Origin: Mesobacillus jeotgali
GTDB taxonomy: Bacteria; Bacillota; Bacilli; Bacillales; Cytobacillaceae
Reading direction: 5' to 3'
DNA: 64,000 nucleotides
NCBI RefSeq assembly: GCF_900166585.1
Contig: NZ_FVZC01000008.1
Coordinates: 434,001 to 498,000 of the forward strand
Shown here: one piece after another, positions 1-64,000 of the stretch
How the letters are laid out: every line of letters begins with the position of its first letter
Numbering within the stretch: the stretch's first letter is position 1
Position numbers and translations under genes: made by a program
Notes under the pieces: model-generated
Database searches by the model: none
Told to the model about the DNA's origin: nothing
What the model saw: the letters and a program-made list of their open reading frames with translations, nothing else

Positions 1-920
1 ATTTTGGAAAAAGTCTTTTTGGGAGTTGATACCTATGAAGGCGATTACATAAAAATACTTCGGTCGTGAAGACTTTTACAAATTTGATTCCTTAAATAAC
101 CTGAGTCGAGTGCCACTGCTTCTACTTTAAATCCAAAAGGTCAATCCGGGGATCCAACTTAGAAAGGTAAGGGACAGTGTTTGGACTTTTCCTGGAGTAA
201 CATAGGCGTTATGATATTAATCCTCATATTAGTAGTAAGGTGGTCTAGATAACAGAACATTTATTGCTTATTTCTTTGGACATGGAACCACAATCAGGAT
301 CGGTTGTACTTTTTCGGACCTCCTTGGTCTCTGTCACCTTCTCTCTTTCTTTTAGAGCTTTTTTCCGTGGTTTAATCTGTCATCATCAACAGTCTATTGA
401 ATTCTTCTAAGTATTACCTAGGCTTAGCTTCTACTTCTTTACGAGTCAGTTTATGCCTATTGGCAATTTGCTTTAAGGTGAGTGGAATTAGTAAATAAAA
501 CTCTCCCACCGACCATTCTATGATTAATGCTTGAAGTATTATTTCATCAAGGATTACTTGAAAGATGTTTGTATCCTTTAAACAAGTTCATTGATTCCGA
601 CTGATTGTTCCAATGGTCCACTACAGGGTTATTGAGCTTCAAGATTAGGAACCATCGATAGGCCACATTTATCTGCACTTCGCGTTCTAATTCTAGTTCC
701 GAACGGATGCCATAAAAGTCACCCATAAACATAATCTTAAAAAGAATAATCGGTCCTAAGGACGCCCATTATTCTAAGAATATAAGGGACGGACTTTCTC
801 CCTATAAAAGAAAAATTCCGTATACTTATCAACCTTTCTTAAGAGGTGATACTAAGGGACCAAGTCTTCAAAAAAGACAAATTTCACTTCATTATGTGAA
901 TCTCTTTTCGGTTTGAACAT
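1..920 (-). pseudogene. Degenerate IS1182-like transposase, runs off the left edge
   Basis: Translating the minus strand in pieces gives a recognisable IS1182-type transposase broken by several stops and frameshifts. The N-terminus reads MFKPKRDSHNEVKFVFFEDL with the ATG at 918-920. It is followed by HLLRKxDKY-like and NNGRP-like blocks, then LEREVQINVAYRWFL, then LKQIANRHKLTRKEVE (normally LKANANKRKFTREEVE), then STTDPDxGxM, and near the left edge VEAVALDSGYLRNQIC. The order and spacing match the family, so this is a dead insertion sequence and not a small gene, although a 61-codon piece at 547-732 stays open. The end of the element is outside the window and I could not place its terminal inverted repeats. 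Confidence 0.85.
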
Positions 921-990
921 TCAATTCACCATTCTAAGTATAATTAATTATATTATAATAAATTTACGAGGTGAATTAATGAAGAGAATA

Positions 991-1027
991 AACAAAAATA
1001 AAGGCTATCGAGAGTTTCTCGGCAGCC
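991..1027 (-). terminator. Rho-independent terminator of the gtr operon
   Basis: The hairpin pairs GGCT with AGCC and CGAGA with TCTCG. On the minus strand it is followed by a T-rich tract, and it lies about 40 bases after the stop of the GT-C gene. Confidence 0.7.
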
Positions 1028-1068
1028 TGAGGAACATCTCAAAAGTTCCTTCTTAGTAATAATATATT

Positions 1069-2592
1069 CTATTGTCTAAGCTTCTCCCACTCACTATAAG
1101 GAATAACCTTAAACTTAATCTCTTCAGGTATACCATGATATTCCTTGAAGGTTTCATATTGATATCCATCTATAATCGGTGTGCTTAACCATAAATATTG
1201 CTCATAGGGTAACCGGGTTAAAATGATTTCTTCCTCTCCGACTGCAACTTTTTCTTTTATATAGGCCATCCTCTCACGATCAACGGATCCATTCATTGTA
1301 AACACGTAAATATAGCTGATGGATAGGGCAAGAACTAATATGGTAAATACTTTATTTAGGGCTGCTAAATTGAAGTACTTATCTCTTATAATATATAATC
1401 CCATTTCAATTGCTGCTAGGACAAAGAATGCATAGGGAGCGATGAAGTTTCTTGGTCCAAATGGATGAACGAAGACAAGAGGTCCCGCAAGTACCAATAC
1501 AGAAAGTAAGTAAAAACATATTTTGTATTTAAGGTTTTTGTCAGTAATATACAATAATACAGTCAAAATGATACTTATATAAAACACCAATGAGAAAATG
1601 GATTCAAATATATGTGTATCGAGTTTGAAGAAGCTAATTCTCAGATAGGTCACAATAAAAATTTTATAAAATGGATAAATACTCAGCACATACAATAGAA
1701 TTGTTTTTAATCCCTTGAGAGCTTTTTCTGATTTTATTAAAAGAATAATACAAAACAGGGAAAGCACCAGGTTTAAGATGACATTGTTTAGAAACAGCAT
1801 AGGATATATTTGCTCACTATACACATCAAAGATCCTCTGAAAAAAACCAACCTCTTCTCCAACAGAACTTTCTTCAGGCTTGATGGATCTATAGGTATCT
1901 GCCCCGGTTAATATTTTAGAGTAAGCTCCATTGGTAAACATGATTCCTGCCCCAATAATAGTGGAAATTAAATAGGAAACATGAACAGCATAAACTTTTC
2001 TAAATCTCAGAAAGCAAAACAAGATAACGAAAAACGCCATTACAACTGCATAAATTGTAATATGCTCAACAAATAGCTGCGTCATAATGCCTAAAGGGAT
2101 AACAAAGACTGTCAACCAGCTTTTATATTGGGGAGGAGCGTCCTCAAATATATTTTTTATTAAGACAAGATACATTAAAACAAAAGCAATTGAAGTGATA
2201 TAATTTGAAAATCCGGCAACCCAAGCATAAGTCTGGCTTATAATATTGACAGGCACACATAGGAATAAGAGAAGACTTAAAAGATAGCCAAATACTGAAG
2301 GAGTCTTAAGCATGCTTCCTGCCAGAATTACTATTAAAGTAGAAAAAACCGCCATAATGAAAAATCTTGGCCACTCAACACGTGTAAGATAAAGTTCAAA
2401 AAGGTTGCCTAAATATCGCCCATTATAATTTTCAAACCAATTTTTTAAACGTGCCCACCCATCAGAACTACCCCATGTCCAGTCATCATGGGTTAAAGGG
2501 GTATTATAGGCAAGGTAAAAATATAACAAAAAAACAGCAATAGAAAAGATACTTATAAATCCTTTGTTCTCCCGAAAAACTGAGGTTTTCAC
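1069..2592 (-). CDS. GT-C type multi-spanning glycosyltransferase (DUF6056-like), third member of a Gtr-type system
   Basis: An integral membrane protein of about 507 residues with roughly ten to twelve hydrophobic segments. A HDDW motif follows the first membrane segment (residues 35-38 from the GTG), the acidic loop-1 position typical of GT-C enzymes that use polyprenyl-phosphate sugars. A YAWVAGFSNYITS segment resembles DUF6056 proteins. The reading frame extends up to a TTG at 2616, but only the GTG at 2592 has a Shine-Dalgarno-like GGAG in front, so I prefer that start. It is the last gene after gtrB and gtrA. In such triads this enzyme moves the sugar from the lipid carrier to the polymer outside the membrane. 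Sugar and acceptor are unknown; WTA or another wall glycan is likely from the neighbours. Confidence 0.75.
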   Translation of the reverse strand: MKTSVFRENKGFISIFSIAVFLLYFYLAYNTPLTHDDWTWGSSDGWARLKNWFENYNGRYLGNLFELYLTRVEWPRFFIMAVFSTLIVILAGSMLKTPSVFGYLLSLLLFLCVPVNIISQTYAWVAGFSNYITSIAFVLMYLVLIKNIFEDAPPQYKSWLTVFVIPLGIMTQLFVEHITIYAVVMAFFVILFCFLRFRKVYAVHVSYLISTIIGAGIMFTNGAYSKILTGADTYRSIKPEESSVGEEVGFFQRIFDVYSEQIYPMLFLNNVILNLVLSLFCIILLIKSEKALKGLKTILLYVLSIYPFYKIFIVTYLRISFFKLDTHIFESIFSLVFYISIILTVLLYITDKNLKYKICFYLLSVLVLAGPLVFVHPFGPRNFIAPYAFFVLAAIEMGLYIIRDKYFNLAALNKVFTILVLALSISYIYVFTMNGSVDRERMAYIKEKVAVGEEEIILTRLPYEQYLWLSTPIIDGYQYETFKEYHGIPEEIKFKVIPYSEWEKLRQ

Positions 2593-2642
2593 AATAGCAC
2601 TCCATTCTTGAATCAAGATGTCAAAAAATAAAATAATGCTGC

Positions 2643-3047
2643 TTAAGAATCTTTTTGAGTTTTAAAGATAAATTGTTTGCTAAAAATATAGTTGGCAACT
2701 AGCACTACAAAGTTTGCAAGGATTTTTGAGATCGTTCCATTTATGCTTAAACCGCTTACTAATAAGATCATGATGCCTAAATCCATGAAAAAAGATAAAA
2801 GCCGGAAACCAAAAAAGGATGACATTTCGGTGAGCCGGGCTTTCATGGTTGGTGTATGACTTTTAAATACATATTTTTTATTAGAAAAATACGCAAAAAG
2901 TACAGCAGCAATCCAAGCAATAGTGGTTGAGACTCTATAATCTAATCCCAAAATTTCTTCTGAAATCCAATATGTCACAATGTTAACTAGAGTAGTAAAG
3001 CCACCCATGATGATATACATGGCAATTTTATGAAAGTCTTTTTTCAT
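2643..3047 (-). CDS. gtrA: GtrA-family membrane protein (putative polyprenyl-phosphate-sugar flippase)
   Basis: 134 residues with four predicted membrane helices and the GtrA/GtcA signature layout: the N-terminal YIIMGGFTTLVNIVTYW, then NKKYVFKS, and a C-terminal NYIFSKQFIFK. GtrA/GtcA proteins help a sugar-charged polyprenyl phosphate cross the membrane. The start overlaps the end of gtrB by 20 bases and the next gene begins about 50 bases downstream, so the three genes form one operon and probably one pathway. Confidence 0.85.
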   Translation of the reverse strand: MKKDFHKIAMYIIMGGFTTLVNIVTYWISEEILGLDYRVSTTIAWIAAVLFAYFSNKKYVFKSHTPTMKARLTEMSSFFGFRLLSFFMDLGIMILLVSGLSINGTISKILANFVVLVANYIFSKQFIFKTQKDS

Positions 3048-3990
3048 ATTGTTTTAACTCTTTCTGATTATTGTATTCTTCTACAAAATATAGGGGCCTA
3101 TTTTTTGTTTCATTAAAAATTCGCCCTAAATATTCACCGATGATGCCGAGCGATATGAGCTGTATCCCTCCCAAAAATAATATTACAACCATTAGAGACG
3201 GGTAACCGCTAACGTTAGTTCCAAACAATAAAGTTTGAAAAATGATAACCAAAAGATAGATGAAAGATAAAATAGAAATGATAAATCCCATAATTGAAGA
3301 TAATCTTAATGGGAAGGTTGTAAATGAGGTTATACCTTCCAGCGCTAATTCGATCAGGTTAGAATAGCTCCATTTCGTATCTCCTCCAGCTCTTGGTGCC
3401 GCTTCATATTCGATTTCTTTCTTGTTGAAGCCAATCCAGCTGTACATTCCTTTAGTATAACGCTGCGATTCTCTTAGTAATTTAAGAGCATCTACACAAC
3501 GCCGGTCAAGTAATCGAAAATCACCGGCATCTGGAAGTATATGAATCCTTGTCGTCTTCTGTAAAAATTGGTAGTACTTCTTGGAGGTGAATTTCTTCAG
3601 CCAGTTTTCACCCTCGCGTTTGATTCGTTTGGCATAAACATCCTCGTATCCCAATTCCCAGTATTTGATCATTTCCGGGATTAGTTCTGGTGGATGCTGC
3701 AGGTCCGCATCCATGATAATAACAGCATCTCCTTTTGCATAATCAAACCCAGCTGCCATGGCTGTTTCTTTCCCATAATTTCTTGAAAGATCGACATATG
3801 AAATACGTCTATCAAACTCTCGCAATGATTTAATGGTATTGAGAGTATGATCTGAACTTCCATCATTTATGAATAAAATCTCAATGTTATAACCAGGCAG
3901 TTCGTATGCAACATTACTGATCCTTTCATATAACATATCGAGAACCTTTTCTTCATTGTAAGCAGGCACTAATATGGTGATTAACTTCAT
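3028..3990 (-). CDS. gtrB: GtrB-like polyprenyl-phosphate glycosyltransferase (GT2)
   Basis: 320 residues. The N-terminal GT2 domain starts LVPAYNEE and carries the DAD metal-binding motif at residues 94-96 within MDADLQHP. Two membrane helices follow at about 230-290, the layout of GtrB/CsbB/DPM1-type enzymes. They charge undecaprenyl phosphate with a sugar on the cytoplasmic face. It is the first gene of the gtrB-gtrA-GT-C operon. Its start overlaps the stop of a six-codon leader frame that has a strong AGGAGG site, suggesting translational coupling. Confidence 0.87.
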   Translation of the reverse strand: MKLITILVPAYNEEKVLDMLYERISNVAYELPGYNIEILFINDGSSDHTLNTIKSLREFDRRISYVDLSRNYGKETAMAAGFDYAKGDAVIIMDADLQHPPELIPEMIKYWELGYEDVYAKRIKREGENWLKKFTSKKYYQFLQKTTRIHILPDAGDFRLLDRRCVDALKLLRESQRYTKGMYSWIGFNKKEIEYEAAPRAGGDTKWSYSNLIELALEGITSFTTFPLRLSSIMGFIISILSFIYLLVIIFQTLLFGTNVSGYPSLMVVILFLGGIQLISLGIIGEYLGRIFNETKNRPLYFVEEYNNQKELKQYEKRLS

Positions 3991-4007
3991 TCGATTAATA
4001 CCCCCAT
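3987..4007 (-). other. Six-codon minicistron overlapping the gtrB start
   Basis: A strong AGGAGG (complement of 4019-4024) precedes ATG GGG GTA TTA ATC GAA TGA. The TGA overlaps the gtrB ATG in the form ATGA. This could couple ribosome loading to gtrB, but it may also be chance, because gtrB also has a weaker GGGGG directly upstream. Confidence 0.35.
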
Positions 4008-4255
4008 TGTTCTATTATCCTCCTGGTAAATTGACATAAAAGATAATACCCCTATTTAATTTGAATAAACAGAAACTAATATATCAATCTAGATATTGTA
4101 TCTTAATATTAATTGACTCATTGTTAAGTTAACAAATTTTTAATGTTTATGGAATTTATAACCATCAACTATGTAAAATGGAAAATTTCATAAAGGAATC
4201 ATAGAAAAAGTAGTGGAAGGTAAGTCATTAAATAGTTATTGGAATATTCGTAAAC

Positions 4256-4284
4256 TTGACATGATTCGACAATCCCCTTTTAAT
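4256..4284 (+). promoter_or_regulatory. SigA-type promoter for the acyltransferase pair
   Basis: TTGACA, a 17-base spacer, then TTTAAT, about 45 bases before the MBOAT gene. The rest of the 338-base divergent gap (3991-4328) is AT-rich. I see nothing else in it apart from the minicistron at its left end. Confidence 0.7.
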
Positions 4285-4328
4285 TAGAAGAGGATTTTTA
4301 AAGCCTGCTAATAGAAGGGGAAGAAATC

Positions 4329-5750
4329 ATGTTATTTAGTTCTACGGTGTTTTTATTTGCGTTTTTGCCTATTGTTTTTTTATTGTACTTTTTAGGTCAT
4401 CCTAAGCTTAAGAATATGATCTTACTTGCGGCAAGTTTGTTGTTTTATGCTTGGGGAGAACCGAAGTTTACAATCATCATGCTTCTATCCATTTTAATGA
4501 ACTATGTTTTTGCTTTGATTGTCGATGCAAAAAGAGAACATGGTACAGCTGTTAAATGGGTTATGTCCATTATGGTGCTTGCAAATTTACTTTTATTGGG
4601 CGTATTCAAATATGCCAACTTTATTGTTGATAATTTGAATGCTCTGATTGGCACCACTATTGAAATTCCTTCAATTCCATTGCCGATTGGGATTTCCTTT
4701 TTTACTTTCCAGGCGATGAGCTATGTCATCGATGTGCACCGAAAAGATGGTAGGGTACAAAAGAACCCAATCAATATGGCCCTTTATATTTCTTTATTTC
4801 CACAGCTGATCGCTGGTCCAATAGTACGTTATCAGACAGTCGCTGATCAGATTAATAAGAGAATAGAAAGTCTGGAGAAAATTGCTGAAGGGGTTAGAAG
4901 ATTTCTGATTGGTTTAGCAAAGAAGATGTTTCTGGCTAATAATGCCGGTCTGGTCGCGGATCAAATCTTCTCACAGAATCCCGGAGAGATGTCAGTAGGA
5001 ATGGCATGGATTGGGATTATCGCTTATTCCCTGCAGATTTACTTTGATTTCTCTGGTTATTCGGATATGGCGATTGGCTTAGGGAAGATGTTCGGGTTTG
5101 ATTTCCTTGAGAACTTTAACTATCCATATATCTCAAAGTCAGCAACGGAATTCTGGCGCCGCTGGCATATTTCCCTCGGAAGCTGGTTTAGGGATTACTT
5201 GTATATCCCTCTGGGCGGGAATCGAAAAGGGGAAATAAGGACTTATATGAACCTTTTCATCGTCTGGTTTGCTACAGGCCTGTGGCATGGAGCGAGCTGG
5301 ACGTTCATAACCTGGGGTCTTTATTATGGGTTCCTGATTATGTTAGAAAAAGCATTCCTGTTAAAGTTATTTAAAAGGATTCCAAATTTCCTGCAGCATA
5401 TTTATGCGCTATTGATTGTTATGATTGGATGGGTATTCTTCCGGTCTGAAACTTTTACCTACGCATTTGACTATATTAAAACAATGTTTGGTTTAAATGG
5501 TATCGGATTATGGGATGAAAAAGCCGCATTCTATACCTATGAGCATGGAGTTATTCTGGTACTGGCTATAATTGGAGCTACTCCTATAGTTAAAATGCTG
5601 CTAGATTGGCTGTCTGCTGAAAATCAGAATAACGTCGCTAGTATAGGTAAAAATATTGCTTTAAACTCATACTATGTAGTTATTTTTGTACTATCGGTCA
5701 TTTATGTGGTTTCAACAACCTTTAATCCGTTTATTTATTTCCGTTTCTAA
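4329..5750 (+). CDS. MBOAT-family O-acyltransferase (AlgI/DltB-like)
   Basis: 473 residues with many membrane segments. Family landmarks are PQLIAGPIVRY, the FWRRWHISLGSWFRDYLYIPLGG block, and WHGASW with the presumed catalytic histidine at residue 320. MBOAT proteins of this type bring acetyl groups across the membrane for transfer to a surface polymer. A ribosome site (GAAGGGGAAG) sits just before the ATG. The next gene, 28 bases downstream, is a DHHW protein, the usual partner. The acylated polymer is unknown; WTA, a secondary polysaccharide or peptidoglycan are possible given the flanking genes. Confidence 0.9.
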   Translation: MLFSSTVFLFAFLPIVFLLYFLGHPKLKNMILLAASLLFYAWGEPKFTIIMLLSILMNYVFALIVDAKREHGTAVKWVMSIMVLANLLLLGVFKYANFIVDNLNALIGTTIEIPSIPLPIGISFFTFQAMSYVIDVHRKDGRVQKNPINMALYISLFPQLIAGPIVRYQTVADQINKRIESLEKIAEGVRRFLIGLAKKMFLANNAGLVADQIFSQNPGEMSVGMAWIGIIAYSLQIYFDFSGYSDMAIGLGKMFGFDFLENFNYPYISKSATEFWRRWHISLGSWFRDYLYIPLGGNRKGEIRTYMNLFIVWFATGLWHGASWTFITWGLYYGFLIMLEKAFLLKLFKRIPNFLQHIYALLIVMIGWVFFRSETFTYAFDYIKTMFGLNGIGLWDEKAAFYTYEHGVILVLAIIGATPIVKMLLDWLSAENQNNVASIGKNIALNSYYVVIFVLSVIYVVSTTFNPFIYFRF

Positions 5751-5778
5751 AAAAATTAAAGGGAAAGGGGTGTGAAAA

Positions 5779-6957
5779 TTGCCTTATAAAATGAAAGATC
5801 TTTTTATAGTATCTGTATTTTTTGGTGTGATTTTTTTCTTTGGTGCTGCTGCACTACTGTCAAACGACAGAGCTTCTTCGCAGCTGGAGGGAAGAACACT
5901 AGCTAAAAAACCGGTTGCTGACCCGGATGAAATGGTCTCAGGCGAGTACTTCAAAAAGTACGATCGTTATTTTTCAGATCAGTTTCCCTTACGTGATAAA
6001 TGGATTGAAGGGAATGCCTTTATAGACAAAAATGTCTTAGCAAAAAACTATATAAGAGGTATTTACATCAATGATAATGGCTACATGATTACGCCTATAA
6101 ATCCTCCGAATAATGGAAGTTCCATCGTTAATATTAATAAGACAATGAATTCATTTTCGGCAGACTTAAATCGAAGTAATGTAAAGACCTATTTTGCCTT
6201 AGTTCCAAATAAGTCTACGATGATGGAGAAGGACCTGCCTGATTATATTGAAAGCCATGCTAATGAACTGACAGATAAGCTCTTGAATGGCTTTTCAAAA
6301 GATGTCAGGGCAATTGACTTCAGGGAAGAAATGAACACCCGGATGGAACAGGAGAATAACCTATATTTTTATACTGACCATCATTGGAAGCCAAAGGCTG
6401 CCTATTATGCATACGAAAGAATAGTTAATGAAATGTCAGGAGATTTTCCACAGATTGGGAACCCGGTTAAAAAGGATTACTTTGAGTGGAAAGAGCATCC
6501 TGCCCCATTTTATGGGTCGGAAGCAAGAAAAACAACAGAAGTAAACGCTGCTAAGGCAGACACGATTACACTTGTGAATCCAAAAAATGAAAAAGAACCT
6601 TTAACTGTGTGTTACGGTGGATCCTGTGATAAAACATTCTATGATCTAGACGTCCTCGAAGCTAAGGATGTTTACAGTAATAAGTACGTAACATACATGT
6701 CAGGGGATGTTCCAGAAGGAATTATTAAGAATCCAAATGTTAAGAATGGGTTAAAGGTACTTATTTTAAAGGATTCATACGCGAATCCGATGATTCAATT
6801 TATGGCCAGGAGCTTTGAAGAGACAAGACTTCTTGATTTGAGAAAACATGATAATCTGGATGTAAATCAGTACGTTTTAGAAAATGGAATTGATGCAGTA
6901 GTCTTTGTTCACAATATCAACTCGATTGTTGTTACTCCTGCCTTCCTCAACCTGTAA
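5779..6957 (+). CDS. DHHW-family (AlgJ/AlgX-like) exported acetyltransferase partner
   Basis: 392 residues with an N-terminal membrane anchor at about 8-28 and an extracellular domain. The family motif TDHHW is at residues 199-203, and a DSY triplet at 332-334 matches the SGNH-like nucleophile block of AlgJ/AlgX proteins. Such proteins take the acetyl group delivered by the MBOAT partner and pass it to the polymer outside the cell. The start is a TTG, chosen because the GGGAAAGGGG ribosome site lies at the right distance from it and too far from the next ATG. Cotranscribed with the upstream gene; a terminator follows. Confidence 0.82.
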   Translation: MPYKMKDLFIVSVFFGVIFFFGAAALLSNDRASSQLEGRTLAKKPVADPDEMVSGEYFKKYDRYFSDQFPLRDKWIEGNAFIDKNVLAKNYIRGIYINDNGYMITPINPPNNGSSIVNINKTMNSFSADLNRSNVKTYFALVPNKSTMMEKDLPDYIESHANELTDKLLNGFSKDVRAIDFREEMNTRMEQENNLYFYTDHHWKPKAAYYAYERIVNEMSGDFPQIGNPVKKDYFEWKEHPAPFYGSEARKTTEVNAAKADTITLVNPKNEKEPLTVCYGGSCDKTFYDLDVLEAKDVYSNKYVTYMSGDVPEGIIKNPNVKNGLKVLILKDSYANPMIQFMARSFEETRLLDLRKHDNLDVNQYVLENGIDAVVFVHNINSIVVTPAFLNL

Positions 6958-6970
6958 ATTTACAACTCGA

Positions 6971-7000
6971 AAGACCGGATTTCTATCTGGTCTTTTTTTT
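6971..7000 (+). terminator. Terminator after the MBOAT/DHHW pair
   Basis: AAGACC pairs with GGTCTT around a short loop, and the hairpin runs straight into eight T. Confidence 0.8.
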
Positions 7001-7091
7001 GTTTCGAAAAAGACAAATTTATCGTTTCTTTTACAAGTTTCGATAAATTAATAGGTAATTTTAAGCATTTTTAATAAAACTATTAACTTTT

Positions 7092-10000
7092 TTGAAAGAA
7101 TTTAGGATAATAATAGAGAATTATGAAAAAGGAGGAGAGTTTGCTATTAATTTTCGACAACTGAATAATCCTTTGTTCTCATTGTTTTTTTTGATATTAT
7201 TGGCATTTGGCTTTTCAGGCAATGATGTTAAAGCGGCTGAAGGGGATTGGACTGCTTCTTTTTACCCGAATATGACTCGGAGCGGAACACCAATAACCAA
7301 GACATACAGCAATCTGAATCTATCTTGGGGATCGGGTTCACCTGACTCAAGAATTCCTTCAGATTATTTTTCTGCCAAAATATCAAAACGTGTTTCAGTC
7401 AGTGAACCAGGAAATTACCGGATAAGTGGAGTTGCAGATGATGGAATTCGCATCTATGTTGACGGTGTTAGAAGGTTCGATTACTACACAGATGGAGTGC
7501 ATAGATTCAATAACGAATTCTACTTATCGCAAGGAACTCATGTTGTGACCATTTTGTATTACGAACGTAAGTGGAGTGCATCATTGCAGGTCGACCTGGA
7601 GAGAATCCAGGAGCATATTTCTTCCGATAATTGGAATGTATCTTTTTATCCGAATTTTAGTCTTAGCGGGACACCGATCACTCGAAGTGTCGGTGATTTG
7701 AACTATTATTGGGGACATGGTTCGCCTAGCCCATATATCCCAACAGACTACTTTACGGCAAAGGCATCCAAGCGTGTTTCTGTCAGGGAACCAGGGAAGT
7801 ATAGGATTAAAGGTCTTGCAGATGATGGTGCCCGGATTTATGTTGATGGTAAACGTAGATTCGATTACTGGACTGATGGAATTCATCGTTTCAACAATGA
7901 AATCTATTTAACCGAGGGTACCCATGTAATTACTATTGTCTACTATGAACGTAAATGGAGTGCAGCTTTAGACGTTGACGTGGAAAAAGTAGAGGAACAG
8001 CCTCCAACAGATAGCTGGAAGGCTACATACTACCCTACAGTGAATTTTGTAGGAACTCCTGTTGTACGTTCAGCCAACGAGCTGGATTTTTATTGGGGTT
8101 CTGGGTCACCTGCATCTGGTATACCTACAGATAATTTCTCTGCTGTATATGAACGAAAGCTGGTGCTTGATTCACCAAGGACATTCAAGCTCTCGGGATT
8201 AGCAGATGACGGAATCAGAGTATACATTGACGGCATAAAACATCTTGACCTTTGGGCTGATGGTGTAAATCGTTTTAACAAGGACATTTCACTTACTGCT
8301 GGTACTCATATTGTTAAAGTAGAGTACTATGACCATAAATGGAGTGCAGCTATTGATTTGGATTTACAAGACATAACGCCTGTCAATGTTCCGCCGGGAT
8401 ACTGGAAAGCGACATTGTACCCATCTGCAGATTTAACTGGAACACCGGTAAACGCTGCATACCAGGATTTAAACTTCTATTGGGGAAGTGGTTCACCGCA
8501 TGTGAATATCCCAAGCGATAATTTTTCTGGAGTCTTTGAAAAAACGATTACAGTAGCGCAATCCGGAAATTACCGTTTTGTCGGAAAAGCTGATGACGGT
8601 GTCAGAGTCTATGTAGATGGCGTAAAGAAAATCGATTTGTGGAGAGATGGCGTCCAGACAATTAATACTCCAATTCCGCTTTCTGCAGGGAATCACCAGG
8701 TTAGAGTAGAGTACTATGACCGTAAGTGGAGTGCTGCTCTAGATTTGCAGTTAATAGAGGATTTTTGGGATGCTAAGTTTTACCCTAATTCAAGCTTGTC
8801 TGGAACTCCAGTTAACCTGGCTTACAACGAGCTGAATCTTGCATGGGGTGCCGGTTCACCGCACACAAGCATTCCTGTTGATGAATTTTCTGGTGTTCTT
8901 GAAAAGCAAGTCTTTATCGATAAGGCAGGCAAGTATAGTCTTACGGGAAAAGCTGATGATGGAATCAGAATTTACGTCGATGGCGTGAAACAGCTGGATT
9001 TATGGAAAGACGGAGTAAATGAGTTTAACCATAATATAAACCTGTCTCAGGGTCTTCATACCATAAAGGTAGAATATTATGACCGTAAATATAGTGCTAC
9101 TCTTGTGATGGACTTAAAAGAAGTAACCATTCGTAAGGTAACTACCTATACACAGTATGATGTAACTTATACTGAAGCGCTTAATAGGCAAATAGGTGTT
9201 TCTCAAACCGATAAAAGATACGATGCATACGTAAGAAGTGATGCGCTGATTGTAGATGCTGCCACTCCTAATGTGGGATATGTCAATGGGGCTGGCTGGA
9301 ATGTCCGAGGAGTGCCAGTAGATGGATGGGTCCTTGGTAAGTTGAATGATAAAGAAAAAGTTACAATTTACTCAAAAGCTAAGCAATCAGATGGGTATGA
9401 CTGGTATAAGATTTATTATAATAGAACTTGGGTAAATCCTAGTCCAACAGATATCTCTTACTACCTGAATCCTAATACGTTTGCACTGGGAAGTTCACAA
9501 AGCTATCAGTTTATTAAACTATCTCAGCCGGCTGATTCTGATCCAACCGAGGTTAACCAAAAGGTCCTAACCAACAAAGGTGTTCTTTCTGGTAAAGCTT
9601 CTGTGTTCCTGCAGGCTGGCAGGTCCTACAGCGTGAATGAGATCTATCTAATTTCTCATGCATTGCATGAAACAGGAAATGGAACATCAAGGCTTGCCAC
9701 TGGAGTTAAGGTAAACCAGAAGCGCGATGCAAATGGCAATGTCATGATTGATCCTGCTACTGGTGAAAAGGAAATCGTAGTCTTGGATCCTTCTGCAACA
9801 AGTTATGAAGCAATTGTTTTTAACATGTATGGAATTGGTGCCTTTGATAGATGTCCTTTAGAGTGCGGCTCACGGAAGGCCTTTAACGAAGGTTGGACAA
9901 GCGTTGACAAAGCGATCATTGGCGGTGCACAATTCGTTGCTGAGAAATATGTCCATGTTGGACAGGATACTTTGTATAAAATGAAGTTTAATCCTGCTAA

Positions 10001-10124
10001 TCCTGGAACGCACCAGTATGCGACAGATATAGGTTGGGCAGTTAAACAGACTCCTAGAATCTATAATATTTACAGTATGCTAGAAAGTTATTCTTTGATT
10101 TTTGATGTTCCAAGATACAGATAA
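7092..10124 (+). CDS. Secreted five-repeat PA14-like glucosaminidase (LytD-like autolysin)
   Basis: About 1,000 residues. A hydrophobic signal peptide ends near AKAAEGDW-like sequence (VKAAEGDW, residues 46-53). Five repeats of about 120 residues follow at roughly 53-172, 181-300, 309-425, 438-550 and 559-678, each holding GSGSP or GHGSP, ADDGxRxYVDG and YYxxKWSA; these look like PA14-type carbohydrate-binding modules. An SH3-like segment precedes a C-terminal GH73-type domain with HALHETGNG (catalytic Glu near residue 860) and YGIGAFDRCPLECGS. It should cut the glycan strands of peptidoglycan at the wall. There is no ATG: the frame opens with TTG 7092, but the GGAGGAG at 7131-7137 lies inside it and points to ATT 7146 as the real start. 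Confidence 0.87.
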   Translation: MKEFRIIIENYEKGGEFAINFRQLNNPLFSLFFLILLAFGFSGNDVKAAEGDWTASFYPNMTRSGTPITKTYSNLNLSWGSGSPDSRIPSDYFSAKISKRVSVSEPGNYRISGVADDGIRIYVDGVRRFDYYTDGVHRFNNEFYLSQGTHVVTILYYERKWSASLQVDLERIQEHISSDNWNVSFYPNFSLSGTPITRSVGDLNYYWGHGSPSPYIPTDYFTAKASKRVSVREPGKYRIKGLADDGARIYVDGKRRFDYWTDGIHRFNNEIYLTEGTHVITIVYYERKWSAALDVDVEKVEEQPPTDSWKATYYPTVNFVGTPVVRSANELDFYWGSGSPASGIPTDNFSAVYERKLVLDSPRTFKLSGLADDGIRVYIDGIKHLDLWADGVNRFNKDISLTAGTHIVKVEYYDHKWSAAIDLDLQDITPVNVPPGYWKATLYPSADLTGTPVNAAYQDLNFYWGSGSPHVNIPSDNFSGVFEKTITVAQSGNYRFVGKADDGVRVYVDGVKKIDLWRDGVQTINTPIPLSAGNHQVRVEYYDRKWSAALDLQLIEDFWDAKFYPNSSLSGTPVNLAYNELNLAWGAGSPHTSIPVDEFSGVLEKQVFIDKAGKYSLTGKADDGIRIYVDGVKQLDLWKDGVNEFNHNINLSQGLHTIKVEYYDRKYSATLVMDLKEVTIRKVTTYTQYDVTYTEALNRQIGVSQTDKRYDAYVRSDALIVDAATPNVGYVNGAGWNVRGVPVDGWVLGKLNDKEKVTIYSKAKQSDGYDWYKIYYNRTWVNPSPTDISYYLNPNTFALGSSQSYQFIKLSQPADSDPTEVNQKVLTNKGVLSGKASVFLQAGRSYSVNEIYLISHALHETGNGTSRLATGVKVNQKRDANGNVMIDPATGEKEIVVLDPSATSYEAIVFNMYGIGAFDRCPLECGSRKAFNEGWTSVDKAIIGGAQFVAEKYVHVGQDTLYKMKFNPANPGTHQYATDIGWAVKQTPRIYNIYSMLESYSLIFDVPRYR

Positions 10125-10133
10125 TGCTTCTTT

Positions 10134-10167
10134 GCATGATAGAGTTTTCTCTATCATGCTTTTTTTA
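10134..10167 (+). terminator. Terminator of the glucosaminidase gene
   Basis: GCATGATAGAG and CTCTATCATGC form a perfect 11-bp stem around TTTT, followed by seven T. Confidence 0.92.
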
Positions 10168-10243
10168 TTTATATCCGTTTCACTGTAATTGTAAACCGCT
10201 AAATTAATTACTTAGCATGGAATGGTATGTCATTTTCGTTTCC

Positions 10244-10272
10244 TTGAAAAAGAAAATAAAACAGTGTATAGT
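10244..10272 (+). promoter_or_regulatory. SigA-type promoter of the tarIJ operon
   Basis: TTGAAA, 17 bases, TATAGT. The leader of about 100 bases holds a small hairpin (AGTCTG with CAGACT, around 10293-10307) of unknown role. Confidence 0.7.
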
Positions 10273-10380
10273 TTTAAATGAGTTTTTATGTCAAAGTCTG
10301 TCGCAGACTGACGTTCATATTTTTATCTAAATTCAGAAACGTTAGGCATTTTAAATTAAATAAGGAAAGAGGTTAGGAAT

Positions 10381-11094
10381 GTGATTTATGCAGAAATTCT
10401 CGCGGGCGGAAAAGGTACACGCATGGGAAACATCAATATGCCAAAGCAATTCTTAACATTGAATACTAGGCCTATCATTATTCATACGATTGAAAAATTT
10501 TTGCTGAATGACCGGTTTGATAAAATAATTGTCGTATCTCCTAAGGAATGGATCAACCATACAAAAGATATCATTAAAAAACATATTGGTCCTAATGACC
10601 ATATTGTGGTTGTACAAGGTGGCAACGACAGAAATGAATCAATCATGAGTGGAATCCGCTATATAGAGTCTACCTTTGGACTTGAAGATGATGATGTAAT
10701 TGTTACTCATGATTCTGTACGTCCTTTTTTAACACATAGGATTATTGATGAAAACATCGACGCTGCCCTCGAATATGGAGCAGTCGATACGGTGATTGAG
10801 GCAATCGATACGATCATTCAATCTGAAGATGGCGAAGTGATTTCAAATATTCCGGTCAGGGATCAAATGTATCAAGGTCAAACTCCTCAAAGCTTTAACA
10901 TTAAAACATTGGTCGGACATTACGATTCTCTTTCTAAAGAGCAAAAGGAAATCTTAACGGATGCTTGCAAGATCTGTGCTCTTAAGGGAGAAAAGGTTAA
11001 GCTGGTTAAGGGAGAAGTGTTTAATATAAAGGTAACTACTCCGTATGACTTAAAAGTAGCCAATGCTATTTTACAGGAGCGGATCTCACAATGA
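10381..11094 (+). CDS. tarI: D-ribitol-5-phosphate cytidylyltransferase
   Basis: 237 residues of the IspD/TarI family. The nucleotide-binding motif [10 protein letters not shown] is at about residues 7-16, with HDSVRPF and the QTPQSF block further on. TarI makes CDP-ribitol from CTP and ribitol 5-phosphate for ribitol teichoic acid. Assignment to TarI over IspD rests on the partner gene: the last four bases overlap the start of a TarJ dehydrogenase. The start is a GTG nine bases after AAGGAAAGAGG; the ATG two bases earlier is out of frame and meets a stop at once. Confidence 0.88.
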
Positions 11095-12116
11095 TAAACC
11101 AAGTTTATAGACTCGTTTCTCCGCGCCAGTTTGAAGTCACATATAAAGATCGTTCGCTGCAATCCGACCGTGTTGTTGTGCGACCGACACATTTATCTAT
11201 TTGCGCAGCTGACCAGCGTTATTATACAGGTACTCGAGGAAAAGAGGCACTAGCCAAAAAACTTCCTATGGCTTTAATTCATGAGGGAATTGGAAAAATT
11301 GTATATGATCCTAATGGTGAATATAAACCTGGAACGCCTGTTGTATTAGTTCCTAATACCCCTATGGAGCAAGATGAGATCATCGGAGAGAACTATCTGC
11401 GGTCCAGCAAGTTTAGATCTAGTGGCTATGATGGTTTCATGCAGGATTATGTATTCATGAAGAGGGACAGGATCGTTACTTTACCAGAGGATTTGGATCC
11501 GCATGTAGCTGCGTTCATCGAGTTAATTACAATCAGCATGCATTCGCTGATTCGCTTTGAAGCAAAGGCCCACTCCCGCCGAAATGTCTTTGGGGTATGG
11601 GGAGATGGAAATCTTGGATATATTACATCGCTCATCTTAAAGAAGCGTTACCCAGAAAGTAAGGTTATGATTTTCGGTAAAACTCCTTACAAGATGGAAC
11701 ACTTTTCTTTTATAGATGAAGCGCATCAAATCAATGAAATCCCAGACGACCTGCGTATTGACCATGCGTTTGAATGTGCGGGCGGAATTGGAAGCCAGTA
11801 CGCTATTAATCAAATTATTGATTATATCCATCCCGAAGGGTCAATCTCGATTTTAGGTGTTTCGGAATATCCAGTAGAGATCAATACGCGGATGATCCTG
11901 GAGAAGGGGTTAACTGTGATTGGCAGCAGCAGAAGCGGACGAGCAGACTTCCAGAACACTGTTGATTTCATGAGGGAGCATCCAGAAGTGGTTGAATATT
12001 TATCTACCCTGGTGGGATCAGTTCATGAGGTAAGAACCATTCAGGATATCATTGATGCATTCGAAAAAGACTTAACTACTTCATGGGGCAAAACAGTAAT
12101 GGAGTGGAAGATTTAA
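11091..12116 (+). CDS. tarJ: Ribulose-5-phosphate reductase (CDP-ribitol pathway)
   Basis: 341 residues, a medium-chain dehydrogenase. [11 protein letters not shown] near the N-terminus, the HEGIGKI region and the glycine-rich [10 protein letters not shown] nucleotide-binding segment fit TarJ, which reduces ribulose 5-phosphate to ribitol 5-phosphate with NADPH. TarI and TarJ act as a pair, and here they overlap by four bases (ATGA), so they are translationally coupled. Their presence indicates that the wall polymer contains ribitol phosphate. Confidence 0.88.
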
Positions 12117-12152
12117 TAATGGTGGTCATGGAATTGAAAGGCAGGCTCAAGG

Positions 12153-13316
12153 ATGAAAACCTTAAGGTATTTGCCAACTATACTTGTAAAATGGCTGGTT
12201 AACACTTCCTTTAGCCTGATCAGCCTTTTCTTTAAGGTAAAAGTGAAAAAAGTGACATTTGCTTCATATCGAGATACAGAATTGAAAGGGAACTTGGCCT
12301 TTATTTATCGAGAGGTAAATGCTAAGTATCCTGATTATGATATACACTTTTTATTTAAAAAGTTAGACAGCTCCAGAATAGGCAAGCTTAACTATCTTCT
12401 TCACATGTTAAAGGCCAGCTACCACCTTGCCACCTCAAGATATTTTATAATTGATGATTTCTACTTCCCTGTGTATGCAATTAACCCGCGTAAAGGAACC
12501 GATATCATACAGTTATGGCATGCAGCAGGTGCTTTTAAAAAGTTTGGTCTTAGTACCACTGATAAACCGTTCGGCCCAAGTACAGATTATTTGAAACACC
12601 TTAAGATCCATTCAAACTACTCAAAGGCTTATGTAAGTTCAAAGGAAGTTGTTCCTTTCTATGCAGAAGCATTTGATATGCCGAGCGAGAATATCTATTC
12701 TCTTGGGATACCCAGGACAGACTACTTTTTTATGGAAGATGTGCATAGTCAGCTAAAGGACAGCTTTTATAAAACATATCCGGATTTGAAGGAAAAAAAG
12801 CTAATTTTATATGCTCCCACTTTTCGGGGAAAGAGCCACTATCAAGACCAATTTGAGCTACCCTTGGATTTTAAAAAAATGAAACAAATTCTCAGCGATG
12901 AGTATGCTCTGATTGTTCATCTTCATCCTTACATGAAAGGTCACTTGCCTGATCAAACGGGACTTGAAAAATTTGTATATCATATTCAAGGTGACTATAA
13001 GATTGAAGAACTGCTAGTTATGTCAGATCTGTTAATTACAGACTATTCCTCTGTGATTTTTGATTACAGTCTTCTTTGCAGGCCAGTTGCATTTATAGCC
13101 GATGATTTAGAAGAATACAAAGCAGAAAGAGACTTTTATTTTCCATTCGAAAGCTTTATTCCCGGTCCTTTTTTCACTGAGTCCGAATCACTTTCTAGGT
13201 GGATCAATAAAGGTGAATTCGATATACAGGCAGTCGTTGGCTTTAGGAATCGTTTCTTTGATTATCATGATGGACAATCAAGCAAGAGAATTGTTGAGCA
13301 TTTTATGAATAGCTGA
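12153..13316 (+). CDS. CDP-glycerol/CDP-ribitol polyol-phosphate transferase (TagF/TarL family), copy 1
   Basis: 387 residues of the glyphos_transf family. It shows HLATSRYFIIDDFY, the LWHAAGAFKKFG block, GIPRTDYFF, a YAPTFRG motif, an HLHPYMKGH segment and TDYSSVIFDYSLL, the binding and catalytic motifs seen in TagF/TarF/TarL proteins. The N-terminus is short with an amphipathic membrane-association stretch. It would add glycerol- or ribitol-phosphate to the lipid-linked WTA chain on the inner membrane face. Whether it is TarF, TarK or TarL cannot be decided from motifs. It lies 36 bases after tarJ and ends at a terminator. Confidence 0.85.
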   Translation: MKTLRYLPTILVKWLVNTSFSLISLFFKVKVKKVTFASYRDTELKGNLAFIYREVNAKYPDYDIHFLFKKLDSSRIGKLNYLLHMLKASYHLATSRYFIIDDFYFPVYAINPRKGTDIIQLWHAAGAFKKFGLSTTDKPFGPSTDYLKHLKIHSNYSKAYVSSKEVVPFYAEAFDMPSENIYSLGIPRTDYFFMEDVHSQLKDSFYKTYPDLKEKKLILYAPTFRGKSHYQDQFELPLDFKKMKQILSDEYALIVHLHPYMKGHLPDQTGLEKFVYHIQGDYKIEELLVMSDLLITDYSSVIFDYSLLCRPVAFIADDLEEYKAERDFYFPFESFIPGPFFTESESLSRWINKGEFDIQAVVGFRNRFFDYHDGQSSKRIVEHFMNS

Positions 13317-13324
13317 TCAGCTGC

Positions 13325-13350
13325 AAAGGGGATTATAAATTCCCTTTTTT
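13325..13350 (+). terminator. Terminator after transferase copy 1
   Basis: AAAGGGGAT pairs with ATTCCCTTT and is followed by a T-run. It probably causes partial termination, since a related gene starts 30 bases later. Confidence 0.6.
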
Positions 13351-13378
13351 CATTATTTAGGACAAATGGGGAAGACTA

Positions 13379-14569
13379 ATGGGAAAAATAAAGCAAAAAC
13401 TCATTAATAGTATAGAGGTACTTAGGAGGAATAGAGGTTCTATTTTCTATCGCCTATTTTATACAAAGGGTTTTAGGTTATTATATAAGATGTTCTGTTT
13501 AATGCCTTTGGACACACGAAAAATAATATTTGCTTCTGATAGCCGGACAGATATGAGCGGGAATTTTCAGTTTGTTTATAACGAACTGCTTAATAGCAAA
13601 AAGAAATACAAATATCAGTTTATGCTAAAAGGCGGAACAGCTGCGCGAAAATCTTATAAGGAAATTATTTTACTTGCCTATCACTTGGCTACATCAAAGT
13701 TTATCCTGCTGGATGATTTTTATCCAATGGTCTATCCGTTAAGAATCAGACAGGGTGCAGAGCTGGTTCAGCTCTGGCATGCAGTAGGTGCCTTTAAGAC
13801 GTTTGGGTACAGTAGAGTAGGTTTGCCAGGTGGGCCATCAGCTGATTCATTGAACCACCGAAATTATACTAAAGCGATTGTAAGTTCGAGAAATGTAGCA
13901 GAACATTATGCTGAGGGATTTGGAATTAGTATAGATAAAGTTGTCGCGACTGGAATTCCACGAACAGATATCTTCTTTGATGAGCTTCATAAAAAAAGAA
14001 CTAGAGAACGATTATATGAAAAATACCCATTCTTAAAGGGAAAAAAAGTGATTATGTTTGCTCCAACCTTTCGTGGGCCTGGACAGCAAACAGCATATTA
14101 TCCGATTGAAGAGCTGAATCTCGACAAACTTTATGATGCTTTGAAGGATGACTACGTTTTTCTTGTTAAAATGCATCCCTTTGTTAAAAACTTTTGGAAT
14201 GTTCCTGATGAGTACAGTAAATTTTTCTATGACTTTTCATCATACCGGGAGATTAATGATTTATTGTTTATAACGGATATTTTGGTTACTGATTATTCTT
14301 CGGTTTGTTTTGAATTTGCTTTGCTTAATAAACCAATGGTCTTTTTTGCGCCTGATGTCGAGGAGTATATCGCCTCAAGAGATTTCTATTATAATTATTT
14401 TTCATTTATCCCCGGCCCGCTGGCCAGAACAGATGAAGAGTTGATTTCAATTATTACTGAAGAGAACTTTGAAGAGCAGAAACTTCAATCGTTTATCGAA
14501 TATTTTTATGACCATCTTGATGGGAAATCCAGCGAAAGAGTGGTCAACAGCTTAATCATTAATAAATAG
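13379..14569 (+). CDS. CDP-glycerol/CDP-ribitol polyol-phosphate transferase (TagF/TarL family), copy 2
   Basis: 396 residues with the same motif series as its neighbour: HLATSKFILLDDFY, QLWHAVGAFKTFG, GIPRTDIFF, FAPTFRG, KMHPFVKN, TDYSSVCFEFALL and the C-terminal HLDGKSSERV. The two proteins clearly share ancestry but differ throughout, so this is an old duplication with likely separate tasks (for example priming and elongation). No own promoter is obvious, so it is probably read through from tarI. Exact donor (CDP-glycerol or CDP-ribitol) unknown. Confidence 0.85.
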   Translation: MGKIKQKLINSIEVLRRNRGSIFYRLFYTKGFRLLYKMFCLMPLDTRKIIFASDSRTDMSGNFQFVYNELLNSKKKYKYQFMLKGGTAARKSYKEIILLAYHLATSKFILLDDFYPMVYPLRIRQGAELVQLWHAVGAFKTFGYSRVGLPGGPSADSLNHRNYTKAIVSSRNVAEHYAEGFGISIDKVVATGIPRTDIFFDELHKKRTRERLYEKYPFLKGKKVIMFAPTFRGPGQQTAYYPIEELNLDKLYDALKDDYVFLVKMHPFVKNFWNVPDEYSKFFYDFSSYREINDLLFITDILVTDYSSVCFEFALLNKPMVFFAPDVEEYIASRDFYYNYFSFIPGPLARTDEELISIITEENFEEQKLQSFIEYFYDHLDGKSSERVVNSLIINK

Positions 14570-14626
14570 CATTTTATACTGCTTAAGCAAAACTCTGTAA
14601 ATTGGTTAAAAGAGGAGTAAGTCCAG

Positions 14627-16906
14627 ATGAAACTTCAAGATATAAAAGTAAGTGTAATCACACCTGTGTATAACGTAGAGGATTATCTCGAGGAAACATT
14701 GGATTCACTTGTAAATCAAACGTGTAAAAATATCGAGATTATCATGGTTGATGATGGATCAAGTGACCGGAGTCCAGAGATAATTGAGAAATATACCAAG
14801 CTATACGATAATATAGTCTTTATCAAACAAGAGAACTCTGGACCGGGTGCAGCCAGAAATAATGGGCTGGATGTAGCGAGGGGGGAGTTCGTTAGTTTTG
14901 TTGATTCTGATGATCTGCTGCCGCTTGATGCTTTGGAAACTATGTATAATGCTGCAATCGAGCAGGAAGCAGATATTGTTACCGGTGCTTCTCTAAGCTT
15001 TAATAGTAAAGAGACTTGGTTTATTGGCAGTCATTTGAATAATGGGGTGTACCGTCCGGGAGAAAAAAATCTCATTGCCAATCAAGAACTATTGTATTCC
15101 CTTGGACCGTGCAATAAGTTATATCGTCGTACATTAATACAGGATATTCGTTTCCCATTGGATATCAAAGTGACCGAAGATCAGCCGTTCGTCATTGAAG
15201 CATATCTAAGGGCAAGAAAAATGTTTACGGTTGATAAAATTATTTATAACTATCGCTCAAGAGAGACAGAAACGAATATTTCCTTATCACAAACGGTAAG
15301 AGTCAAGTCAGTAAAAGTTCTTTCTGACATTTTTAAAAGCCTTAAGCTTTCAGACCAGCTTTGGGACAAATATATCGAAAATAAAGAAGCAAGATTCGCG
15401 GTTAAAACAAGTTATTATCAGCGTATTGTCCTTGCTGATATTTGGCCTGCTGTAAGAAGTGCACTCAATAGCAAAAAATGTGATGTCCAGGTAAAATCCT
15501 TTAAAATGGTCCTGGAATGGGCAAAAGAAATGGATATACATTTATTCAATAGTGTGACCGAACTTCACCGTGTCATGACCTATGAAATTGCTGATCGGTT
15601 TTTAAGCTTGTGCAAGGAATCCCAAAAGCTTTATTTAGAATGGCTAAAGGTGGCTTTCGCGAAATTCAATCCGGGTTCTTTGCATCAGCTGGAAATCTCC
15701 AGAAAAAAGGCCGTTTTCCTTGCAACAAAGAAGTCAGCTAAAAAGAATAGCCTTATGCCGATAAGGACTTTTCTATTAAAGCGAAAAATTAAAAAGGTAA
15801 GAACATTGGGCAGAATGGCTGTTGCTCGCCGTATCGTCCTGCCATTAGCAGGATTGCTGCCCCAAAAGAAAAAGATTACGTTTGCCAGTAATAAGTTTCC
15901 TGTGCTGGCAGATTCTTTCCTGGAGATTTATAAACAGCTAGTAGAACTGCGACCAGGTTATGAAATAAAAGGACACTTAAAGAAAAAGAAGACTTTTAAG
16001 GATTTTTGCCGACTTTACTATGATATGGCGACCTCAGAGTACGTAATCCTTGATGACTACTATCGTCATTTGTATAAACTGAAACTTCCGAAACGTACTG
16101 AAGTTATACAAATATGGCATGCTGCCGGTGCTTTTAAGAAATTTGGCCACAGTGCAGTTGGCTATTTGGAGAGTAATACTCGAGAGTTTGAAAACCAGGC
16201 TCATCAATCTTATACGAAAGCTGTCGTCACAAGCCAGGAAATAGTTCCGCACTATGCTGAGGCGTTCAATATGCCGGAAAAAGACATTTATCCTCTTGGA
16301 TTGGCACGTACCGACTTTTTCTTTAATAAAGATGCTCTTGAGTACAATCGGGAAAAGTATTATGGCACCTACAGCAAATTGCGAGGGAAGAAGGTTATTA
16401 CTTACGCACCTACCTTTAGGGGAGGGCCGGGTAAAAGATCTAATTTCCAAATGAACCTAGATTTAATAGGAATGGCAAAAGAACTAGGGGATGAGTATAT
16501 CCTTGTTTTAAAGCTGCATCCTTCGGTAAATAGAAATGTGAAAATTCCTGAAGAGGCCCAGGAGTTTGTTATTAATATGAGCGCGAATGATATCAGTAAT
16601 GTTTTAGCAATAACCGATATCCTAATCAGTGACTACTCATCGTTGGTGTTCGAGTATGCATTGCTTGAGCGTCCGATGATCTTCTTTGCTTATGATTTAA
16701 AACAGTATTTAGAAGACAGAGGATTTTATTATGAATATACAGATTTCGTTCCAGGTCCGATCGTCTCAACGACAGAAGAAATTATTGAATTGGTCAAGAA
16801 GGATGATTTTGATTTAGAAAAAGTTAAGGAATTTAAAGAGCGCTTCTTTGACCATCTGGACGGACAATCTGCAAAAAGATTTGTGGAAACACTTATAAAA
16901 CCATAA
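14627..16906 (+). CDS. Bifunctional protein: GT2 glycosyltransferase fused to polyol-phosphate transferase
   Basis: 759 residues in two parts. Residues 1 to about 230 are a GT2 domain with VSVITPVYNVEDYLEETL, VDDGSSD, NSGPGAARNNG and the DSDD metal motif. A linker rich in Lys follows. Residues from about 415 to the end repeat the TagF-type domain: IWHAAGAFKKFGH, GLARTDFFF, YAPTFRGG, KLHPSVN, SDYSSLVFEYALL and FDHLDGQSAKRF. The fusion suggests one protein adds both a sugar and a polyol phosphate, as in capsule or WTA chains with sugar in the backbone. It could instead decorate the chain. A strong terminator follows, closing the tarI operon. Confidence 0.87.
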   Translation: MKLQDIKVSVITPVYNVEDYLEETLDSLVNQTCKNIEIIMVDDGSSDRSPEIIEKYTKLYDNIVFIKQENSGPGAARNNGLDVARGEFVSFVDSDDLLPLDALETMYNAAIEQEADIVTGASLSFNSKETWFIGSHLNNGVYRPGEKNLIANQELLYSLGPCNKLYRRTLIQDIRFPLDIKVTEDQPFVIEAYLRARKMFTVDKIIYNYRSRETETNISLSQTVRVKSVKVLSDIFKSLKLSDQLWDKYIENKEARFAVKTSYYQRIVLADIWPAVRSALNSKKCDVQVKSFKMVLEWAKEMDIHLFNSVTELHRVMTYEIADRFLSLCKESQKLYLEWLKVAFAKFNPGSLHQLEISRKKAVFLATKKSAKKNSLMPIRTFLLKRKIKKVRTLGRMAVARRIVLPLAGLLPQKKKITFASNKFPVLADSFLEIYKQLVELRPGYEIKGHLKKKKTFKDFCRLYYDMATSEYVILDDYYRHLYKLKLPKRTEVIQIWHAAGAFKKFGHSAVGYLESNTREFENQAHQSYTKAVVTSQEIVPHYAEAFNMPEKDIYPLGLARTDFFFNKDALEYNREKYYGTYSKLRGKKVITYAPTFRGGPGKRSNFQMNLDLIGMAKELGDEYILVLKLHPSVNRNVKIPEEAQEFVINMSANDISNVLAITDILISDYSSLVFEYALLERPMIFFAYDLKQYLEDRGFYYEYTDFVPGPIVSTTEEIIELVKKDDFDLEKVKEFKERFFDHLDGQSAKRFVETLIKP

Positions 16907-16912
16907 AATAAG

Positions 16913-16939
16913 AATCCTGACTTCGGTCAGGATTTTTAT
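16913..16939 (+). terminator. Terminator of the tarI operon
   Basis: AATCCTGAC and GTCAGGATT form a stem capped by a TTCG tetraloop, followed by a T-run. Confidence 0.92.
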
Positions 16940-16988
16940 TTATTAACGGAATTTGGTTTTAGTGGTAAGCACATTTGCTTAAATGGGT

Positions 16989-17017
16989 TTGAAATAACTA
17001 CTTTTGAGTTATATAAT
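16989..17017 (+). promoter_or_regulatory. SigA-type promoter of tagD-tagB
   Basis: TTGAAA, 17 bases, TATAAT, about 85 bases before tagD. A near-consensus match. Confidence 0.75.
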
Positions 17018-17104
17018 GAAGAATGGGTTAATTTTAAGTTAACCTTTTGTTAATTAATTTACCTGTTACCCGGTTTTTAAAAACTTGGTAAGGAGATGAT
17101 TATA

Positions 17105-17503
17105 ATGAAAAAAGTAATTACTTATGGCACATTTGACCTTTTGCATCCAGGCCATATCAATATATTAAGACGAGCTAAGGAACTCGGCGATTATTTAATC
17201 GTAGGGCTTTCTACTGACGAATTCAATCTGCAGAAGCATAAAGAGGCGTACCACAGCTATGAGGATCGAAAGCTTATTTTAGAAGCTATTCAATATGTTG
17301 ATGAAGTAATTCCCGAGGATAATTGGGACCAAAAAATTAAGGATGTACTTAATCAAGAAGTGGATATTTTTGTGATGGGCGATGATTGGAAAGGCCACTT
17401 TGATTTCTTAAAAGAATTTTGTGATGTGATTTACCTTCCCAGGACTACAGGTATTTCTACCTCGAAAATCAAGTCAGACCTTCAGGAGGTTGGCGATGAT
17501 TAG
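17105..17503 (+). CDS. tagD: Glycerol-3-phosphate cytidylyltransferase
   Basis: 132 residues, the usual length of TagD. The N-terminus carries GTFDLLHPGH, with the HxGH nucleotidyltransferase motif at 14-17, and the C-terminus has RTTGISTSKIK. It makes CDP-glycerol for WTA linkage and priming units. An in-frame ATG three codons upstream touches the AAGGAG ribosome site, so the second ATG is the start. It overlaps tagB by eight bases. Together with tarI it implies a chain using both glycerol and ribitol phosphate, the usual design of ribitol WTA. Confidence 0.95.
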   Translation: MKKVITYGTFDLLHPGHINILRRAKELGDYLIVGLSTDEFNLQKHKEAYHSYEDRKLILEAIQYVDEVIPEDNWDQKIKDVLNQEVDIFVMGDDWKGHFDFLKEFCDVIYLPRTTGISTSKIKSDLQEVGDD

Positions 17504-18704
17504 GGAATTTTCCATCTCAGTATACCTGATTCTTTTTAAATTGATATTTAGTTTTTTTAAGTTATTTCCATTAAAGAATAAAGTAACCTTTGTGGTTAGC
17601 TTTGGGGATAATGCAAAGTATGTTTTAGATGAGTTAAAGAAGGGGAATTCAACATCTGATATAGTGTGCTTATACACCAAGCCTTCTGTAAAATCAATAT
17701 TTGAAGGCTATAGTGACATTGGATTGATCCCATTTGAATCAAAAGATATTTTGAAGACAATCTTATCAATCTATCATTTAGCAACCTCGAAATATATTAT
17801 TATAGATAATTACTATGGCTTTCTGGCAGCAACCGAATTTAAACCAGGTGTTGAATGTGTGCAATTATGGCATGCAGCTGGAGCGGTAAAGAAGTTTGCA
17901 CTGGAAGACCAATCAAATGCTTCAAGGAGCCAGAGAGCGAATGAGCGATTCTTAAAAGTATATAGGAAATTTGATAAGGTCGTTGTTGGCTCGGATGCTA
18001 TGGCGGCTGTTTTTATGAAAGCATTTGGTATTCCTTCAAAAAACATTCTTAGAACAGGCATCCCGAGAACAGACTTTTTCTTTGATAAAAATAAGAAAAA
18101 GCAAGTAATTGAAAAGCTCGAATCAGATAACCCGGATTTAAAATCAAAAAAGGTCCTTCTCTATGCTCCAACCTATCGGGATGGGGAACTAGAAGCGTCG
18201 GATATTAAATTGGATCTTGCAAGAATGCAAAAAGAGCTGGGTGATGATTATATTGTGCTTTTAAGGCTCCATCCAGCAATTAGAAAGACTTTTTCTTATA
18301 ATGATAAGTTTCCCGGTTTTGTATATGATTATTCAGGACCAGACTATGATGTTAACGAATTACTTCTCGTGACAGATATTCTTATTTCAGACTATTCGTC
18401 AATTCCTTATGAATTTGCATTACTCAATAAACCGATGATTTTCTATGCTTACGATTTAGAAGAATACACAAAAAGCAGAGGTTTGTGGGAGAATTATTCC
18501 TCCATGGTTCCAGGTCCTATGGTGAAAGAAACTGCTGACATCATTAAGGTCATTAAAAAGAACCAATTTGACCTGGACTTAGTGAGAGATTTTTCAAAGA
18601 AGTGGAACAAGTATTCAAATGGGAATTCCAGCTTAAATTTAGTAAATTATATCAGCAGTCCAGCGGAAGAAAATTTGCAAAAACGAGAAACTGCTGTACA
18701 ATAA
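17496..18704 (+). CDS. tagB: WTA primase (CDP-glycerol:ManNAc-GlcNAc-PP-undecaprenol glycerophosphotransferase)
   Basis: 402 residues of the glyphos_transf family. The N-terminal part (VTFVVSFGDNAKYVLDELKK, then IIIDNYYG and QLWHAAGAVKKFALED) resembles TagB/TarB more than the other three homologues here. TagB adds the first glycerol phosphate to the lipid-linked disaccharide made by TagO and TagA. Later motifs are GIPRTDFFF, YAPTYRDG and SDYSSIPYEFALL. The ATG at 17496 sits seven bases after AGGAGG; an upstream TTG overlaps that site and is rejected. Coupled to tagD and closed by a terminator. Confidence 0.85.
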   Translation: MIREFSISVYLILFKLIFSFFKLFPLKNKVTFVVSFGDNAKYVLDELKKGNSTSDIVCLYTKPSVKSIFEGYSDIGLIPFESKDILKTILSIYHLATSKYIIIDNYYGFLAATEFKPGVECVQLWHAAGAVKKFALEDQSNASRSQRANERFLKVYRKFDKVVVGSDAMAAVFMKAFGIPSKNILRTGIPRTDFFFDKNKKKQVIEKLESDNPDLKSKKVLLYAPTYRDGELEASDIKLDLARMQKELGDDYIVLLRLHPAIRKTFSYNDKFPGFVYDYSGPDYDVNELLLVTDILISDYSSIPYEFALLNKPMIFYAYDLEEYTKSRGLWENYSSMVPGPMVKETADIIKVIKKNQFDLDLVRDFSKKWNKYSNGNSSLNLVNYISSPAEENLQKRETAVQ

Positions 18705-18748
18705 GTTTGCCCATGGAATTTAATTAAAAAGTGTATGTATCTCCATTC

Positions 18749-18783
18749 CTGCTTCGGAGAATGTCTCTCCGAAGCAGCTTTTT
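18749..18783 (+). terminator. Terminator of tagD-tagB
   Basis: CTGCTTCGGAGA and TCTCCGAAGCAG form a perfect 12-bp stem, followed by a T-run. Confidence 0.92.
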
Positions 18784-18888
18784 GTAGTGAAATGTTATAT
18801 TTATATTACATTGCCATGCACACACAGGATTAATTCAGAAATTGTGTTTATAATATTTTTATTACTATGTTTAGGATGGTCATTTGTT

Positions 18889-19686
18889 ATGAAGTCGTTG
18901 TTTACAGTATTAAAAGAACAAATATCTAGTATCTATTTAATTGGTCGGCTCTCTCTCTTTGAGTTGAAGAGTTCAAATAACAATAATTATTTAGGGATGC
19001 TCTGGGAATTGATCAATCCAACAATCCAACTTGCCATTTACTGGTTTGTTTTTGGTTTTGGAATTCGCGGAGGGGAAGACGTTAACGGAATTCCTTTTGT
19101 CTACTGGCTGCTTTCTGGTATGTCTGTCTGGTTTTTTGTTAACCAGTCTTTGTTGGAGGGATCCAAGTCCATTTATACAAGGATTAACTTTATATCTAAA
19201 ATGAGTTTTCCAATGAGTGTAATTCCAACATATGTAATAGTATCGAAATTTTATTCTCATCTTATGTTAGTAGGGTTAATTACTATTGTATTGCAATTTA
19301 CAGGGTTTATTATTTCGCCATACTTTATCCAATTGCCATACTTCATGTTTGGTACATTGATGTTACTGGTGGCCATTTCATTAATTACATCCACTTTATC
19401 AACAATTGTTCGAGATGTTCAAATGATTGTAACTTCAATTGTAAGGATGCTGTTATATTTGACGCCGTTATTATGGGTGCCAACTGGTTTTATTAAGAAA
19501 TTAATGATGGTTAATCCATTTTATTTCCTGGTTGAAGGATATAGAGCCTCTTTGCTGGGTACATCATGGTATATGTTTGAAAATTTAGAGCTGACATTAT
19601 ATTTTTGGGGACTAATTCTTCTCCTTTTAATTATCGGATCAGTTCTACACGTTAAATTCCGGAATCATTTTGTTGACTATATGTAA
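18889..19686 (+). CDS. tagG: Teichoic acid ABC exporter, permease
   Basis: 265 residues with six membrane segments of the ABC-2 type. The N-terminal LFELKSSNNNNYLGMLWELINP and IYWFVFGFGIRGG match TagG/TarG proteins closely. It moves finished lipid-linked WTA to the outer face. The open frame extends 34 codons further up to a GTG, but those residues do not fit the family and the ATG at 18889 does. It lies 17 bases before tagH, with which it forms the exporter. Confidence 0.93.
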   Translation: MKSLFTVLKEQISSIYLIGRLSLFELKSSNNNNYLGMLWELINPTIQLAIYWFVFGFGIRGGEDVNGIPFVYWLLSGMSVWFFVNQSLLEGSKSIYTRINFISKMSFPMSVIPTYVIVSKFYSHLMLVGLITIVLQFTGFIISPYFIQLPYFMFGTLMLLVAISLITSTLSTIVRDVQMIVTSIVRMLLYLTPLLWVPTGFIKKLMMVNPFYFLVEGYRASLLGTSWYMFENLELTLYFWGLILLLLIIGSVLHVKFRNHFVDYM

Positions 19687-19703
19687 AAAGGAGGTTACCT
19701 CTT

Positions 19704-20510
19704 TTGAGTGATACAGTGATTGTTAAAAATGTATATAAAAAATATAAAATGCATAAAAAGAGTTCTGAAAAATTGCTCGACGTTATATTGCCTGGCGGAT
19801 ATGGGGAAGATTTTTATGCCCTACAGGATATCTCTTTTACTGCAACGAAAGGTGACGTTATTGGACTGGTTGGTGTTAATGGTTCTGGTAAGTCAACACT
19901 TTCGAACATTATTTCTGGTGTTATTCCTCCTACTTCAGGGACAGTGGAAACCAGAGGGCAAACTTCATTAATTGCCATTGCATCCGGTCTGAATAATCAG
20001 CTGACAGGCCGAGAAAATATCGAATTGAAATGCTTAATGCTAGGTTTCAATAAAAAACAAATTAAAGAAATGGAACCAGAAATCATTGATTTTGCTGACA
20101 TTGGAAAATTTATTGACCAGCCTGTTAAGAAGTATTCTAGTGGTATGAAATCAAGACTAGGTTTTGCAATTTCTGTAACGGTTGATCCGGATATTTTAGT
20201 AATAGACGAGGCCCTGTCTGTCGGAGACCAGGCTTTTGCACAGAAGTCGAAAAATAAAATGTTTGAATTTAAAGAGAAGGGCAAAACAATATTTTTTGTC
20301 AGTCATGCGATGGGTCAAATCAAAGAATTCTGCGAGAAGGCTCTATGGCTTGAATATGGAGAAATAAAGGCCTATGGTCCTGTTTCCGAGGTTATCCCGG
20401 AATATGAAAAGTTTTTACAAAAGTATAAATCGATGACTCCTGCAGAACAAAAGAAATTTAGGGAAGAAGTTATAAAAAAACAGAGTGGTTTGTCTGTAAG
20501 TACAAATTGA
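19704..20510 (+). CDS. tagH: Teichoic acid ABC exporter, ATP-binding subunit (short form)
   Basis: 268 residues. Walker A GVNGSGKST is at about residues 57-65, the signature is KYSSGMKSRLGFA, Walker B is ILVIDEALSVGD, and the H-loop lies in FFVSHAMGQ. It powers TagG. The length matches the short TarH of Staphylococcus and lacks the long C-terminal extension of B. subtilis TagH. The start is TTG, nine bases after AAAGGAGG, with no better ATG. A strong terminator follows. Confidence 0.93.
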   Translation: MSDTVIVKNVYKKYKMHKKSSEKLLDVILPGGYGEDFYALQDISFTATKGDVIGLVGVNGSGKSTLSNIISGVIPPTSGTVETRGQTSLIAIASGLNNQLTGRENIELKCLMLGFNKKQIKEMEPEIIDFADIGKFIDQPVKKYSSGMKSRLGFAISVTVDPDILVIDEALSVGDQAFAQKSKNKMFEFKEKGKTIFFVSHAMGQIKEFCEKALWLEYGEIKAYGPVSEVIPEYEKFLQKYKSMTPAEQKKFREEVIKKQSGLSVSTN

Positions 20511-20515
20511 TGAGA

Positions 20516-20553
20516 AAATCTAAGCATTTATTATTAAATGCTTAGATTTTTTT
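20516..20553 (+). terminator. Terminator of tagGH
   Basis: A 15-bp stem (left arm ending GCATTTA, right arm starting TAAATGC) around TTAT, then a T-run. Confidence 0.93.
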
Positions 20554-20767
20554 ACATTACCATGGTTTTGGTGTTTGATTTGCAGGGTAAAAATACCAGT
20601 AAAATCTTGTGAATCGAAGTGTTTATTTTTGCCGTTTTATGTGCTCATAGGTTCAAATTAGTGCATTTTCCAGCAATAGAATAAAAAAGAACTATTTCAT
20701 CTACTTACATTTCGTGATAATGTTAATTAGATAATGATTCTTTTAGTAGAGGAATAGTGCAATTTTT

Positions 20768-21499
20768 ATGAGAAAAAATATAGTAGACATTCTAGATATT
20801 CCATTCATGAATGTTAAATTTAATGAAATGGTCAATGAGACTGTACAAAGAATAAAGACAACTACCAAGACTTTTATTGTTACTGCCAATCCAGAGATTG
20901 TTATGTACGCAAAGCGAAATGATTTATATAAGATGAGCCTTATGGTTGCTGATTTTATTGTCCCTGATGGATATGGAATTTTGCTTGGTTCAAAAATCCT
21001 GAAATCCCCCTTGCAGGAGAGGGTAACAGGTTTTGATCTGACAATAAAATTATTGGAATTAGCTGCTGAGAATGGGTGGTCTATATTTCTTCTTGGCGGA
21101 ACAGAAGAAACGAACGAGAAAGCTGCAAATAATATACTGCATAAATACCCTGGGATAACATTAGCTGGAAGGCATCATGGTTTTTTTGATGATAGTGAAG
21201 AAGAAATAATTGAAAAAGTTAAATCTTCTAAACCGGATATCGTTCTAGTTGCGATGGGCTTTCCTAAACAAGAACAATGGATCTCAAGCCACCTAAGGTT
21301 ATTTGAAAAAGGAATTTTTATTGGGGTTGGAGGGACGATTGATGTTCTCGCTGGAACAGTTAAACGGGCACCTCTCTTTTGGAGAAAAAGCAATCTTGAA
21401 TGGCTTTATAGACTAATTAAGCAACCATCTAGGTGGAAAAGGATGTTGTTTCTCCCCTTATTTGTTCTATACGTTATTAAATCCCGGTTCAAGAAATAG
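20768..21499 (+). CDS. tagA: N-acetylmannosaminyltransferase of WTA linkage unit (GT26, WecG/TagA/CpsF)
   Basis: 243 residues, the normal length for TagA. Landmarks are TANPEIVMYAKRN, VPDGYGILLG with the presumed catalytic Asp, RVTGFDL, FLLGGTEETNEKAA, MGFPKQEQWI and GVGGTIDVLAGTVKRAP. It transfers ManNAc from UDP-ManNAc to the GlcNAc-PP-undecaprenol made by TagO, giving the WTA linkage disaccharide. It stands alone between the tagH terminator and tagO, with a weak AGAGGAA ribosome site. Confidence 0.93.
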   Translation: MRKNIVDILDIPFMNVKFNEMVNETVQRIKTTTKTFIVTANPEIVMYAKRNDLYKMSLMVADFIVPDGYGILLGSKILKSPLQERVTGFDLTIKLLELAAENGWSIFLLGGTEETNEKAANNILHKYPGITLAGRHHGFFDDSEEEIIEKVKSSKPDIVLVAMGFPKQEQWISSHLRLFEKGIFIGVGGTIDVLAGTVKRAPLFWRKSNLEWLYRLIKQPSRWKRMLFLPLFVLYVIKSRFKK

Positions 21500-21681
21500 T
21501 TGATTTTATACTCATTTGCTAATGAAACTTTTTAATTATAGTCTCGTCATATAAATGTGCATAAAAAAAGAACACAACGATATTTTTTTGTGCTAAACTA
21601 GGAACGTTTGGAAAACATTACGTAAAAATAATGCCTGCAATAAATTTTTATTAGGGCATTCTATACATGAGGAGGGTCATT

Positions 21682-22737
21682 ATGTTTTATTTGACCTTAA
21701 TATTATGTTTTATATGCTCTATTCTTATAACACCGATTGTAAAAAAGTTGGCGTTCCGGTTAGGGGCTACAGATGCTCCAAATAAGAGGAAAGTGCATGT
21801 AAAGGTAATGCCTAGAATGGGCGGCCTTGCCATTTATCTAACTTTTTTAATTGGTGTCTTTATAATGAATCCGGATAGTCCGTACCACTTTGCGATTATA
21901 ACTGGAAGTGTGATTATCATCCTTACGGGTATCCTGGATGATATCTTTAACTTATCCGCCAAAGTAAAGCTAATTAATCAAGTTGCTGCTGCTCTGGTTG
22001 TAGTACTTTGGGGTGGGATCGACGTTGATTTTATTAACCTCCCTTTTGAAGGAAAGCTTGAATTTGGTGTCCTAAGTGTTCCCATTACCATTCTATGGAT
22101 TGTTGGGGTAACAAATGCAATAAATTTGATTGATGGTCTAGATGGATTGGCTGCCGGTGTTTCTTCAATTGCTTTAATATCTATTTCAGCAATGGCGATT
22201 GTTATGGGAGACATCTATGTTATGACTATTGGATTTATTCTCCTAGTCAGTACATTGGGGTTCCTGTTTTATAACTTCCATCCTGCCAAAATTTTCATGG
22301 GTGATACAGGGGCGTTATTTCTTGGTTATATGATTGCAGTACTTTCATTACTGGGATTTAAAAATGTAACTTTTATTTCCTTCATCGTTCCGGTCATTAT
22401 TCTTGGTGTTCCAATGACAGACACTATTTTCGCTATAATTCGCCGGTTAGTGAATAAAACTCCTTTAGCAGCACCGGATAAATCCCATTTGCATCATCGT
22501 CTGCTGGATCATGGTTTTACTCATCGTCAAACGGTTATATTGATATATGCAATCAGTGCAATGTTTGGTTTAACAGGGTTTATCTTTTCCTTTACAACGA
22601 TGTGGGGTTCATTGTTAATTCTTTTAATCATTTTCTTGGCAATCGAGTTGATCGTAGAGAGTGTTGGTTTAGTTGATAAAAATTACAAACCACTCCTTAA
22701 TATAGTTAGAGGAATTAAATTTGAAAAGAATAGATAA
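21682..22737 (+). CDS. tagO: UDP-GlcNAc:undecaprenyl-phosphate GlcNAc-1-phosphate transferase
   Basis: 351 residues with about ten membrane helices. DAPNKRKVH near the N-terminus, the NAINLIDGLDGLAAG loop and the HLHHRLLDHG motif are the family's catalytic and Mg-binding segments. TagO starts WTA synthesis by placing GlcNAc-1-phosphate on undecaprenyl phosphate. The start is the ATG at 21682, five bases after AGGAGGG; an in-frame ATG five codons upstream overlaps that site. A terminator follows. Confidence 0.95.
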   Translation: MFYLTLILCFICSILITPIVKKLAFRLGATDAPNKRKVHVKVMPRMGGLAIYLTFLIGVFIMNPDSPYHFAIITGSVIIILTGILDDIFNLSAKVKLINQVAAALVVVLWGGIDVDFINLPFEGKLEFGVLSVPITILWIVGVTNAINLIDGLDGLAAGVSSIALISISAMAIVMGDIYVMTIGFILLVSTLGFLFYNFHPAKIFMGDTGALFLGYMIAVLSLLGFKNVTFISFIVPVIILGVPMTDTIFAIIRRLVNKTPLAAPDKSHLHHRLLDHGFTHRQTVILIYAISAMFGLTGFIFSFTTMWGSLLILLIIFLAIELIVESVGLVDKNYKPLLNIVRGIKFEKNR

Positions 22738-22740
22738 TGA

Positions 22741-22773
22741 AAAAGATCCTTGCTCAACTGCAAGGATCTTTTT
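22741..22773 (+). terminator. Terminator of tagO (palindromic)
   Basis: AAAAGATCCTTG and CAAGGATCTTTT with a short loop. It is A-rich on one side and T-rich on the other, so it can also stop transcription from lytR. Confidence 0.88.
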
Positions 22774-22806
22774 CATGTTTTAGTGTAAGTGAAGAAGGGT
22801 AAAGAT

Positions 22807-22835
22807 AAAAAAAATCCCCTTCTAATTAGAAGGGG
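22807..22835 (-). terminator. lytR terminator embedded in its last codons
   Basis: CCCCTTCTAATTAGAAGGGG is a perfect palindrome, followed on the minus strand by eight T. Its left arm encodes the final residues Ser-Pro-Ser-Asn and contains the stop codon. Confidence 0.85.
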
Positions 22836-23844
22836 AAACGGTATAACCTGATTCGCTAGACTGGTTATTTAAATCTGTGCCGAGGTTCAGGTGTGTTTTA
22901 AGCTTTGCCTTAGTTTCAGTTAATGCTATATCATCAAGCTGGTAATAATAAACGCCATCTATTCTGGCGTCAGTTCCAGTTAGGGTCATTGTTTCTGTAT
23001 TGAGGTTACTGCCTGCAGTTGCATATTCTATGAATGACTTCATATCATCAAACCTTAGGTCTGTTGTCATATTGTCACCAACTGCTTCCATTACATCAGA
23101 ATAACTGGTAACCGATTTTACAGATACAGCCTTTTTCATAATTGCTTTAATAATTTCTTGTTGTCGTTTTCCACGTTCGATATCATTATCGAGTTTTCGT
23201 GTCCGAGCCAAGGCAAGAGCTTCCTCGCCATCAAGGGTTTGCAGTCCTTCAGTAAGCGTGATTGCTCCGGCCTTATCATGTGAGTCCTGTTCTGTAAAAG
23301 TATAAGGCACCTCTACTTCAATTCCGTTTAAAGCATCAATTACGTCAATAAATGCATCGAAGTTCATTTTCACATAATAATCAACAGGAACATCTAATAA
23401 TTCTTCTACGGTTTCCAGTGTTAATTCAACACCGCCATAGGCATGTGCATGATTAATCTTTGTGTAAATATTCTCTTCAGGGATATGAACATAAGAATCA
23501 CGAGGAATACTAAGTAATTTTACTGATTTATTATCTTGGTTAAAGGTTGCCAACATTAAAGCATCTGTACGAGAACTGCCTTCAAACTGCCGCTTATTAC
23601 TGTCATCCACCCCGATAAATAAGACTGAAAAGTTTTCATCGAATGGATTTACTGCTCTTTTACCAGCCCGATCAATTGGATTATATGAATCACCCATTAC
23701 AGATTCTGCTTTATTATATAGGAATGTGCCGTAAGCGACGAAACTTAGGGATATAAGTAAAAGTGGCATTATAATCCATCGAAAAACTCTTTTTTTTCTT
23801 AATCGTTTTTTATTTAAATTGTTACTGCTCCTTAGTGCAGTCAT
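22822..23844 (-). CDS. tagU: LytR-CpsA-Psr (LCP) phosphotransferase, likely WTA-peptidoglycan ligase
   Basis: 340 residues. A basic N-terminus is followed by one membrane helix (about 20-45) and an extracellular LCP domain with LFIGVDD, RTDALMLATFN, KLLSIPRDSYVHIP, the TKINHAHAYGG block and LARTRKLDNDIERGKRQQEII. These are the Arg and Asp residues that bind the polyprenyl pyrophosphate. LCP enzymes attach WTA to peptidoglycan MurNAc. Placed opposite tagO as in B. subtilis. Which of the LCP paralogues (TagT/U/V) it equals is not certain. Confidence 0.87.
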   Translation of the reverse strand: MTALRSSNNLNKKRLRKKRVFRWIIMPLLLISLSFVAYGTFLYNKAESVMGDSYNPIDRAGKRAVNPFDENFSVLFIGVDDSNKRQFEGSSRTDALMLATFNQDNKSVKLLSIPRDSYVHIPEENIYTKINHAHAYGGVELTLETVEELLDVPVDYYVKMNFDAFIDVIDALNGIEVEVPYTFTEQDSHDKAGAITLTEGLQTLDGEEALALARTRKLDNDIERGKRQQEIIKAIMKKAVSVKSVTSYSDVMEAVGDNMTTDLRFDDMKSFIEYATAGSNLNTETMTLTGTDARIDGVYYYQLDDIALTETKAKLKTHLNLGTDLNNQSSESGYTVSPSN

Positions 23845-23951
23845 ATATGAATCTCCTTTTCTTCTGAAAAATGAAAATTAAATATTATAAATGAAATTTG
23901 CCTAAACTCCATTTTACAACTTTTTTGGTTGTACGTAAATTGAATTTTTTG

Positions 23952-24584
23952 TCAAGTGTCGTACTCCAAATATACAACTTCACCAGTCCGGATTTCTCCC
24001 TGTCCACTTGTCATCTCAACCATCCATACTTTAAAAGCTTCTGCTTGAGCCTCTTCTACGTAAGTCTCAATTTCAACTTTATCAAGGTAGTGAATTTCCT
24101 TCAATTGATAAGTAGAGGACCTGAGTTCGTTTTCTACTTTTCCAAGTAAAGTGTATTCGATAGTCGTGTGCATGATTCTCATGAGCTTGCGTTCCACAAT
24201 GCCAGTCTCTTTAAGCCCCTCGGAAGTGGCCTTTCCATAAGCGCGTATTAAGCCTCCTGCACCGAGTTTGATTCCCCCGAAGTAGCGGGTTATCACTACG
24301 ACAGTATCCTTAAGGTGTTTCTTCTTTAAAACTTCTAAAATCGGTACACCCGCGGTCCCGCTTGGTTCCCCATCATCATTAGCCTTCTGGATTAGGTCAT
24401 TCTCACCAATCATGAAAGCCGAACAATTATGGTTCGCATTCCAGTTTTTCTTTTTGATTTTATGGATGAATTGCTGGGCTTCTTCCTCTGTTTCTGCTCT
24501 ATCTATATGTGCTATGAATCGGGATTTCTGAATCTCGATTTCGTGTTCTCCATATCCTTTTACCGTATAGTAATTTGGAAGCAA
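23952..24584 (-). CDS. yvyE: YigZ/IMPACT family protein
   Basis: 210 residues. The N-terminal domain shows KSRFIAHIDRAETEEEAQ, HNCSAFMIG, DDGEPSGTAGVPILEVL and VVITRYFGGIKLGAGGLIRAYG, the UPF0029 signature; a short C-terminal DUF1949-like ferredoxin fold follows. YigZ/IMPACT proteins are linked to translation control and to nucleic-acid binding, without a settled biochemical role in Bacillus. It lies about 100 bases upstream of lytR on the same strand, as in B. subtilis. Confidence 0.92.
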   Translation of the reverse strand: MLPNYYTVKGYGEHEIEIQKSRFIAHIDRAETEEEAQQFIHKIKKKNWNANHNCSAFMIGENDLIQKANDDGEPSGTAGVPILEVLKKKHLKDTVVVITRYFGGIKLGAGGLIRAYGKATSEGLKETGIVERKLMRIMHTTIEYTLLGKVENELRSSTYQLKEIHYLDKVEIETYVEEAQAEAFKVWMVEMTSGQGEIRTGEVVYLEYDT

Positions 24585-24981
24585 ATCTAGCTCACCTCTC
24601 TCAAGAAATTTCCCAACACTATCTTCGACATAGTTTTTATGTTCGACATTCGTACTTAATGCTACAATTCATTATAAGTTGACGGCAATCGTGGAACAAC
24701 GGTGTCTTATGATTGTAATATAACTTTAATACAGTAAATGTGTTCGAATGTTATAATAGTTAGTGGTCTGACAAGGTAGAATATACTTTTGGAAAAATGT
24801 TTTTATTTTAAAATTGGAGTTTAGCTCCTAAAATAATAGGATATAAGACTTAGAATAAAAAATCAATTCTGTGCCTTTGTATCGATTTTAATGATAAATG
24901 GCATGATTTTCTTGTTGAAAATTAGTAACAAATTAGTTTTCAAGTTAAAATATCTTTAGTGCCGCCCGTGGGGGAATTTAC
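24585..24981. other. 397-base gap between divergent yvyE and degS
   Basis: No gene seen. A TATAAT at 24752-24757 points towards degS but lacks a convincing -35 box. The region is AT-rich and must hold the promoters of both flanking genes, which I cannot place with confidence. Confidence 0.4.
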
Positions 24982-26124
24982 ATGGCGATTAAAAAATTCG
25001 ACACAAAAGCCCTTGATCTGATTTTAGAAAAGATGATCGAAACAGTTGGAGACAGCAAAGACGAAATTTTTCGAATAGCAGAACAGTGCCGAACTGACTA
25101 TGAATCTATTACGGACGAATTGAAAGACATTAAGAGGAAGGTCGCCCAAATCATTAATGAGGGCGAAAAGCTGGACGCCCAGGTAAGAAGGGCCAGATTA
25201 AGGCTCTCAGAGGTGAGCAAGCATTTCAAGGATTATTCCGAAGCGGAAGTTCGTGAAGCTTACGAAGTTGCCCATAAGCTGCAGATGGACCTGACAATGA
25301 ATCGGCAAACGGAAAAGCAACTGCGTGAAAAACGGGATGACTTAGAGCGCAGGCTTGTTGGCCTGAATGAGACAATTGAGCGCGCTGAACATCTAGTTTC
25401 ACAAATTAGTGTGGTCATGAACTACATGATGAGCGATATCAGGCAAATGGGAGAGGCGCTTGAAACCGCTAAGGAAAAGCAGGACTTTGGACTCAAGATT
25501 ATCGAAGCACAGGAAGATGAGCGAAAAAAACTTTCTCGAGAAATCCATGATGGACCAGCCCAGATGATGGCAAATGTCATGATGCGATCCGATTTGATAG
25601 AGAGAGTTTATAAGGAACGTGGAGCAGAAGAGGCAATCCGTGAGATCAAGAGCATGAAGACGATGGTCAGATCTGCTTTATATGAGGTCCGGAGAATCAT
25701 CTACGATTTACGGCCTATGGCGTTGGACGACCTTGGCTTGATACCTACCCTCAAAAAGTATTTACAGACAATCGAAGAGTATCATAAGACAACCAGAATC
25801 CAATTTACCAATATCGGTGAGGATAGAAGGCTGACATCTAAGTATGAAGTAGCTTTATTCCGAATGGTCCAGGAATCGGTCCAAAATGCCCTCAAGCATG
25901 CGCAAGCAACTCTGATTCAGGTGAAGCTGGAAATAAAGAGAGATCATGTAATGGTGGTCATAAAGGATGATGGCAAAGGCTTTGACATAAATGAGAAGAA
26001 ACCTGAGTCATTTGGTCTTCTTGGAATTAAGGAAAGAGTCGAGCTGTTGGAAGGCGAGCTATCCATCCATTCAAAAATTGGCACTGGGACATTGGTCATT
26101 ATCCAGGTTCCAATGAACTTATAA
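24982..26124 (+). CDS. degS: Two-component sensor kinase DegS (cytoplasmic)
   Basis: 380 residues without membrane helices. Residues 1 to about 175 are a coiled-coil sensor domain. The HisKA_3 block EDERKKLSREIHDGPAQ holds the phospho-accepting His189, the same number as in B. subtilis, followed by the YDLRPMALDDLGL motif and an HATPase domain with VQNALKHAQA and DDGKGF. It phosphorylates DegU and thereby sets the switch between motility, competence and exoenzyme production. degU follows after about 60 bases. Confidence 0.97.
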   Translation: MAIKKFDTKALDLILEKMIETVGDSKDEIFRIAEQCRTDYESITDELKDIKRKVAQIINEGEKLDAQVRRARLRLSEVSKHFKDYSEAEVREAYEVAHKLQMDLTMNRQTEKQLREKRDDLERRLVGLNETIERAEHLVSQISVVMNYMMSDIRQMGEALETAKEKQDFGLKIIEAQEDERKKLSREIHDGPAQMMANVMMRSDLIERVYKERGAEEAIREIKSMKTMVRSALYEVRRIIYDLRPMALDDLGLIPTLKKYLQTIEEYHKTTRIQFTNIGEDRRLTSKYEVALFRMVQESVQNALKHAQATLIQVKLEIKRDHVMVVIKDDGKGFDINEKKPESFGLLGIKERVELLEGELSIHSKIGTGTLVIIQVPMNL

Positions 26125-26187
26125 ATAAAGAGACAGCAAAACTGAAAGAGAAAAATAGAGACAGAAGCAATAAGGGAGGCGAAGGCT

Positions 26188-26871
26188 ATGACAACAAAGA
26201 TTGTCATTATTGACGACCATCAACTTTTCAGAGAAGGGGTAAAACGGATTCTTGATTTTGAATCAACATTCCAAGTCGTGGCTGAAGGTGATGACGGCAG
26301 CGAAGCGATTACGCTAGTAGAACAGTACCAGCCTGATGTTATCATTATGGATATCAATATGCCTAACAGAAATGGCGTTGAGGCGACAGCTGAATTGATT
26401 GAGAAGTATCCAGATTCAAAAGTCATCATATTATCGATTCATGATGATGAGAATTATGTAACACACGCTCTTAAAACCGGAGCAACTGGTTACCTTTTAA
26501 AAGAAATGGACGCAGATGCTCTAGTAGAAGCTGTAAAAGTCGTTGCTGACGGTGGCTCTTACTTACATCCAAGGGTAACTCATAATCTGGTCAAAGAATA
26601 TCGTCGTCTATCAGCTGATGATGGCGGAACCGACAAATACATATCACAGGTTGAAATTCGTCGACCACTCCACCTACTTACACGTCGAGAATGTGAAGTC
26701 CTTCAATTGTTGGCAGATGGAAAGAGCAATAGAGGTATTGGGGAAGCGTTGTTCATCAGTGAAAAGACTGTAAAGAACCACGTAAGTAATATATTGCAAA
26801 AAATGAATGTAAATGACCGTACTCAAGCTGTTGTTGTTGCAATCAAGAATGGCTGGGTAGAGGTTAGATAA
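26188..26871 (+). CDS. degU: Response regulator DegU (NarL/LuxR type)
   Basis: 227 residues. Receiver domain 1-120 with the phospho-acceptor Asp55 in [11 protein letters not shown] and a conserved Lys in [10 protein letters not shown]. The C-terminal LuxR-type helix-turn-helix reads [18 protein letters not shown] through [14 protein letters not shown]. It binds promoters of exoenzyme, competence and flagellar genes. The ATG follows AAGGGAGGCGAAGG. A strong terminator ends the degSU unit. Confidence 0.97.
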
Positions 26872-26880
26872 TTCTTAAGC

Positions 26881-26914
26881 AACCACATTTGTCGAAACGA
26901 CAGATGTGGTTTTT
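26881..26914 (+). terminator. Terminator of degSU
   Basis: AACCACAT with ATGTGGTT, extended by TGTCG/CGACA, followed by T6. Confidence 0.9.
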
Positions 26915-26968
26915 TGTCGATTGCTGTATGAAAGTGTTGGAATAATACGACAGAAAATCCCCTAAACA

Positions 26969-26999
26969 TTTACAAAAACTTAATAAAATCCGATATAAT
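26969..26999 (+). promoter_or_regulatory. Probable SigA promoter of sda
   Basis: TTTACA and TATAAT separated by 19 bases (18 if TTACAA is used). It lies directly in front of the small sda frame. Confidence 0.5.
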
Positions 27000-27020
27000 T
27001 AGAGAAAGTAATCAGAAGGG

Positions 27021-27182
27021 GTGGTCATCATTTCTTTACTATGGGAACTATCAGATGAAAAATTAATTGAAGCATACCAACAGGCTACTCTGTTGAATTT
27101 AGATGAATCCTTTATTGAAATGCTAATAGAAGAACTTGATAACCGTGGACTAGAAGCTTTAAAAACCCAATATGTTTCTTAA
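27021..27182 (+). CDS. sda: Sporulation histidine-kinase inhibitor Sda
   Basis: A short frame of about 50 codons that gene finders easily miss. It reads WELSDEKLIEAYQQA, LNLDESFIEMLIEELDNRG and ends LKTQYVS, which fits the Sda helical hairpin (LSDELLIESY and FIELIENEIKRRSL in B. subtilis). Sda binds KinA and KinB and blocks sporulation when replication is disturbed. There is no ATG or TTG. The GTG at 27021 overlaps the AGAAGGGG ribosome site, so ATT at 27030, eight bases after it, is the likelier start. In B. subtilis sda lies elsewhere; here it sits between degU and degV. Confidence 0.85.
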   Translation: MVIISLLWELSDEKLIEAYQQATLLNLDESFIEMLIEELDNRGLEALKTQYVS

Positions 27183-27397
27183 TTTTTACAACACTGTGCA
27201 ATCGATTGCCAGTGTTTTTTTTGTTTTAACGAAAAAGTTCCCATGGAAAGTGGAGAAGGAACTAAGATCATCCTTTTTCTCTTTTCTAAATCTCTTTATC
27301 AAAATAGTTTTCCTGAAAGAATGCAATTTGCATAGAGTTCATATAAAATGGGATTGTACATACTGTAGAAGAAAAACATAAGGATGGTAAAATATTA

Positions 27398-28237
27398 ATG
27401 AAAACGGCAGTTGTTACGGATAGTACTGCGTACATCCCGAAGGAGTTGCGGGAGAAGTGGAATATCCACATGATTCCGTTAAGCGTGATTTTTGATCATG
27501 AGACATATAGAGAAGAAATAGACATCCAGGCGGAAGATTTTTACGAGGTGGTAAAGCAGCGCGAACTTCCGACAACATCGATGCCGCCGATTGGAGAGTT
27601 TGTAGAGCTCTTTGAAAAATTGGCGAAAGATTACGATTCGGTTATCAGCATCCATTTGTCCAGCGGGATCAGCGGAACATACCAGGGTGCCGTGAGTGCA
27701 GGAGAGATGGTTGAGGGTATCGAAGTTCATACTTTTGATTCTGAAATCAGTGCGATGGTACAGGGGTTTTATGCTCTGGAAGCGGCAGAGTTAGCAGAGC
27801 AGGGTGTTGAACCTGAAAAAATCATCAAGCGTTTGAATGAAATGAAGAAGTCTATCCGTGCTTACTTCATGGTGGACGATTTGAGCCATCTTCAGCGTGG
27901 CGGGAGGTTATCCAGTGCCCAGGCTTTAATTGGAAGTTTGCTGCAGGTCAAGCCGCTGCTTCATTTTGAGAATAAAATGATCGTACCATATGAAAAGATC
28001 CGTACGCGGAAAAAGGCGATGAACCGTGTAGTGGAATTGCTTGCGGAAGATGCCAACAGCGGTGATGAGTACCGGGCGGTCGTCATCCATGCCAATCGTG
28101 AAACAGAAGCGCTTGAATGGAAAAGCGAGCTTGAGGCTCGGTTACCAAATGTGGAATTCATGTTAAGCTACTTTGGTCCGGTCATCGGAACCCATCTTGG
28201 AGAGGGTTCGATGGGAATGGGCTGGTATAAGAAATAA
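27398..28237 (+). CDS. degV: DegV-family fatty-acid-binding protein
   Basis: 279 residues. The N-terminal VVTDSTAYIPKEL, the PTTSMPPIGEF loop, SGISGTYQGA and the central DDLSHLQRGGRLS motif are the DegV/FakB signature; the conserved Ser and Thr bind a fatty acid. Proteins of this family pass fatty acids to FakA-type kinases. It lies between sda and the comF genes, as yviA does in B. subtilis. A terminator follows. Confidence 0.93.
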   Translation: MKTAVVTDSTAYIPKELREKWNIHMIPLSVIFDHETYREEIDIQAEDFYEVVKQRELPTTSMPPIGEFVELFEKLAKDYDSVISIHLSSGISGTYQGAVSAGEMVEGIEVHTFDSEISAMVQGFYALEAAELAEQGVEPEKIIKRLNEMKKSIRAYFMVDDLSHLQRGGRLSSAQALIGSLLQVKPLLHFENKMIVPYEKIRTRKKAMNRVVELLAEDANSGDEYRAVVIHANRETEALEWKSELEARLPNVEFMLSYFGPVIGTHLGEGSMGMGWYKK

Positions 28238-28265
28238 TCACGGAGAAGTTTTTACTACAATGCTT

Positions 28266-28301
28266 AAGCGCCAAATCCGTATAAGGAGTTGGTGCTTTTT
28301 T
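28266..28301 (+). terminator. Terminator of degV
   Basis: AAGCGCCAA pairs with TTGGTGCTT (one G-T pair), then T-run. Its end touches the first DnaA box. Confidence 0.75.
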
Positions 28302-28304
28302 CTT

Positions 28305-28468
28305 TTATCCACATAAAAACAGTAGTTATCAACAAAACAGTCCACTTATCAACAAGTTTTTGTTTTATCTTCCTCCTTATCCACATCGATAAACGCTTTC
28401 ATTTTGTGAAATACAAACTTACCAACAAAGTAACCCACATTATACACAGAAAAATGTTGTTATCCACA
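28305..28468 (+). promoter_or_regulatory. Cluster of six DnaA boxes in front of comFA
   Basis: All boxes point the same way. TTATCCACA at 28305, 28377 and 28460, TTATACACA at 28440, and TTATCAACA at 28326 and 28346. Four match the consensus TTATNCACA exactly and two have one mismatch. Weaker look-alikes are at 28419 and 28431. Starts are 21, 20, 31, 63 and 20 bases apart, close to whole helical turns, so bound DnaA would lie on one face. The last box ends 29 bases before the comFA start. Confidence 0.85.
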
Positions 28469-28497
28469 AACAAATCCACAAAAGGCTGTGATTAACT

Positions 28498-29979
28498 TTG
28501 AAAAACCTAAGAAAAGATATCCACGATTTAAAAATTTCTGTTGATGAACTGGCATTCAATTCGGCAATGATCCCTCAGTTACCCTCTCAATCCACAAAGC
28601 GATTTTTTAATTACAATCCTAAAATACAAAACATATTAGCAGGTAAACAACTGCTGATAGAAGAATTGCCTTTTTCCCCAGAAGAAATTAAACAGCACTT
28701 TGAACATGGTTATTTAGCTTACCGCAAGGGAATTCATAGAAAGCCGCTTACTTGCACAAGGTGTGGTACGACTGATCCTTCCTGGTTTGCGAAGTTTCCC
28801 TGTTCACGTTGTGGAAAAGTTGAACTTTATTGCCGGAAGTGCTTGATGATGGGGAGGGTTAGTGAGTGCACACCGCTTGTCAGTTGGGCGGGACAAGAGC
28901 CGATGTTTGATAGAATCGTAGAGCCGCTTCAGTGGAATGGTCAATTATCAGAAGGACAGAAGGTTGCCTCCCTACGAGTTGTGGAAGCTGTGGAAAACTC
29001 AGCAGAGCTCCTTGTCTGGGCAGTGGCCGGAGCGGGAAAGACGGAAGTACTGTTCGCTGGTATTGCCCATGCTTTATCTACAGGCAAGCGGGTATGCGTG
29101 GCTACACCAAGGACCGATGTGGTTCTCGAACTTGTCCCTCGTTTACGAAAAGTGTTCCCCGATATTAAGATTGCCGCTCTATATGGCGGGAGCGAAGAAC
29201 GTCATGAATATGCCCAGCTAAGCATCTCCACCACACATCAGCTGCTCCGCTTTTATAAGGCATTCGATGTCATGATCGTCGATGAAGTGGATGCCTTTCC
29301 TTATTCAATCGATGAAACGCTGCAATATGCCGTCCAGCAATCAAGGAAGCCTGAATCTTCATTGATTTACTTAACTGCCACACCAAAAAAGCAATGGCAA
29401 AAAGAATGCCGCTCGGGAAAGAGAAACTGCGTTACTATTCCTGCCCGCTTCCATCGTCATCCACTGCCGGTACCCGAGTTTGTGTGGTCCGGTAATTGGG
29501 AGAAGCTTCTCCACAAAGGAAGGCTGTCCGTACAGATAAAAAAATGGGTAGAAGCCAGGCTGGCCACCGGGAAACAGGCACTGATATTTGCCCCCAAAAT
29601 AGCCGCCATGGAAAAACTCCTTAAAATTCTCCGAAACATCGATCCCCCCATTGAATCCGTCCATGCTGAAGACCCTGACAGAAAAGAAAAAGTAATGAAA
29701 TTTCGAAACAAAGAAATTCCCATCTTGCTGACGACAACAATCCTTGAGCGGGGAGTAACGATCCCGAATATCGATGTGGCTGTTATCGGCTCGGAAGACA
29801 GGATTTTTACCGAGAGCGCCCTTGTCCAGATTGCTGGCCGGGCAGGGAGAAGTGCGGAATACTCTACTGGTAATGTGACGTTTTTCCATTATGGAAAAAC
29901 AGAAGCAATGCTAAGTGCCTGCAGCCAAATTGTGCTGATGAATAAAGAAGGAGTCAGGAAGGGGCTGATTGATGTATGA
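28498..29979 (+). CDS. comFA: DNA-uptake helicase ComFA
   Basis: 493 residues. A four-Cys zinc finger (CTRCG, then CSRCGKVELYCRKC, about residues 82-122) precedes a DEAD-like helicase: AVAGAGKTEV (Walker A), DEVDAFP (Walker B), TATPKKQ and a C-terminal QIAGRAGRSAEY motif VI. ComFA drives transforming DNA through the ComEC channel. The start is TTG with a poor ribosome site, and no better start is available. The last four bases overlap comFC. Confidence 0.95.
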   Translation: MKNLRKDIHDLKISVDELAFNSAMIPQLPSQSTKRFFNYNPKIQNILAGKQLLIEELPFSPEEIKQHFEHGYLAYRKGIHRKPLTCTRCGTTDPSWFAKFPCSRCGKVELYCRKCLMMGRVSECTPLVSWAGQEPMFDRIVEPLQWNGQLSEGQKVASLRVVEAVENSAELLVWAVAGAGKTEVLFAGIAHALSTGKRVCVATPRTDVVLELVPRLRKVFPDIKIAALYGGSEERHEYAQLSISTTHQLLRFYKAFDVMIVDEVDAFPYSIDETLQYAVQQSRKPESSLIYLTATPKKQWQKECRSGKRNCVTIPARFHRHPLPVPEFVWSGNWEKLLHKGRLSVQIKKWVEARLATGKQALIFAPKIAAMEKLLKILRNIDPPIESVHAEDPDRKEKVMKFRNKEIPILLTTTILERGVTIPNIDVAVIGSEDRIFTESALVQIAGRAGRSAEYSTGNVTFFHYGKTEAMLSACSQIVLMNKEGVRKGLIDV

Positions 29980-30677
29980 TTCATTGTCTATTATGCCATG
30001 GAGAAATTGAACACAAATTATCATGGCAATCTCTTTTAGGTAAAAAAGAAATCCCTAAAATTTGTGAAGAGTGCAACGAAAATTTTGCGCCAATTACAGG
30101 GGAAGTATGCGAAATCTGTGGCAGGCCATTTGCCTTTTTGGAAGGGGAATTCCGGGCGGGAAAAGTGTGCCTGGATTGCAAGCGATGGGAGGAAGACGAG
30201 CACTGGAGTGGATGCCTTGATCAAAACAGGTCGCTGTATCGTTATACCGATTTCACAAAAGACGTGATCGCAAAGTTCAAGTTCCGCGGGGACTATGTAT
30301 TGGCGGATATTTTCGCTGGAAATTTCCGGCAGGCTTTGCGAGTTTTCCAATATGACTATATTTCCCCCATTCCTCTCAGTAACGAACGACTATATGAAAG
30401 GGGCTTCAACCAGGCTGAAGCACTCATCAAAGCAGCCGGTTTCGAACCCACCCACCTGCTCTCCAGAGTCCATACCGAAAAACAGTCAAAAAAATCGCGC
30501 TCAGAAAGAATTCTTATTGAGCAAATATTCAAGATGGCGGAGGGAATGGAAATCGGGGGTAAAATAATTATGATAATTGACGATATATATACTACAGGCT
30601 CAACGTTAAGACACGCAGCCAAAATACTAAAAGAAAACGGAGCTGCGAAGGTGTATTCATTCACTTTGGCACGCTAA
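29976..30677 (+). CDS. comFC: Competence protein ComFC (phosphoribosyltransferase fold)
   Basis: 233 residues. An N-terminal double zinc finger (CLLC, CEEC, CEICG, CLDC) is followed by the type I PRTase core with the signature IIMIDDIYTTGSTL near residue 200. It is needed for transformation and works with ComFA. It overlaps comFA by four bases. No comFB frame lies between them, unlike in B. subtilis. Confidence 0.95.
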   Translation: MIHCLLCHGEIEHKLSWQSLLGKKEIPKICEECNENFAPITGEVCEICGRPFAFLEGEFRAGKVCLDCKRWEEDEHWSGCLDQNRSLYRYTDFTKDVIAKFKFRGDYVLADIFAGNFRQALRVFQYDYISPIPLSNERLYERGFNQAEALIKAAGFEPTHLLSRVHTEKQSKKSRSERILIEQIFKMAEGMEIGGKIIMIIDDIYTTGSTLRHAAKILKENGAAKVYSFTLAR

Positions 30678-30705
30678 TTGAGATAAAATTGAAGGAGGAA
30701 GGACA

Positions 30706-31107
30706 TTGGACCTTCAAAATTGCCCTAAATGCGATTCCATATTTGTTAAAAATAAATTCCGGGATGTTTGTGAGAAATGCTGGAAAGAGGAAGAACAGGC
30801 GTATGATATTGTTTCTAAATTTATGAGAAAGCGAGAAAATAGGGCTGCAACGATCTTACAAGTTGTAGAGGCAACAGGCGTGTCCGAAGATCTGATTTTA
30901 AAATTCATCAAAACAGGACGTTTCCAATTAGCTCAATTTCCTAATTTCGGCTACCCATGCGACAAATGTGGGAGCATCATTCGCGAAGGCAGGCTTTGTG
31001 CTTCGTGTGCAACTGAGCTAAAATCAGATTTAAAGAGTGTTGAATATGAGGAGCAACGGAAGAAGGAACTGGCAAAACGCGCGACTTTTTTCACACATAG
31101 AGATTAG
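30706..31107 (+). CDS. yvyF: Flagellar operon zinc-ribbon protein YvyF
   Basis: 133 residues of the TIGR03826-type flagellar-operon family. CPKCDSIF and CEKCW form an N-terminal zinc ribbon, a MerR/YvyF-like helix-turn-helix covers about 40-75 (ATILQVVEATGVSEDLILKFIKTGRF), and CDKCG with CASC forms a second ribbon. Function unclear; it is proposed to act in flagellar regulation. The TTG start follows AAGGAGGAAGGA at good distance. It stands between comFC and flgM. Confidence 0.87.
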   Translation: MDLQNCPKCDSIFVKNKFRDVCEKCWKEEEQAYDIVSKFMRKRENRAATILQVVEATGVSEDLILKFIKTGRFQLAQFPNFGYPCDKCGSIIREGRLCASCATELKSDLKSVEYEEQRKKELAKRATFFTHRD

Positions 31108-31121
31108 GCGAAAAGTATTAT

Positions 31122-31148
31122 TAAATACCGGCTGAGGATGGCCGATAA
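31122..31148 (+). promoter_or_regulatory. SigD promoter of the flgM operon
   Basis: TAAA, 15 bases, GCCGATAA, an essentially perfect SigD match, about 38 bases before flgM. Confidence 0.9.
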
Positions 31149-31185
31149 TACAAGTAGAAATCGTTCTGAAAGTGAGGTTTAGACG

Positions 31186-31455
31186 ATGAAAATCAATAAT
31201 AATTTTGGTACATCGGGGATTAACCCTTATAAACGCCAGATGAACAAGCTAGACACTGCTGCGAACACGCAGAACAAGAAAGCGGATAAAGTGGAGATAT
31301 CTTCAACTGCAAAGGAAATGCAGCAGCTTTCCCAGGTATCTGTGGAACGCAAACAAAAGGTTGATGAATTGAAGATCCAGGTGGAGAACGGTACGTATAA
31401 ACCGGATTCAAGAGAAACAGCAAAGAGTATACTGAATTTCTTTCATAAAAAATAG
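31186..31455 (+). CDS. flgM: Anti-SigD factor FlgM
   Basis: 89 residues. DKVEISSTAKEMQQL in the middle and VDELKIQVENGTYKPD near the C-terminus are the conserved SigD-binding helices. FlgM holds SigD until the hook is finished. Under its own SigD promoter, which gives negative feedback, and first of the flgM-flgN-flgK-flgL run. Confidence 0.93.
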   Translation: MKINNNFGTSGINPYKRQMNKLDTAANTQNKKADKVEISSTAKEMQQLSQVSVERKQKVDELKIQVENGTYKPDSRETAKSILNFFHKK

Positions 31456-31456
31456 A

Positions 31457-31489
31457 AGAAATACTCGTCTTGGGACGAGTGTTTCTTTA
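31457..31489 (+). terminator. Hairpin between flgM and flgN (attenuating terminator)
   Basis: AGAAATACTCGTC pairs with GACGAGTGTTTCT, followed by a short T-run. It may lower expression of flgN onwards relative to flgM. Confidence 0.65.
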
Positions 31490-31511
31490 TGCCTGAGAAG
31501 GAGGGCAGCCG

Positions 31512-31991
31512 ATGTCTGCTGAAACACTGGTATCTATCATGGATAAAATGCTAAAACTTCATAAAAGTCTTTATGAAATAGCCGTAAAGAAAACCGATAT
31601 TGTGAAAAAAGGAGATACAGCTGCCCTCAACCTGCTGCTAAAGGATGAGCAGGCCCATATGACGGCCATAAATAAACTAGAGCAGGAGAGGCTTTCTGTT
31701 TCGGAAAAAATCCTACCTGCCAATCAGAAGCCATCCTTGCTGGAAATTGCAAAAGCAAACGGTAAAGAAAAGGATGAGCTTTTGCAAATCAGGGATGATT
31801 TGATAAATGTGATTTCTAAAATTAAGTCACGAAATGAATTGAATCAGCAACTAGTTCACCAATCAATTCAATTCATCAATTTTTCAAAAAGCCTAGTGAT
31901 GCCACAGGAGAAGGATTTCAACTACGGACCGCCTGCCGGCCAGAAAAAACAGGCCGGGCAATCTACTGGAATGTTCAACTCAAAAGCATAA
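31512..31991 (+). CDS. flgN: Flagellar export chaperone FlgN
   Basis: 159 residues, almost all helical, with the FlgN pattern LVSIMDKMLKLHKSLYEIAVKK and IKSRNELNQQLVHQSIQFINFS. It guards FlgK and FlgL before export. The two junction-protein genes follow at once, separated by 20 bases with the flgK ribosome site. Confidence 0.9.
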   Translation: MSAETLVSIMDKMLKLHKSLYEIAVKKTDIVKKGDTAALNLLLKDEQAHMTAINKLEQERLSVSEKILPANQKPSLLEIAKANGKEKDELLQIRDDLINVISKIKSRNELNQQLVHQSIQFINFSKSLVMPQEKDFNYGPPAGQKKQAGQSTGMFNSKA

Positions 31992-32011
31992 TTTAATTGG
32001 AGGAACGAAAC

Positions 32012-33559
32012 ATGCGTTCAACCTTTATGGGATTAGAAACAGCGCGTCGCGGAATGTTCACGCAGCAGAGCGCTTTGCATACAACAGGACATAATATTTC
32101 GAATGCCAATACACCTGGCTATACACGTCAGCGCATTAACTTTGAGCAGACAGAGCCTTATCCAAACGCTTCACTTAACCGTCCGCAAATTCCCGGGCAG
32201 GTTGGGACAGGAGTCAAGGCTGGATCGATTCAGCGTGTGCGGGAAAGTTTCCTGGATATTCAGTACCGGAGCGAAAATAATAAACTGGGATACTGGGAAA
32301 CTAGGGCAGAGGCATACACTAAACTTGAAGAAGTGTTAAATGAGCCTTCGGAATCCGGACTGGCTAAAACCATGGATCAGTTTTGGCAGTCTCTGCAGGA
32401 TTTAGCGGTAAACCCGACAAATCCTGGTGCTCGCTCAGTGGTTCGCCAGCGCGGGATAGCGGTAGCTGAAACATTCAATTACCTTCACAATTCTCTTTCC
32501 TCTATTCAAAGAGATTTAAAGAATGAGATTTCTGTTACGGAAAAAGAAATTAATTCGTTAACTTACCAGATTAGTAAAATCAATGGTCAGATTGCTGACG
32601 TCGAGCCACACGGTTATTTACCAAACGATTTATACGATGAGCGTGACCGATTGATTGACCAACTAGCTTCTATTGTAAATATTAAAGTCGATTACACAAA
32701 CTCAGGTGGCTGCTCGCTTCAAATGGCGGATGGACAAGCGGTTATTAAAATGGTCAGTGATAGTGGAAAAGAGTTAGGAATACTTGTAAGTGGTGACCGT
32801 AATAATGCTTTAACTACTAAATTTGATGGTATTGAGGAATCGGTTAAGTCCATTTCTATTGGTAATTCCAGTTTTGATTTTACAGAGTTGAAATCAACTG
32901 GAAAGCTAAAAGCTATAGTAGATTCCTATGGTTATGAACAGAGCGGAAAAGTAGTGGGTGTGTATCCTGACATGATGAAAGAGTTAGACAACCTGGCTTT
33001 TACCTTTGCGTCGGAATTCAATCAAGTCCACAAAGATGGAATGAGTCCAAATGATATCGCGAAACAGACCAAGGCCGGCAATCCATTCTTTGCTGATTCC
33101 GAGAATGCTCAACCTCAGCGTGGAGGATTTGCAAGCAGGATTCAACTGGCGGATGCAATCAATCAGAGCCTCGATAATATCGCAACAGCTGATGGATCGG
33201 ATATCGTTGCAGCTACAATTGGTGACTCTACTAACATCTTAAGATTAGCAAACATCATTAACGATAAATTTGATTATGCCGGTGACAGCGAACAAGCAAA
33301 CTTCCGTAATTATTATGAAGGAGTAATCGGCGGCATGGCGGTTGAATCGCAAGAAGCTGTGCGGTTAACGCAAAACAGTGGCTCCCTAAGAGAGTCTGTG
33401 GAAAGTCGCCGAAAGTCAGTGAGTTCTGTATCATTGGACGAAGAAATGACAAATATGATCCAGTTCCAGCATGCCTACAACGCATCAGCCCGGATGATCA
33501 CCCTCCAGGACGAAATGCTCGATAAAATCATCAACGGCATGGGAACCGTAGGAAGATAG
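32012..33559 (+). CDS. flgK: Hook-filament junction protein FlgK
   Basis: 515 residues. The N-terminus STFMGLETARRGMFTQQSALHTTGHNISN-like segment with NANTPGYTRQR and the C-terminus SLDEEMTNMIQFQHAYNASARMITLQDEM are the typical flagellar coiled-coil ends; the middle is variable. The in-frame TTG five codons upstream overlaps the GGAGGAAC ribosome site, so the ATG is the start. Confidence 0.96.
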   Translation: MRSTFMGLETARRGMFTQQSALHTTGHNISNANTPGYTRQRINFEQTEPYPNASLNRPQIPGQVGTGVKAGSIQRVRESFLDIQYRSENNKLGYWETRAEAYTKLEEVLNEPSESGLAKTMDQFWQSLQDLAVNPTNPGARSVVRQRGIAVAETFNYLHNSLSSIQRDLKNEISVTEKEINSLTYQISKINGQIADVEPHGYLPNDLYDERDRLIDQLASIVNIKVDYTNSGGCSLQMADGQAVIKMVSDSGKELGILVSGDRNNALTTKFDGIEESVKSISIGNSSFDFTELKSTGKLKAIVDSYGYEQSGKVVGVYPDMMKELDNLAFTFASEFNQVHKDGMSPNDIAKQTKAGNPFFADSENAQPQRGGFASRIQLADAINQSLDNIATADGSDIVAATIGDSTNILRLANIINDKFDYAGDSEQANFRNYYEGVIGGMAVESQEAVRLTQNSGSLRESVESRRKSVSSVSLDEEMTNMIQFQHAYNASARMITLQDEMLDKIINGMGTVGR

Positions 33560-33569
33560 GTGAAATGAA

Positions 33570-34460
33570 ATGCGCATAACACAATCAATGCTTTCTTCCA
33601 ATTCGTTAAGAAACCTGAGTGAGAGCTACCGCCGAATGGGGCAGTATCAGGATCAGCTTTCGACAGGCAAAAAAATTACTAAACCATCTGATGACCCGGT
33701 AGTAGCGATGAAAGGGATGTTTTACCGATCGAATTTGACTGAGGTTGAACAATATAAGCGAAATCTCGCTGAGCTTTATTTATGGATGGAGAATTCCGAG
33801 GCGGGAATTGAACAGGCAAACAATGGGCTACAGCGTGTACGTGAACTAGTCATCCAGGGAAAGACTGGGTCATTGAGTCCGACTGACCGAGAGGCAATTG
33901 CCCGTGAGGTTGAGCAGATTAAAAACGATTTAGTACAAGTGGCGAATACACAAGTCTCAGGTCGATACATTTTCCACGGAACAGACACTGATCATCCGCC
34001 TGTAACAAGCGAAAATCCACCGACAGTAGCGGAAAACCTTACTGATTCTGCTATTGATACTTATAAGGTTGAAGTCTCGCGCGGAGTTTCTTTAAGGGCA
34101 AACGTAAATCCTGCCAATGTTTTTAATCAAGAAATGTTTAATGTTGTTCAGGAGATTGAGACGGCTTTAAAAGAAGACAACCCTTCCGCATTAGACAATT
34201 TGCTTAGCAGGCTAGATAAAACAATGGACAACCTATCTGCAGAACGATCAGAACTTGGCGCCCGTTACAATCGTCTTGAAATGATTGACGATCGAATTGG
34301 TCAGCAGGAAGTTATGGCAAACCGGGTTCTGTCTGATAATGAAGATGCAGATATCGAAAGAGTTATAACTGACCTGAAAACGCAGGAAAGCGTTCACCGT
34401 GCAGCACTCGGCGTGGGTGCCCGGATTCTGCAGCCAACACTTTTAGACTTTTTAAGATAA
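33570..34460 (+). CDS. flgL: Hook-filament junction protein FlgL
   Basis: 296 residues. Flagellin-like N-terminus (MRITQSMLSSNSLRNLSES, then QLSTGKKITKPSDDPV) and a C-terminal helix ALGVGARILQPTLLDFLR. It joins FlgK to the filament. Ten bases after flgK; a terminator hairpin follows. Confidence 0.95.
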   Translation: MRITQSMLSSNSLRNLSESYRRMGQYQDQLSTGKKITKPSDDPVVAMKGMFYRSNLTEVEQYKRNLAELYLWMENSEAGIEQANNGLQRVRELVIQGKTGSLSPTDREAIAREVEQIKNDLVQVANTQVSGRYIFHGTDTDHPPVTSENPPTVAENLTDSAIDTYKVEVSRGVSLRANVNPANVFNQEMFNVVQEIETALKEDNPSALDNLLSRLDKTMDNLSAERSELGARYNRLEMIDDRIGQQEVMANRVLSDNEDADIERVITDLKTQESVHRAALGVGARILQPTLLDFLR

Positions 34461-34489
34461 GCTATTCTCACTGGGAATAGCTTTTTTTT
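34461..34489 (+). terminator. Terminator-like hairpin after flgL
   Basis: GCTATTC and GAATAGC with a 7-base loop, then eight T. Confidence 0.85.
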
Positions 34490-34505
34490 CTAGGAGGGAG
34501 AACAA

Positions 34506-35096
34506 ATGCAATTTCCTCAAATACGATTACAATCTACTTTCGGCCAAACCGATATCAACACTTATAATGCGAAGCTTGAAATCGAACAGCCGAAAGCAGA
34601 ATTGAATATCCAGCAGCCACATGCTGAACTAGACCTCAGCCGCGCTCCGTCAAAATTAACAATTGACCAGACTAAGGCAAGAGAAGATATGGATCTTAAA
34701 TACATCTCTAGGCGGATTGAAGAGTTCGCCCAGCAGGGATATGAGGATTGGCTCACAGGACTTGCCCGTGTTGCACAGGACGGTGATGAATTGATGATGA
34801 TTGAAAATGGAGGTCATCCCATTGCTGACCAGGCTAAACGAAATAGTGAGTCACCGTTGCTTGACTTTAATATTGGATGGATACCATCAGCAGGCGGAGT
34901 AAAAATCGGGTATGATCCAGGTAAAGTAGAGATTAACTGGAAGGTTAACAAGCCAATTATTGAAAGCAGGATTAATAAGCCAATTGCTAATTATACGCCT
35001 GGCAAAGTAGAGGTTAGTTTAAAGGAATATCCGTCATTAAAGATAGATTTTGAAAACCTAAAGTATGTCGGAATTAATTATGAACAATCTATTTAA
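34506..35096 (+). CDS. yviE: DUF6470 family protein YviE
   Basis: 196 residues. The N-terminus repeats a short pattern built on IEQPKAELNIQQPHAELDL, and the rest is beta-rich with GWIPSAGGVKIGYDPGKVEI. It matches the YviE family that always lies between flgL and fliW in Bacillus. Its function is unknown to me. Confidence 0.85.
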   Translation: MQFPQIRLQSTFGQTDINTYNAKLEIEQPKAELNIQQPHAELDLSRAPSKLTIDQTKAREDMDLKYISRRIEEFAQQGYEDWLTGLARVAQDGDELMMIENGGHPIADQAKRNSESPLLDFNIGWIPSAGGVKIGYDPGKVEINWKVNKPIIESRINKPIANYTPGKVEVSLKEYPSLKIDFENLKYVGINYEQSI

Positions 35097-35109
35097 AGGA
35101 GATTGAATT

Positions 35110-35550
35110 ATGAAAATAACAACAAAATATCATGGAGATGTAGAAATCAATTCGGAGGAAATTCTTAAGTTTGAAAAAGGTATTCCTGGTTTTCAGGATG
35201 AGAAGGGGTTTATCCTTCTTCCGCTATCTGATGATGACATTTTTTATGTTATGCAGTCAGTTTCCAATGGACAAATTGCATTTGTTCTCTCTAATCCTTT
35301 TAACTTTTTTAGAGAATATGATTTCAAGCTGGAAGATTCAGTTGTCGAGGAAATCGAGCTGGAATCCGAAGGTGATATACTTGTGTATTCAATCCTGACA
35401 GTTCAGAATCCGTTCGACAAAACAACAGCCAACCTCCAAGCCCCAGTTATCATTAACTCAAAAAATCGTAAAGGAAAACAAGTTATTTTACACAATGAGC
35501 AATACAGTACAAAACACCCAATCTTTGAAAATACAGAAGTAAAGGGGTGA
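35110..35550 (+). CDS. fliW: Flagellar assembly factor FliW
   Basis: 146 residues with FEKGIPGFQDEKGFILLPL and LSNPFNFFREYDF, the FliW signature. FliW binds flagellin or CsrA. When flagellin is exported, free FliW takes CsrA off the hag leader. It is immediately upstream of csrA (6 bases), the regulator it antagonises. Confidence 0.95.
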   Translation: MKITTKYHGDVEINSEEILKFEKGIPGFQDEKGFILLPLSDDDIFYVMQSVSNGQIAFVLSNPFNFFREYDFKLEDSVVEEIELESEGDILVYSILTVQNPFDKTTANLQAPVIINSKNRKGKQVILHNEQYSTKHPIFENTEVKG

Positions 35551-35556
35551 TTAAAG

Positions 35557-35784
35557 ATGTTAGTACTTACAAGAAAAAATGGAGAAAGTATAAAAATTGG
35601 GGATGATATCGAAATTACAGTCATCTCTTCAAAAAATGACCAGGTTAAAATCGGCATAAAAGCACCAAAAAATATAGACGTATTCAGAAAAGAAATCCTG
35701 GAACAGATTCAATGCGAAAACGAACAAGCCTCAAAAGATATTTCCTCCATGATCCAATTTATAAAAAATAACCAAAAAAAATAA
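35557..35784 (+). CDS. csrA: Carbon storage/translation regulator CsrA
   Basis: 75 residues: [22 protein letters not shown] and [18 protein letters not shown]. The dimer binds two GGA sites in the hag leader and blocks translation. Both sites are visible 100-130 bases downstream, so the full FliW-CsrA-hag circuit is present. Confidence 0.97.
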
Positions 35785-35793
35785 AAAAACTAT

Positions 35794-35819
35794 TAAACAT
35801 CTTTTAATAGAGACGATAA
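35794..35819 (+). promoter_or_regulatory. SigD promoter of hag
   Basis: TAAA, 14 bases, GACGATAA. The -35 lies inside an 8-bp inverted repeat (CTATTAAA/TTTAATAG). Confidence 0.78.
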
Positions 35820-35876
35820 AACTATTGTAAGAGAAATAAGGGCGGCCGACCTTATTAGCTCAGACAAATAAAACCA

Positions 35877-35912
35877 TTGTTCACAAGGATGTGAACAACA
35901 AATTCAAGGAGG
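35877..35912 (+). promoter_or_regulatory. CsrA-binding sites in the hag leader
   Basis: Site 1 is a perfect 8-bp hairpin (TTGTTCAC and GTGAACAA) with AAGGAT in the loop, the ideal CsrA target. Site 2 is CAAGGAGG, the hag ribosome site, 21 bases downstream. This copies the two-site design known for B. subtilis hag. Confidence 0.85.
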
Positions 35913-35922
35913 AAAATAAGCA

Positions 35923-37134
35923 ATGAGAATCAATCATAATATTGCAGCTCTTAACACTTACCGTCAATTAAACAGTGCTACAAATGCACAATCTAAATCT
36001 ATGGAAAAGTTATCTTCTGGTCTACGTATCAACCGTGCGGGAGACGACGCAGCAGGTCTTGCTATTTCTGAAAAAATGCGTGCACAAGTTCGTGGATTAG
36101 ATCAAGCTGGACGTAACGCTCAAGATTCTATCTCAATGATTCAAACAGCTGAAGGTGCTTTAAACGAAACTCATGATATCCTTCAACGTATGCGTGAACT
36201 TGCAGTTCAAGCTGGTAACGATACAAATACTTCGGATGACCGCGGTGAAATCCAAAAGGAAATTAATCAATTAACATCTGAAATCAACCGAATTGGTAAT
36301 ACTACTGAATTCAATACTCAGAAGTTATTAAATGCAAGTGCAGGGACAGTAACACCTGCAACACCGTCAGCTGCCGTAGCTGCTACTGCTACGGCTTCCC
36401 AAACTGCGGGAACTAGTGGAAATGTTACATTTACTGATGCGACAACTTTCACTGGTACTACTGGTACTTGGACTCTAGCAACAACTGATGGAACTGCTTT
36501 TACTCTCGATAAAGGTGATGGTAATGGAGCACAAGCTATTACTTTTACTGGAGGTAAAAGTACAGTGGAAGGTTTAGAACTGGTTTTACCTACAACTCCA
36601 GCGGCTAACAATGCATGGAAAATAGAAGTAACAGCATCAGTTGCTGCAGGTGTAACTACTGAACCAGCAAAATCATCATTTTCAACACAAATCGGTGCAA
36701 ACGAAAGCCAAACTATGACACTTGATTTTACTGATATGCGTGCTGCGGCATTGGGGATTACTGGTACTGGGACAGGTTACACAGGTACTGCAACAGTGAC
36801 CGATGGAACTGATAACAGCGCAGTAGAAAATGCTTTAGATGTAAGTACTTCAGCTAATGCAGGAAATGCAGTAACTGCAATTCAATCCGCTATTGATAAG
36901 GTTTCTGCTGAACGCTCTAAATTAGGTGCAAATCAAAATCGTTTAGAACACACTATTAACAACTTAAATACTTCTTCAGAAAACCTTACTGCTGCTGAAT
37001 CACGTATTAGAGACGTAGATATGGCGAAAGAAATGATGAACCAAACAAAGAATTCTATTCTTTCTCAAGCAGCACAAGCAATGTTGGCTCAATCTAATCA
37101 AATGCCTCAGGGAGTTTTACAACTTTTGAGATAG
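35923..37134 (+). CDS. hag: Flagellin (exon 1 plus intron-encoded tail as read without splicing)
   Basis: 403 codons when read straight through. The N-terminal D0/D1 part ([37 protein letters not shown]) and the C-terminal helix ([37 protein letters not shown]) are typical. The centre, about 140-300, is a Thr/Ala-rich variable surface domain. Expression is from a SigD promoter under CsrA control. The gene is interrupted near its end by a group I intron: codons after 37107 belong to the intron in my model, and the 3' exon at 37463-37507 encodes [14 protein letters not shown]. Both the unspliced and the spliced message end in QGVLQLLR. If splicing occurs as modelled the gene product is about six residues longer. 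Confidence 0.93.
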
Positions 37135-37462
37135 TTGTTTGGAAGGGCGTCTAGTTTGGTAACGAGCTAGAGTATAACTGGGTGAATTGCTGGAACTTCC
37201 TAAAGCTTCATCAACCACAACGTAACTGGAAACGGTTAGCGTGAGGGTCTGAGAATGATGAGGATGTTACAATGGACAATCAGCAGCCAAGCTCCTGTGA
37301 GGAAACTCTGGAGAAGGTTCAACGACTAGGGAACACGGTCTAAGGCATACGCTAAGACTATGAATCTCGTAGGGCAGCCAATGCTGTTCGAAGTGCCCAG
37401 CCCCTTGAAAGATAAGGGTGAAGATATAGTCTATTCTGTCACTGAAAGGTACAGTCGCAAAG
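37108..37462 (+). ncRNA. Group I intron (IA-like) in the flagellin gene
   Basis: The core helices can be drawn by eye. P1: exon AUGCCU (37102-37107) with IGS GGGCGU (37145-37150), ending in the required U-G pair. P2: 37151-37158 with 37163-37170, GUAA loop. P3: ACTGGGT (37177) with ACACGGT (37333). P4: TTGCTG (37187) with CAGCAG (37281). P6: CTCC/GGAG, capped by a GAG-GAAA-CTC P6a. P7: GACTA (37324) with TAGTC (37427) in AAGATATAGTC. P9: 37436-37454 with GAAA loop. The last base, G at 37462, fits a UU/AA P9.0; G at 37468 is an alternative end. It contains no endonuclease gene of its own. About 355 bases. Confidence 0.87.
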
Positions 37463-37507
37463 CAAGCGAACCAACAACCACAAGGAGTTCTTCAACTTCT
37501 TCGTTAA
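37463..37507 (+). other. hag: 3' exon of hag
   Basis: CAA GCG AAC CAA CAA CCA CAA then GGA GTT CTT CAA CTT CTT CGT TAA. This is the canonical flagellin C-terminus [14 protein letters not shown], in phase with exon 1 for either proposed 3' splice site. A strong terminator begins ten bases after the stop, as expected for the true end of hag. Confidence 0.85.
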
Positions 37508-37516
37508 TTTTAATAG

Positions 37517-37550
37517 AGGATGGGCGTTTTATAAACGTCCATCCTTTCTT
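37517..37550 (+). terminator. Terminator of hag
   Basis: AGGATGGGCGTTT pairs with AAACGTCCATCCT, then TTTCTT. The same hairpin holds the last codons of the antisense endonuclease relic. Confidence 0.85.
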
Positions 37551-38382
37551 AATTCTCGGATTTTATAGACGATTGACCAGTATGAACGATTAAGTGCATT
37601 TGCAATTGTCTGATCAGTGTAATTATTCTTTTTTAATTCAATGATTTTATTAACATCTTCTTCAGTGTAGTTTCTCCACCTCTCCGAATCGGAAGATAGA
37701 ATTTGAAAGCCAGGATATAGTTCCTGCAATTTTACTTTTTCAAGTTCAAATCTCATTTTCCAGTCTTTTTTGTAGTCCATTGTACATCCTTCTGCAGACT
37801 TTTCAATTAACTCTAAAAATTTAATAGTGTCACTAACCTTTGTTAGCTTTTAAAAGTGGCCGAATCCATCTTTTCTTTTACTAGGTTTAAAATTAATACC
37901 AAATGTTTGACTGATATGTTTCTGAAGATGCAGTAAATCGTCTTGTGGGAAGTTTTGAAGGTATAAGTAAATGTGAGGGGTGAGGTATATTTGTTTATTT
38001 AAGACATTGACCCTTTTTGATATGCATAGAGATCCATCTTCTAAATAAAGAACAGCTAGAAAAACAGGCATTGTACATAAAGGTAAGAGTTCATATGGTA
38101 ACTGCTTGTTACCTTCTTTGTTGTAAAAGTGTGAATAAAATTAGTGAATAAACTGTTAGATTTAGAAACTAAGTATGTTTTTGAAGACCGTAAATAAAAC
38201 AAGTTGGGAATCATCCTAGCTTTCCATTCCCGATAACCGAGTTGGTTTAAACTAAAGTGTTCACGATAGCTATTATTCTTTCTTCGGCTTCCTGGATATA
38301 TTTCGCCATCTGCCATGATACTTGTTATCAATATATTTATTTGTTCCATTGATAGACTTTCAAAGAGATCCTTCATGCTCAT
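37529..38382 (-). pseudogene. Broken LAGLIDADG homing endonuclease, antisense to hag
   Basis: One gene in three pieces. Piece 1 (38382 leftwards) has motif one in ILITSIMADGEIYPGSRRKN and ends after about 80 matching residues. A -1 frameshift near 38125 leads into piece 2: FYNKEGNKQLPYELLPL, motif two in FLAVLYLEDGSLC, and LTPHIYLYLQNFPQDDLL. A TAA at 37850, where Leu TTA is expected, stops it. The frame then stays open to 37529 with a Myb-like helix-turn-helix (YTEEDVNKIIELKKNN). The layout is a two-motif LAGLIDADG enzyme with a C-terminal DNA-binding domain. It keeps a good AGGAGG site. Probably the former mobility partner of the adjacent intron. Confidence 0.82.
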
Positions 38383-38453
38383 TACCTCCTTCTTTTAGAA
38401 AAAAGGAACGAGTGTTCTATTTTATTTTATCAAATTGAATAAGATTAATAAAC

Positions 38454-38480
38454 TAAACAAACTAGCCCATTCTCCGATAA
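38454..38480 (+). promoter_or_regulatory. SigD promoter of flaG-fliD
   Basis: TAAA, 15 bases, TCCGATAA, 38 bases before flaG. Confidence 0.82.
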
Positions 38481-38517
38481 TAAAAGTAAAAGAATTTATA
38501 TTCAGGGGGACCCGGAG

Positions 38518-38883
38518 ATGATTGATCGCTTATCATCCAATCAATTTACCTCACAACTCAGAATCACTGATACCGGTGATACAACTATCCAGAGTCAGGA
38601 AGAAGGACAAGAAACATCGACAGAAGTAACCGAAGGAAATCAAGAAAGTATCACTTTCCCAAAAGAAAAGGTAAAAGAAATTGTCGATGGCATGAATAAA
38701 TTCATGGAAGCATCACCCACAGCTTTAAAATTCGAATTCCATGAAAAGCTGAATGAATACTATGTCAAAATCATTGACGAAAAAACGAAGGAAGTTGTAA
38801 GAGAAATACCCCCAAAGAAAATGCTCGATTTTTATGCGGCAATGACTGAATTCCTTGGACTAATGGTGGATAAAAAGATCTGA
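38518..38883 (+). CDS. flaG: Flagellar protein FlaG (YvyC)
   Basis: 121 residues. A variable N-terminus precedes the conserved LKFEFHEKLNEYYVKIIDEKTKEVVREIPPKKMLDFYAAMTEFLGL-type block near 75-115. FlaG affects filament length or capping. First gene of the flaG-fliD-fliS-fliT unit, 12 bases before fliD. Confidence 0.9.
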   Translation: MIDRLSSNQFTSQLRITDTGDTTIQSQEEGQETSTEVTEGNQESITFPKEKVKEIVDGMNKFMEASPTALKFEFHEKLNEYYVKIIDEKTKEVVREIPPKKMLDFYAAMTEFLGLMVDKKI

Positions 38884-38895
38884 AGGTGATTAAAA

Positions 38896-40977
38896 ATGGC
38901 GAATTTACGAATAGGCGGTTTGGCCAGCGGAATGGACATCGACCAGATTGTTGGCGACCTGATGAAGGCTGAACGAATGCCGCTTAATAAATTGAAACAA
39001 CAGAAGCAAATTCTGCAATGGCAGCGTGATGACTACCGTTCGATGAACAGTCTACTGTTGAATTTCAGGACGGAACTGACGAACATGAAGATGACTACTC
39101 AGTACCGGGCTAGATCGGTTACTTCGACGAATTCTGAGTTACTCACAGCAACAGCGAGTAGTGCGGCTTCGCAAGCTTCCTACACTATAAATAGTGTGAG
39201 CAGCTTAGCGTCTGCCGCCACTAAAGTAAGTGGAGGTATTTCGGCATCGAAACTGGATAAAATTGACCCTGCTCAATCTCTTCTCAGTCAGCGGTCGAAA
39301 TTGGCTGATGCAGGAACCTTTCAATGGTCTAAAGGTGCCATAGGGAGCCAAACACTGAAGGGCGATGGCAACTTGGATCGTTTTAAACTGACTTTGAACC
39401 CGGGAGAGGTAATCGATACATCAAATGCTGAAAATATATCAATTAAAGTAAACGGCAAGACACTTAATGTGGTTGCTGGAGATACGAATACACAGCCACC
39501 AGCTGACACTGTGTTCATCGATACTGCGGGAAATCTAAAGTATAATTCAATCATCCCTAAGGATGCTACAATAAAAGTTGATTATATTTTGCAAGAAAAA
39601 ATTGATACAAAGCCACTTGCCGCGGGCACAACTGATTTTCAGATGGGTACAATGCCATTATCCAGCTTTAAATTAGAAAAGGGCGGAACCGTATATACTG
39701 CAGGACCGGCTGATCCAGTCACCGGAAAAAGCTCTTTAGTTGATGGTGGAGGGAATTCCATCGGTTCCATCAACCTGGAGACTGGCAAAGTGGAATTTGA
39801 TGCTGCTCTTACTGCTGATGAGAATGTGAAAGTTTCCTATACTCAAAATTATTCAACATTCAATATAACTACCCAGACATCAAAGGGTTCTATAAAAGAA
39901 AATTTCCTAATTTCCGCTACTGAGTCGTTAAATCAAGTCATTAATAAGGTAAATATATCTAATGCGGGAGTCACCATGTTCTATGATTCTTATTCTGATC
40001 AGATTTCCATCACAAGGAACGAAACAGGGGATTACCTTACTAACGGAAGCTTGTCAGATGATACGTATAAAATTAACCAGATAGCGGCTGGTGGTTTGTT
40101 TGCTTCGAGTGTATTAAAGATTGATAATCTTGATGTAAATGGCACCAATGCTGTATTTAATATCAATGGTTTGAATACAAGCCGGGCAACGAATACATTT
40201 GAAATGAATGGTGTAACTTTTACTTTAAAAAATAAATTTGATACTGCTACAACACCAGTTTCCTTGTCGGTTAACAATGATTCTAACAAGGTATTTGACA
40301 ACATAAAAGCTTTTGTTGAAAAGTACAACGAATTAATTGATAAAATACAAAAGAAGACATCTGAAGAGTATTACCGTAGCTATAAGCCGCTGACTGATGA
40401 GCAGCGTGAATCTCTTTCTGAGAAACAGCAGGAGCAATGGGAAGAAAAGGCAAAGAGTGGGCTGCTCAAACGAGATCCAATCCTTACTGGGGTTCTTGGT
40501 GGCATGCGAAGTGACTTTTACGCACCAGTCAAAAATGCAACTATAGATCCGCTCATGAACCAGTTGGCTAGTATCGGAATTAAAACAACCGCCAACTATC
40601 TAGAGGGCGGCAAGCTCGAGATTAATGAGGCAGCTTTGAAGAAAGCAATTGAAGATAATCCTGAGTCTGTTGAGAACCTGTTCCGTGGGACAGGAAGAAC
40701 AAGTGACGAACAAGGGATTGTTCACCGTTTATATGAAACAGTAAATGGAGCAATGGACAAGCTTAAGGCACGTGCAGGGAATTCATTCTCTACCACGAAA
40801 CAGTTTACGCTTGGCCGCCAGCTGGATAATGTAGATAATCAAATCAATCGTTTTGAATCACGATTGACTCAAGTCGAGGACCGCTATTGGCGCCAATTTA
40901 CAGCAATGGAAAAAGCAATTCAGAAGGCGAATAGTCAGTCAGCCTATATAATGCAACAATTTAGCGGTGGAAATTAA
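38896..40977 (+). CDS. fliD: Flagellar filament cap protein FliD
   Basis: 693 residues. N-terminal RIGGLASGMDIDQIVGDLMKAERMPL and C-terminal LDNVDNQINRFESRLTQVEDRYWRQFTAMEKAI are the cap-protein hallmarks. It is longer than B. subtilis FliD (about 500), with extra beta-rich domains in the middle (roughly 120-330), as is common in environmental bacilli. It caps the filament and guides flagellin folding. Confidence 0.95.
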   Translation: MANLRIGGLASGMDIDQIVGDLMKAERMPLNKLKQQKQILQWQRDDYRSMNSLLLNFRTELTNMKMTTQYRARSVTSTNSELLTATASSAASQASYTINSVSSLASAATKVSGGISASKLDKIDPAQSLLSQRSKLADAGTFQWSKGAIGSQTLKGDGNLDRFKLTLNPGEVIDTSNAENISIKVNGKTLNVVAGDTNTQPPADTVFIDTAGNLKYNSIIPKDATIKVDYILQEKIDTKPLAAGTTDFQMGTMPLSSFKLEKGGTVYTAGPADPVTGKSSLVDGGGNSIGSINLETGKVEFDAALTADENVKVSYTQNYSTFNITTQTSKGSIKENFLISATESLNQVINKVNISNAGVTMFYDSYSDQISITRNETGDYLTNGSLSDDTYKINQIAAGGLFASSVLKIDNLDVNGTNAVFNINGLNTSRATNTFEMNGVTFTLKNKFDTATTPVSLSVNNDSNKVFDNIKAFVEKYNELIDKIQKKTSEEYYRSYKPLTDEQRESLSEKQQEQWEEKAKSGLLKRDPILTGVLGGMRSDFYAPVKNATIDPLMNQLASIGIKTTANYLEGGKLEINEAALKKAIEDNPESVENLFRGTGRTSDEQGIVHRLYETVNGAMDKLKARAGNSFSTTKQFTLGRQLDNVDNQINRFESRLTQVEDRYWRQFTAMEKAIQKANSQSAYIMQQFSGGN

Positions 40978-41005
40978 AATGCCCTTTTAAAAAGGAGATT
41001 AAAAT

Positions 41006-41407
41006 ATGGCTCTAACTAATCCTTACCAATCTTACCAGCAAAACTCTGTCAACACTGCGTCACCTGGTGAATTGACATTAATGTTATACAACGGCTGCTT
41101 GAAGTTTATCAATTTGGCAAAGCATGCGATTGAAACAGAGGACATTCAGGCGAAAAACACAAATATCCAGAAGGCACAGAAGATTGTGCAAGAGTTGATG
41201 GTCACGCTAAATATGAATCTCGAATTATCACAAAATATGATGCCTATATACGACTTTATGAATCGTAGGTTAATCGACGCGAACATTAAGAATGACACTG
41301 CGATTTTGGAAGAAGTGGAGGATCTTGTCACGGACTTCCGTGATACGTGGAAACAGGTCATCCAGCTGAATCGCCAGAAGCAGCACGGTCAGGGTGGAGC
41401 AGTCTAA
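41006..41407 (+). CDS. fliS: Flagellin export chaperone FliS
   Basis: 133 residues. NPYQSYQQNSVNTASPGELTLMLYNGCLKFI and DFRDTWKQV are the FliS signature. It keeps flagellin soluble for export. AAGGAG ribosome site. The stop overlaps the fliT start by one base. Confidence 0.95.
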   Translation: MALTNPYQSYQQNSVNTASPGELTLMLYNGCLKFINLAKHAIETEDIQAKNTNIQKAQKIVQELMVTLNMNLELSQNMMPIYDFMNRRLIDANIKNDTAILEEVEDLVTDFRDTWKQVIQLNRQKQHGQGGAV

Positions 41408-41751
41408 TGAGTGCTGTCCTTCAGTTTCATCAGCTGACTATTGAACTTATACACTTTTTGGAAAATGCTGATATAGATCGCGATGATAAAATCACTCAAA
41501 CTGAAGCGTTACTGAGCCAACGAGAGGCACACATGATGGCGATTGTTCCCCCTTATACATCCGAGGAAATGGCAGCAGGGAAGGAAATCAATCAGCTGAA
41601 TATGAAACTTTCTCAGCTTTTAAAAGTTGAAAAGGCTTCGGTTCAAAAAGATATTAAAGGTTTGCAATCAAAAAAAGAATCCAATACAAAATATGTCAAT
41701 CCGTATCAAAGTCTTTCAACGGATGGCATGTATTACGACAGGAGAAAATAG
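41407..41751 (+). CDS. fliT: FliT-like flagellar chaperone
   Basis: 114 residues, helical, directly after fliS (TAATG overlap). The C-terminal NPYQSLSTDGMYYDRRK resembles the tail of Bacillus FliT/YvzD proteins; the rest is weakly conserved. It should bind FliD. A longer frame begins inside fliS but the overlapping ATG is the natural start. Confidence 0.75.
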   Translation: MSAVLQFHQLTIELIHFLENADIDRDDKITQTEALLSQREAHMMAIVPPYTSEEMAAGKEINQLNMKLSQLLKVEKASVQKDIKGLQSKKESNTKYVNPYQSLSTDGMYYDRRK

Positions 41752-42132
41752 GTGAACGTGTTAAGCGAAGAAAAATTTCTTTTGGTCAATCAGTATATTG
41801 GATTACTGGATATCATCGAAGAAGCTTTTGGCCACATCTTTCTTTGTCTAGAGGAACTTAGGTTTGAGGATGCTGGAAATTTGGGGCATGACATCCTGGC
41901 GGCTTTTTGTCAGATTCATCAGACTAACCAGGTTCTTGCTGAGCATTTTTCCGATCGACCAGGCATACTGAACAAGTTCGAAGATTTTGAGTCTGTTTTG
42001 GAGAAGGCTCAACCAATCCAATACACTAACTACACTTTATGGAAAGGTATCTTAGGAGAAAGCATCTATCCTGCTTTTTCCGAATGGTACAGGGAAATCA
42101 ATAAACAATTCCGCTCTTATTTCATCAACTGA
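41752..42132 (+). CDS. Uncharacterised helical protein at the end of the fliD operon
   Basis: 126 residues, no family I recognise. Acidic and mostly helical with LLDIIEEAFGHIFLCLEEL, FEDFESVLEKAQPI and a C-terminal YREINKQFRSYF. The start is GTG (or a second GTG two codons on) after GGAGAAAATAG, directly after the fliT stop, and a terminator follows, so it is the last gene of the flagellar unit. A small export chaperone or flagellar regulator would fit the place, but this is only context. Confidence 0.7.
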   Translation: MNVLSEEKFLLVNQYIGLLDIIEEAFGHIFLCLEELRFEDAGNLGHDILAAFCQIHQTNQVLAEHFSDRPGILNKFEDFESVLEKAQPIQYTNYTLWKGILGESIYPAFSEWYREINKQFRSYFIN

Positions 42133-42157
42133 ACCGCCCAATTTCAGGCGGTTTTTA
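42133..42157 (+). terminator. Terminator of the flaG-fliD operon
   Basis: ACCGCC and GGCGGT around an 8-base loop, followed by T5. Confidence 0.82.
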
Positions 42158-42235
42158 CATATTAGGACAACCTGTATCAAATTATCCACTATTCCGACAG
42201 TAAAAACAGACATAAAATCGTCAAATCTTCAGACT

Positions 42236-42261
42236 GTTTTTGCAGGAGTTCTTTGGGGTAA
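42236..42261 (+). promoter_or_regulatory. Possible SigB promoter of hpf
   Basis: GTTTTT, 14 bases, GGGTAA, close to the SigB pattern GTTTAA-N12/14-GGGTAT and fitting the stress control known for yvyD in B. subtilis. A SigA reading (TAAAAT as -10) is possible too. Confidence 0.5.
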
Positions 42262-42307
42262 AATAGAATTAGTAATACATAGTCATATCCCAAAGGAGGA
42301 GTCCACT

Positions 42308-42853
42308 ATGAACTACAACATTCGTGGAGAAAACATTGAGGTAACGCCAGCAATCAGAGAGTATGTTGAGAAAAAGATTGCGAAGCTTGACCGGTATTTC
42401 ACCGAGTCACCCAATGCCAATGTGAACGTGAACCTGAAAGTGTACCAGGATAAGAAATCAAAAGTTGAAATTACAATTCCGATGAAGGACCTTGTGCTCC
42501 GCGCCGAGGAAGTTCATGAAGATATGTATGCTGCAATCGACTTGATTACGGATAAGCTTGAGCGCCAGATCCGCAAGCACAAAACAAAGGTCAACCGCAA
42601 ATTCCGTGAAAAGGAAAGCCTGAAGGATTACGCTCCAATTTTCACAGAAGTTGAGAATGTGGAAGAAGATGACGATCTTGAGGTTGTCCGTACTAAGAGC
42701 TTCGACCTGAAGCCAATGGACAGCGAAGAAGCGATCCTGCAGATGAACATGCTGGGCCACAGCTTCTATGTATTCACAAACGCTGAAACAAACCAAACAA
42801 ATGTCGTTTATAAGCGTAACGACGGCCGTTATGGTCTAATTGAAGCACAATAA
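42308..42853 (+). CDS. hpf: Ribosome hibernation promoting factor, long form
   Basis: 181 residues. N-terminal HPF domain (MNYNIRGENIEVTPAIREYVEKK) and C-terminal dimerisation domain (KSFDLKPMDSEEAILQMNMLGHSFYVF) as in long HPF. It pairs 70S ribosomes into inactive 100S dimers in stationary phase. Good AAAGGAGGAG site; own promoter and terminator. Confidence 0.97.
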   Translation: MNYNIRGENIEVTPAIREYVEKKIAKLDRYFTESPNANVNVNLKVYQDKKSKVEITIPMKDLVLRAEEVHEDMYAAIDLITDKLERQIRKHKTKVNRKFREKESLKDYAPIFTEVENVEEDDDLEVVRTKSFDLKPMDSEEAILQMNMLGHSFYVFTNAETNQTNVVYKRNDGRYGLIEAQ

Positions 42854-42867
42854 TCATCTAACACTCC

Positions 42868-42899
42868 ACCCACAGCCAGAAATTGGCTGTGGGTTTTAT
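42868..42899 (+). terminator. Terminator of hpf
   Basis: ACCCACAGCCA and TGGCTGTGGGT around a short loop, then TTTTATT. Confidence 0.9.
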
Positions 42900-42964
42900 T
42901 GTGTTCTTTTGAAGGAAAAATTATACCGAGTGACGAAATACTTTTTCACAGGAGGCGATACATA

Positions 42965-43807
42965 ATGACATTTTCAATCGTAGGTTATGATCCGCGGGAA
43001 AAGGAATGGGGGATTGCGGTACAATCTAAATTCCTTGGCGTAGGGGCCGTCGTGCCTTTTGCCAAGGCAGGGGTCGGTGCTGTTGCTACACAGTCTTACG
43101 CAAATACTGCGTACGGGCCACAGGCGCTTGAGCTAATGGCCCAGGGGAAATCCGCTGAAGAAGCCATGGAACTGATTACAAAGGACGATCCAGATAAGGA
43201 AATGCGCCAGGTCGGCTTGATTGATGCAGAAGGTAACACGGCAACCTTTACTGGTACATATTGCTATGACTGGGCAGGCGGAGTGACGGGCAAGCATTTC
43301 GCAGCACAGGGAAATATTTTAGTAGATGAAAATACTGTTAAGGCGATGGCTGAAACCTTTGAATCTACTGAAGGCTCGCTCGCACACCGATTGCTTCAGG
43401 CGCTCAATGCCGGCCAGCAAGCGGGCGGCGACAGCAGGGGCCAGCAATCAGCAGCACTTCTTGTTGTTAAGGAAAAGGGCGGCTATGGAGGTTATAACGA
43501 CCGTTATATCGATCTTCGTGTCGATGACCATCCAGATCCAATAACGGAGCTGATCCGCATCTACGGCCTGCAGCAGCTTTATTTTGCCAAGGCAAAGCCG
43601 GAGAACGTGGTAGGTGTTGAAGGAAAAGTCAGGGAAACAGTCATCCAGCACCTCAAACGACTCGATTACCTGAAAGCAGATCCAGTAGATGATGCTGAAC
43701 TTCACAAGGCACTGACTGCCTATATCCATACTGAAAACTTCGAAGAGAGGGAGCAGGAGAAGGGCAAAATTGACCTGGAAGTTTTGGAGTTTATGAAAAA
43801 TCAATAA
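42965..43807 (+). CDS. DUF1028 family protein (Ntn-hydrolase-like)
   Basis: 280 residues. The N-terminus [23 protein letters not shown], then [17 protein letters not shown] and FAAQGNIL are the DUF1028 signature, a family with an Ntn-hydrolase fold and no agreed substrate. The frame extends 22 codons upstream, but the ATG after GGAGGCGATACATA is the start. Not part of the B. subtilis hpf-secA order, so this is a lineage-specific insertion between the two. Confidence 0.87.
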
Positions 43808-43859
43808 TACACTAGTCCCCTGTCTGCCGGCAGTGGGACTTTTCACCTTTCCCCATTGG

Positions 43860-43888
43860 TTGTCACCCCCTGTCGTAAGTGGTAATAT
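43860..43888 (+). promoter_or_regulatory. SigA-type promoter of secA
   Basis: TTGTCA, 17 bases, TAATAT; leaves a leader of about 120 bases before secA. Confidence 0.6.
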
Positions 43889-44012
43889 AGAAAAAGAAAT
43901 AAATCGAATTTTTCTAAAAGGGATTCGGTGCATTCAGGGCGAATCTTTTTTCTTTGGGGCATTTTTTACAAATCGTATTCAACGAGATTCAATAGATAAA
44001 AGGAGCGTCTGT

Positions 44013-46526
44013 ATGGGGATTTTAACGAAAATTTTCGACCAGAATAAACGCGATATCAAAAGATTGACTAAAATGGCGGATCAGATTGATGCGCTTGCAG
44101 GCGATATAGAAAAGCTGACTGATGACCAGCTCAGAGAAAAGACAGAGGAGTTCAAGAACCGTTACCAGAATGGCGAGACTGCAGATGATATGCTTGTTGA
44201 AGCATTCGCGGTTGTCCGTGAAGGCGCTAAGCGTGTTCTTGGCCTGTATCCTTATAAGGTCCAGCTGATGGGTGGTATTGCCCTGCATGAGGGGAATATT
44301 GCTGAGATGAAGACTGGTGAAGGTAAAACCCTTACAGCAACAATGCCAGTTTACCTTAACGCGATCACTGGACGCGGTGTGCACGTTATCACGGTCAACG
44401 AATACCTTGCTAGCCGTGACGCCGTCGAGATGGGCAAGCTGTATGAGTTCCTTGGCCTTTCTGTAGGCTTGAACCTGAACAGCATGACGAAGGAAGAAAA
44501 GCAGGAAGCGTATCGCGCTGATATTACGTATGGTACGAACAATGAGTTCGGTTTCGACTACCTGCGTGACAACATGGTACTTTACACAGACCAGAAGGTT
44601 CAGCGTCAGCTGCACTTCTGTGTTATCGATGAAGTTGACTCCATCTTGATTGATGAAGCACGTACGCCATTGATCATTTCTGGGTCTGCACAAAAATCTG
44701 CGGCGCTTTACATCCAGGCGAATGCATTTGTTCGCACATTGAAGCGCGAAGAGGACTACACATATGATGAAAAAACAAAGGGTGTCCAGCTGACGGAAGA
44801 AGGGATTACCAAATCCGAGAGAGCTTTTGGCATTGATAACCTTTTTGACATCAAGCATGTGACACTGCTTCACCATATCAATCAGGCAATGAAGGCGCAC
44901 GCAAGCATGCACAAAGATGTTGATTACGTCGTCCAGGACGGCGAGATTGTCATCGTTGACCAGTTCACAGGCCGTCTGATGAAGGGCCGCCGCTACAGCG
45001 AAGGCTTGCACCAGGCGATCGAGGCGAAGGAAGGCCTTGATATCCAGAACGAAAGCATGACGCTTGCGACAATTACTTTCCAGAACTACTTCCGTATGTA
45101 TGAAAAGCTGTCAGGTATGACGGGTACAGCGAAGACAGAGGAAGAGGAATTCCGCAATATTTATAACATGAACGTTGTTGTCATCCCGACGAACCGTCCG
45201 ATTGCCCGTGACGACCGTCCGGATTTGATTTATGCATCGATGCAGGGCAAGTTCAAGGCAGTTGCTGATGACATCGCAGAACGCCACCAGGCTGGCCAGC
45301 CAGTTCTTGTTGGTACAGTTGCGATTGAAACATCTGAAATCATCTCTGCCTATTTATCGAAAAAAGGCATCAAGCACAATGTCCTGAATGCGAAAAATCA
45401 TGAACGTGAAGCGGAAATCATTGCTGAAGCCGGTCATCAGGGCTCGGTAACTATTGCTACAAACATGGCGGGCCGTGGTACAGACATCAAGCTTGGCGAG
45501 GGCGTAAAAGAGCTTGGCGGTCTTGCTGTTATTGGTACAGAGCGTCACGAGAGCCGTCGTATCGATAATCAGCTTCGCGGACGTTCCGGACGTCAGGGAG
45601 ACCCAGGTGTGACGCAGTTCTATCTTTCAATGGAAGATGAACTGATGCGCCGCTTTGGTTCAGATAATATGAAAACAATGATGGAGCGTCTTGGTATGGA
45701 TGACAGCCAGCCAATTCAGAGCAAGATGGTTTCTAGAGCGGTTGAATCCGCGCAAAAACGTGTTGAGGGCAACAACTTTGATGCCCGTAAGCAATTGCTT
45801 CAGTACGATGATGTCCTTCGCCAGCAGCGCGAGATCATTTACAAGCAGCGTGATGAGGTTCTTGAGTCTGAAAACCTTCGAAGCATCGTTGAAACTATGA
45901 TTCGATCTTCATTGGAGCGCAATGTCTCCGCTCATACTCCGGCAGGCGAGGAGATGGAAAAATGGGATCTGAACACAATCATCGACTATGTGAACGGCAA
46001 CCTGCTGCACGAAGGCGACATCACTGCCGAAGACCTTCGAGGCAAAGAGCAGGATGAAATCATCGAAGCGATCATGGCGAAGGTGAAAGAGCGTTATGAT
46101 GAAAAAGAAGAAATGCTGACTGACGAGCAAATGCGTGAGTTTGAAAAAGTCATCGTCCTTCGTTCAGTTGACTCAAAGTGGATGGACCACATCGACCAGA
46201 TGGACCAGCTGCGCCAGGGTATCCACCTGCGTGCTTATGGCCAGATCGATCCGCTTCGCGAATACCAGCATGAAGGCTTTGCAATGTTCGAAAACATGGT
46301 TCTTTCCATTGAAGACGATGTGGCGAAGTACATCATGAAGGCTGAAATCCGCAGCAACCTTGAGCGCCAGGAAGTAGCAAAAGGTCATGCGGTGAATCCG
46401 AAGGAAGACGAAGGCGGAAAAGTGAAGAAGAAGCCTGTTACTAAGTCTTTGGATGTTGGCCGTAATGACCCATGCATCTGCGGCAGCGGCAAGAAATACA
46501 AGAACTGCTGCGGCAAGGCAGAATAA
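44013..46526 (+). CDS. secA: Preprotein translocase ATPase SecA
   Basis: 837 residues. MKTGEGKTL (Walker A), [11 protein letters not shown] (Walker B/DEAD), the [12 protein letters not shown] region, [17 protein letters not shown] and a C-terminal zinc-binding [13 protein letters not shown]. It drives post-translational secretion through SecYEG. The frame stays open 60 codons upstream; the ATG after AGGAGCGTCT with [14 protein letters not shown] is the right start. Codon use is more GC-rich than in the WTA genes, as expected for a highly expressed gene. Confidence 0.98.
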
Positions 46527-46587
46527 AAGCTGCCGATCCTTCAGTACACTAACGCATCGGCGGTTAAGGCAGAATAAATTTTACAAT

Positions 46588-46618
46588 AAAGAGGGCCCGT
46601 TTTTCGGCTCTCTTTTTC
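46588..46618 (+). terminator. Terminator of secA
   Basis: AAAGAG...CGG/CTCTCTTT hairpin with a T-run. Just before it, GGCAGAATAAA from the secA end is repeated once (46511 and 46568 region). Confidence 0.6.
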
Positions 46619-46673
46619 CTTGAATCATACAATACGGTATAATAGTAATTAACTTTTTTATGAGGTGAACGAT

Positions 46674-47784
46674 ATGGAATTAGCAGATATCAGGAATGAG
46701 CTTGAAAAATCAGCTAAGAAATTAGCGGACTTCAGGGGGTCTCTTTGACCTCGAAAATAAAGAAGCGCGGATTGCGGAGCTAGAGGACGGCATGCTAGCG
46801 CCGGACTTCTGGGATGACCAGCAGAAGGCACAAGTTGTCATCAACGAGGCAAATGCGCTTAAAGAACAGGTGAATGTCTTTAACGAGCTGAACGAGGCGT
46901 ATGAAAATCTCGATTTGACTTATGAGCTTGTAAAAGAGGAAAATGACGCCGATCTTCGTGAGGATCTTGAGAAGGAACTTCTTGAGTTTAAAGAGCGAAT
47001 GAGCGAGTTTGAACTTCAATTGTTATTGAGTGAAGAACATGATAAAAATAATGCGATTCTTGAATTGCATCCAGGCGCTGGCGGAACAGAATCACAGGAC
47101 TGGGGCTCGATGCTTTTGAGGATGTACACTCGATGGGCAGAAAAGCGCGGCTTCAAGGTTGAGACTCTGGATTACCTGCCAGGAGATGAAGCGGGCATCA
47201 AGAGTGTCACGTTGAAGATTAACGGCCATAACGCTTACGGCTATTTGAAGGCGGAAAAAGGCGTACACCGTCTCGTACGTATATCGCCATTTGACTCTTC
47301 AGGACGCCGTCATACATCATTCGTCTCCTGCGAAGTTATGCCGGAATTCAACAATGAAATCGAGATTGAAATCAGAACGGAAGACTTGAAAATCGATACG
47401 TACCGTGCAAGCGGCGCCGGCGGACAGCACATCAACACGACTGACTCCGCGGTCCGGATTACGCACTTGCCAACTGGAGTCGTTGTATCATCTCAGGCAG
47501 AACGTTCCCAGATCAAGAACCGTGAAACGTCGATGAAGATGCTGAAAGCTAAGCTTTATCAGCGCGAAATCGAACAGCAGCAAGCCGAGTTGGATGAGAT
47601 CCGCGGTGAGCAAAAAGAAATCGGCTGGGGCAGCCAGATCCGCTCCTACGTCTTCCATCCATATTCCATGGTCAAGGATCACCGCACAGGCGCCGAATCC
47701 GGCAACGTGCAGGCAGTGATGGATGGTGATATTGATATGTTTATTGATGCTTATTTGAGGTCGAAGTTGAGTTTGAGTGAGTAA
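46674..47784 (+). CDS. prfB: Peptide chain release factor 2, with programmed +1 frameshift
   Basis: The first 24 codons start at ATG 46674 and end CTT TGA C at 46743-46749, preceded by the AGGGGG pausing site at 46734-46739, the classical RF2 slip site. After a +1 shift the frame continues with GACCTCGAAAAT to 47784, giving about 369 residues. The tripeptide region shows [13 protein letters not shown] and the GGQ loop is [17 protein letters not shown]2 ends translation at UGA and UAA and controls its own amount through the in-frame UGA. Confidence 0.96.
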
Positions 47785-47794
47785 TTTTCAGTGG

Positions 47795-47823
47795 TCCCCC
47801 GCTGGGTTGAGCGGGGGATTTTT
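47795..47823 (+). terminator. Terminator of prfB
   Basis: TCCCCCGCT and AGCGGGGGA around GGGTTG, then T-run. Confidence 0.92.
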
Positions 47824-47836
47824 AATTGTGAAGGAA

Positions 47837-47957
47837 ATCTCTCGGCAAAGAGGTATAATCTCTCGGTAAAAGCTTATAATCTCTCGCATATTTTGGCTAA
47901 TCTCTCAAATTAGAACAAGAATCTCTCGCCAACATATTATATTCTCTCGTTTACCCA
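47837..47957 (+). repeat. 21-bp-period array A (six units), left of the NERD gene
   Basis: The core ATCTCTC(G/A), once TTCTCTCG, starts at 47837, 47858, 47879, 47900, 47921 and 47942, exactly 21 bases apart each time. The base before it is always A. The 13 bases between cores differ in every unit and are AT-rich. Confidence 0.9.
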
Positions 47958-47970
47958 AATTTAGGGAAAG

Positions 47971-48007
47971 TCAAAAATCCCCTGCCAAACAAAAAGGCAG
48001 GGGATTT
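47971..48007 (-). terminator. Terminator of the NERD gene
   Basis: AAATCCCCTGCC and GGCAGGGGATTT form a 12-bp stem; on the minus strand it runs into TTTTT. Confidence 0.9.
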
Positions 48008-48009
48008 CT

Positions 48010-48966
48010 TCATTTTGGATAATAAACTCTATTTTTCGTGGTTCCGGAAAAAGGAAGATCCATTTTGAGAAGTATTCTAGAGGCTGTCTTATCCGAGGAA
48101 AGTCGTAAGAGCCTTCTAAGCTGCTTGTTTGTAATGGAAGGGTTACCAATCAAAAAGTAATCCATTATTACTTGTACGTGGGCATCTGCTGATCTATATC
48201 CGCAACTAGTACAGTGCCAGCTTCCGGAAATTCTCTCCATATATAACTGTCTGCAAGATGGACATGCAACACCCTGAAGAAAATCAGCTGGAGAAAGATT
48301 GAATTTACTTAAATGGGATCCCTCAGGTTGGTGACTTTTAATCAACAATTTAGTTAACTTTTTTAGTTCTTTCTCGGAAAATATGTCCTTCTTGTGTTTA
48401 TTTTTGAACTCTTCCACTTTCATCACTACTGAGCCACCCTTACAAACTCTTTTATAAATTTCTTCATTTTTAGTTGGATTTTGAAGGATGGAGCCTTGAT
48501 TGCTGTACGTAACGAGGAATTCAATTGGAGGAATAGTGAAGCGGTTAAGTTTGAGCCAATGGACAAACTGGATTAATTGCCTTTTTACTTGTAATACAGG
48601 ATCATCATAAATTTCAACTTTATCATTATGTTTTCGAATGACTTGGTTAAAGTCGGGGTCGAATTCAATGATGCCTGGCATATTTTTATTTTCGATTAAA
48701 AGGAAGAATGCATGTGAGAGTATGAGGAAATCGATTTGGAAGTGATTTTTTCCCAAGGGGATACGTAGATCCTGGAGAATATTGAACTCGGAATCATTTA
48801 AAAGGCTTAAGTAGTAGTCCATGTCCTGTTCACCTTTGAAACCAGATTTTCGAATCAAAAGATCCTGCAGAATTTCGCTCCTTTTTGGATGATTAAGAGG
48901 AAGGCGCCTCAATAAAGCTTCATCAATAAGGATACGTAAAGGTATTATTCTTTTTTTGACAATCAA
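48010..48966 (-). CDS. NERD-domain protein with C-terminal zinc ribbon (putative nuclease)
   Basis: 318 residues. The NERD core has GFKGEQDMDYYL, then IDFLIL and LLIENKN, which supply the D and E-x-K of a restriction-endonuclease-like site (about residues 75-110). A C-terminal zinc ribbon CPSCRQLY...CTSCG is at about 250-275, followed by a small helical tail. Predicted to act on DNA or RNA; substrate unknown. The open frame extends to an ATG at 49008, but AAGGAGTG nine bases before TTG 48966 shows the real start (MIVKKRIIPLRIL). It is isolated between two matching 21-bp arrays and has its own terminator. Confidence 0.82.
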   Translation of the reverse strand: MIVKKRIIPLRILIDEALLRRLPLNHPKRSEILQDLLIRKSGFKGEQDMDYYLSLLNDSEFNILQDLRIPLGKNHFQIDFLILSHAFFLLIENKNMPGIIEFDPDFNQVIRKHNDKVEIYDDPVLQVKRQLIQFVHWLKLNRFTIPPIEFLVTYSNQGSILQNPTKNEEIYKRVCKGGSVVMKVEEFKNKHKKDIFSEKELKKLTKLLIKSHQPEGSHLSKFNLSPADFLQGVACPSCRQLYMERISGSWHCTSCGYRSADAHVQVIMDYFLIGNPSITNKQLRRLLRLSSDKTASRILLKMDLPFSGTTKNRVYYPK

Positions 48967-49069
48967 AGTGTTATCACTCCTTACTATTTTGGTGCATATA
49001 TTCGACATTAAGGCACAAAAATCCTGCTTTACGGTGGAGGAGTTACGAATTCAAAGACCTGATAATGGA

Positions 49070-49190
49070 ATCTCTCACTAAATCAGGTTAATCTCTCGAC
49101 AAGCAGCCAAAATCTCTCATCCTAATTAAACATTCTCTCGGATGGTTATAATAATCTCTCACACAAAAGACAAAATCTCTCGTTTTGCCT
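49070..49190 (+). repeat. 21-bp-period array B (six units), right of the NERD gene
   Basis: The core ATCTCTC(A/G), once TTCTCTCG, starts at 49070, 49091, 49112, 49133, 49154 and 49175, again exactly 21 bases apart, same core and same orientation as array A. Spacers are unrelated to those of array A. Confidence 0.9.
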
Positions 49191-49244
49191 TAAAACGGAA
49201 AAACCAAAGTGCAAATTACTTTTTTTTGAATAACACCACACGCA

Positions 49245-49277
49245 ATAAAAAGCGGCCTCCCACATAGGAAGGCCGCT
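49245..49277 (-). terminator. Terminator of the CoA-disulfide reductase gene
   Basis: AGCGGCCT and AGGCCGCT stem; on the minus strand followed by TTTTTATT. Confidence 0.88.
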
Positions 49278-49285
49278 CCACAATA

Positions 49286-51862
49286 TTAGATAAACAAATT
49301 CAACCCAGAATCTTCAGCATCCCCAAGGTAGGCAGCAACGCCGCCGATCTCCACGCCATCGATCAGCTCTTCTTTGGAAATCCCCATGATATCCATGCTC
49401 ATGCCGCAGGCTACTAGTTTGACACCGGCGTCCATGGCGTTTTTCATCAATGTTTCGAGACTGTCGACGTTTTTGTTGCCCATGACGGTCTTAATCATCT
49501 TGGCACCCATGCCGCCCATATTCATTTTGGAAAGAGGCAGGTCGCCAGCACCTTTTGGCATCATCATGCTAAACATTTTTGCCATCATGTCTTTCTCGGT
49601 TGATGGAGCGTCGTTTCGCTTCAGGATGTTCAGTCCCCAGAAGGTGAAGAACAATGTTACCTCTTTACCCATCGCCGCGGCCCCGGATGCGATGATGAAA
49701 GTTGCGATAGCCTTGTCAAGGTCGCCGCTGAATACGACCATCGTCGCACCATTTTTAGCCGGAGCTGGCACGCCGGTTGGGATCTCAACAGGAGCTGGCC
49801 TCGTATTCAAAGGTACAACAACATTTCCCTTCATGATTTGCGCTTTGAACTTCTTATCCTCAAACTTGTTGCTGATCAGCTTATTGCCTGTCTTTTCACA
49901 CCATGCCTTAATGTCCTTCGCAAAGCCTGGATCTGTTGCGTGTACTTCCATCACTTCACCATCCTCCATTTCGCCAATCGTCTTATATACCTTCATGATT
50001 GGGCCAGGGCAGGACAAGCCGCAAGCATCTAGCGTGGTCTTCACCACCGGCTGGGCAGCTGCCATAGATGGGGCAGTAGGTGCCTGAGTAACAAGAGCCT
50101 CCTCCACAGCCAAACCAACACTAGACTGAGCCGTACCAGCAGCCATCTCTTCCATCGCATGCTTCCTCTGTGCCACGCCATTGTCGCTAATTGGTGTACC
50201 ACAGTTCTCACTCGCAGCTGGCTCATACACACAAGAATAAGTTTTATATCCGCCATCCAAATTGCGAACCTTGAAACCAGCCTGCATCAAAATCCTTGAA
50301 GCGAGGTAACCGCGAAGACCGACCTGACAGTAAACGTACACTTCTTTAGTAGGAATTTCACCCAGACGTTCACGCAGATCTCCAAGCGGAATATTCACAG
50401 AGCCTTCAATCATACCCATGTCACGCTCGATCAGCTCACGAACGTCGATCAGGTAACCGCCATTAGTCAAAATATCGTTGATTTCATGCCATTGAACTGT
50501 TTCCACGAGACCTTCCGCAATATTTTTCGCTGCATAACCGGCCATGTTGACTGGGTCTTTTGCAGAAGAATATGGCGGCGCGTAAGCCAGTTCAAGATCC
50601 GGCAGATCAAAAATCGTCATGCCGCCTTTGATGGCAGTTGCCAGAACGTCGATGCGCTTGTCGGCACCATCATAAGATACCGCCTGCGCACCGAAGATTT
50701 TTCCTGTCTCCCGGTCAAAGATTAATTTTAGCGCGATAGGGAATGCTCCTGGATAATATCCGGCGTGAGAGCTTGGGTGAACGTGCACCACATCATATGA
50801 GATGCCAAGGCGTTTCAGAGTCTTTTCGTTGTTGCCTGTTGCTGCGACGGTCATGTCGAAAACCTTAGCGATAGAAGTGCCAAGTGTGCCCTGGTATTTT
50901 GAATCAATGCCGTTGATATGGTCAGCCACGATTCGTCCCTGGCGGTTGGCCGGCCATGCAAGCGGGATGTGCGTAGCCTGGCCGTTAATATAATCTTTGA
51001 CTTCAATCGCGTCACCGATTGCGTAGATACTTTCATCAGCTGTCTGCAGCCGCTCGTTAACACGAATCGCACCACGAAGGCCGAGTTCAAGTCCCGCTTC
51101 TTTTGCCAGTTTATTTTCTGGTGCTACACCTATTGCAAGAATCACAAGGTCCGTCTTAATTTGCTTGCCGCTATTCAGGTTAATGACCTTGCCGCTCTTT
51201 TCAAAAGACTTCACACCATCTTCAAACACAAGATTCACGCCTTTTTCCCGAAGGTGCTGATGTAAAATAGAAGCCATCTCAAAGTCAATCGGCGCCATGA
51301 TCTGATCTGCCATTTCAACTAGTGTCACTTCGACCCCGCGTTCCCAAAGGTTTTCTGCCATTTCCACACCAATAAAACCGCCTCCGATGACTGTAGCCTT
51401 TTTCGGTTGTTGCTCATCGACATACGCCTTGATTTTGTCAGTGTCAGGAATATTGCGAAGCGTGAACAATGCTTCCGCTTCATCAATACCAGGGATCGGA
51501 GGCTTGAATGGGCTTGCTCCAGGTGATAACACAAGCACATCATAGCTTTCCTCGTATGTTTCGTCAGTTTTAAGGTTCTTGATCTCAACTACTTTGCGCT
51601 CGCGATTGATACGTGTCACTTCGGTCAGGTTTCGGATATCCATATTAAACTTCTTTGACATGCCTTCAACTGTCTGCACAAGCAAGGCATCCCGTTCCTG
51701 GATCGCACCGCCGATATAATAAGGAAGTCCGCAGTTTGCGAAAGAAATGTATTCACCGCGTTCGATCATTACGATTTCTGTTTGTTCATCCAATCTTCTT
51801 ATACGGGCAGCTGTTGTCGCGCCGCCGGCAACTCCACCTACGATTACGACTTTTTTAGCCAT
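49286..51862 (-). CDS. CoA-disulfide reductase fused to rhodanese, TusA and DsrE domains
   Basis: 858 residues in four parts. Residues 1-440: FAD/NAD disulfide reductase with GGVAGGATTAARIRR and the single redox Cys44 in FANCGLPYYIGG. About 455-550: rhodanese with VYCQVGLRGYLAS, Cys nucleophile. About 610-690: TusA/SirA with CGLSCPGPIMK. About 705-858: DsrE/F-like domain with VACGMSMDIMGI. The set suggests persulfide handling: the reductase, sulfur transferase, carrier and DsrE relay on one chain. Upstream are a short leader frame and a CGTGA-N6-TCACG palindrome. Similar fusions occur across Bacillus; physiological substrate not settled. Confidence 0.9.
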   Translation of the reverse strand: MAKKVVIVGGVAGGATTAARIRRLDEQTEIVMIERGEYISFANCGLPYYIGGAIQERDALLVQTVEGMSKKFNMDIRNLTEVTRINRERKVVEIKNLKTDETYEESYDVLVLSPGASPFKPPIPGIDEAEALFTLRNIPDTDKIKAYVDEQQPKKATVIGGGFIGVEMAENLWERGVEVTLVEMADQIMAPIDFEMASILHQHLREKGVNLVFEDGVKSFEKSGKVINLNSGKQIKTDLVILAIGVAPENKLAKEAGLELGLRGAIRVNERLQTADESIYAIGDAIEVKDYINGQATHIPLAWPANRQGRIVADHINGIDSKYQGTLGTSIAKVFDMTVAATGNNEKTLKRLGISYDVVHVHPSSHAGYYPGAFPIALKLIFDRETGKIFGAQAVSYDGADKRIDVLATAIKGGMTIFDLPDLELAYAPPYSSAKDPVNMAGYAAKNIAEGLVETVQWHEINDILTNGGYLIDVRELIERDMGMIEGSVNIPLGDLRERLGEIPTKEVYVYCQVGLRGYLASRILMQAGFKVRNLDGGYKTYSCVYEPAASENCGTPISDNGVAQRKHAMEEMAAGTAQSSVGLAVEEALVTQAPTAPSMAAAQPVVKTTLDACGLSCPGPIMKVYKTIGEMEDGEVMEVHATDPGFAKDIKAWCEKTGNKLISNKFEDKKFKAQIMKGNVVVPLNTRPAPVEIPTGVPAPAKNGATMVVFSGDLDKAIATFIIASGAAAMGKEVTLFFTFWGLNILKRNDAPSTEKDMMAKMFSMMMPKGAGDLPLSKMNMGGMGAKMIKTVMGNKNVDSLETLMKNAMDAGVKLVACGMSMDIMGISKEELIDGVEIGGVAAYLGDAEDSGLNLFI

Positions 51863-51934
51863 ATATATTACCTTCTTTCTGAAAGATTTAATGTCACATT
51901 GCTAATAACTTTGTGTATTAGTGAGCAAGTTGAG

Positions 51935-51976
51935 CTAAAAAAATAATTTCCTCTTGTTATAGGAAAGACTAATCAT
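51935..51976 (-). CDS. Possible 13-residue leader peptide
   Basis: A strong AAGGAGGCGG precedes ATG ATT AGT CTT TCC TAT, ending AAA TTA TTT TTT TAG (MISLSYNKRKLFF). It lies between the operator and the reductase gene. The ribosome site is better than that of the reductase itself, which argues for real translation; its role is unknown. Confidence 0.45.
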   Translation of the reverse strand: MISLSYNKRKLFF

Positions 51977-51994
51977 TATGACCGCCTCCTTATA

Positions 51995-52010
51995 CGTGAA
52001 ATATATCACG
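51995..52010. promoter_or_regulatory. Fnr/Crp-like palindrome upstream of the reductase gene
   Basis: CGTGAAATATATCACG, a perfect palindrome apart from the centre. It differs from the Fnr consensus TGTGA-N6-TCACA at one base in each half. It sits next to the leader peptide ribosome site. Confidence 0.5.
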
Positions 52011-52174
52011 ATTTACATGTAGGGGTAAGGGTATATAGAGAAACTTCAAAAAATGTTCATATTTTCACAAACAAAGGCAGCGCAAGTAAAACTTTCTCTT
52101 GCTATTTGAAATGCAGATTTATTTCCTTTATATATCTAGAATCTTTCACCCTTTAACACGGCGCACTACTAGCG

Positions 52175-52203
52175 TTTACAGAAATTTCGACACGTGCTAT
52201 ACT
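52175..52203 (+). promoter_or_regulatory. SigA promoter with extended -10 for the YitT gene
   Basis: TTTACA, 17 bases, TATACT preceded by TGC. Confidence 0.75.
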
Positions 52204-52238
52204 CACTGACGGCAATAATGGAAAAAGGGGATAGGACT

Positions 52239-53102
52239 TTGAAAAAACGGCGTAATCATACGATAAATCCTACTTTAGAAAAGCTGATTGAATATGTTTA
52301 TGTACTGATTGGTTCAGGAATTGTAGCCATTTCGTTTAATGTGTTCCTGCTGCCGAACCGGGTTGCTTCCGGTGGAGTAAGCGGAATCAGTACTATTTTA
52401 GATGCGACGCTTGGCTGGGAGCCGGCGTATGTCCAGTGGGCGTTTAATATCCCGCTGTTTATTGCAGGGGTAGTTTTACTTGGACGACAATATGGGTATA
52501 AAACTCTTGCAGGAACCATTTTCCTTCCATTTGTGGTTTTTTTAACGAATGATGTGAAGCCATGGACACTGGATCCGCTGCTTGGGTCACTTTTCGGCGG
52601 CATTGGGGTTGGCTTGGGTCTTGGAATTGTTTTCAGAGGAAATGCTTCCACTGGAGGTACGGATTTGGCAGCACAAATCATCCATAAGTTCACCGGGCTT
52701 TCACTTGGTACCTGCGTGGCGATGATAGATGGGTTGATTGTATTGTCTGCAGCGATTGTATTTGATATTGAACGAGGTCTGTACGCTTTGATTGGGCTTT
52801 ATGTTACCAGTAAAACCATTGACCTTGTGCAGGTGGGCATTGGGCGTTCAAAGATGGCGATGGTAATCACAAACCGCCAGGATGAAGTACGTGAAGCGAT
52901 TTTGAATAAAATTGACCGTGGAGTGACAAAACTATCAGCATACGGCGGCTATACGGACCAGGAACGGCCGATTATTATGTGTGTCGTTGACCAGACGGAG
53001 TTCACAAAATTGAAACAATTGGTTCAATCCATTGATCCATCTGCCTTTGTGATTGTTATGGATGCTTCAGAGGTTTTGGGCGAGGGTTTTAAAAGGTCGT
53101 AG
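52239..53102 (+). CDS. YitT family membrane protein (DUF161 + DUF2179)
   Basis: 287 residues. Five to six membrane helices with NVFLLPNRVASGGVSGIS and RGNASTGGTDLAAQI, followed by a cytosolic DUF2179 domain (SKMAMVITNRQDEVREAIL, RGVTKLSAYGGYT). Family members are widespread in Firmicutes and are not well understood; a transport role is assumed. The start is TTG, eight bases after GGGGATAGG; a longer frame begins before the promoter's end and is rejected. Confidence 0.9.
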   Translation: MKKRRNHTINPTLEKLIEYVYVLIGSGIVAISFNVFLLPNRVASGGVSGISTILDATLGWEPAYVQWAFNIPLFIAGVVLLGRQYGYKTLAGTIFLPFVVFLTNDVKPWTLDPLLGSLFGGIGVGLGLGIVFRGNASTGGTDLAAQIIHKFTGLSLGTCVAMIDGLIVLSAAIVFDIERGLYALIGLYVTSKTIDLVQVGIGRSKMAMVITNRQDEVREAILNKIDRGVTKLSAYGGYTDQERPIIMCVVDQTEFTKLKQLVQSIDPSAFVIVMDASEVLGEGFKRS

Positions 53103-53153
53103 CATTGGTATAAAATAGTCATGTATGCAAAATTTTCTTAGGGGGAGTTAAGT

Positions 53154-53471
53154 TTGAAGAAGAAATTATTAGCTCTATTAATGGGAACCTCCTTGGCACT
53201 GGCAGCTTGCGGCGGTGGCGGCGGCGGTGACGAAGCTGGCGGAGACAAAGCCGGTGCAGATCCAGAAAAGCTTTTCAATCAGAAATGCTCAAGCTGCCAT
53301 GGCGGCAATCTTGAAGGCGGCGTAGGACCAAAGCTTAGTGACGTAGGATCCCGTCTATCTCAGGATGAAATTGAAAGTGTCATCGCAAACGGCCAAGGCT
53401 CAATGCCTCCAAAATTGCTTGAAGGCGACGATGCATCAGCAGTAGCTGAATGGCTGGCTAACAAGAAATAG
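53154..53471 (+). CDS. cccB: Lipoprotein cytochrome c-551
   Basis: 105 residues. Lipobox LALAAC gives a lipid-anchored Cys at about 19; a Gly-rich linker follows, then CSSCHG (heme c attachment) and a distal Met in SMPPKLLEG as the second heme ligand. It carries electrons at the outer membrane face to cytochrome oxidase. The start is TTG after GGGGGAG. In B. subtilis cccB also lies in this region. Confidence 0.93.
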
Positions 53472-53481
53472 ATTTATGAGA

Positions 53482-53511
53482 AACGTCCTGAAATGTTAGG
53501 GCGTTTTTTTA
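53482..53511 (+). terminator. Terminator of cccB
   Basis: AACGTCCT and AGGGCGTT, then T7. Confidence 0.8.
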
Positions 53512-53800
53512 TTTCACTCAGAATTATAAGTTATTTTTACCCCAGAAAGAACTTTGAATAGTCGAATCCTATTTCAGGATAGGAATTTAAATAAAAGGAT
53601 GACCAACTCGGGGAGCTTATTTCTAAGTCTATGAATGATTCTTTAGGCAATTGTTAAACTAATTTCAACCTAATGTTTATAAAAAGCAGTATCGGGTAAA
53701 TAATTAAGTCTTTATTTATAGAAAATTTACCCAGAGTTCATTCTTCTAACTCTAACAAACAATTTTATAATCAACTAAAGGTTAGTCAAGGAGTATAGAA
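53512..53800. other. AT-rich gap before the DUF6270 gene
   Basis: No gene, repeat or clear promoter seen. A TCAAGGAG ribosome site closes it. Confidence 0.4.
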
Positions 53801-54853
53801 ATGGATACTAAAAAAAACGTATCAGTATTAGGAAGTTGTGCAACAAGAGATAATTTTAATTCAAAATTTAACGAAAATTATAAAGAATTTTATGAGTGTA
53901 TACTAACCCAAAATCAAACTTCAATCATAAGTTTAATGTCTGAAAAGATAGGTTTTAGTGAAGAGGACTTAGGGGACTTAGAAGAATATACAAAATGGAA
54001 TGTTAGAACAGACTTTAATAAAGAATTTTTACTGTTGCTAAAAGAAAAAGCTCCTGATTATCTGATAATGGATTTTTTCGCTGATATCCACTTTGGCTGC
54101 ATTCAATTAGAAGGGAATAAATTCATTACCAATAATCGGTGGATGGTATGGAAAACCGAATATTATAAAAGGTTAAAGGCTACAGAGGATATATTAACTT
54201 TAAATATACAAGACCATACTGAAAAATATATAGAGCTATGGAAATGTTCATTGGATAAGCTTGCGAATTTTTTAAAGGAAGAATTACCTGATTGTAAAGT
54301 GATTATCCACAAAGCTAGAAATGTAAGAAAAATCCTGACAGAAGACTGTGCAGAATTTATCGATTTAAGTACTAGTGGAAAAGTTAAAAAGGAAAATGTA
54401 GAAGTGCTGAATTCTTTATGGGATCAGTTGGATAACTATGCTATCAATGCTCATAACTGGAATTTTATCGAACTGCCGGAAAGTACTACTTTCGAGGGCC
54501 ATCCTTGGGGACCATTTTATGTCCATTATACAATGGATTATTATCATCAATTCTTAAACCAGCTTCATGGAATAGTAATTCAGGATATTGTGAATGATTC
54601 GGATAATGAATTATTACGTGATATTGTTCATGACTGGGCAAAAAGAAATAATGAAAACTTACTTTTAGATAAAAATATTACCTTAACATTAGAGCGATTA
54701 ATATTTGAAGAGAAAAGAAAAAATCATAAATTAAAATTAGAAATTGAAAAATTAAAAAAAGAATGTAATTTAAATTACCAATTTAAGAAGACATTTAAGA
54801 AAGTCCCTTTTGTTACTAAATTTTATAGAGTAATAAACAAAGGTATTAAATAA
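53801..54853 (+). CDS. DUF6270 family protein (SGNH-like)
   Basis: 350 residues. The N-terminus SVLGSCATRDNF holds the GSC nucleophile-like motif of this family; YLIMDFFADIHFG, NNRWMVWKTEYYK and HPWGPFYVHYTMDYYHQFL follow. DUF6270 proteins are found in surface polysaccharide loci and may act as acyl- or other group transferases, but no reaction is proven. The tail is Lys-rich. The gene is much more AT-rich than its neighbours and is absent from the B. subtilis order, so it was probably acquired. Own terminator. Confidence 0.78.
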   Translation: MDTKKNVSVLGSCATRDNFNSKFNENYKEFYECILTQNQTSIISLMSEKIGFSEEDLGDLEEYTKWNVRTDFNKEFLLLLKEKAPDYLIMDFFADIHFGCIQLEGNKFITNNRWMVWKTEYYKRLKATEDILTLNIQDHTEKYIELWKCSLDKLANFLKEELPDCKVIIHKARNVRKILTEDCAEFIDLSTSGKVKKENVEVLNSLWDQLDNYAINAHNWNFIELPESTTFEGHPWGPFYVHYTMDYYHQFLNQLHGIVIQDIVNDSDNELLRDIVHDWAKRNNENLLLDKNITLTLERLIFEEKRKNHKLKLEIEKLKKECNLNYQFKKTFKKVPFVTKFYRVINKGIK

Positions 54854-54857
54854 AAAG

Positions 54858-54899
54858 ACACTCATACATCTCTAAGGGAGATTTGTATGAGTGTTTTTT
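54858..54899 (+). terminator. Terminator of the DUF6270 gene
   Basis: ACACTCATACA and TGTATGAGTGT, extended by a second short stem, then T6. Confidence 0.9.
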
Positions 54900-55051
54900 G
54901 TTGAGAAATTCGATGAACCTAATAATTTAAATTGATTAAAAGGTTTTAAATGTAATTTCTATGTAAATTATATATTAAATTAATGTAAATCGATTTATAA
55001 TGAACTGAGATAAATTAACTAATATTCATATCTGGAAGGTGGTTTGTTTTT

Positions 55052-57181
55052 TTGGCTGGGTTGGAGAAAATTTTGAAGCAGAAGCTGTCACTTCCCAAGA
55101 CATCGGGGGAAGTAGCAACTCGTTTGCTCACCTTCTTATTTATATTTGGAGTCCCATTAATTACCCTTTTGGCTAGTGAGTTAATAGTCAGAGAAGCTTT
55201 AGAAATGCCATTTTTGGTTTGGGCTTCTGAGTTCACCAAACGTTTTGCGGTTAATGTCATTTTTTTAATAGCATTGTTTAATGTGTTTTATATTTTACCT
55301 CGGAAATTTTATATGTTTGCAAGTATATTGGTTAGCGGACTACTGTTATTTTTTGCATATGCAAATAAATTGAAACTAGAATTGCGAAATTCGCCTGTTA
55401 CCCCTGGGGACTTTTCATTGTTAAACGAACTAAGAGGTTTAGAACAACCTGTTGAAATTAATATATGGCTATTGTCCTTTTTATTACTTATAGTTATTTC
55501 TGTAGTTGTCGCAATATTTTTTTTCTTGCCAAAAGTTAAAGAGAATTGGTTGATGAAAATTAGTATATTCCTTTTATCAATGACTTTTATATTTTCTTTT
55601 TGGACTGACTATCCAATTTCACCGATGAAAGAAACACAATTTCAAAATACTTGGTGGAGACAAGAACTTGGTACAATGCGAAATGGGTTATTCGGAAATT
55701 TTGTACTATTGGCGAAGAATTCCCAAATTACTCCACCAAAGAATTACTCAAAAGAAAAGATTAAAAACATTGTAAACGAATATAAGCCATCGAAGGTAAA
55801 TTCAGTTGAAAATCCAAATGTAATCTTTATTATGAGCGAAGCATTTACAGACCCACTTCATTTCGGAAAGGAACATTTTACAGAAGATCCTATTCCGAAT
55901 TTTCGAAAGCTATATAATGAATCACTGCATGGAATGATGTATTCACCAGAATTTGGCGGGGGTACAGCCAATGTGGAATTCGAAGCTTTAACAGGCTTTA
56001 GCAGACAGTTCCTGCCAGATAACAGCGTAGCATATCAATTGTATGTCAAACGACCAACACCCTCGGTAGCTTACTCGTTTAGAGAAGCGGGTTATCACGC
56101 TACGGCCATACATTCTTTCTATGGCTGGTATTATCAACGTCAGTCTGTTTATCGCTATCTTGGATTTGACCAATTTATTTCAGGTGAATTTATGAATCTG
56201 GATTATAGCCTTGGCTCTGGCCATGGATATCCAAAGGATAAACACATGACTGATTCCATTCTGTCTCAGATTGAGAAAACAAAAGAGAGAGATTTTATCC
56301 ATGCCGTAACAGTAGAGGCCCATCATCCGTATAAACCAATAGTGGATTCTAAGTTTTTAAAAAAAGGGACTCTACCTGATTCAACAAGGCAATATTTGAA
56401 CTCATATACGGAGTTTTTGCATAGTGTAGACAGAGAATTAGGCAGATTGGTTGAAGAGTTGCGCAAGAAAGATGAACCTACTATACTTGTATACTTTGGT
56501 GATCATTTTCCAACATTCATCTCCAATGCTCAGGTTTACGGACAACAAGGGACAGGTATTGCTAACAATATCCTTTATGATTATGAGGATTATTTGAATA
56601 CTCATAAACTGCCCTATTTCATCTGGCATTCTAAGAGAAATACACCGAGAGAATTAGATTTATCTCCTAATCAGTTCAGTGCAATTTCCTTAGAACTCGC
56701 TGGAGTTAAAGGCAATACAGTTACAGCAATACTAGACAGGATGAGAGCGCAGAATAAGACTGTAATTCCATATAACCTTTTTCAAAAACAAATGGGTTCC
56801 CAAACAAATGAAATGAAAGACCTCCGTATGCTTCAGTATGATTTGTTACATGGTAAGCGATATAGCAAGAATGTAAATGCAGAACTGGATTTAAAGCCAA
56901 GTAAAGAGTATTTTCTTGGGCAATATAAAAACCTGAAGATGATTAGTATAAGTAACTCTTCGGATAGTTATCGTATTTTGGTTGAAGGTGTACCAAGATA
57001 CTCGAGATTAATAGATAGTAAAAATGAAGAGATCGAATCAGAATGGGTAGGGACAAAAAATGGAGTATCTGATTTTATAATAAATAACAAAGATATTCAC
57101 CCAAATGAGGAATACAGATTTGCTATTTTTGACTCAATGGGAAATGTATTGAAAGCCACCGAACCCTTTAAAATTGAGTGA
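55052..57181 (+). CDS. LtaS-like membrane sulfatase/phosphoglycerol transferase
   Basis: 709 residues. Five membrane helices lie in the first 190 residues. The extracellular sulfatase-fold domain starts NVIFIMSEAF and has the nucleophile Thr at about 305 in GGGTANVEFEALTG, plus a metal-binding GDHFP. These match LTA synthase-type enzymes that move glycerol phosphate from phosphatidylglycerol. The C-terminal 110 residues (from about 600) are a beta-rich extension not found in LtaS. It may modify a glycan rather than make LTA. Start TTG after GGAAGGTGG. Located beside the DUF6270 gene. Confidence 0.83.
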   Translation: MAGLEKILKQKLSLPKTSGEVATRLLTFLFIFGVPLITLLASELIVREALEMPFLVWASEFTKRFAVNVIFLIALFNVFYILPRKFYMFASILVSGLLLFFAYANKLKLELRNSPVTPGDFSLLNELRGLEQPVEINIWLLSFLLLIVISVVVAIFFFLPKVKENWLMKISIFLLSMTFIFSFWTDYPISPMKETQFQNTWWRQELGTMRNGLFGNFVLLAKNSQITPPKNYSKEKIKNIVNEYKPSKVNSVENPNVIFIMSEAFTDPLHFGKEHFTEDPIPNFRKLYNESLHGMMYSPEFGGGTANVEFEALTGFSRQFLPDNSVAYQLYVKRPTPSVAYSFREAGYHATAIHSFYGWYYQRQSVYRYLGFDQFISGEFMNLDYSLGSGHGYPKDKHMTDSILSQIEKTKERDFIHAVTVEAHHPYKPIVDSKFLKKGTLPDSTRQYLNSYTEFLHSVDRELGRLVEELRKKDEPTILVYFGDHFPTFISNAQVYGQQGTGIANNILYDYEDYLNTHKLPYFIWHSKRNTPRELDLSPNQFSAISLELAGVKGNTVTAILDRMRAQNKTVIPYNLFQKQMGSQTNEMKDLRMLQYDLLHGKRYSKNVNAELDLKPSKEYFLGQYKNLKMISISNSSDSYRILVEGVPRYSRLIDSKNEEIESEWVGTKNGVSDFIINNKDIHPNEEYRFAIFDSMGNVLKATEPFKIE

Positions 57182-57200
57182 AAATGAGTGAGAAAGATGT

Positions 57201-57245
57201 GAATCCAATCAATCCTGAATCCTAGGATTTATTGGGTTCTTTTTT
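57201..57245 (+). terminator. Terminator of the LtaS-like gene
   Basis: GAATCCAATCAATCCT with AGGATTTATTGGGTTC, then T6. Confidence 0.87.
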
Positions 57246-57492
57246 ATGCAGCTTCACAATTTGTACATACAAGTTTGATAAATTTCCGTAACACGAATGT
57301 AATGTTACAGAAAATTCGACTAAAATTAAAAGGTTATTAAACTAACATTTTACTTGGTAAATAGCTAAGTTCGCAATTGAAATACTAAGGAAAAAGGTAG
57401 ATATATTATCCTCCACAGGAATAAAATGGGACTTTATATTCAATTTGAAAAGAAACTGTAATAATTAAAGGGGTTTTTTTGGTAGAGTGAGA

Positions 57493-57501
57493 TGCTATAA
57501 T
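57493..57501 (+). promoter_or_regulatory. Extended -10 promoter of ftsEX
   Basis: TGCTATAAT about 65 bases before ftsE. No clear -35 box, as is usual for extended -10 sites. I see nothing else in the gap 57246-57566. Confidence 0.5.
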
Positions 57502-57566
57502 AGGTTTGTTACAAATTGTCGAAGATTAGCCGAGTGATAAGACTAACTATCTAAGGTGATACCGAA

Positions 57567-58253
57567 ATGATTGATATGCAGGATGTTTATAAAACATATT
57601 CCAACGGCATAGTCGCCGCAAATGGAATTAATGTTCATATAGATGCAGGTGAATTTTTATACGTGGTAGGGCCCAGCGGTGCTGGAAAATCTACTTTTAT
57701 AAAAATGATGTACCGGGAAGTTAAGCCTTCTAAAGGTTCCATCATTATAAATGGTGTCAATCTAGCAAAGCTTAAGGACAGCAAGGTACCATTGCTCCGC
57801 AGGAATATCGGCGTCGTGTTCCAGGACTTCAAATTGCTGAACACTCTCACAGTCTATGAAAATGTGGCGTTTGCAATGGAAGTTATCGAGGAATCGCCGC
57901 AATATATCAAAAAGCGGGTAATGGAAACTCTTGAGCTTGTTGGACTTAAACATAAGGCCAGGGCGCTTCCTACTGAGCTTTCAGGCGGGGAACAGCAGCG
58001 TGTTGCCATCGCTCGTTCAATAGTGAACGCACCAAAGGTAGTCATTGCCGATGAGCCTACAGGAAACCTTGATCCCGATACTTCTTGGGAAATTATGAAC
58101 ATTTTTGAGGAAATTAACTTAAGGGGAACCACGATTGTCATGGCTACCCACAATAAAGAAATCGTCAATACAATTACACATCGCGTTATCGCGATTGAAA
58201 ACGGCAGGATTGCCCGTGACGAAATGAAAGGTGATTACGGATATGAAAGCTAG
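57567..58253 (+). CDS. ftsE: Cell-division ABC ATPase FtsE
   Basis: 228 residues. Walker A GPSGAGKST at about 36-44, signature LSGGEQQRVAIARS, Walker B VVIADEPTGNLD. With FtsX it controls a peptidoglycan hydrolase outside the cell. Overlaps ftsX by 11 bases. Confidence 0.97.
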   Translation: MIDMQDVYKTYSNGIVAANGINVHIDAGEFLYVVGPSGAGKSTFIKMMYREVKPSKGSIIINGVNLAKLKDSKVPLLRRNIGVVFQDFKLLNTLTVYENVAFAMEVIEESPQYIKKRVMETLELVGLKHKARALPTELSGGEQQRVAIARSIVNAPKVVIADEPTGNLDPDTSWEIMNIFEEINLRGTTIVMATHNKEIVNTITHRVIAIENGRIARDEMKGDYGYES

Positions 58254-59136
58254 AACATTCCGCCGCCACGTCCGCGAAAGCTTCAAGAGCTTAGGCCGAA
58301 ACGGCTGGATGACGTTTGCATCCGTGAGTGCCGTAACGGTTACCTTGCTTTTGGTCGGTATCTTTTTCGTCATTATGATGAATTTAAATAAAGTCGCAAC
58401 CACAATCGAGGAAGATGTAGAAATCCGAGTCCATGTGGATGTAGCAGCGAATGACAAAGATAAAAAGGTATTGGAACAGCGTATCAACCAGATCTCTGGT
58501 ATCAAAAATGTTACCTATTCTCCTAAGGAAAAAGAACTTGAAAGCTTAATCGATAGTTTGGGAGAAGAAGGGGAAGCCTTTCAGCTGTTTGAACAAGACA
58601 ACCCTTTGAACGATGTCTTCGTCGTAAAGACGAAAAATCCTACTGACACAATGAAAGTTGCCAAGCAGATTGAAAAATTTGAATATGTCGCTACTGTAAA
58701 GTATGGGCAAGGCAAGGTTGAAAAGTTATTCAGTTTTATCAAAATCAGCCGTAATGTCGGGCTTGTCCTGATTGTCGGACTTCTTTTTACAGCTATGTTC
58801 CTGATCTCGAATACGATTAAGATCACGATCATGGCGCGAAAACGAGAGATTGAAATCATGAGGCTAGTGGGTGCAACGAACGGATTCATCAGATGGCCAT
58901 TCTTCCTTGAAGGACTCTGGCTCGGAATCCTCGGGGCAGTAGTGCCGATTGGGGTCGTGTCGGCAGCCTATTTCTACGCTTATGACTTCCTGAATGAGAA
59001 GCTAAAAGACCACTTTATAAGATTACTTGAATTCAACCCGTTTGTTTACCAGTTATCAGCCATCCTGATCATAATGGGAGCTGCCATTGGAATCTGGGGT
59101 AGTCTCATGTCCGTCCGCAAGTTCTTGAAAGTGTAA
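58243..59136 (+). CDS. ftsX: Cell-division ABC membrane subunit FtsX
   Basis: 297 residues, four membrane helices, a large extracellular loop between the first two (about 45-165) that would touch the hydrolase, and the MARKREIEIMRLVGAT segment. The frame stays open to a GTG four codons upstream; the ATG after AAAGGTGATTACGG is preferred. Confidence 0.95.
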   Translation: MKARTFRRHVRESFKSLGRNGWMTFASVSAVTVTLLLVGIFFVIMMNLNKVATTIEEDVEIRVHVDVAANDKDKKVLEQRINQISGIKNVTYSPKEKELESLIDSLGEEGEAFQLFEQDNPLNDVFVVKTKNPTDTMKVAKQIEKFEYVATVKYGQGKVEKLFSFIKISRNVGLVLIVGLLFTAMFLISNTIKITIMARKREIEIMRLVGATNGFIRWPFFLEGLWLGILGAVVPIGVVSAAYFYAYDFLNEKLKDHFIRLLEFNPFVYQLSAILIIMGAAIGIWGSLMSVRKFLKV

Positions 59137-59234
59137 GGAAGATTAAATTCTTCCTAAACACTACATAACCAATAGACGATAGATAGAAAGACAAAGTTAC
59201 GAAACTATCATGAGTAAGAGAGGGGAAAGATCTA

Positions 59235-60560
59235 GTGAAAAAGCAGATACTCTCACTAGCAGTAGTCAGTACTTTAAGCCTGGGTTCATTATTAAGCCCA
59301 TTATCGGTAAATGAAGCATCAGCCACAAGCATTTCGGAGATGCAAAGAGAAAAGAATGAACTGCAAAATAAGCGTTCAGGCATCAGCTCTGAGATTAACC
59401 AGAAGAAATCTAAAATCGGTGAGCTGCAAACTGAGCAGCAGGATCTGAATGCTCAAATCAAAAAACTTGATTTAGCTGTTGAAGATGCAGGAAAGAAAAT
59501 TGAAATGAAAAATGCGCAGATCGCACAAACTACTGCTGAAATTGAAAAATTAAAAGTAGAAATCGCAGAATTGATCAAGCGCATCGAAAAGCGTAATGAA
59601 TTATTGAAGGATAAGGCACGTTCTTTCCAGGAAAATGGCGGGACGGTCAACTATATGGATGTTCTTCTTGGAGCGCAAAGCTTCAGCGATTTCGTTGACC
59701 GCGTAAATGCGGTAACAACAATCGTCCAGGCTGATAAGGATATTCTTGAACAGCATAGAATGGATAAAGAAGAGCTTGAGAAGAAGCAAAATGAAGTAGA
59801 AACCAAGCTTAATAGTCTTCAAGAAATGAAAAAAGAACTTGAGGGTTTACAGGCACAGCTTAATAGCCAGATTAAAGAAAAGAATAAGCTTATGAGTTCA
59901 CTTAAACATGAAGAAGAACAGATGCATGCGGAAGCTGTTTCACTGGAGGAAGAAGGAGAAATCCTTGCAGCACAGGAAGCTGCACTGCAACAGGCAATTG
60001 CACTTGAGCAGAAGCGCCAGGCACAAATTGCAGCCGAAAAAGCCAGACAAGCTGAACTTGCAAGACAAAGAGCAGCAGCGGCGGCTAAGGCTAAAAGCAG
60101 TGGCGGAAGCAGTTCAGCCTCAGCACCAGCTTCAGAACCAGTTGTATCAGCACCACCTTCTTCAGGTGGAATGATTATTAGGCCTGCAAGCGGACGCATC
60201 TCTTCCGGCCTTGGACAGCGCTGGGGAACATTCCATGCTGGAATCGATATTGCTAACAGTGGCGGAAATGTTCCGATTTATGCAGCAGCAGACGGAGTCG
60301 TCATCCGTTCTTACTACTCTTCTAGCTACGGAAATGCAATTTTTGTTGCTCACTCAATCAACGGGCAAACTTGGACAACGGTTTACGCACATATGAGTGC
60401 CCGAATGGTTGGCAGTGGTGCAGTCGTTTCCAGAGGCCAGAGAATCGGCACAATGGGTAACACTGGACAATCTTATGGCCAGCACTTGCACTTCGAGCTT
60501 CACAAAGGTTCTTGGAATGCATCAAAATCAAATGCTGTAAATCCAGCTGCATACTGGTAA
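59235..60560 (+). CDS. Coiled-coil M23 peptidoglycan hydrolase, likely FtsEX partner
   Basis: 441 residues. Signal peptide (cleavage near ASA), a long coiled coil about 35-275 like PcsB/CwlO/EnvC, a Ser/Ala-rich linker, then an M23 LytM domain with HAGIDIA, YAHMSARM and HLHFELHKG, which carry the zinc ligands. The coiled coil would dock onto FtsX, so the enzyme is switched on by FtsEX ATP hydrolysis. GTG start after AGAGGGGAAAG. It lies 100 bases after ftsX, whereas B. subtilis keeps its NlpC/P60 partner CwlO elsewhere. Confidence 0.9.
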   Translation: MKKQILSLAVVSTLSLGSLLSPLSVNEASATSISEMQREKNELQNKRSGISSEINQKKSKIGELQTEQQDLNAQIKKLDLAVEDAGKKIEMKNAQIAQTTAEIEKLKVEIAELIKRIEKRNELLKDKARSFQENGGTVNYMDVLLGAQSFSDFVDRVNAVTTIVQADKDILEQHRMDKEELEKKQNEVETKLNSLQEMKKELEGLQAQLNSQIKEKNKLMSSLKHEEEQMHAEAVSLEEEGEILAAQEAALQQAIALEQKRQAQIAAEKARQAELARQRAAAAAKAKSSGGSSSASAPASEPVVSAPPSSGGMIIRPASGRISSGLGQRWGTFHAGIDIANSGGNVPIYAAADGVVIRSYYSSSYGNAIFVAHSINGQTWTTVYAHMSARMVGSGAVVSRGQRIGTMGNTGQSYGQHLHFELHKGSWNASKSNAVNPAAYW

Positions 60561-60569
60561 GAAACATCG

Positions 60570-60598
60570 GGAAGAGACGACATGTCTCTTCCTTTTTT
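60570..60598 (+). terminator. Terminator of the ftsEX/M23 unit
   Basis: GGAAGAGAC and GTCTCTTCC, then T6. Confidence 0.92.
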
Positions 60599-60761
60599 AT
60601 TTTCCCGGTTTAAAGCCTCAAAAACTTGTAAAATAAAACCAGCATGAATCTCCTCCAAAATTAATTCTTCATACCCTGTCCCAGTTCGTCATATAATTGG
60701 AATCATAGAAATTTTTACGGCAGAGGAGCAGTAGATGCGGTAAACAGGGAGGAGTTTGGCA

Positions 60762-62213
60762 ATGGAACGCAAGTGGATTGCCATTTTGATGGCGGGCTCG
60801 CTGCTTACTGGAGCGGGGAGTACATACGCTGGTATGCAATGGTATGAGAGCAAAGCGGGGGTGCTGGAGCATCAGATTGTGCCTGCACAGGAAATTAAGA
60901 AGTCCCAATCTGGCAAGCAGGGCAGCCTCGACAAAGTCGAACAGGCCTACAGTTTGATTTTTAACAGTTATGTTGAAAAAGTAGAGGGGGATAAGCTGGT
61001 CGAGGGTGCAATCCAGGGGATGCTGTCGACTCTGGAGGATCCTTATTCCGTTTATATGGACAAGGAGACGGCGAAACAATTCAATGACACGCTGGAGTCG
61101 TCCTTCGAAGGAATTGGTGCTGAGGTCAGTTCGGTCGATGGCAGAATCGTGATTGTTTCGCCTTTTAAAAATTCCCCTGCGGAAAAAGCAGGTTTGAAGC
61201 CGAACGACCAAATTTTAAAGGTCGATGGCGAAAGTATCGAAGGACTGGATCTGTATGAGGCGACACTGAAAATCAGAGGCAAGAAGGGGACGCCTGTTGT
61301 CCTCGAGATTGAGCGGAAAGGTTTAAAGGATCCGCTTCAAGTCAAAGTAGTTCGTGATGAAATTCCGCAGATTACCGTCCATGCTGATATGAAAAAGGTA
61401 AATGGTGAAAAAATTGGTTACCTTGAGATTACTTCTTTTTCTGAGGAAACATCAAAGGAGTTCAAAAAGGAGCTTAAAGCTTTTGAAAAAGAAGGTATGG
61501 ATGCCCTGTTGATTGATGTGCGCGGAAATCCTGGCGGGCTGCTTTCCAGCGTGGAGGAAATTTTACGGGAGATTATTCCTAAAAGTAAACCGCTCTATCA
61601 AATCGAAGAACGCAGCGGCGATAAGACACGTTATTTTTCCGATCTCGATCAGGCAAAAGACTACCCAATTGCCGTGTTGACTGATGATGGCAGTGCATCC
61701 GCATCTGAAATATTGGCAGGAGCCATGAAGGAGGCCGGCGACTATCCGGTCATTGGCGAGAAAACCTTCGGCAAGGGGACTGTCCAGCAGGCTGTACCGA
61801 TGGGAGATGGCAGCAACATTAAGCTGACACTGTTCAAGTGGCTGACACCTGACGGCAATTGGATCCATAAAAAAGGCATCGAGCCGACCGTAGAAGTCAA
61901 CCAGCCTGCGCTGTACGATACCCATCCTATTCAGGCTGAGAACCCGCTCAAGCTGGACATGAATAACGAGCAGGTGAAGAATGCCCAGGAAATTCTTGAC
62001 GGCCTCGGATTTGAGCCTGGCCGTACAGACGGCTACTTCAGCGATAAAACGGAGATTGCTGTCAAAGCATTCCAGCGGAAAAATGGCATGGATGTAACGG
62101 GTATAATTGACGGCAAGACAGCATCCGCACTGGAGAATGCCGCCAGGGAAGCGATGAAGCAGGAAGAAAATGATTTGCAGCTGCAGACCGCATTGAGACT
62201 GCTGGCAAAGTAG
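60762..62213 (+). CDS. ctpB: Carboxy-terminal processing protease CtpB (S41)
   Basis: 483 residues. N-terminal signal anchor, PDZ domain about 85-180 (FEGIGAEVSS, SPAEKAGLKPNDQIL), S41 protease core with the serine in GSASASEI and the lysine in FGKGTVQQ, and a C-terminal peptidoglycan-binding domain (LGFEPGRTDGYFSDKTEIAVKAF). In B. subtilis CtpB cuts SpoIVFA during sporulation. The TTG two codons upstream is too close to GGAGGAG; the ATG is used. Same position as in B. subtilis. Confidence 0.95.
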   Translation: MERKWIAILMAGSLLTGAGSTYAGMQWYESKAGVLEHQIVPAQEIKKSQSGKQGSLDKVEQAYSLIFNSYVEKVEGDKLVEGAIQGMLSTLEDPYSVYMDKETAKQFNDTLESSFEGIGAEVSSVDGRIVIVSPFKNSPAEKAGLKPNDQILKVDGESIEGLDLYEATLKIRGKKGTPVVLEIERKGLKDPLQVKVVRDEIPQITVHADMKKVNGEKIGYLEITSFSEETSKEFKKELKAFEKEGMDALLIDVRGNPGGLLSSVEEILREIIPKSKPLYQIEERSGDKTRYFSDLDQAKDYPIAVLTDDGSASASEILAGAMKEAGDYPVIGEKTFGKGTVQQAVPMGDGSNIKLTLFKWLTPDGNWIHKKGIEPTVEVNQPALYDTHPIQAENPLKLDMNNEQVKNAQEILDGLGFEPGRTDGYFSDKTEIAVKAFQRKNGMDVTGIIDGKTASALENAAREAMKQEENDLQLQTALRLLAK

Positions 62214-62269
62214 TGATAATTTTGACCTTCATCGGTTTTAAAATGTTGGGGAGATGGACTGTAAAACAG

Positions 62270-62302
62270 CCGCACTATAATATGGTGCGGTTTTGTTTTT
62301 TT
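62270..62302 (+). terminator. Terminator of ctpB
   Basis: CCGCAC and GTGCGG, then TTTTG and T7. Confidence 0.85.
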
Positions 62303-62320
62303 ACAACGAATTGTAAAAAG

Positions 62321-62509
62321 TAGTGATTAAAGAAAAATGGATTGATTATATCCAGAACCATAGTGATGCAAGCTTAAAACGTAGTGATTCGAGTGTGAAA
62401 AACATAGTGATGCAAGCTTAAAACGTAGTGATTCGAGTGTAAAACATAGTGATTCAAGCTTAAACAGTAGTAAATAAATTCTAAAACGCAGTGATTGTAC
62501 AAATGATTC
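62321..62509 (+). repeat. 21-bp-period array C before the MinJ-like gene
   Basis: The core TAGTGAT(T/G) starts at 62321, 62361, 62382, 62405, 62426, 62447, 62468 (TAGTAAAT) and 62489 (CAGTGATT), with a decayed copy near 62342. Steps are 21 bases except one of 23 and the two around the decayed copy. The units 62361-62404 and 62405-62446 form a nearly identical two-unit repeat. The core differs from arrays A and B. Confidence 0.85.
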
Positions 62510-62658
62510 AAAACCACTGCAATTAAACACAAAAAGATATGTTTTCTCCACAAGAAAAAAATCCCATCAAGATTCCGCAACTATTGATAGGTTTTAACCT
62601 TTAGATTTGATAGAATAAGCTTAATATCAAGTAATTTACGAAGGCTGGTGACATAGGG

Positions 62659-63852
62659 TTGGCACAGGATTGGTTCATTGAACTTTTGAAAGGGACGGGC
62701 AGGCTTCTGCTTCACCCTGTGTTCTATTATTCTTTCTTTATAGCAGCAGTCCTTGGGGTATCGCGCGTGAAACGGGAGCGGAAAAATTTCACGGTCCGGT
62801 CGAAGGATGCATATTTTGAGCTCAGGCAGCTGTATCCTCTGGGACTGCTGATCGGGCTGGTGGTTTCCATCATCACCATTGCAGCAGGGATCACGATTCC
62901 ATTCGCGGCAATTATTTTAGTTGCAACTGCAACCATATTATTGAGCTTTACAACCAGAGTCAGGCTTCTGGCTCCTGCCTATACTGTTGGCGTTGCTTTT
63001 TTTGCTTTAATTTTTCTATCAGGTAAGGAATACAAACTCCCGTTAATCGGTGACCTTTTTTCGAGCCTTGATGAAAAAATCTATCCCTCCATCGCGATTT
63101 TGTTGGCGTTACTGACAATTGGCGAAGGGTTCCTTATTTTGAAAAATGGCAAAAAGGGGACTTCCCCTAAATTGGTCAAGAGCAAGCGCGGCCAGATGGT
63201 TGGTGTCCATGAGGTGAAACGCTTGTGGATGGTACCGGCATTTATGCTTGTTCCGGGCAGTGTGCTTACACTTCCGTTCGACTGGTGGCCGGTGTTCACA
63301 CTTGGCGACAATACATATTCATTGATTCTTGTTCCATTTGCAATCGGCATGCATCAGCAAATCCAGGGCATGCTGCCGAAGGATGCTATCCAGCAGCAGG
63401 GGAGCCGGGTAATTGGCCTTGGTATACTGATCACTTTGATTGCTGCAGCGGGTTACTGGTACCCCATCGCAGCCATCGCAGCCGTGTCAGCTGCCATAAT
63501 CGGCCGCGAAGCCCTGACCTTTACTCAACGAATGCACGAAGAGGGCAGGCCGTTTTATTTTTCGAAAAAGAATCATGGGGTGATGATTCTTGGTGTCCTG
63601 CCAGAATCGCCGGCAGAGAAGATGGCTCTTGAAGTCGGGGAGCTTGTGACAAAGGTCAATGGCACGAACGTCAATGACGAAAAGACATTCTATGAGGCTC
63701 TGTCGCGCAACAGGGCACATTGCAAGCTTGAAGTGCTTGATACAAACGGTCAAATCCGCTTCGTCCAGAGAGCGTTATATGAAGGGGATCACCACGAGTT
63801 GGGCATCCTTTTTGTCCAGGACGAGAAGAAGTGGGACAGTGCAGTGGTTTAA
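62659..63852 (+). CDS. minJ: MinJ-like multi-spanning membrane protein with C-terminal PDZ domain
   Basis: 397 residues. Seven to eight membrane helices in the first 290 residues, then a PDZ domain (about 305-385: GVMILGVLPESPAEKMALEVGELVTKVNG). Layout and position after ctpB match B. subtilis MinJ, which links DivIVA to MinD at the septum. The start is TTG after GAAGGCTGG. It stands alone, with a bidirectional terminator behind it. Confidence 0.83.
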   Translation: MAQDWFIELLKGTGRLLLHPVFYYSFFIAAVLGVSRVKRERKNFTVRSKDAYFELRQLYPLGLLIGLVVSIITIAAGITIPFAAIILVATATILLSFTTRVRLLAPAYTVGVAFFALIFLSGKEYKLPLIGDLFSSLDEKIYPSIAILLALLTIGEGFLILKNGKKGTSPKLVKSKRGQMVGVHEVKRLWMVPAFMLVPGSVLTLPFDWWPVFTLGDNTYSLILVPFAIGMHQQIQGMLPKDAIQQQGSRVIGLGILITLIAAAGYWYPIAAIAAVSAAIIGREALTFTQRMHEEGRPFYFSKKNHGVMILGVLPESPAEKMALEVGELVTKVNGTNVNDEKTFYEALSRNRAHCKLEVLDTNGQIRFVQRALYEGDHHELGILFVQDEKKWDSAVV

Positions 63853-63878
63853 TGCATCAAATTCAAATTTATGACTTA

Positions 63879-63909
63879 GCGGGAGCCAATCAAGAGGCTC
63901 CCGCTTTTT
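63879..63909 (+). terminator. Terminator between minJ and the converging gene
   Basis: GCGGGAGCC and GGCTCCCGC around an 8-base loop, then T5. Confidence 0.9.
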
Positions 63910-63913
63910 CAGG

Positions 63914-64000
63914 TTATTCGACCACACCTGTTCTCATAATTTCAAAATCAATCTTCACATCGACTTTGCTTTCTGGGTACATGCTATGCCATTTCTCAGT
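63914..64000 (-). CDS. C-terminal end of a Ger(x)C-like spore germination protein (partial)
   Basis: The minus strand reads in from the right edge as TEKWHSMYPESKVDVKIDF, EIMRTGVVE, stop. The pattern W-x-x-x-[YF]P-E-x-x-V-x-V-x-(I/V)-x-x-x-(I/M)-x-x-T-G is the usual end of GerAC/Ger(x)C lipoproteins. Only 28 residues are visible, so the call is tentative. Confidence 0.55.
   Translation of the reverse strand, partial: TEKWHSMYPESKVDVKIDFEIMRTGVVE

Follow-up and report, generated by a model that had tools for sequence, protein, structure and literature searches.

A group I intron close to the 3′ end of the Mesobacillus jeotgali flagellin gene hag, with a predicted spare C-terminus in its first codons

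Flagellin introns of thermophilic bacilli are already in print, according to PMC3984707. They probably belong to the same family as the intron described here in the flagellin gene hag of Mesobacillus jeotgali, which is likewise a group I intron in a Bacillales flagellin gene. The group II introns C.te.I1 of C. tetani and B.a.I2 of B. anthracis undergo alternative splicing that gives several C-termini (PMC4424553). In both systems one gene would yield proteins with different C-termini. C.te.I1 and B.a.I2 are group II introns that use alternative 3′ sites, whereas in hag a group I intron would be left unspliced and the second ending lies inside it. Proteins carrying tmRNA tags or RqcH alanine tails are degraded by ClpXP (reviewed in PMC8012679). 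Introns at other flagellin sites encode tails that have -LAA or -AA ends in common with ssrA/tmRNA tags and RqcH tails, and the tails YALAA and YDLAAA resemble host tags. ssrA tags and RqcH tails are added in ribosome rescue, whereas the intron tails are encoded in the gene's own intron and are putative degrons. Collaborative homing is a further related system, in which a free-standing endonuclease gene adjoins an ORF-less intron. Searches of an open-access library, judged by titles, abstracts and selected passages, gave no report of intron-encoded tags or duplicated endings. Flagellin group I introns are known, and the variant with an in-intron ending or tail appears, as far as seen, to be new.

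The window analysed here is a 64,000-nt stretch of M. jeotgali DNA. Its sole gathering-level Rfam match is to the group I intron family RF00028, over the full model at 37115–37454 (79.5 bits, gathering score 50, E 1.5e-18). The initial annotation had proposed a group I intron in the closing codons of hag, to be given up if no Rfam group I match was found; that search was run, the match was found and the proposal stands. Core covariation was assessed for 52 named pairs in 26 diverse sequences. P7 and the other helices drawn earlier are present in the window, 98.2% of cells are paired across the 26 sequences, and 26 of the 52 core pairs changed on both sides, with 0 of 500 shuffles reaching values as high on all five measures. 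P4 and P7 are invariant in the 26 sequences, so covariation is uninformative for these two helices. Extra hairpins between P7 and P3′ are expected of subgroup IA, to which the intron was first assigned; one hairpin there (helix 8) is backed by covariation, and the IA label is tentative. The guide GGGCGT is invariant in 26/26 aligned sequences, of which GGGCG itself was demanded by the search pattern; the last intron base is G37462, where the pattern demanded AAG. The Rfam match, the helices and the covariation together describe a group I core from P3 to P9 that includes P7, and the assignment is well supported by this comparative evidence. A second C-terminus and a terminator-like hairpin follow the intron, also as first described (Table 1); the terminator consensus scan found 3 candidates against 1.5 expected, one of them this hairpin. 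Among phage records, 174 match parts of the intron core (70 at 80–90% and 104 at 60–80% identity), none covers 80% of the query, and none comes near the whole region. Plasmid records gave four partial matches, one of which is flagellin exon sequence only.

Table 1. Features of the hag locus, in window positions
Feature	Position	Strand	Evidence
hag exon 1, codons 1–389, ends ATG TTG GCT	35923–37089	+	ORF; Flagellin_N/Flagellin_C; 20 intronless genes; GCT in 102/102 carriers among the matches listed
Group I intron, 373 nt (predicted ends)	37090–37462	+	RF00028; exon continuity; homology with intron 1; covariation
In-intron spare C-terminus, 14 codons + TAG, in the P1 region	37090–37134	+	Codon conservation; pN/pS
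Internal guide region GGGCGTC; GGC pairs with exon GCU (by-eye reading)	37145–37151	+	Position; alignment
Ribozyme core P2–P9	37151–37454	+	RF00028; covariation
P2	37151–37170	+	
P7	37324–37329 / 37426–37431	+	
P8	37401–37418	+	
P9	37436–37454	+	
3′ splice-site hairpin, cut within the loop, TCGC AAAG/CAA GCGA	37455–37469	+	Pair variation; tree
Exon 2, native C-terminus (14 residues) + TAA	37463–37507	+	Same ending in 20/20 intronless genes; pN/pS 0.14
Terminator-like hairpin, common to both message forms	37515–37547	+	Consensus scan alone
Broken LAGLIDADG-type endonuclease gene, three ORF pieces	37529–38382	-	Pfam below cut-off; 286-aa relative

The first 45 nt of the intron continue the hag reading frame in the unspliced message as an ending with a stop, and apart from this ending the intron contains no ORF. 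The ORF at 35923–37134, whose stop lies inside the intron, encodes a complete 403-aa flagellin with Flagellin_N and Flagellin_C. Because this unspliced ORF is complete, gene callers would report a normal flagellin and overlook the intron. The in-intron ending differs from the native one by A to S and Q to M (QSNQMP vs QANQQP) and by changes in other codons, and the spliced and unspliced products have 403 residues each with two residues different. Our main reading, with a probability of roughly 0.78, is that the intron at 37090–37462 lies between A389 and Q390, that splicing yields the native ending and that the unspliced message yields full-length flagellin with the spare ending. Self-splicing would proceed by two transesterifications started by guanosine and would restore the native C-terminus. 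Without splicing, ribosomes would continue into the P1 region, and the full-length flagellin that they complete would carry the in-intron ending. This ending may act as a fail-safe when splicing is slow or blocked by translation, and its recoding may keep the two copies from recombining.

Among the matches listed, 100 of 102 distinct carriers have exactly 14 in-frame codons, followed by a stop, at the start of the intron. The only two listed copies without the spare ending are L067, which stops immediately, and L070, which reads QFEQIAA. pN/pS is 0.18 for the in-intron ending (97 rows) and 0.10 for its last eight codons, 0.14 for exon 2 and 0.21 for the 20 exon 1 codons just before the ending. 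In-frame reading of four control stretches in the intron core gave 0.79, 0.89, 0.93 and 0.94, each from 8–20 sequences; at two other offsets sequences were too scarce. Judged by these ratios, purifying selection is acting on both endings across relatives. The last residue is the same in both endings in 93 of 97 rows (R/R 84, Q/Q 9; the other rows K/R 3, Q/R 1), and on the tree, where 4 supported pairs bear on it, this agreement does not reach significance. The two endings give no support for gene conversion, with a likeness of 0.724 within and 0.713 between genes in 98 genes. This near-equality indicates that the endings are kept by selection and not by mutual copying. Whole-block spread by homing could account for part of their conservation. 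Selection on both endings as protein implies that spliced and unspliced messages alike are read in the family, and we infer that both Hag isoforms are made in M. jeotgali.

The intron might instead be a relic in M. jeotgali that no longer splices, so that only the complete unspliced flagellin is made, which we consider unlikely. The complete unspliced ORF and the broken adjoining endonuclease gene suit a relic. The full-model Rfam match with all core helices, the exon 2 pN/pS of 0.14 and the retained 3′ hairpin and T before the cut speak against one, as family-wide observations that are no proof for this genome.

The 5′ splice site is probably 37089/37090, by comparison with related genes, and lies 18 nt upstream of the 37107/37108 boundary first proposed. 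The 3′ splice site at 37462/37463 (AAAG/CAAGCG) was placed by homology with an upstream intron in several relatives, intron 1, and agrees with the site given earlier. Intron 1 lies between GAT (of DVD) and ATGGCG (of MAKEMM) and ends CGCACG/ATGGCG with native exon continuity; DVDMAKEMM is present in 20/20 intronless genes. Joining 37089 to 37463 restores the native ending found in 20/20 intronless relatives, which are the best intronless matches and not a random draw. With the 3′ site fixed, exon continuity therefore places the 5′ site after GCT. The carrier set comprises at least 102 distinct carriers in 124 copies; 35 places were rejected, 14 without a P3 anchor (8 of them ≤260 nt from the locus start) and 21 without the 3′ motif. 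The base before the 5′ cut was left free and is T in 102/102 distinct carriers among the matches listed, and in 14/20 intronless genes as counted from the listing. A U thus stands before the cut as in group I introns, and its U-G pairing with the guide GGC is a by-eye reading. The pairing of exon and guide at this site is three pairs only (GCU/GGC), which counts against it. Sites near AATGT and in a CAACTTT stretch, the latter suggested by the Rfam alignment, were dropped, as neither restores the native protein.

An intron at 37108–37462, with P1 formed by AUGCCU/GGGCGU and a spliced protein six residues longer, is quite unlikely. Its P1 has six pairs in the window with a U-G at the cut, and among the matches listed ATGCCT occurs in 54/102 carriers and T at the cut in 85/102. 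The T is missing after CCT in the other 17 of these 102 carriers, the six-residue insertion is absent from 20/20 native genes, and the L070 intron lacks that sequence altogether; the boundary first proposed is not upheld. An assembly artefact or recent gene-end duplication, suggested by a 14-codon near-repeat less than 400 nt apart, is hardly credible given the same layout in 102 distinct copies among the matches listed (27 named genera and others) and a likeness of the two copies that is about the same within a gene as between genes.

The P1 extension was compared between own and swapped partner strands in 100 rows, with L067 and L070 left out. The own partner gave a mean of -5.46 against -4.98 for swapped partners (sd 0.11; 0 of 200 shuffles). 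A wider calculation that includes L067 gives -5.65 vs -5.03, a figure inflated by the long 3′ strand of L067. By class in that wider calculation, the gain is clear in QSQQ (10 rows; -7.34 vs -4.50) and QANS (6 rows; -6.37 vs -4.66), and the own partner is also better in QAQQ (2), QANQ (2), QSQT (1) and QFEQ (1). The largest class, QSNQ (77 of the 102 listed), is hardly better with its own partner (-5.10 vs -4.98), and QSNS (2 rows) is worse (-2.95 vs -4.60).

The 3′ motif used in the search fixed two of the four pairs in the hairpin that spans the 3′ splice site. Among the 102 listed carriers, the inner pair, which was left free, is C-G in 54, G-C in 46 and G-U in 2, and the outermost pair is U-A in 65 and unpaired C/A in 37. 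Among the rejected rows, the stem is incomplete in L141 (GGC facing GCA) and L084 (a broken pair). A core tree built with the hairpin columns left out shows 14 changes of the intron base, matched by the exon base in 6/6 supported independent pairs (p 0.03). Intron 1 has a similar hairpin across its 3′ site, with matched changes on both sides in few copies.

A match spanning the intron and second ending was found in at least 41 of 201 related genomes, M. jeotgali's own included. Named carriers among the matches listed fall in 27 genera of five NCBI families (Bacillaceae, Caryophanaceae, Fictibacillaceae, Guptibacillaceae and Paenibacillaceae). The three reverse-strand ORF pieces downstream of hag (37529–37780, 37850–38071 and 38056–38382) all match one 286-aa ORF beside the carrier gene of L014, at 71%, 63% and 72% identity. 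Two of them match LAGLIDADG_2 (Pfam) at 23.7 and 15.5 bits, below the cut-off of 25. Downstream of the flagellin gene, on the opposite strand, a relative of the 286-aa ORF accompanies 32 of 88 carriers among the matches listed (those whose flank is ≥1000 nt long), as against 0 of 20 intronless genes, a difference with a chance of 0.0004 if rows were independent, which they are not. Weaker matches to this ORF lie beside site-2b introns (described below) in L295, L299, L300 and L304. In relatives, an ORF-less intron with a LAGLIDADG-type gene beside it resembles a homing intron and the collaborative arrangement, but the gene is broken in the M. jeotgali window, and homing here is putative. The endonuclease might cut intronless hag at the conserved QANQQP codons and so spread the intron with the adjoining gene, and recoding to QSNQMP might keep its target from being rebuilt. 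A Bacillales-type flagellin intron with an endonuclease gene also occurs in L122, titled Pseudomonas sp. ISL-84, an assembly that is probably mislabelled or contaminated.

Introns at two other flagellin sites outside the window, site 1 (intron 1) and site 2b (a few bases upstream of the hag position, site 2), carry short in-frame tails. A site-1 scan anchored on the 3′ junction gave 43/43 distinct copies ending in -AA, with 6 further places left out (locus edge, or DVD anchor missing). A wider scan with the tail unconstrained gave 65 of 68 distinct copies ending in -AA and 3 in -VA, and the other two reading frames gave 0 -AA endings. These tails are YALAA (43), YAEAA (8), YDLAAA (3), YDLAA, YALVA, YTEAA and YVLAA (2 each), and YAFAA, YDSAA, YAKAA, YAIAA, YASAA and YASVA (1 each). 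The nine introns at site 2b have 9/9 distinct tails ending in -AA (among them LEEIAA and LEGLAA); in other frames no -AA was found and one ends in a single A. In a phylum-wide sample, RF00028 matches were found in 36 of 398 genomes. Of 27 new loci (L290–L316), the 17 above the family cut-off were read: 14 are flagellin introns, among them the nine at site 2b; 13 of the 14 end in -AA, and the remaining one, L290, has a C-terminal copy. Copies at sites 1 and 2b are homologous, so tail counts are not independent events. Several relatives, including L098, L029 and L032, have flagellin genes with a pair of homologous introns, one at site 1 and one at site 2, separated by about 100 nt, and L098 has two such genes in tandem.

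The tails at both sites thus mostly have the nonpolar -LAA/-AA C-terminus of ssrA-like tags. tmRNA tags were read in 28/28 genomes searched, 18 by ARAGORN and 10 by translating the Rfam match. In the three YDLAAA genomes (L059, L103, L165) the tags end LAAA, as they also do in five genomes with other tails (L060, L070, L076, L087, L144). Five Planococcaceae (L091, L099, L101, L115, L158) with YAEAA, YTEAA or YAKAA have tags ending LAFAA or LAYAA, so the intron tail there is no faithful copy of the tag. The tag-end DNA GCTTTAGCTGCNTAA of L189 and L190 matches, letter for letter, the opening bases of intron 1 in many copies (L013, L062 and others).

Taken as degrons, which their ends suggest, the -AA tails would complement the spare ending, and unspliced products would be handled in two ways, at site 2 by a spare ending, and at sites 1 and 2b by a short -AA tail that resembles a degron. 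More broadly, bacterial group I introns may have evolved in-frame "fate tags", either a replacement C-terminus (site 2) or an ssrA-like ClpXP degron (sites 1 and 2b, perhaps some nrdJ introns), a proposal on which we are evenly divided. If true, a ribozyme could persist in a highly translated gene despite slow splicing, and splicing could act as a switch that sets which isoform is made, or whether any protein is made at all. Provision for unspliced products would then explain the tolerance of such introns.

The -AA tails may alternatively be by-products of the P1 hairpin with no degron role, an explanation that is possible but doubtful. The Ala codons lie within or beside the P1 stem, all copies are homologous and their counts not independent, and many other group I introns stop immediately with no tail. 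YAEAA (8), YTEAA (2) and YAKAA (1) also lack the hydrophobic residue that precedes -AA in host tmRNA tags. Against a by-product, the final Ala codon varies freely at its third position, as does the stop codon, among the 77 copies at sites 1 and 2b, and unrelated nrdJ tails likewise end in -AA or -VA. A codon insertion also keeps the frame and -LAA in the three genomes with YDLAAA and LAAA tags, a point weakened by the five other genomes that have LAAA tags without the insertion.

Among the best 30 loci in relatives, 21 are flagellin site 1, 2 are site 2 and 7 are elsewhere; two of these seven end in -AA (L207, L217). The L217 intron lies in an apparent phage tail gene, and its in-frame reading ends KLAA (stop). 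Gene names at non-flagellin loci, this one included, were assigned by eye from residues. Sixty further places were chosen as outside the flagellin loci already read, and 7 of them proved to be flagellin site 1, with YALAA in L230, L235, L237, L238 and L289, YASVA in L231 and YALVA in L265. Among the other 53, 17 tails end in small nonpolar residues. Seven are at the nrdJ APTG site (NAA, SAA, AAA, NVA twice, NIA, NVV), where the search pattern gave 0 matches and tails were read from sequence listings. Six are at the nrdJ RRGK site (KEA, KVA, KSA twice, KAA twice), and four are elsewhere (TVA twice, NVA, LAV). Eighteen of the 53 stop at once or nearly so (GGSR 9, APK 4, RRGK 3, MIMLAD 1, LYQR 1, each followed by a stop). 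The rest comprise 2 tails of another kind (L252, L278), 7 intron endonuclease-like ORFs, 4 tails that are not readable (L232, L242, L251, L267) and 5 places with no ORF by rule. Small nonpolar ends are thus frequent among tails and not universal in group I introns. The M. jeotgali genome has a second group I intron near 2009417–2009746 (L001), in what reads by eye as a B12-dependent ribonucleotide reductase gene. This intron contains a 165-aa HNH-like ORF, and exon 1 stops right after the likely splice site (MIMLAD, then stop).
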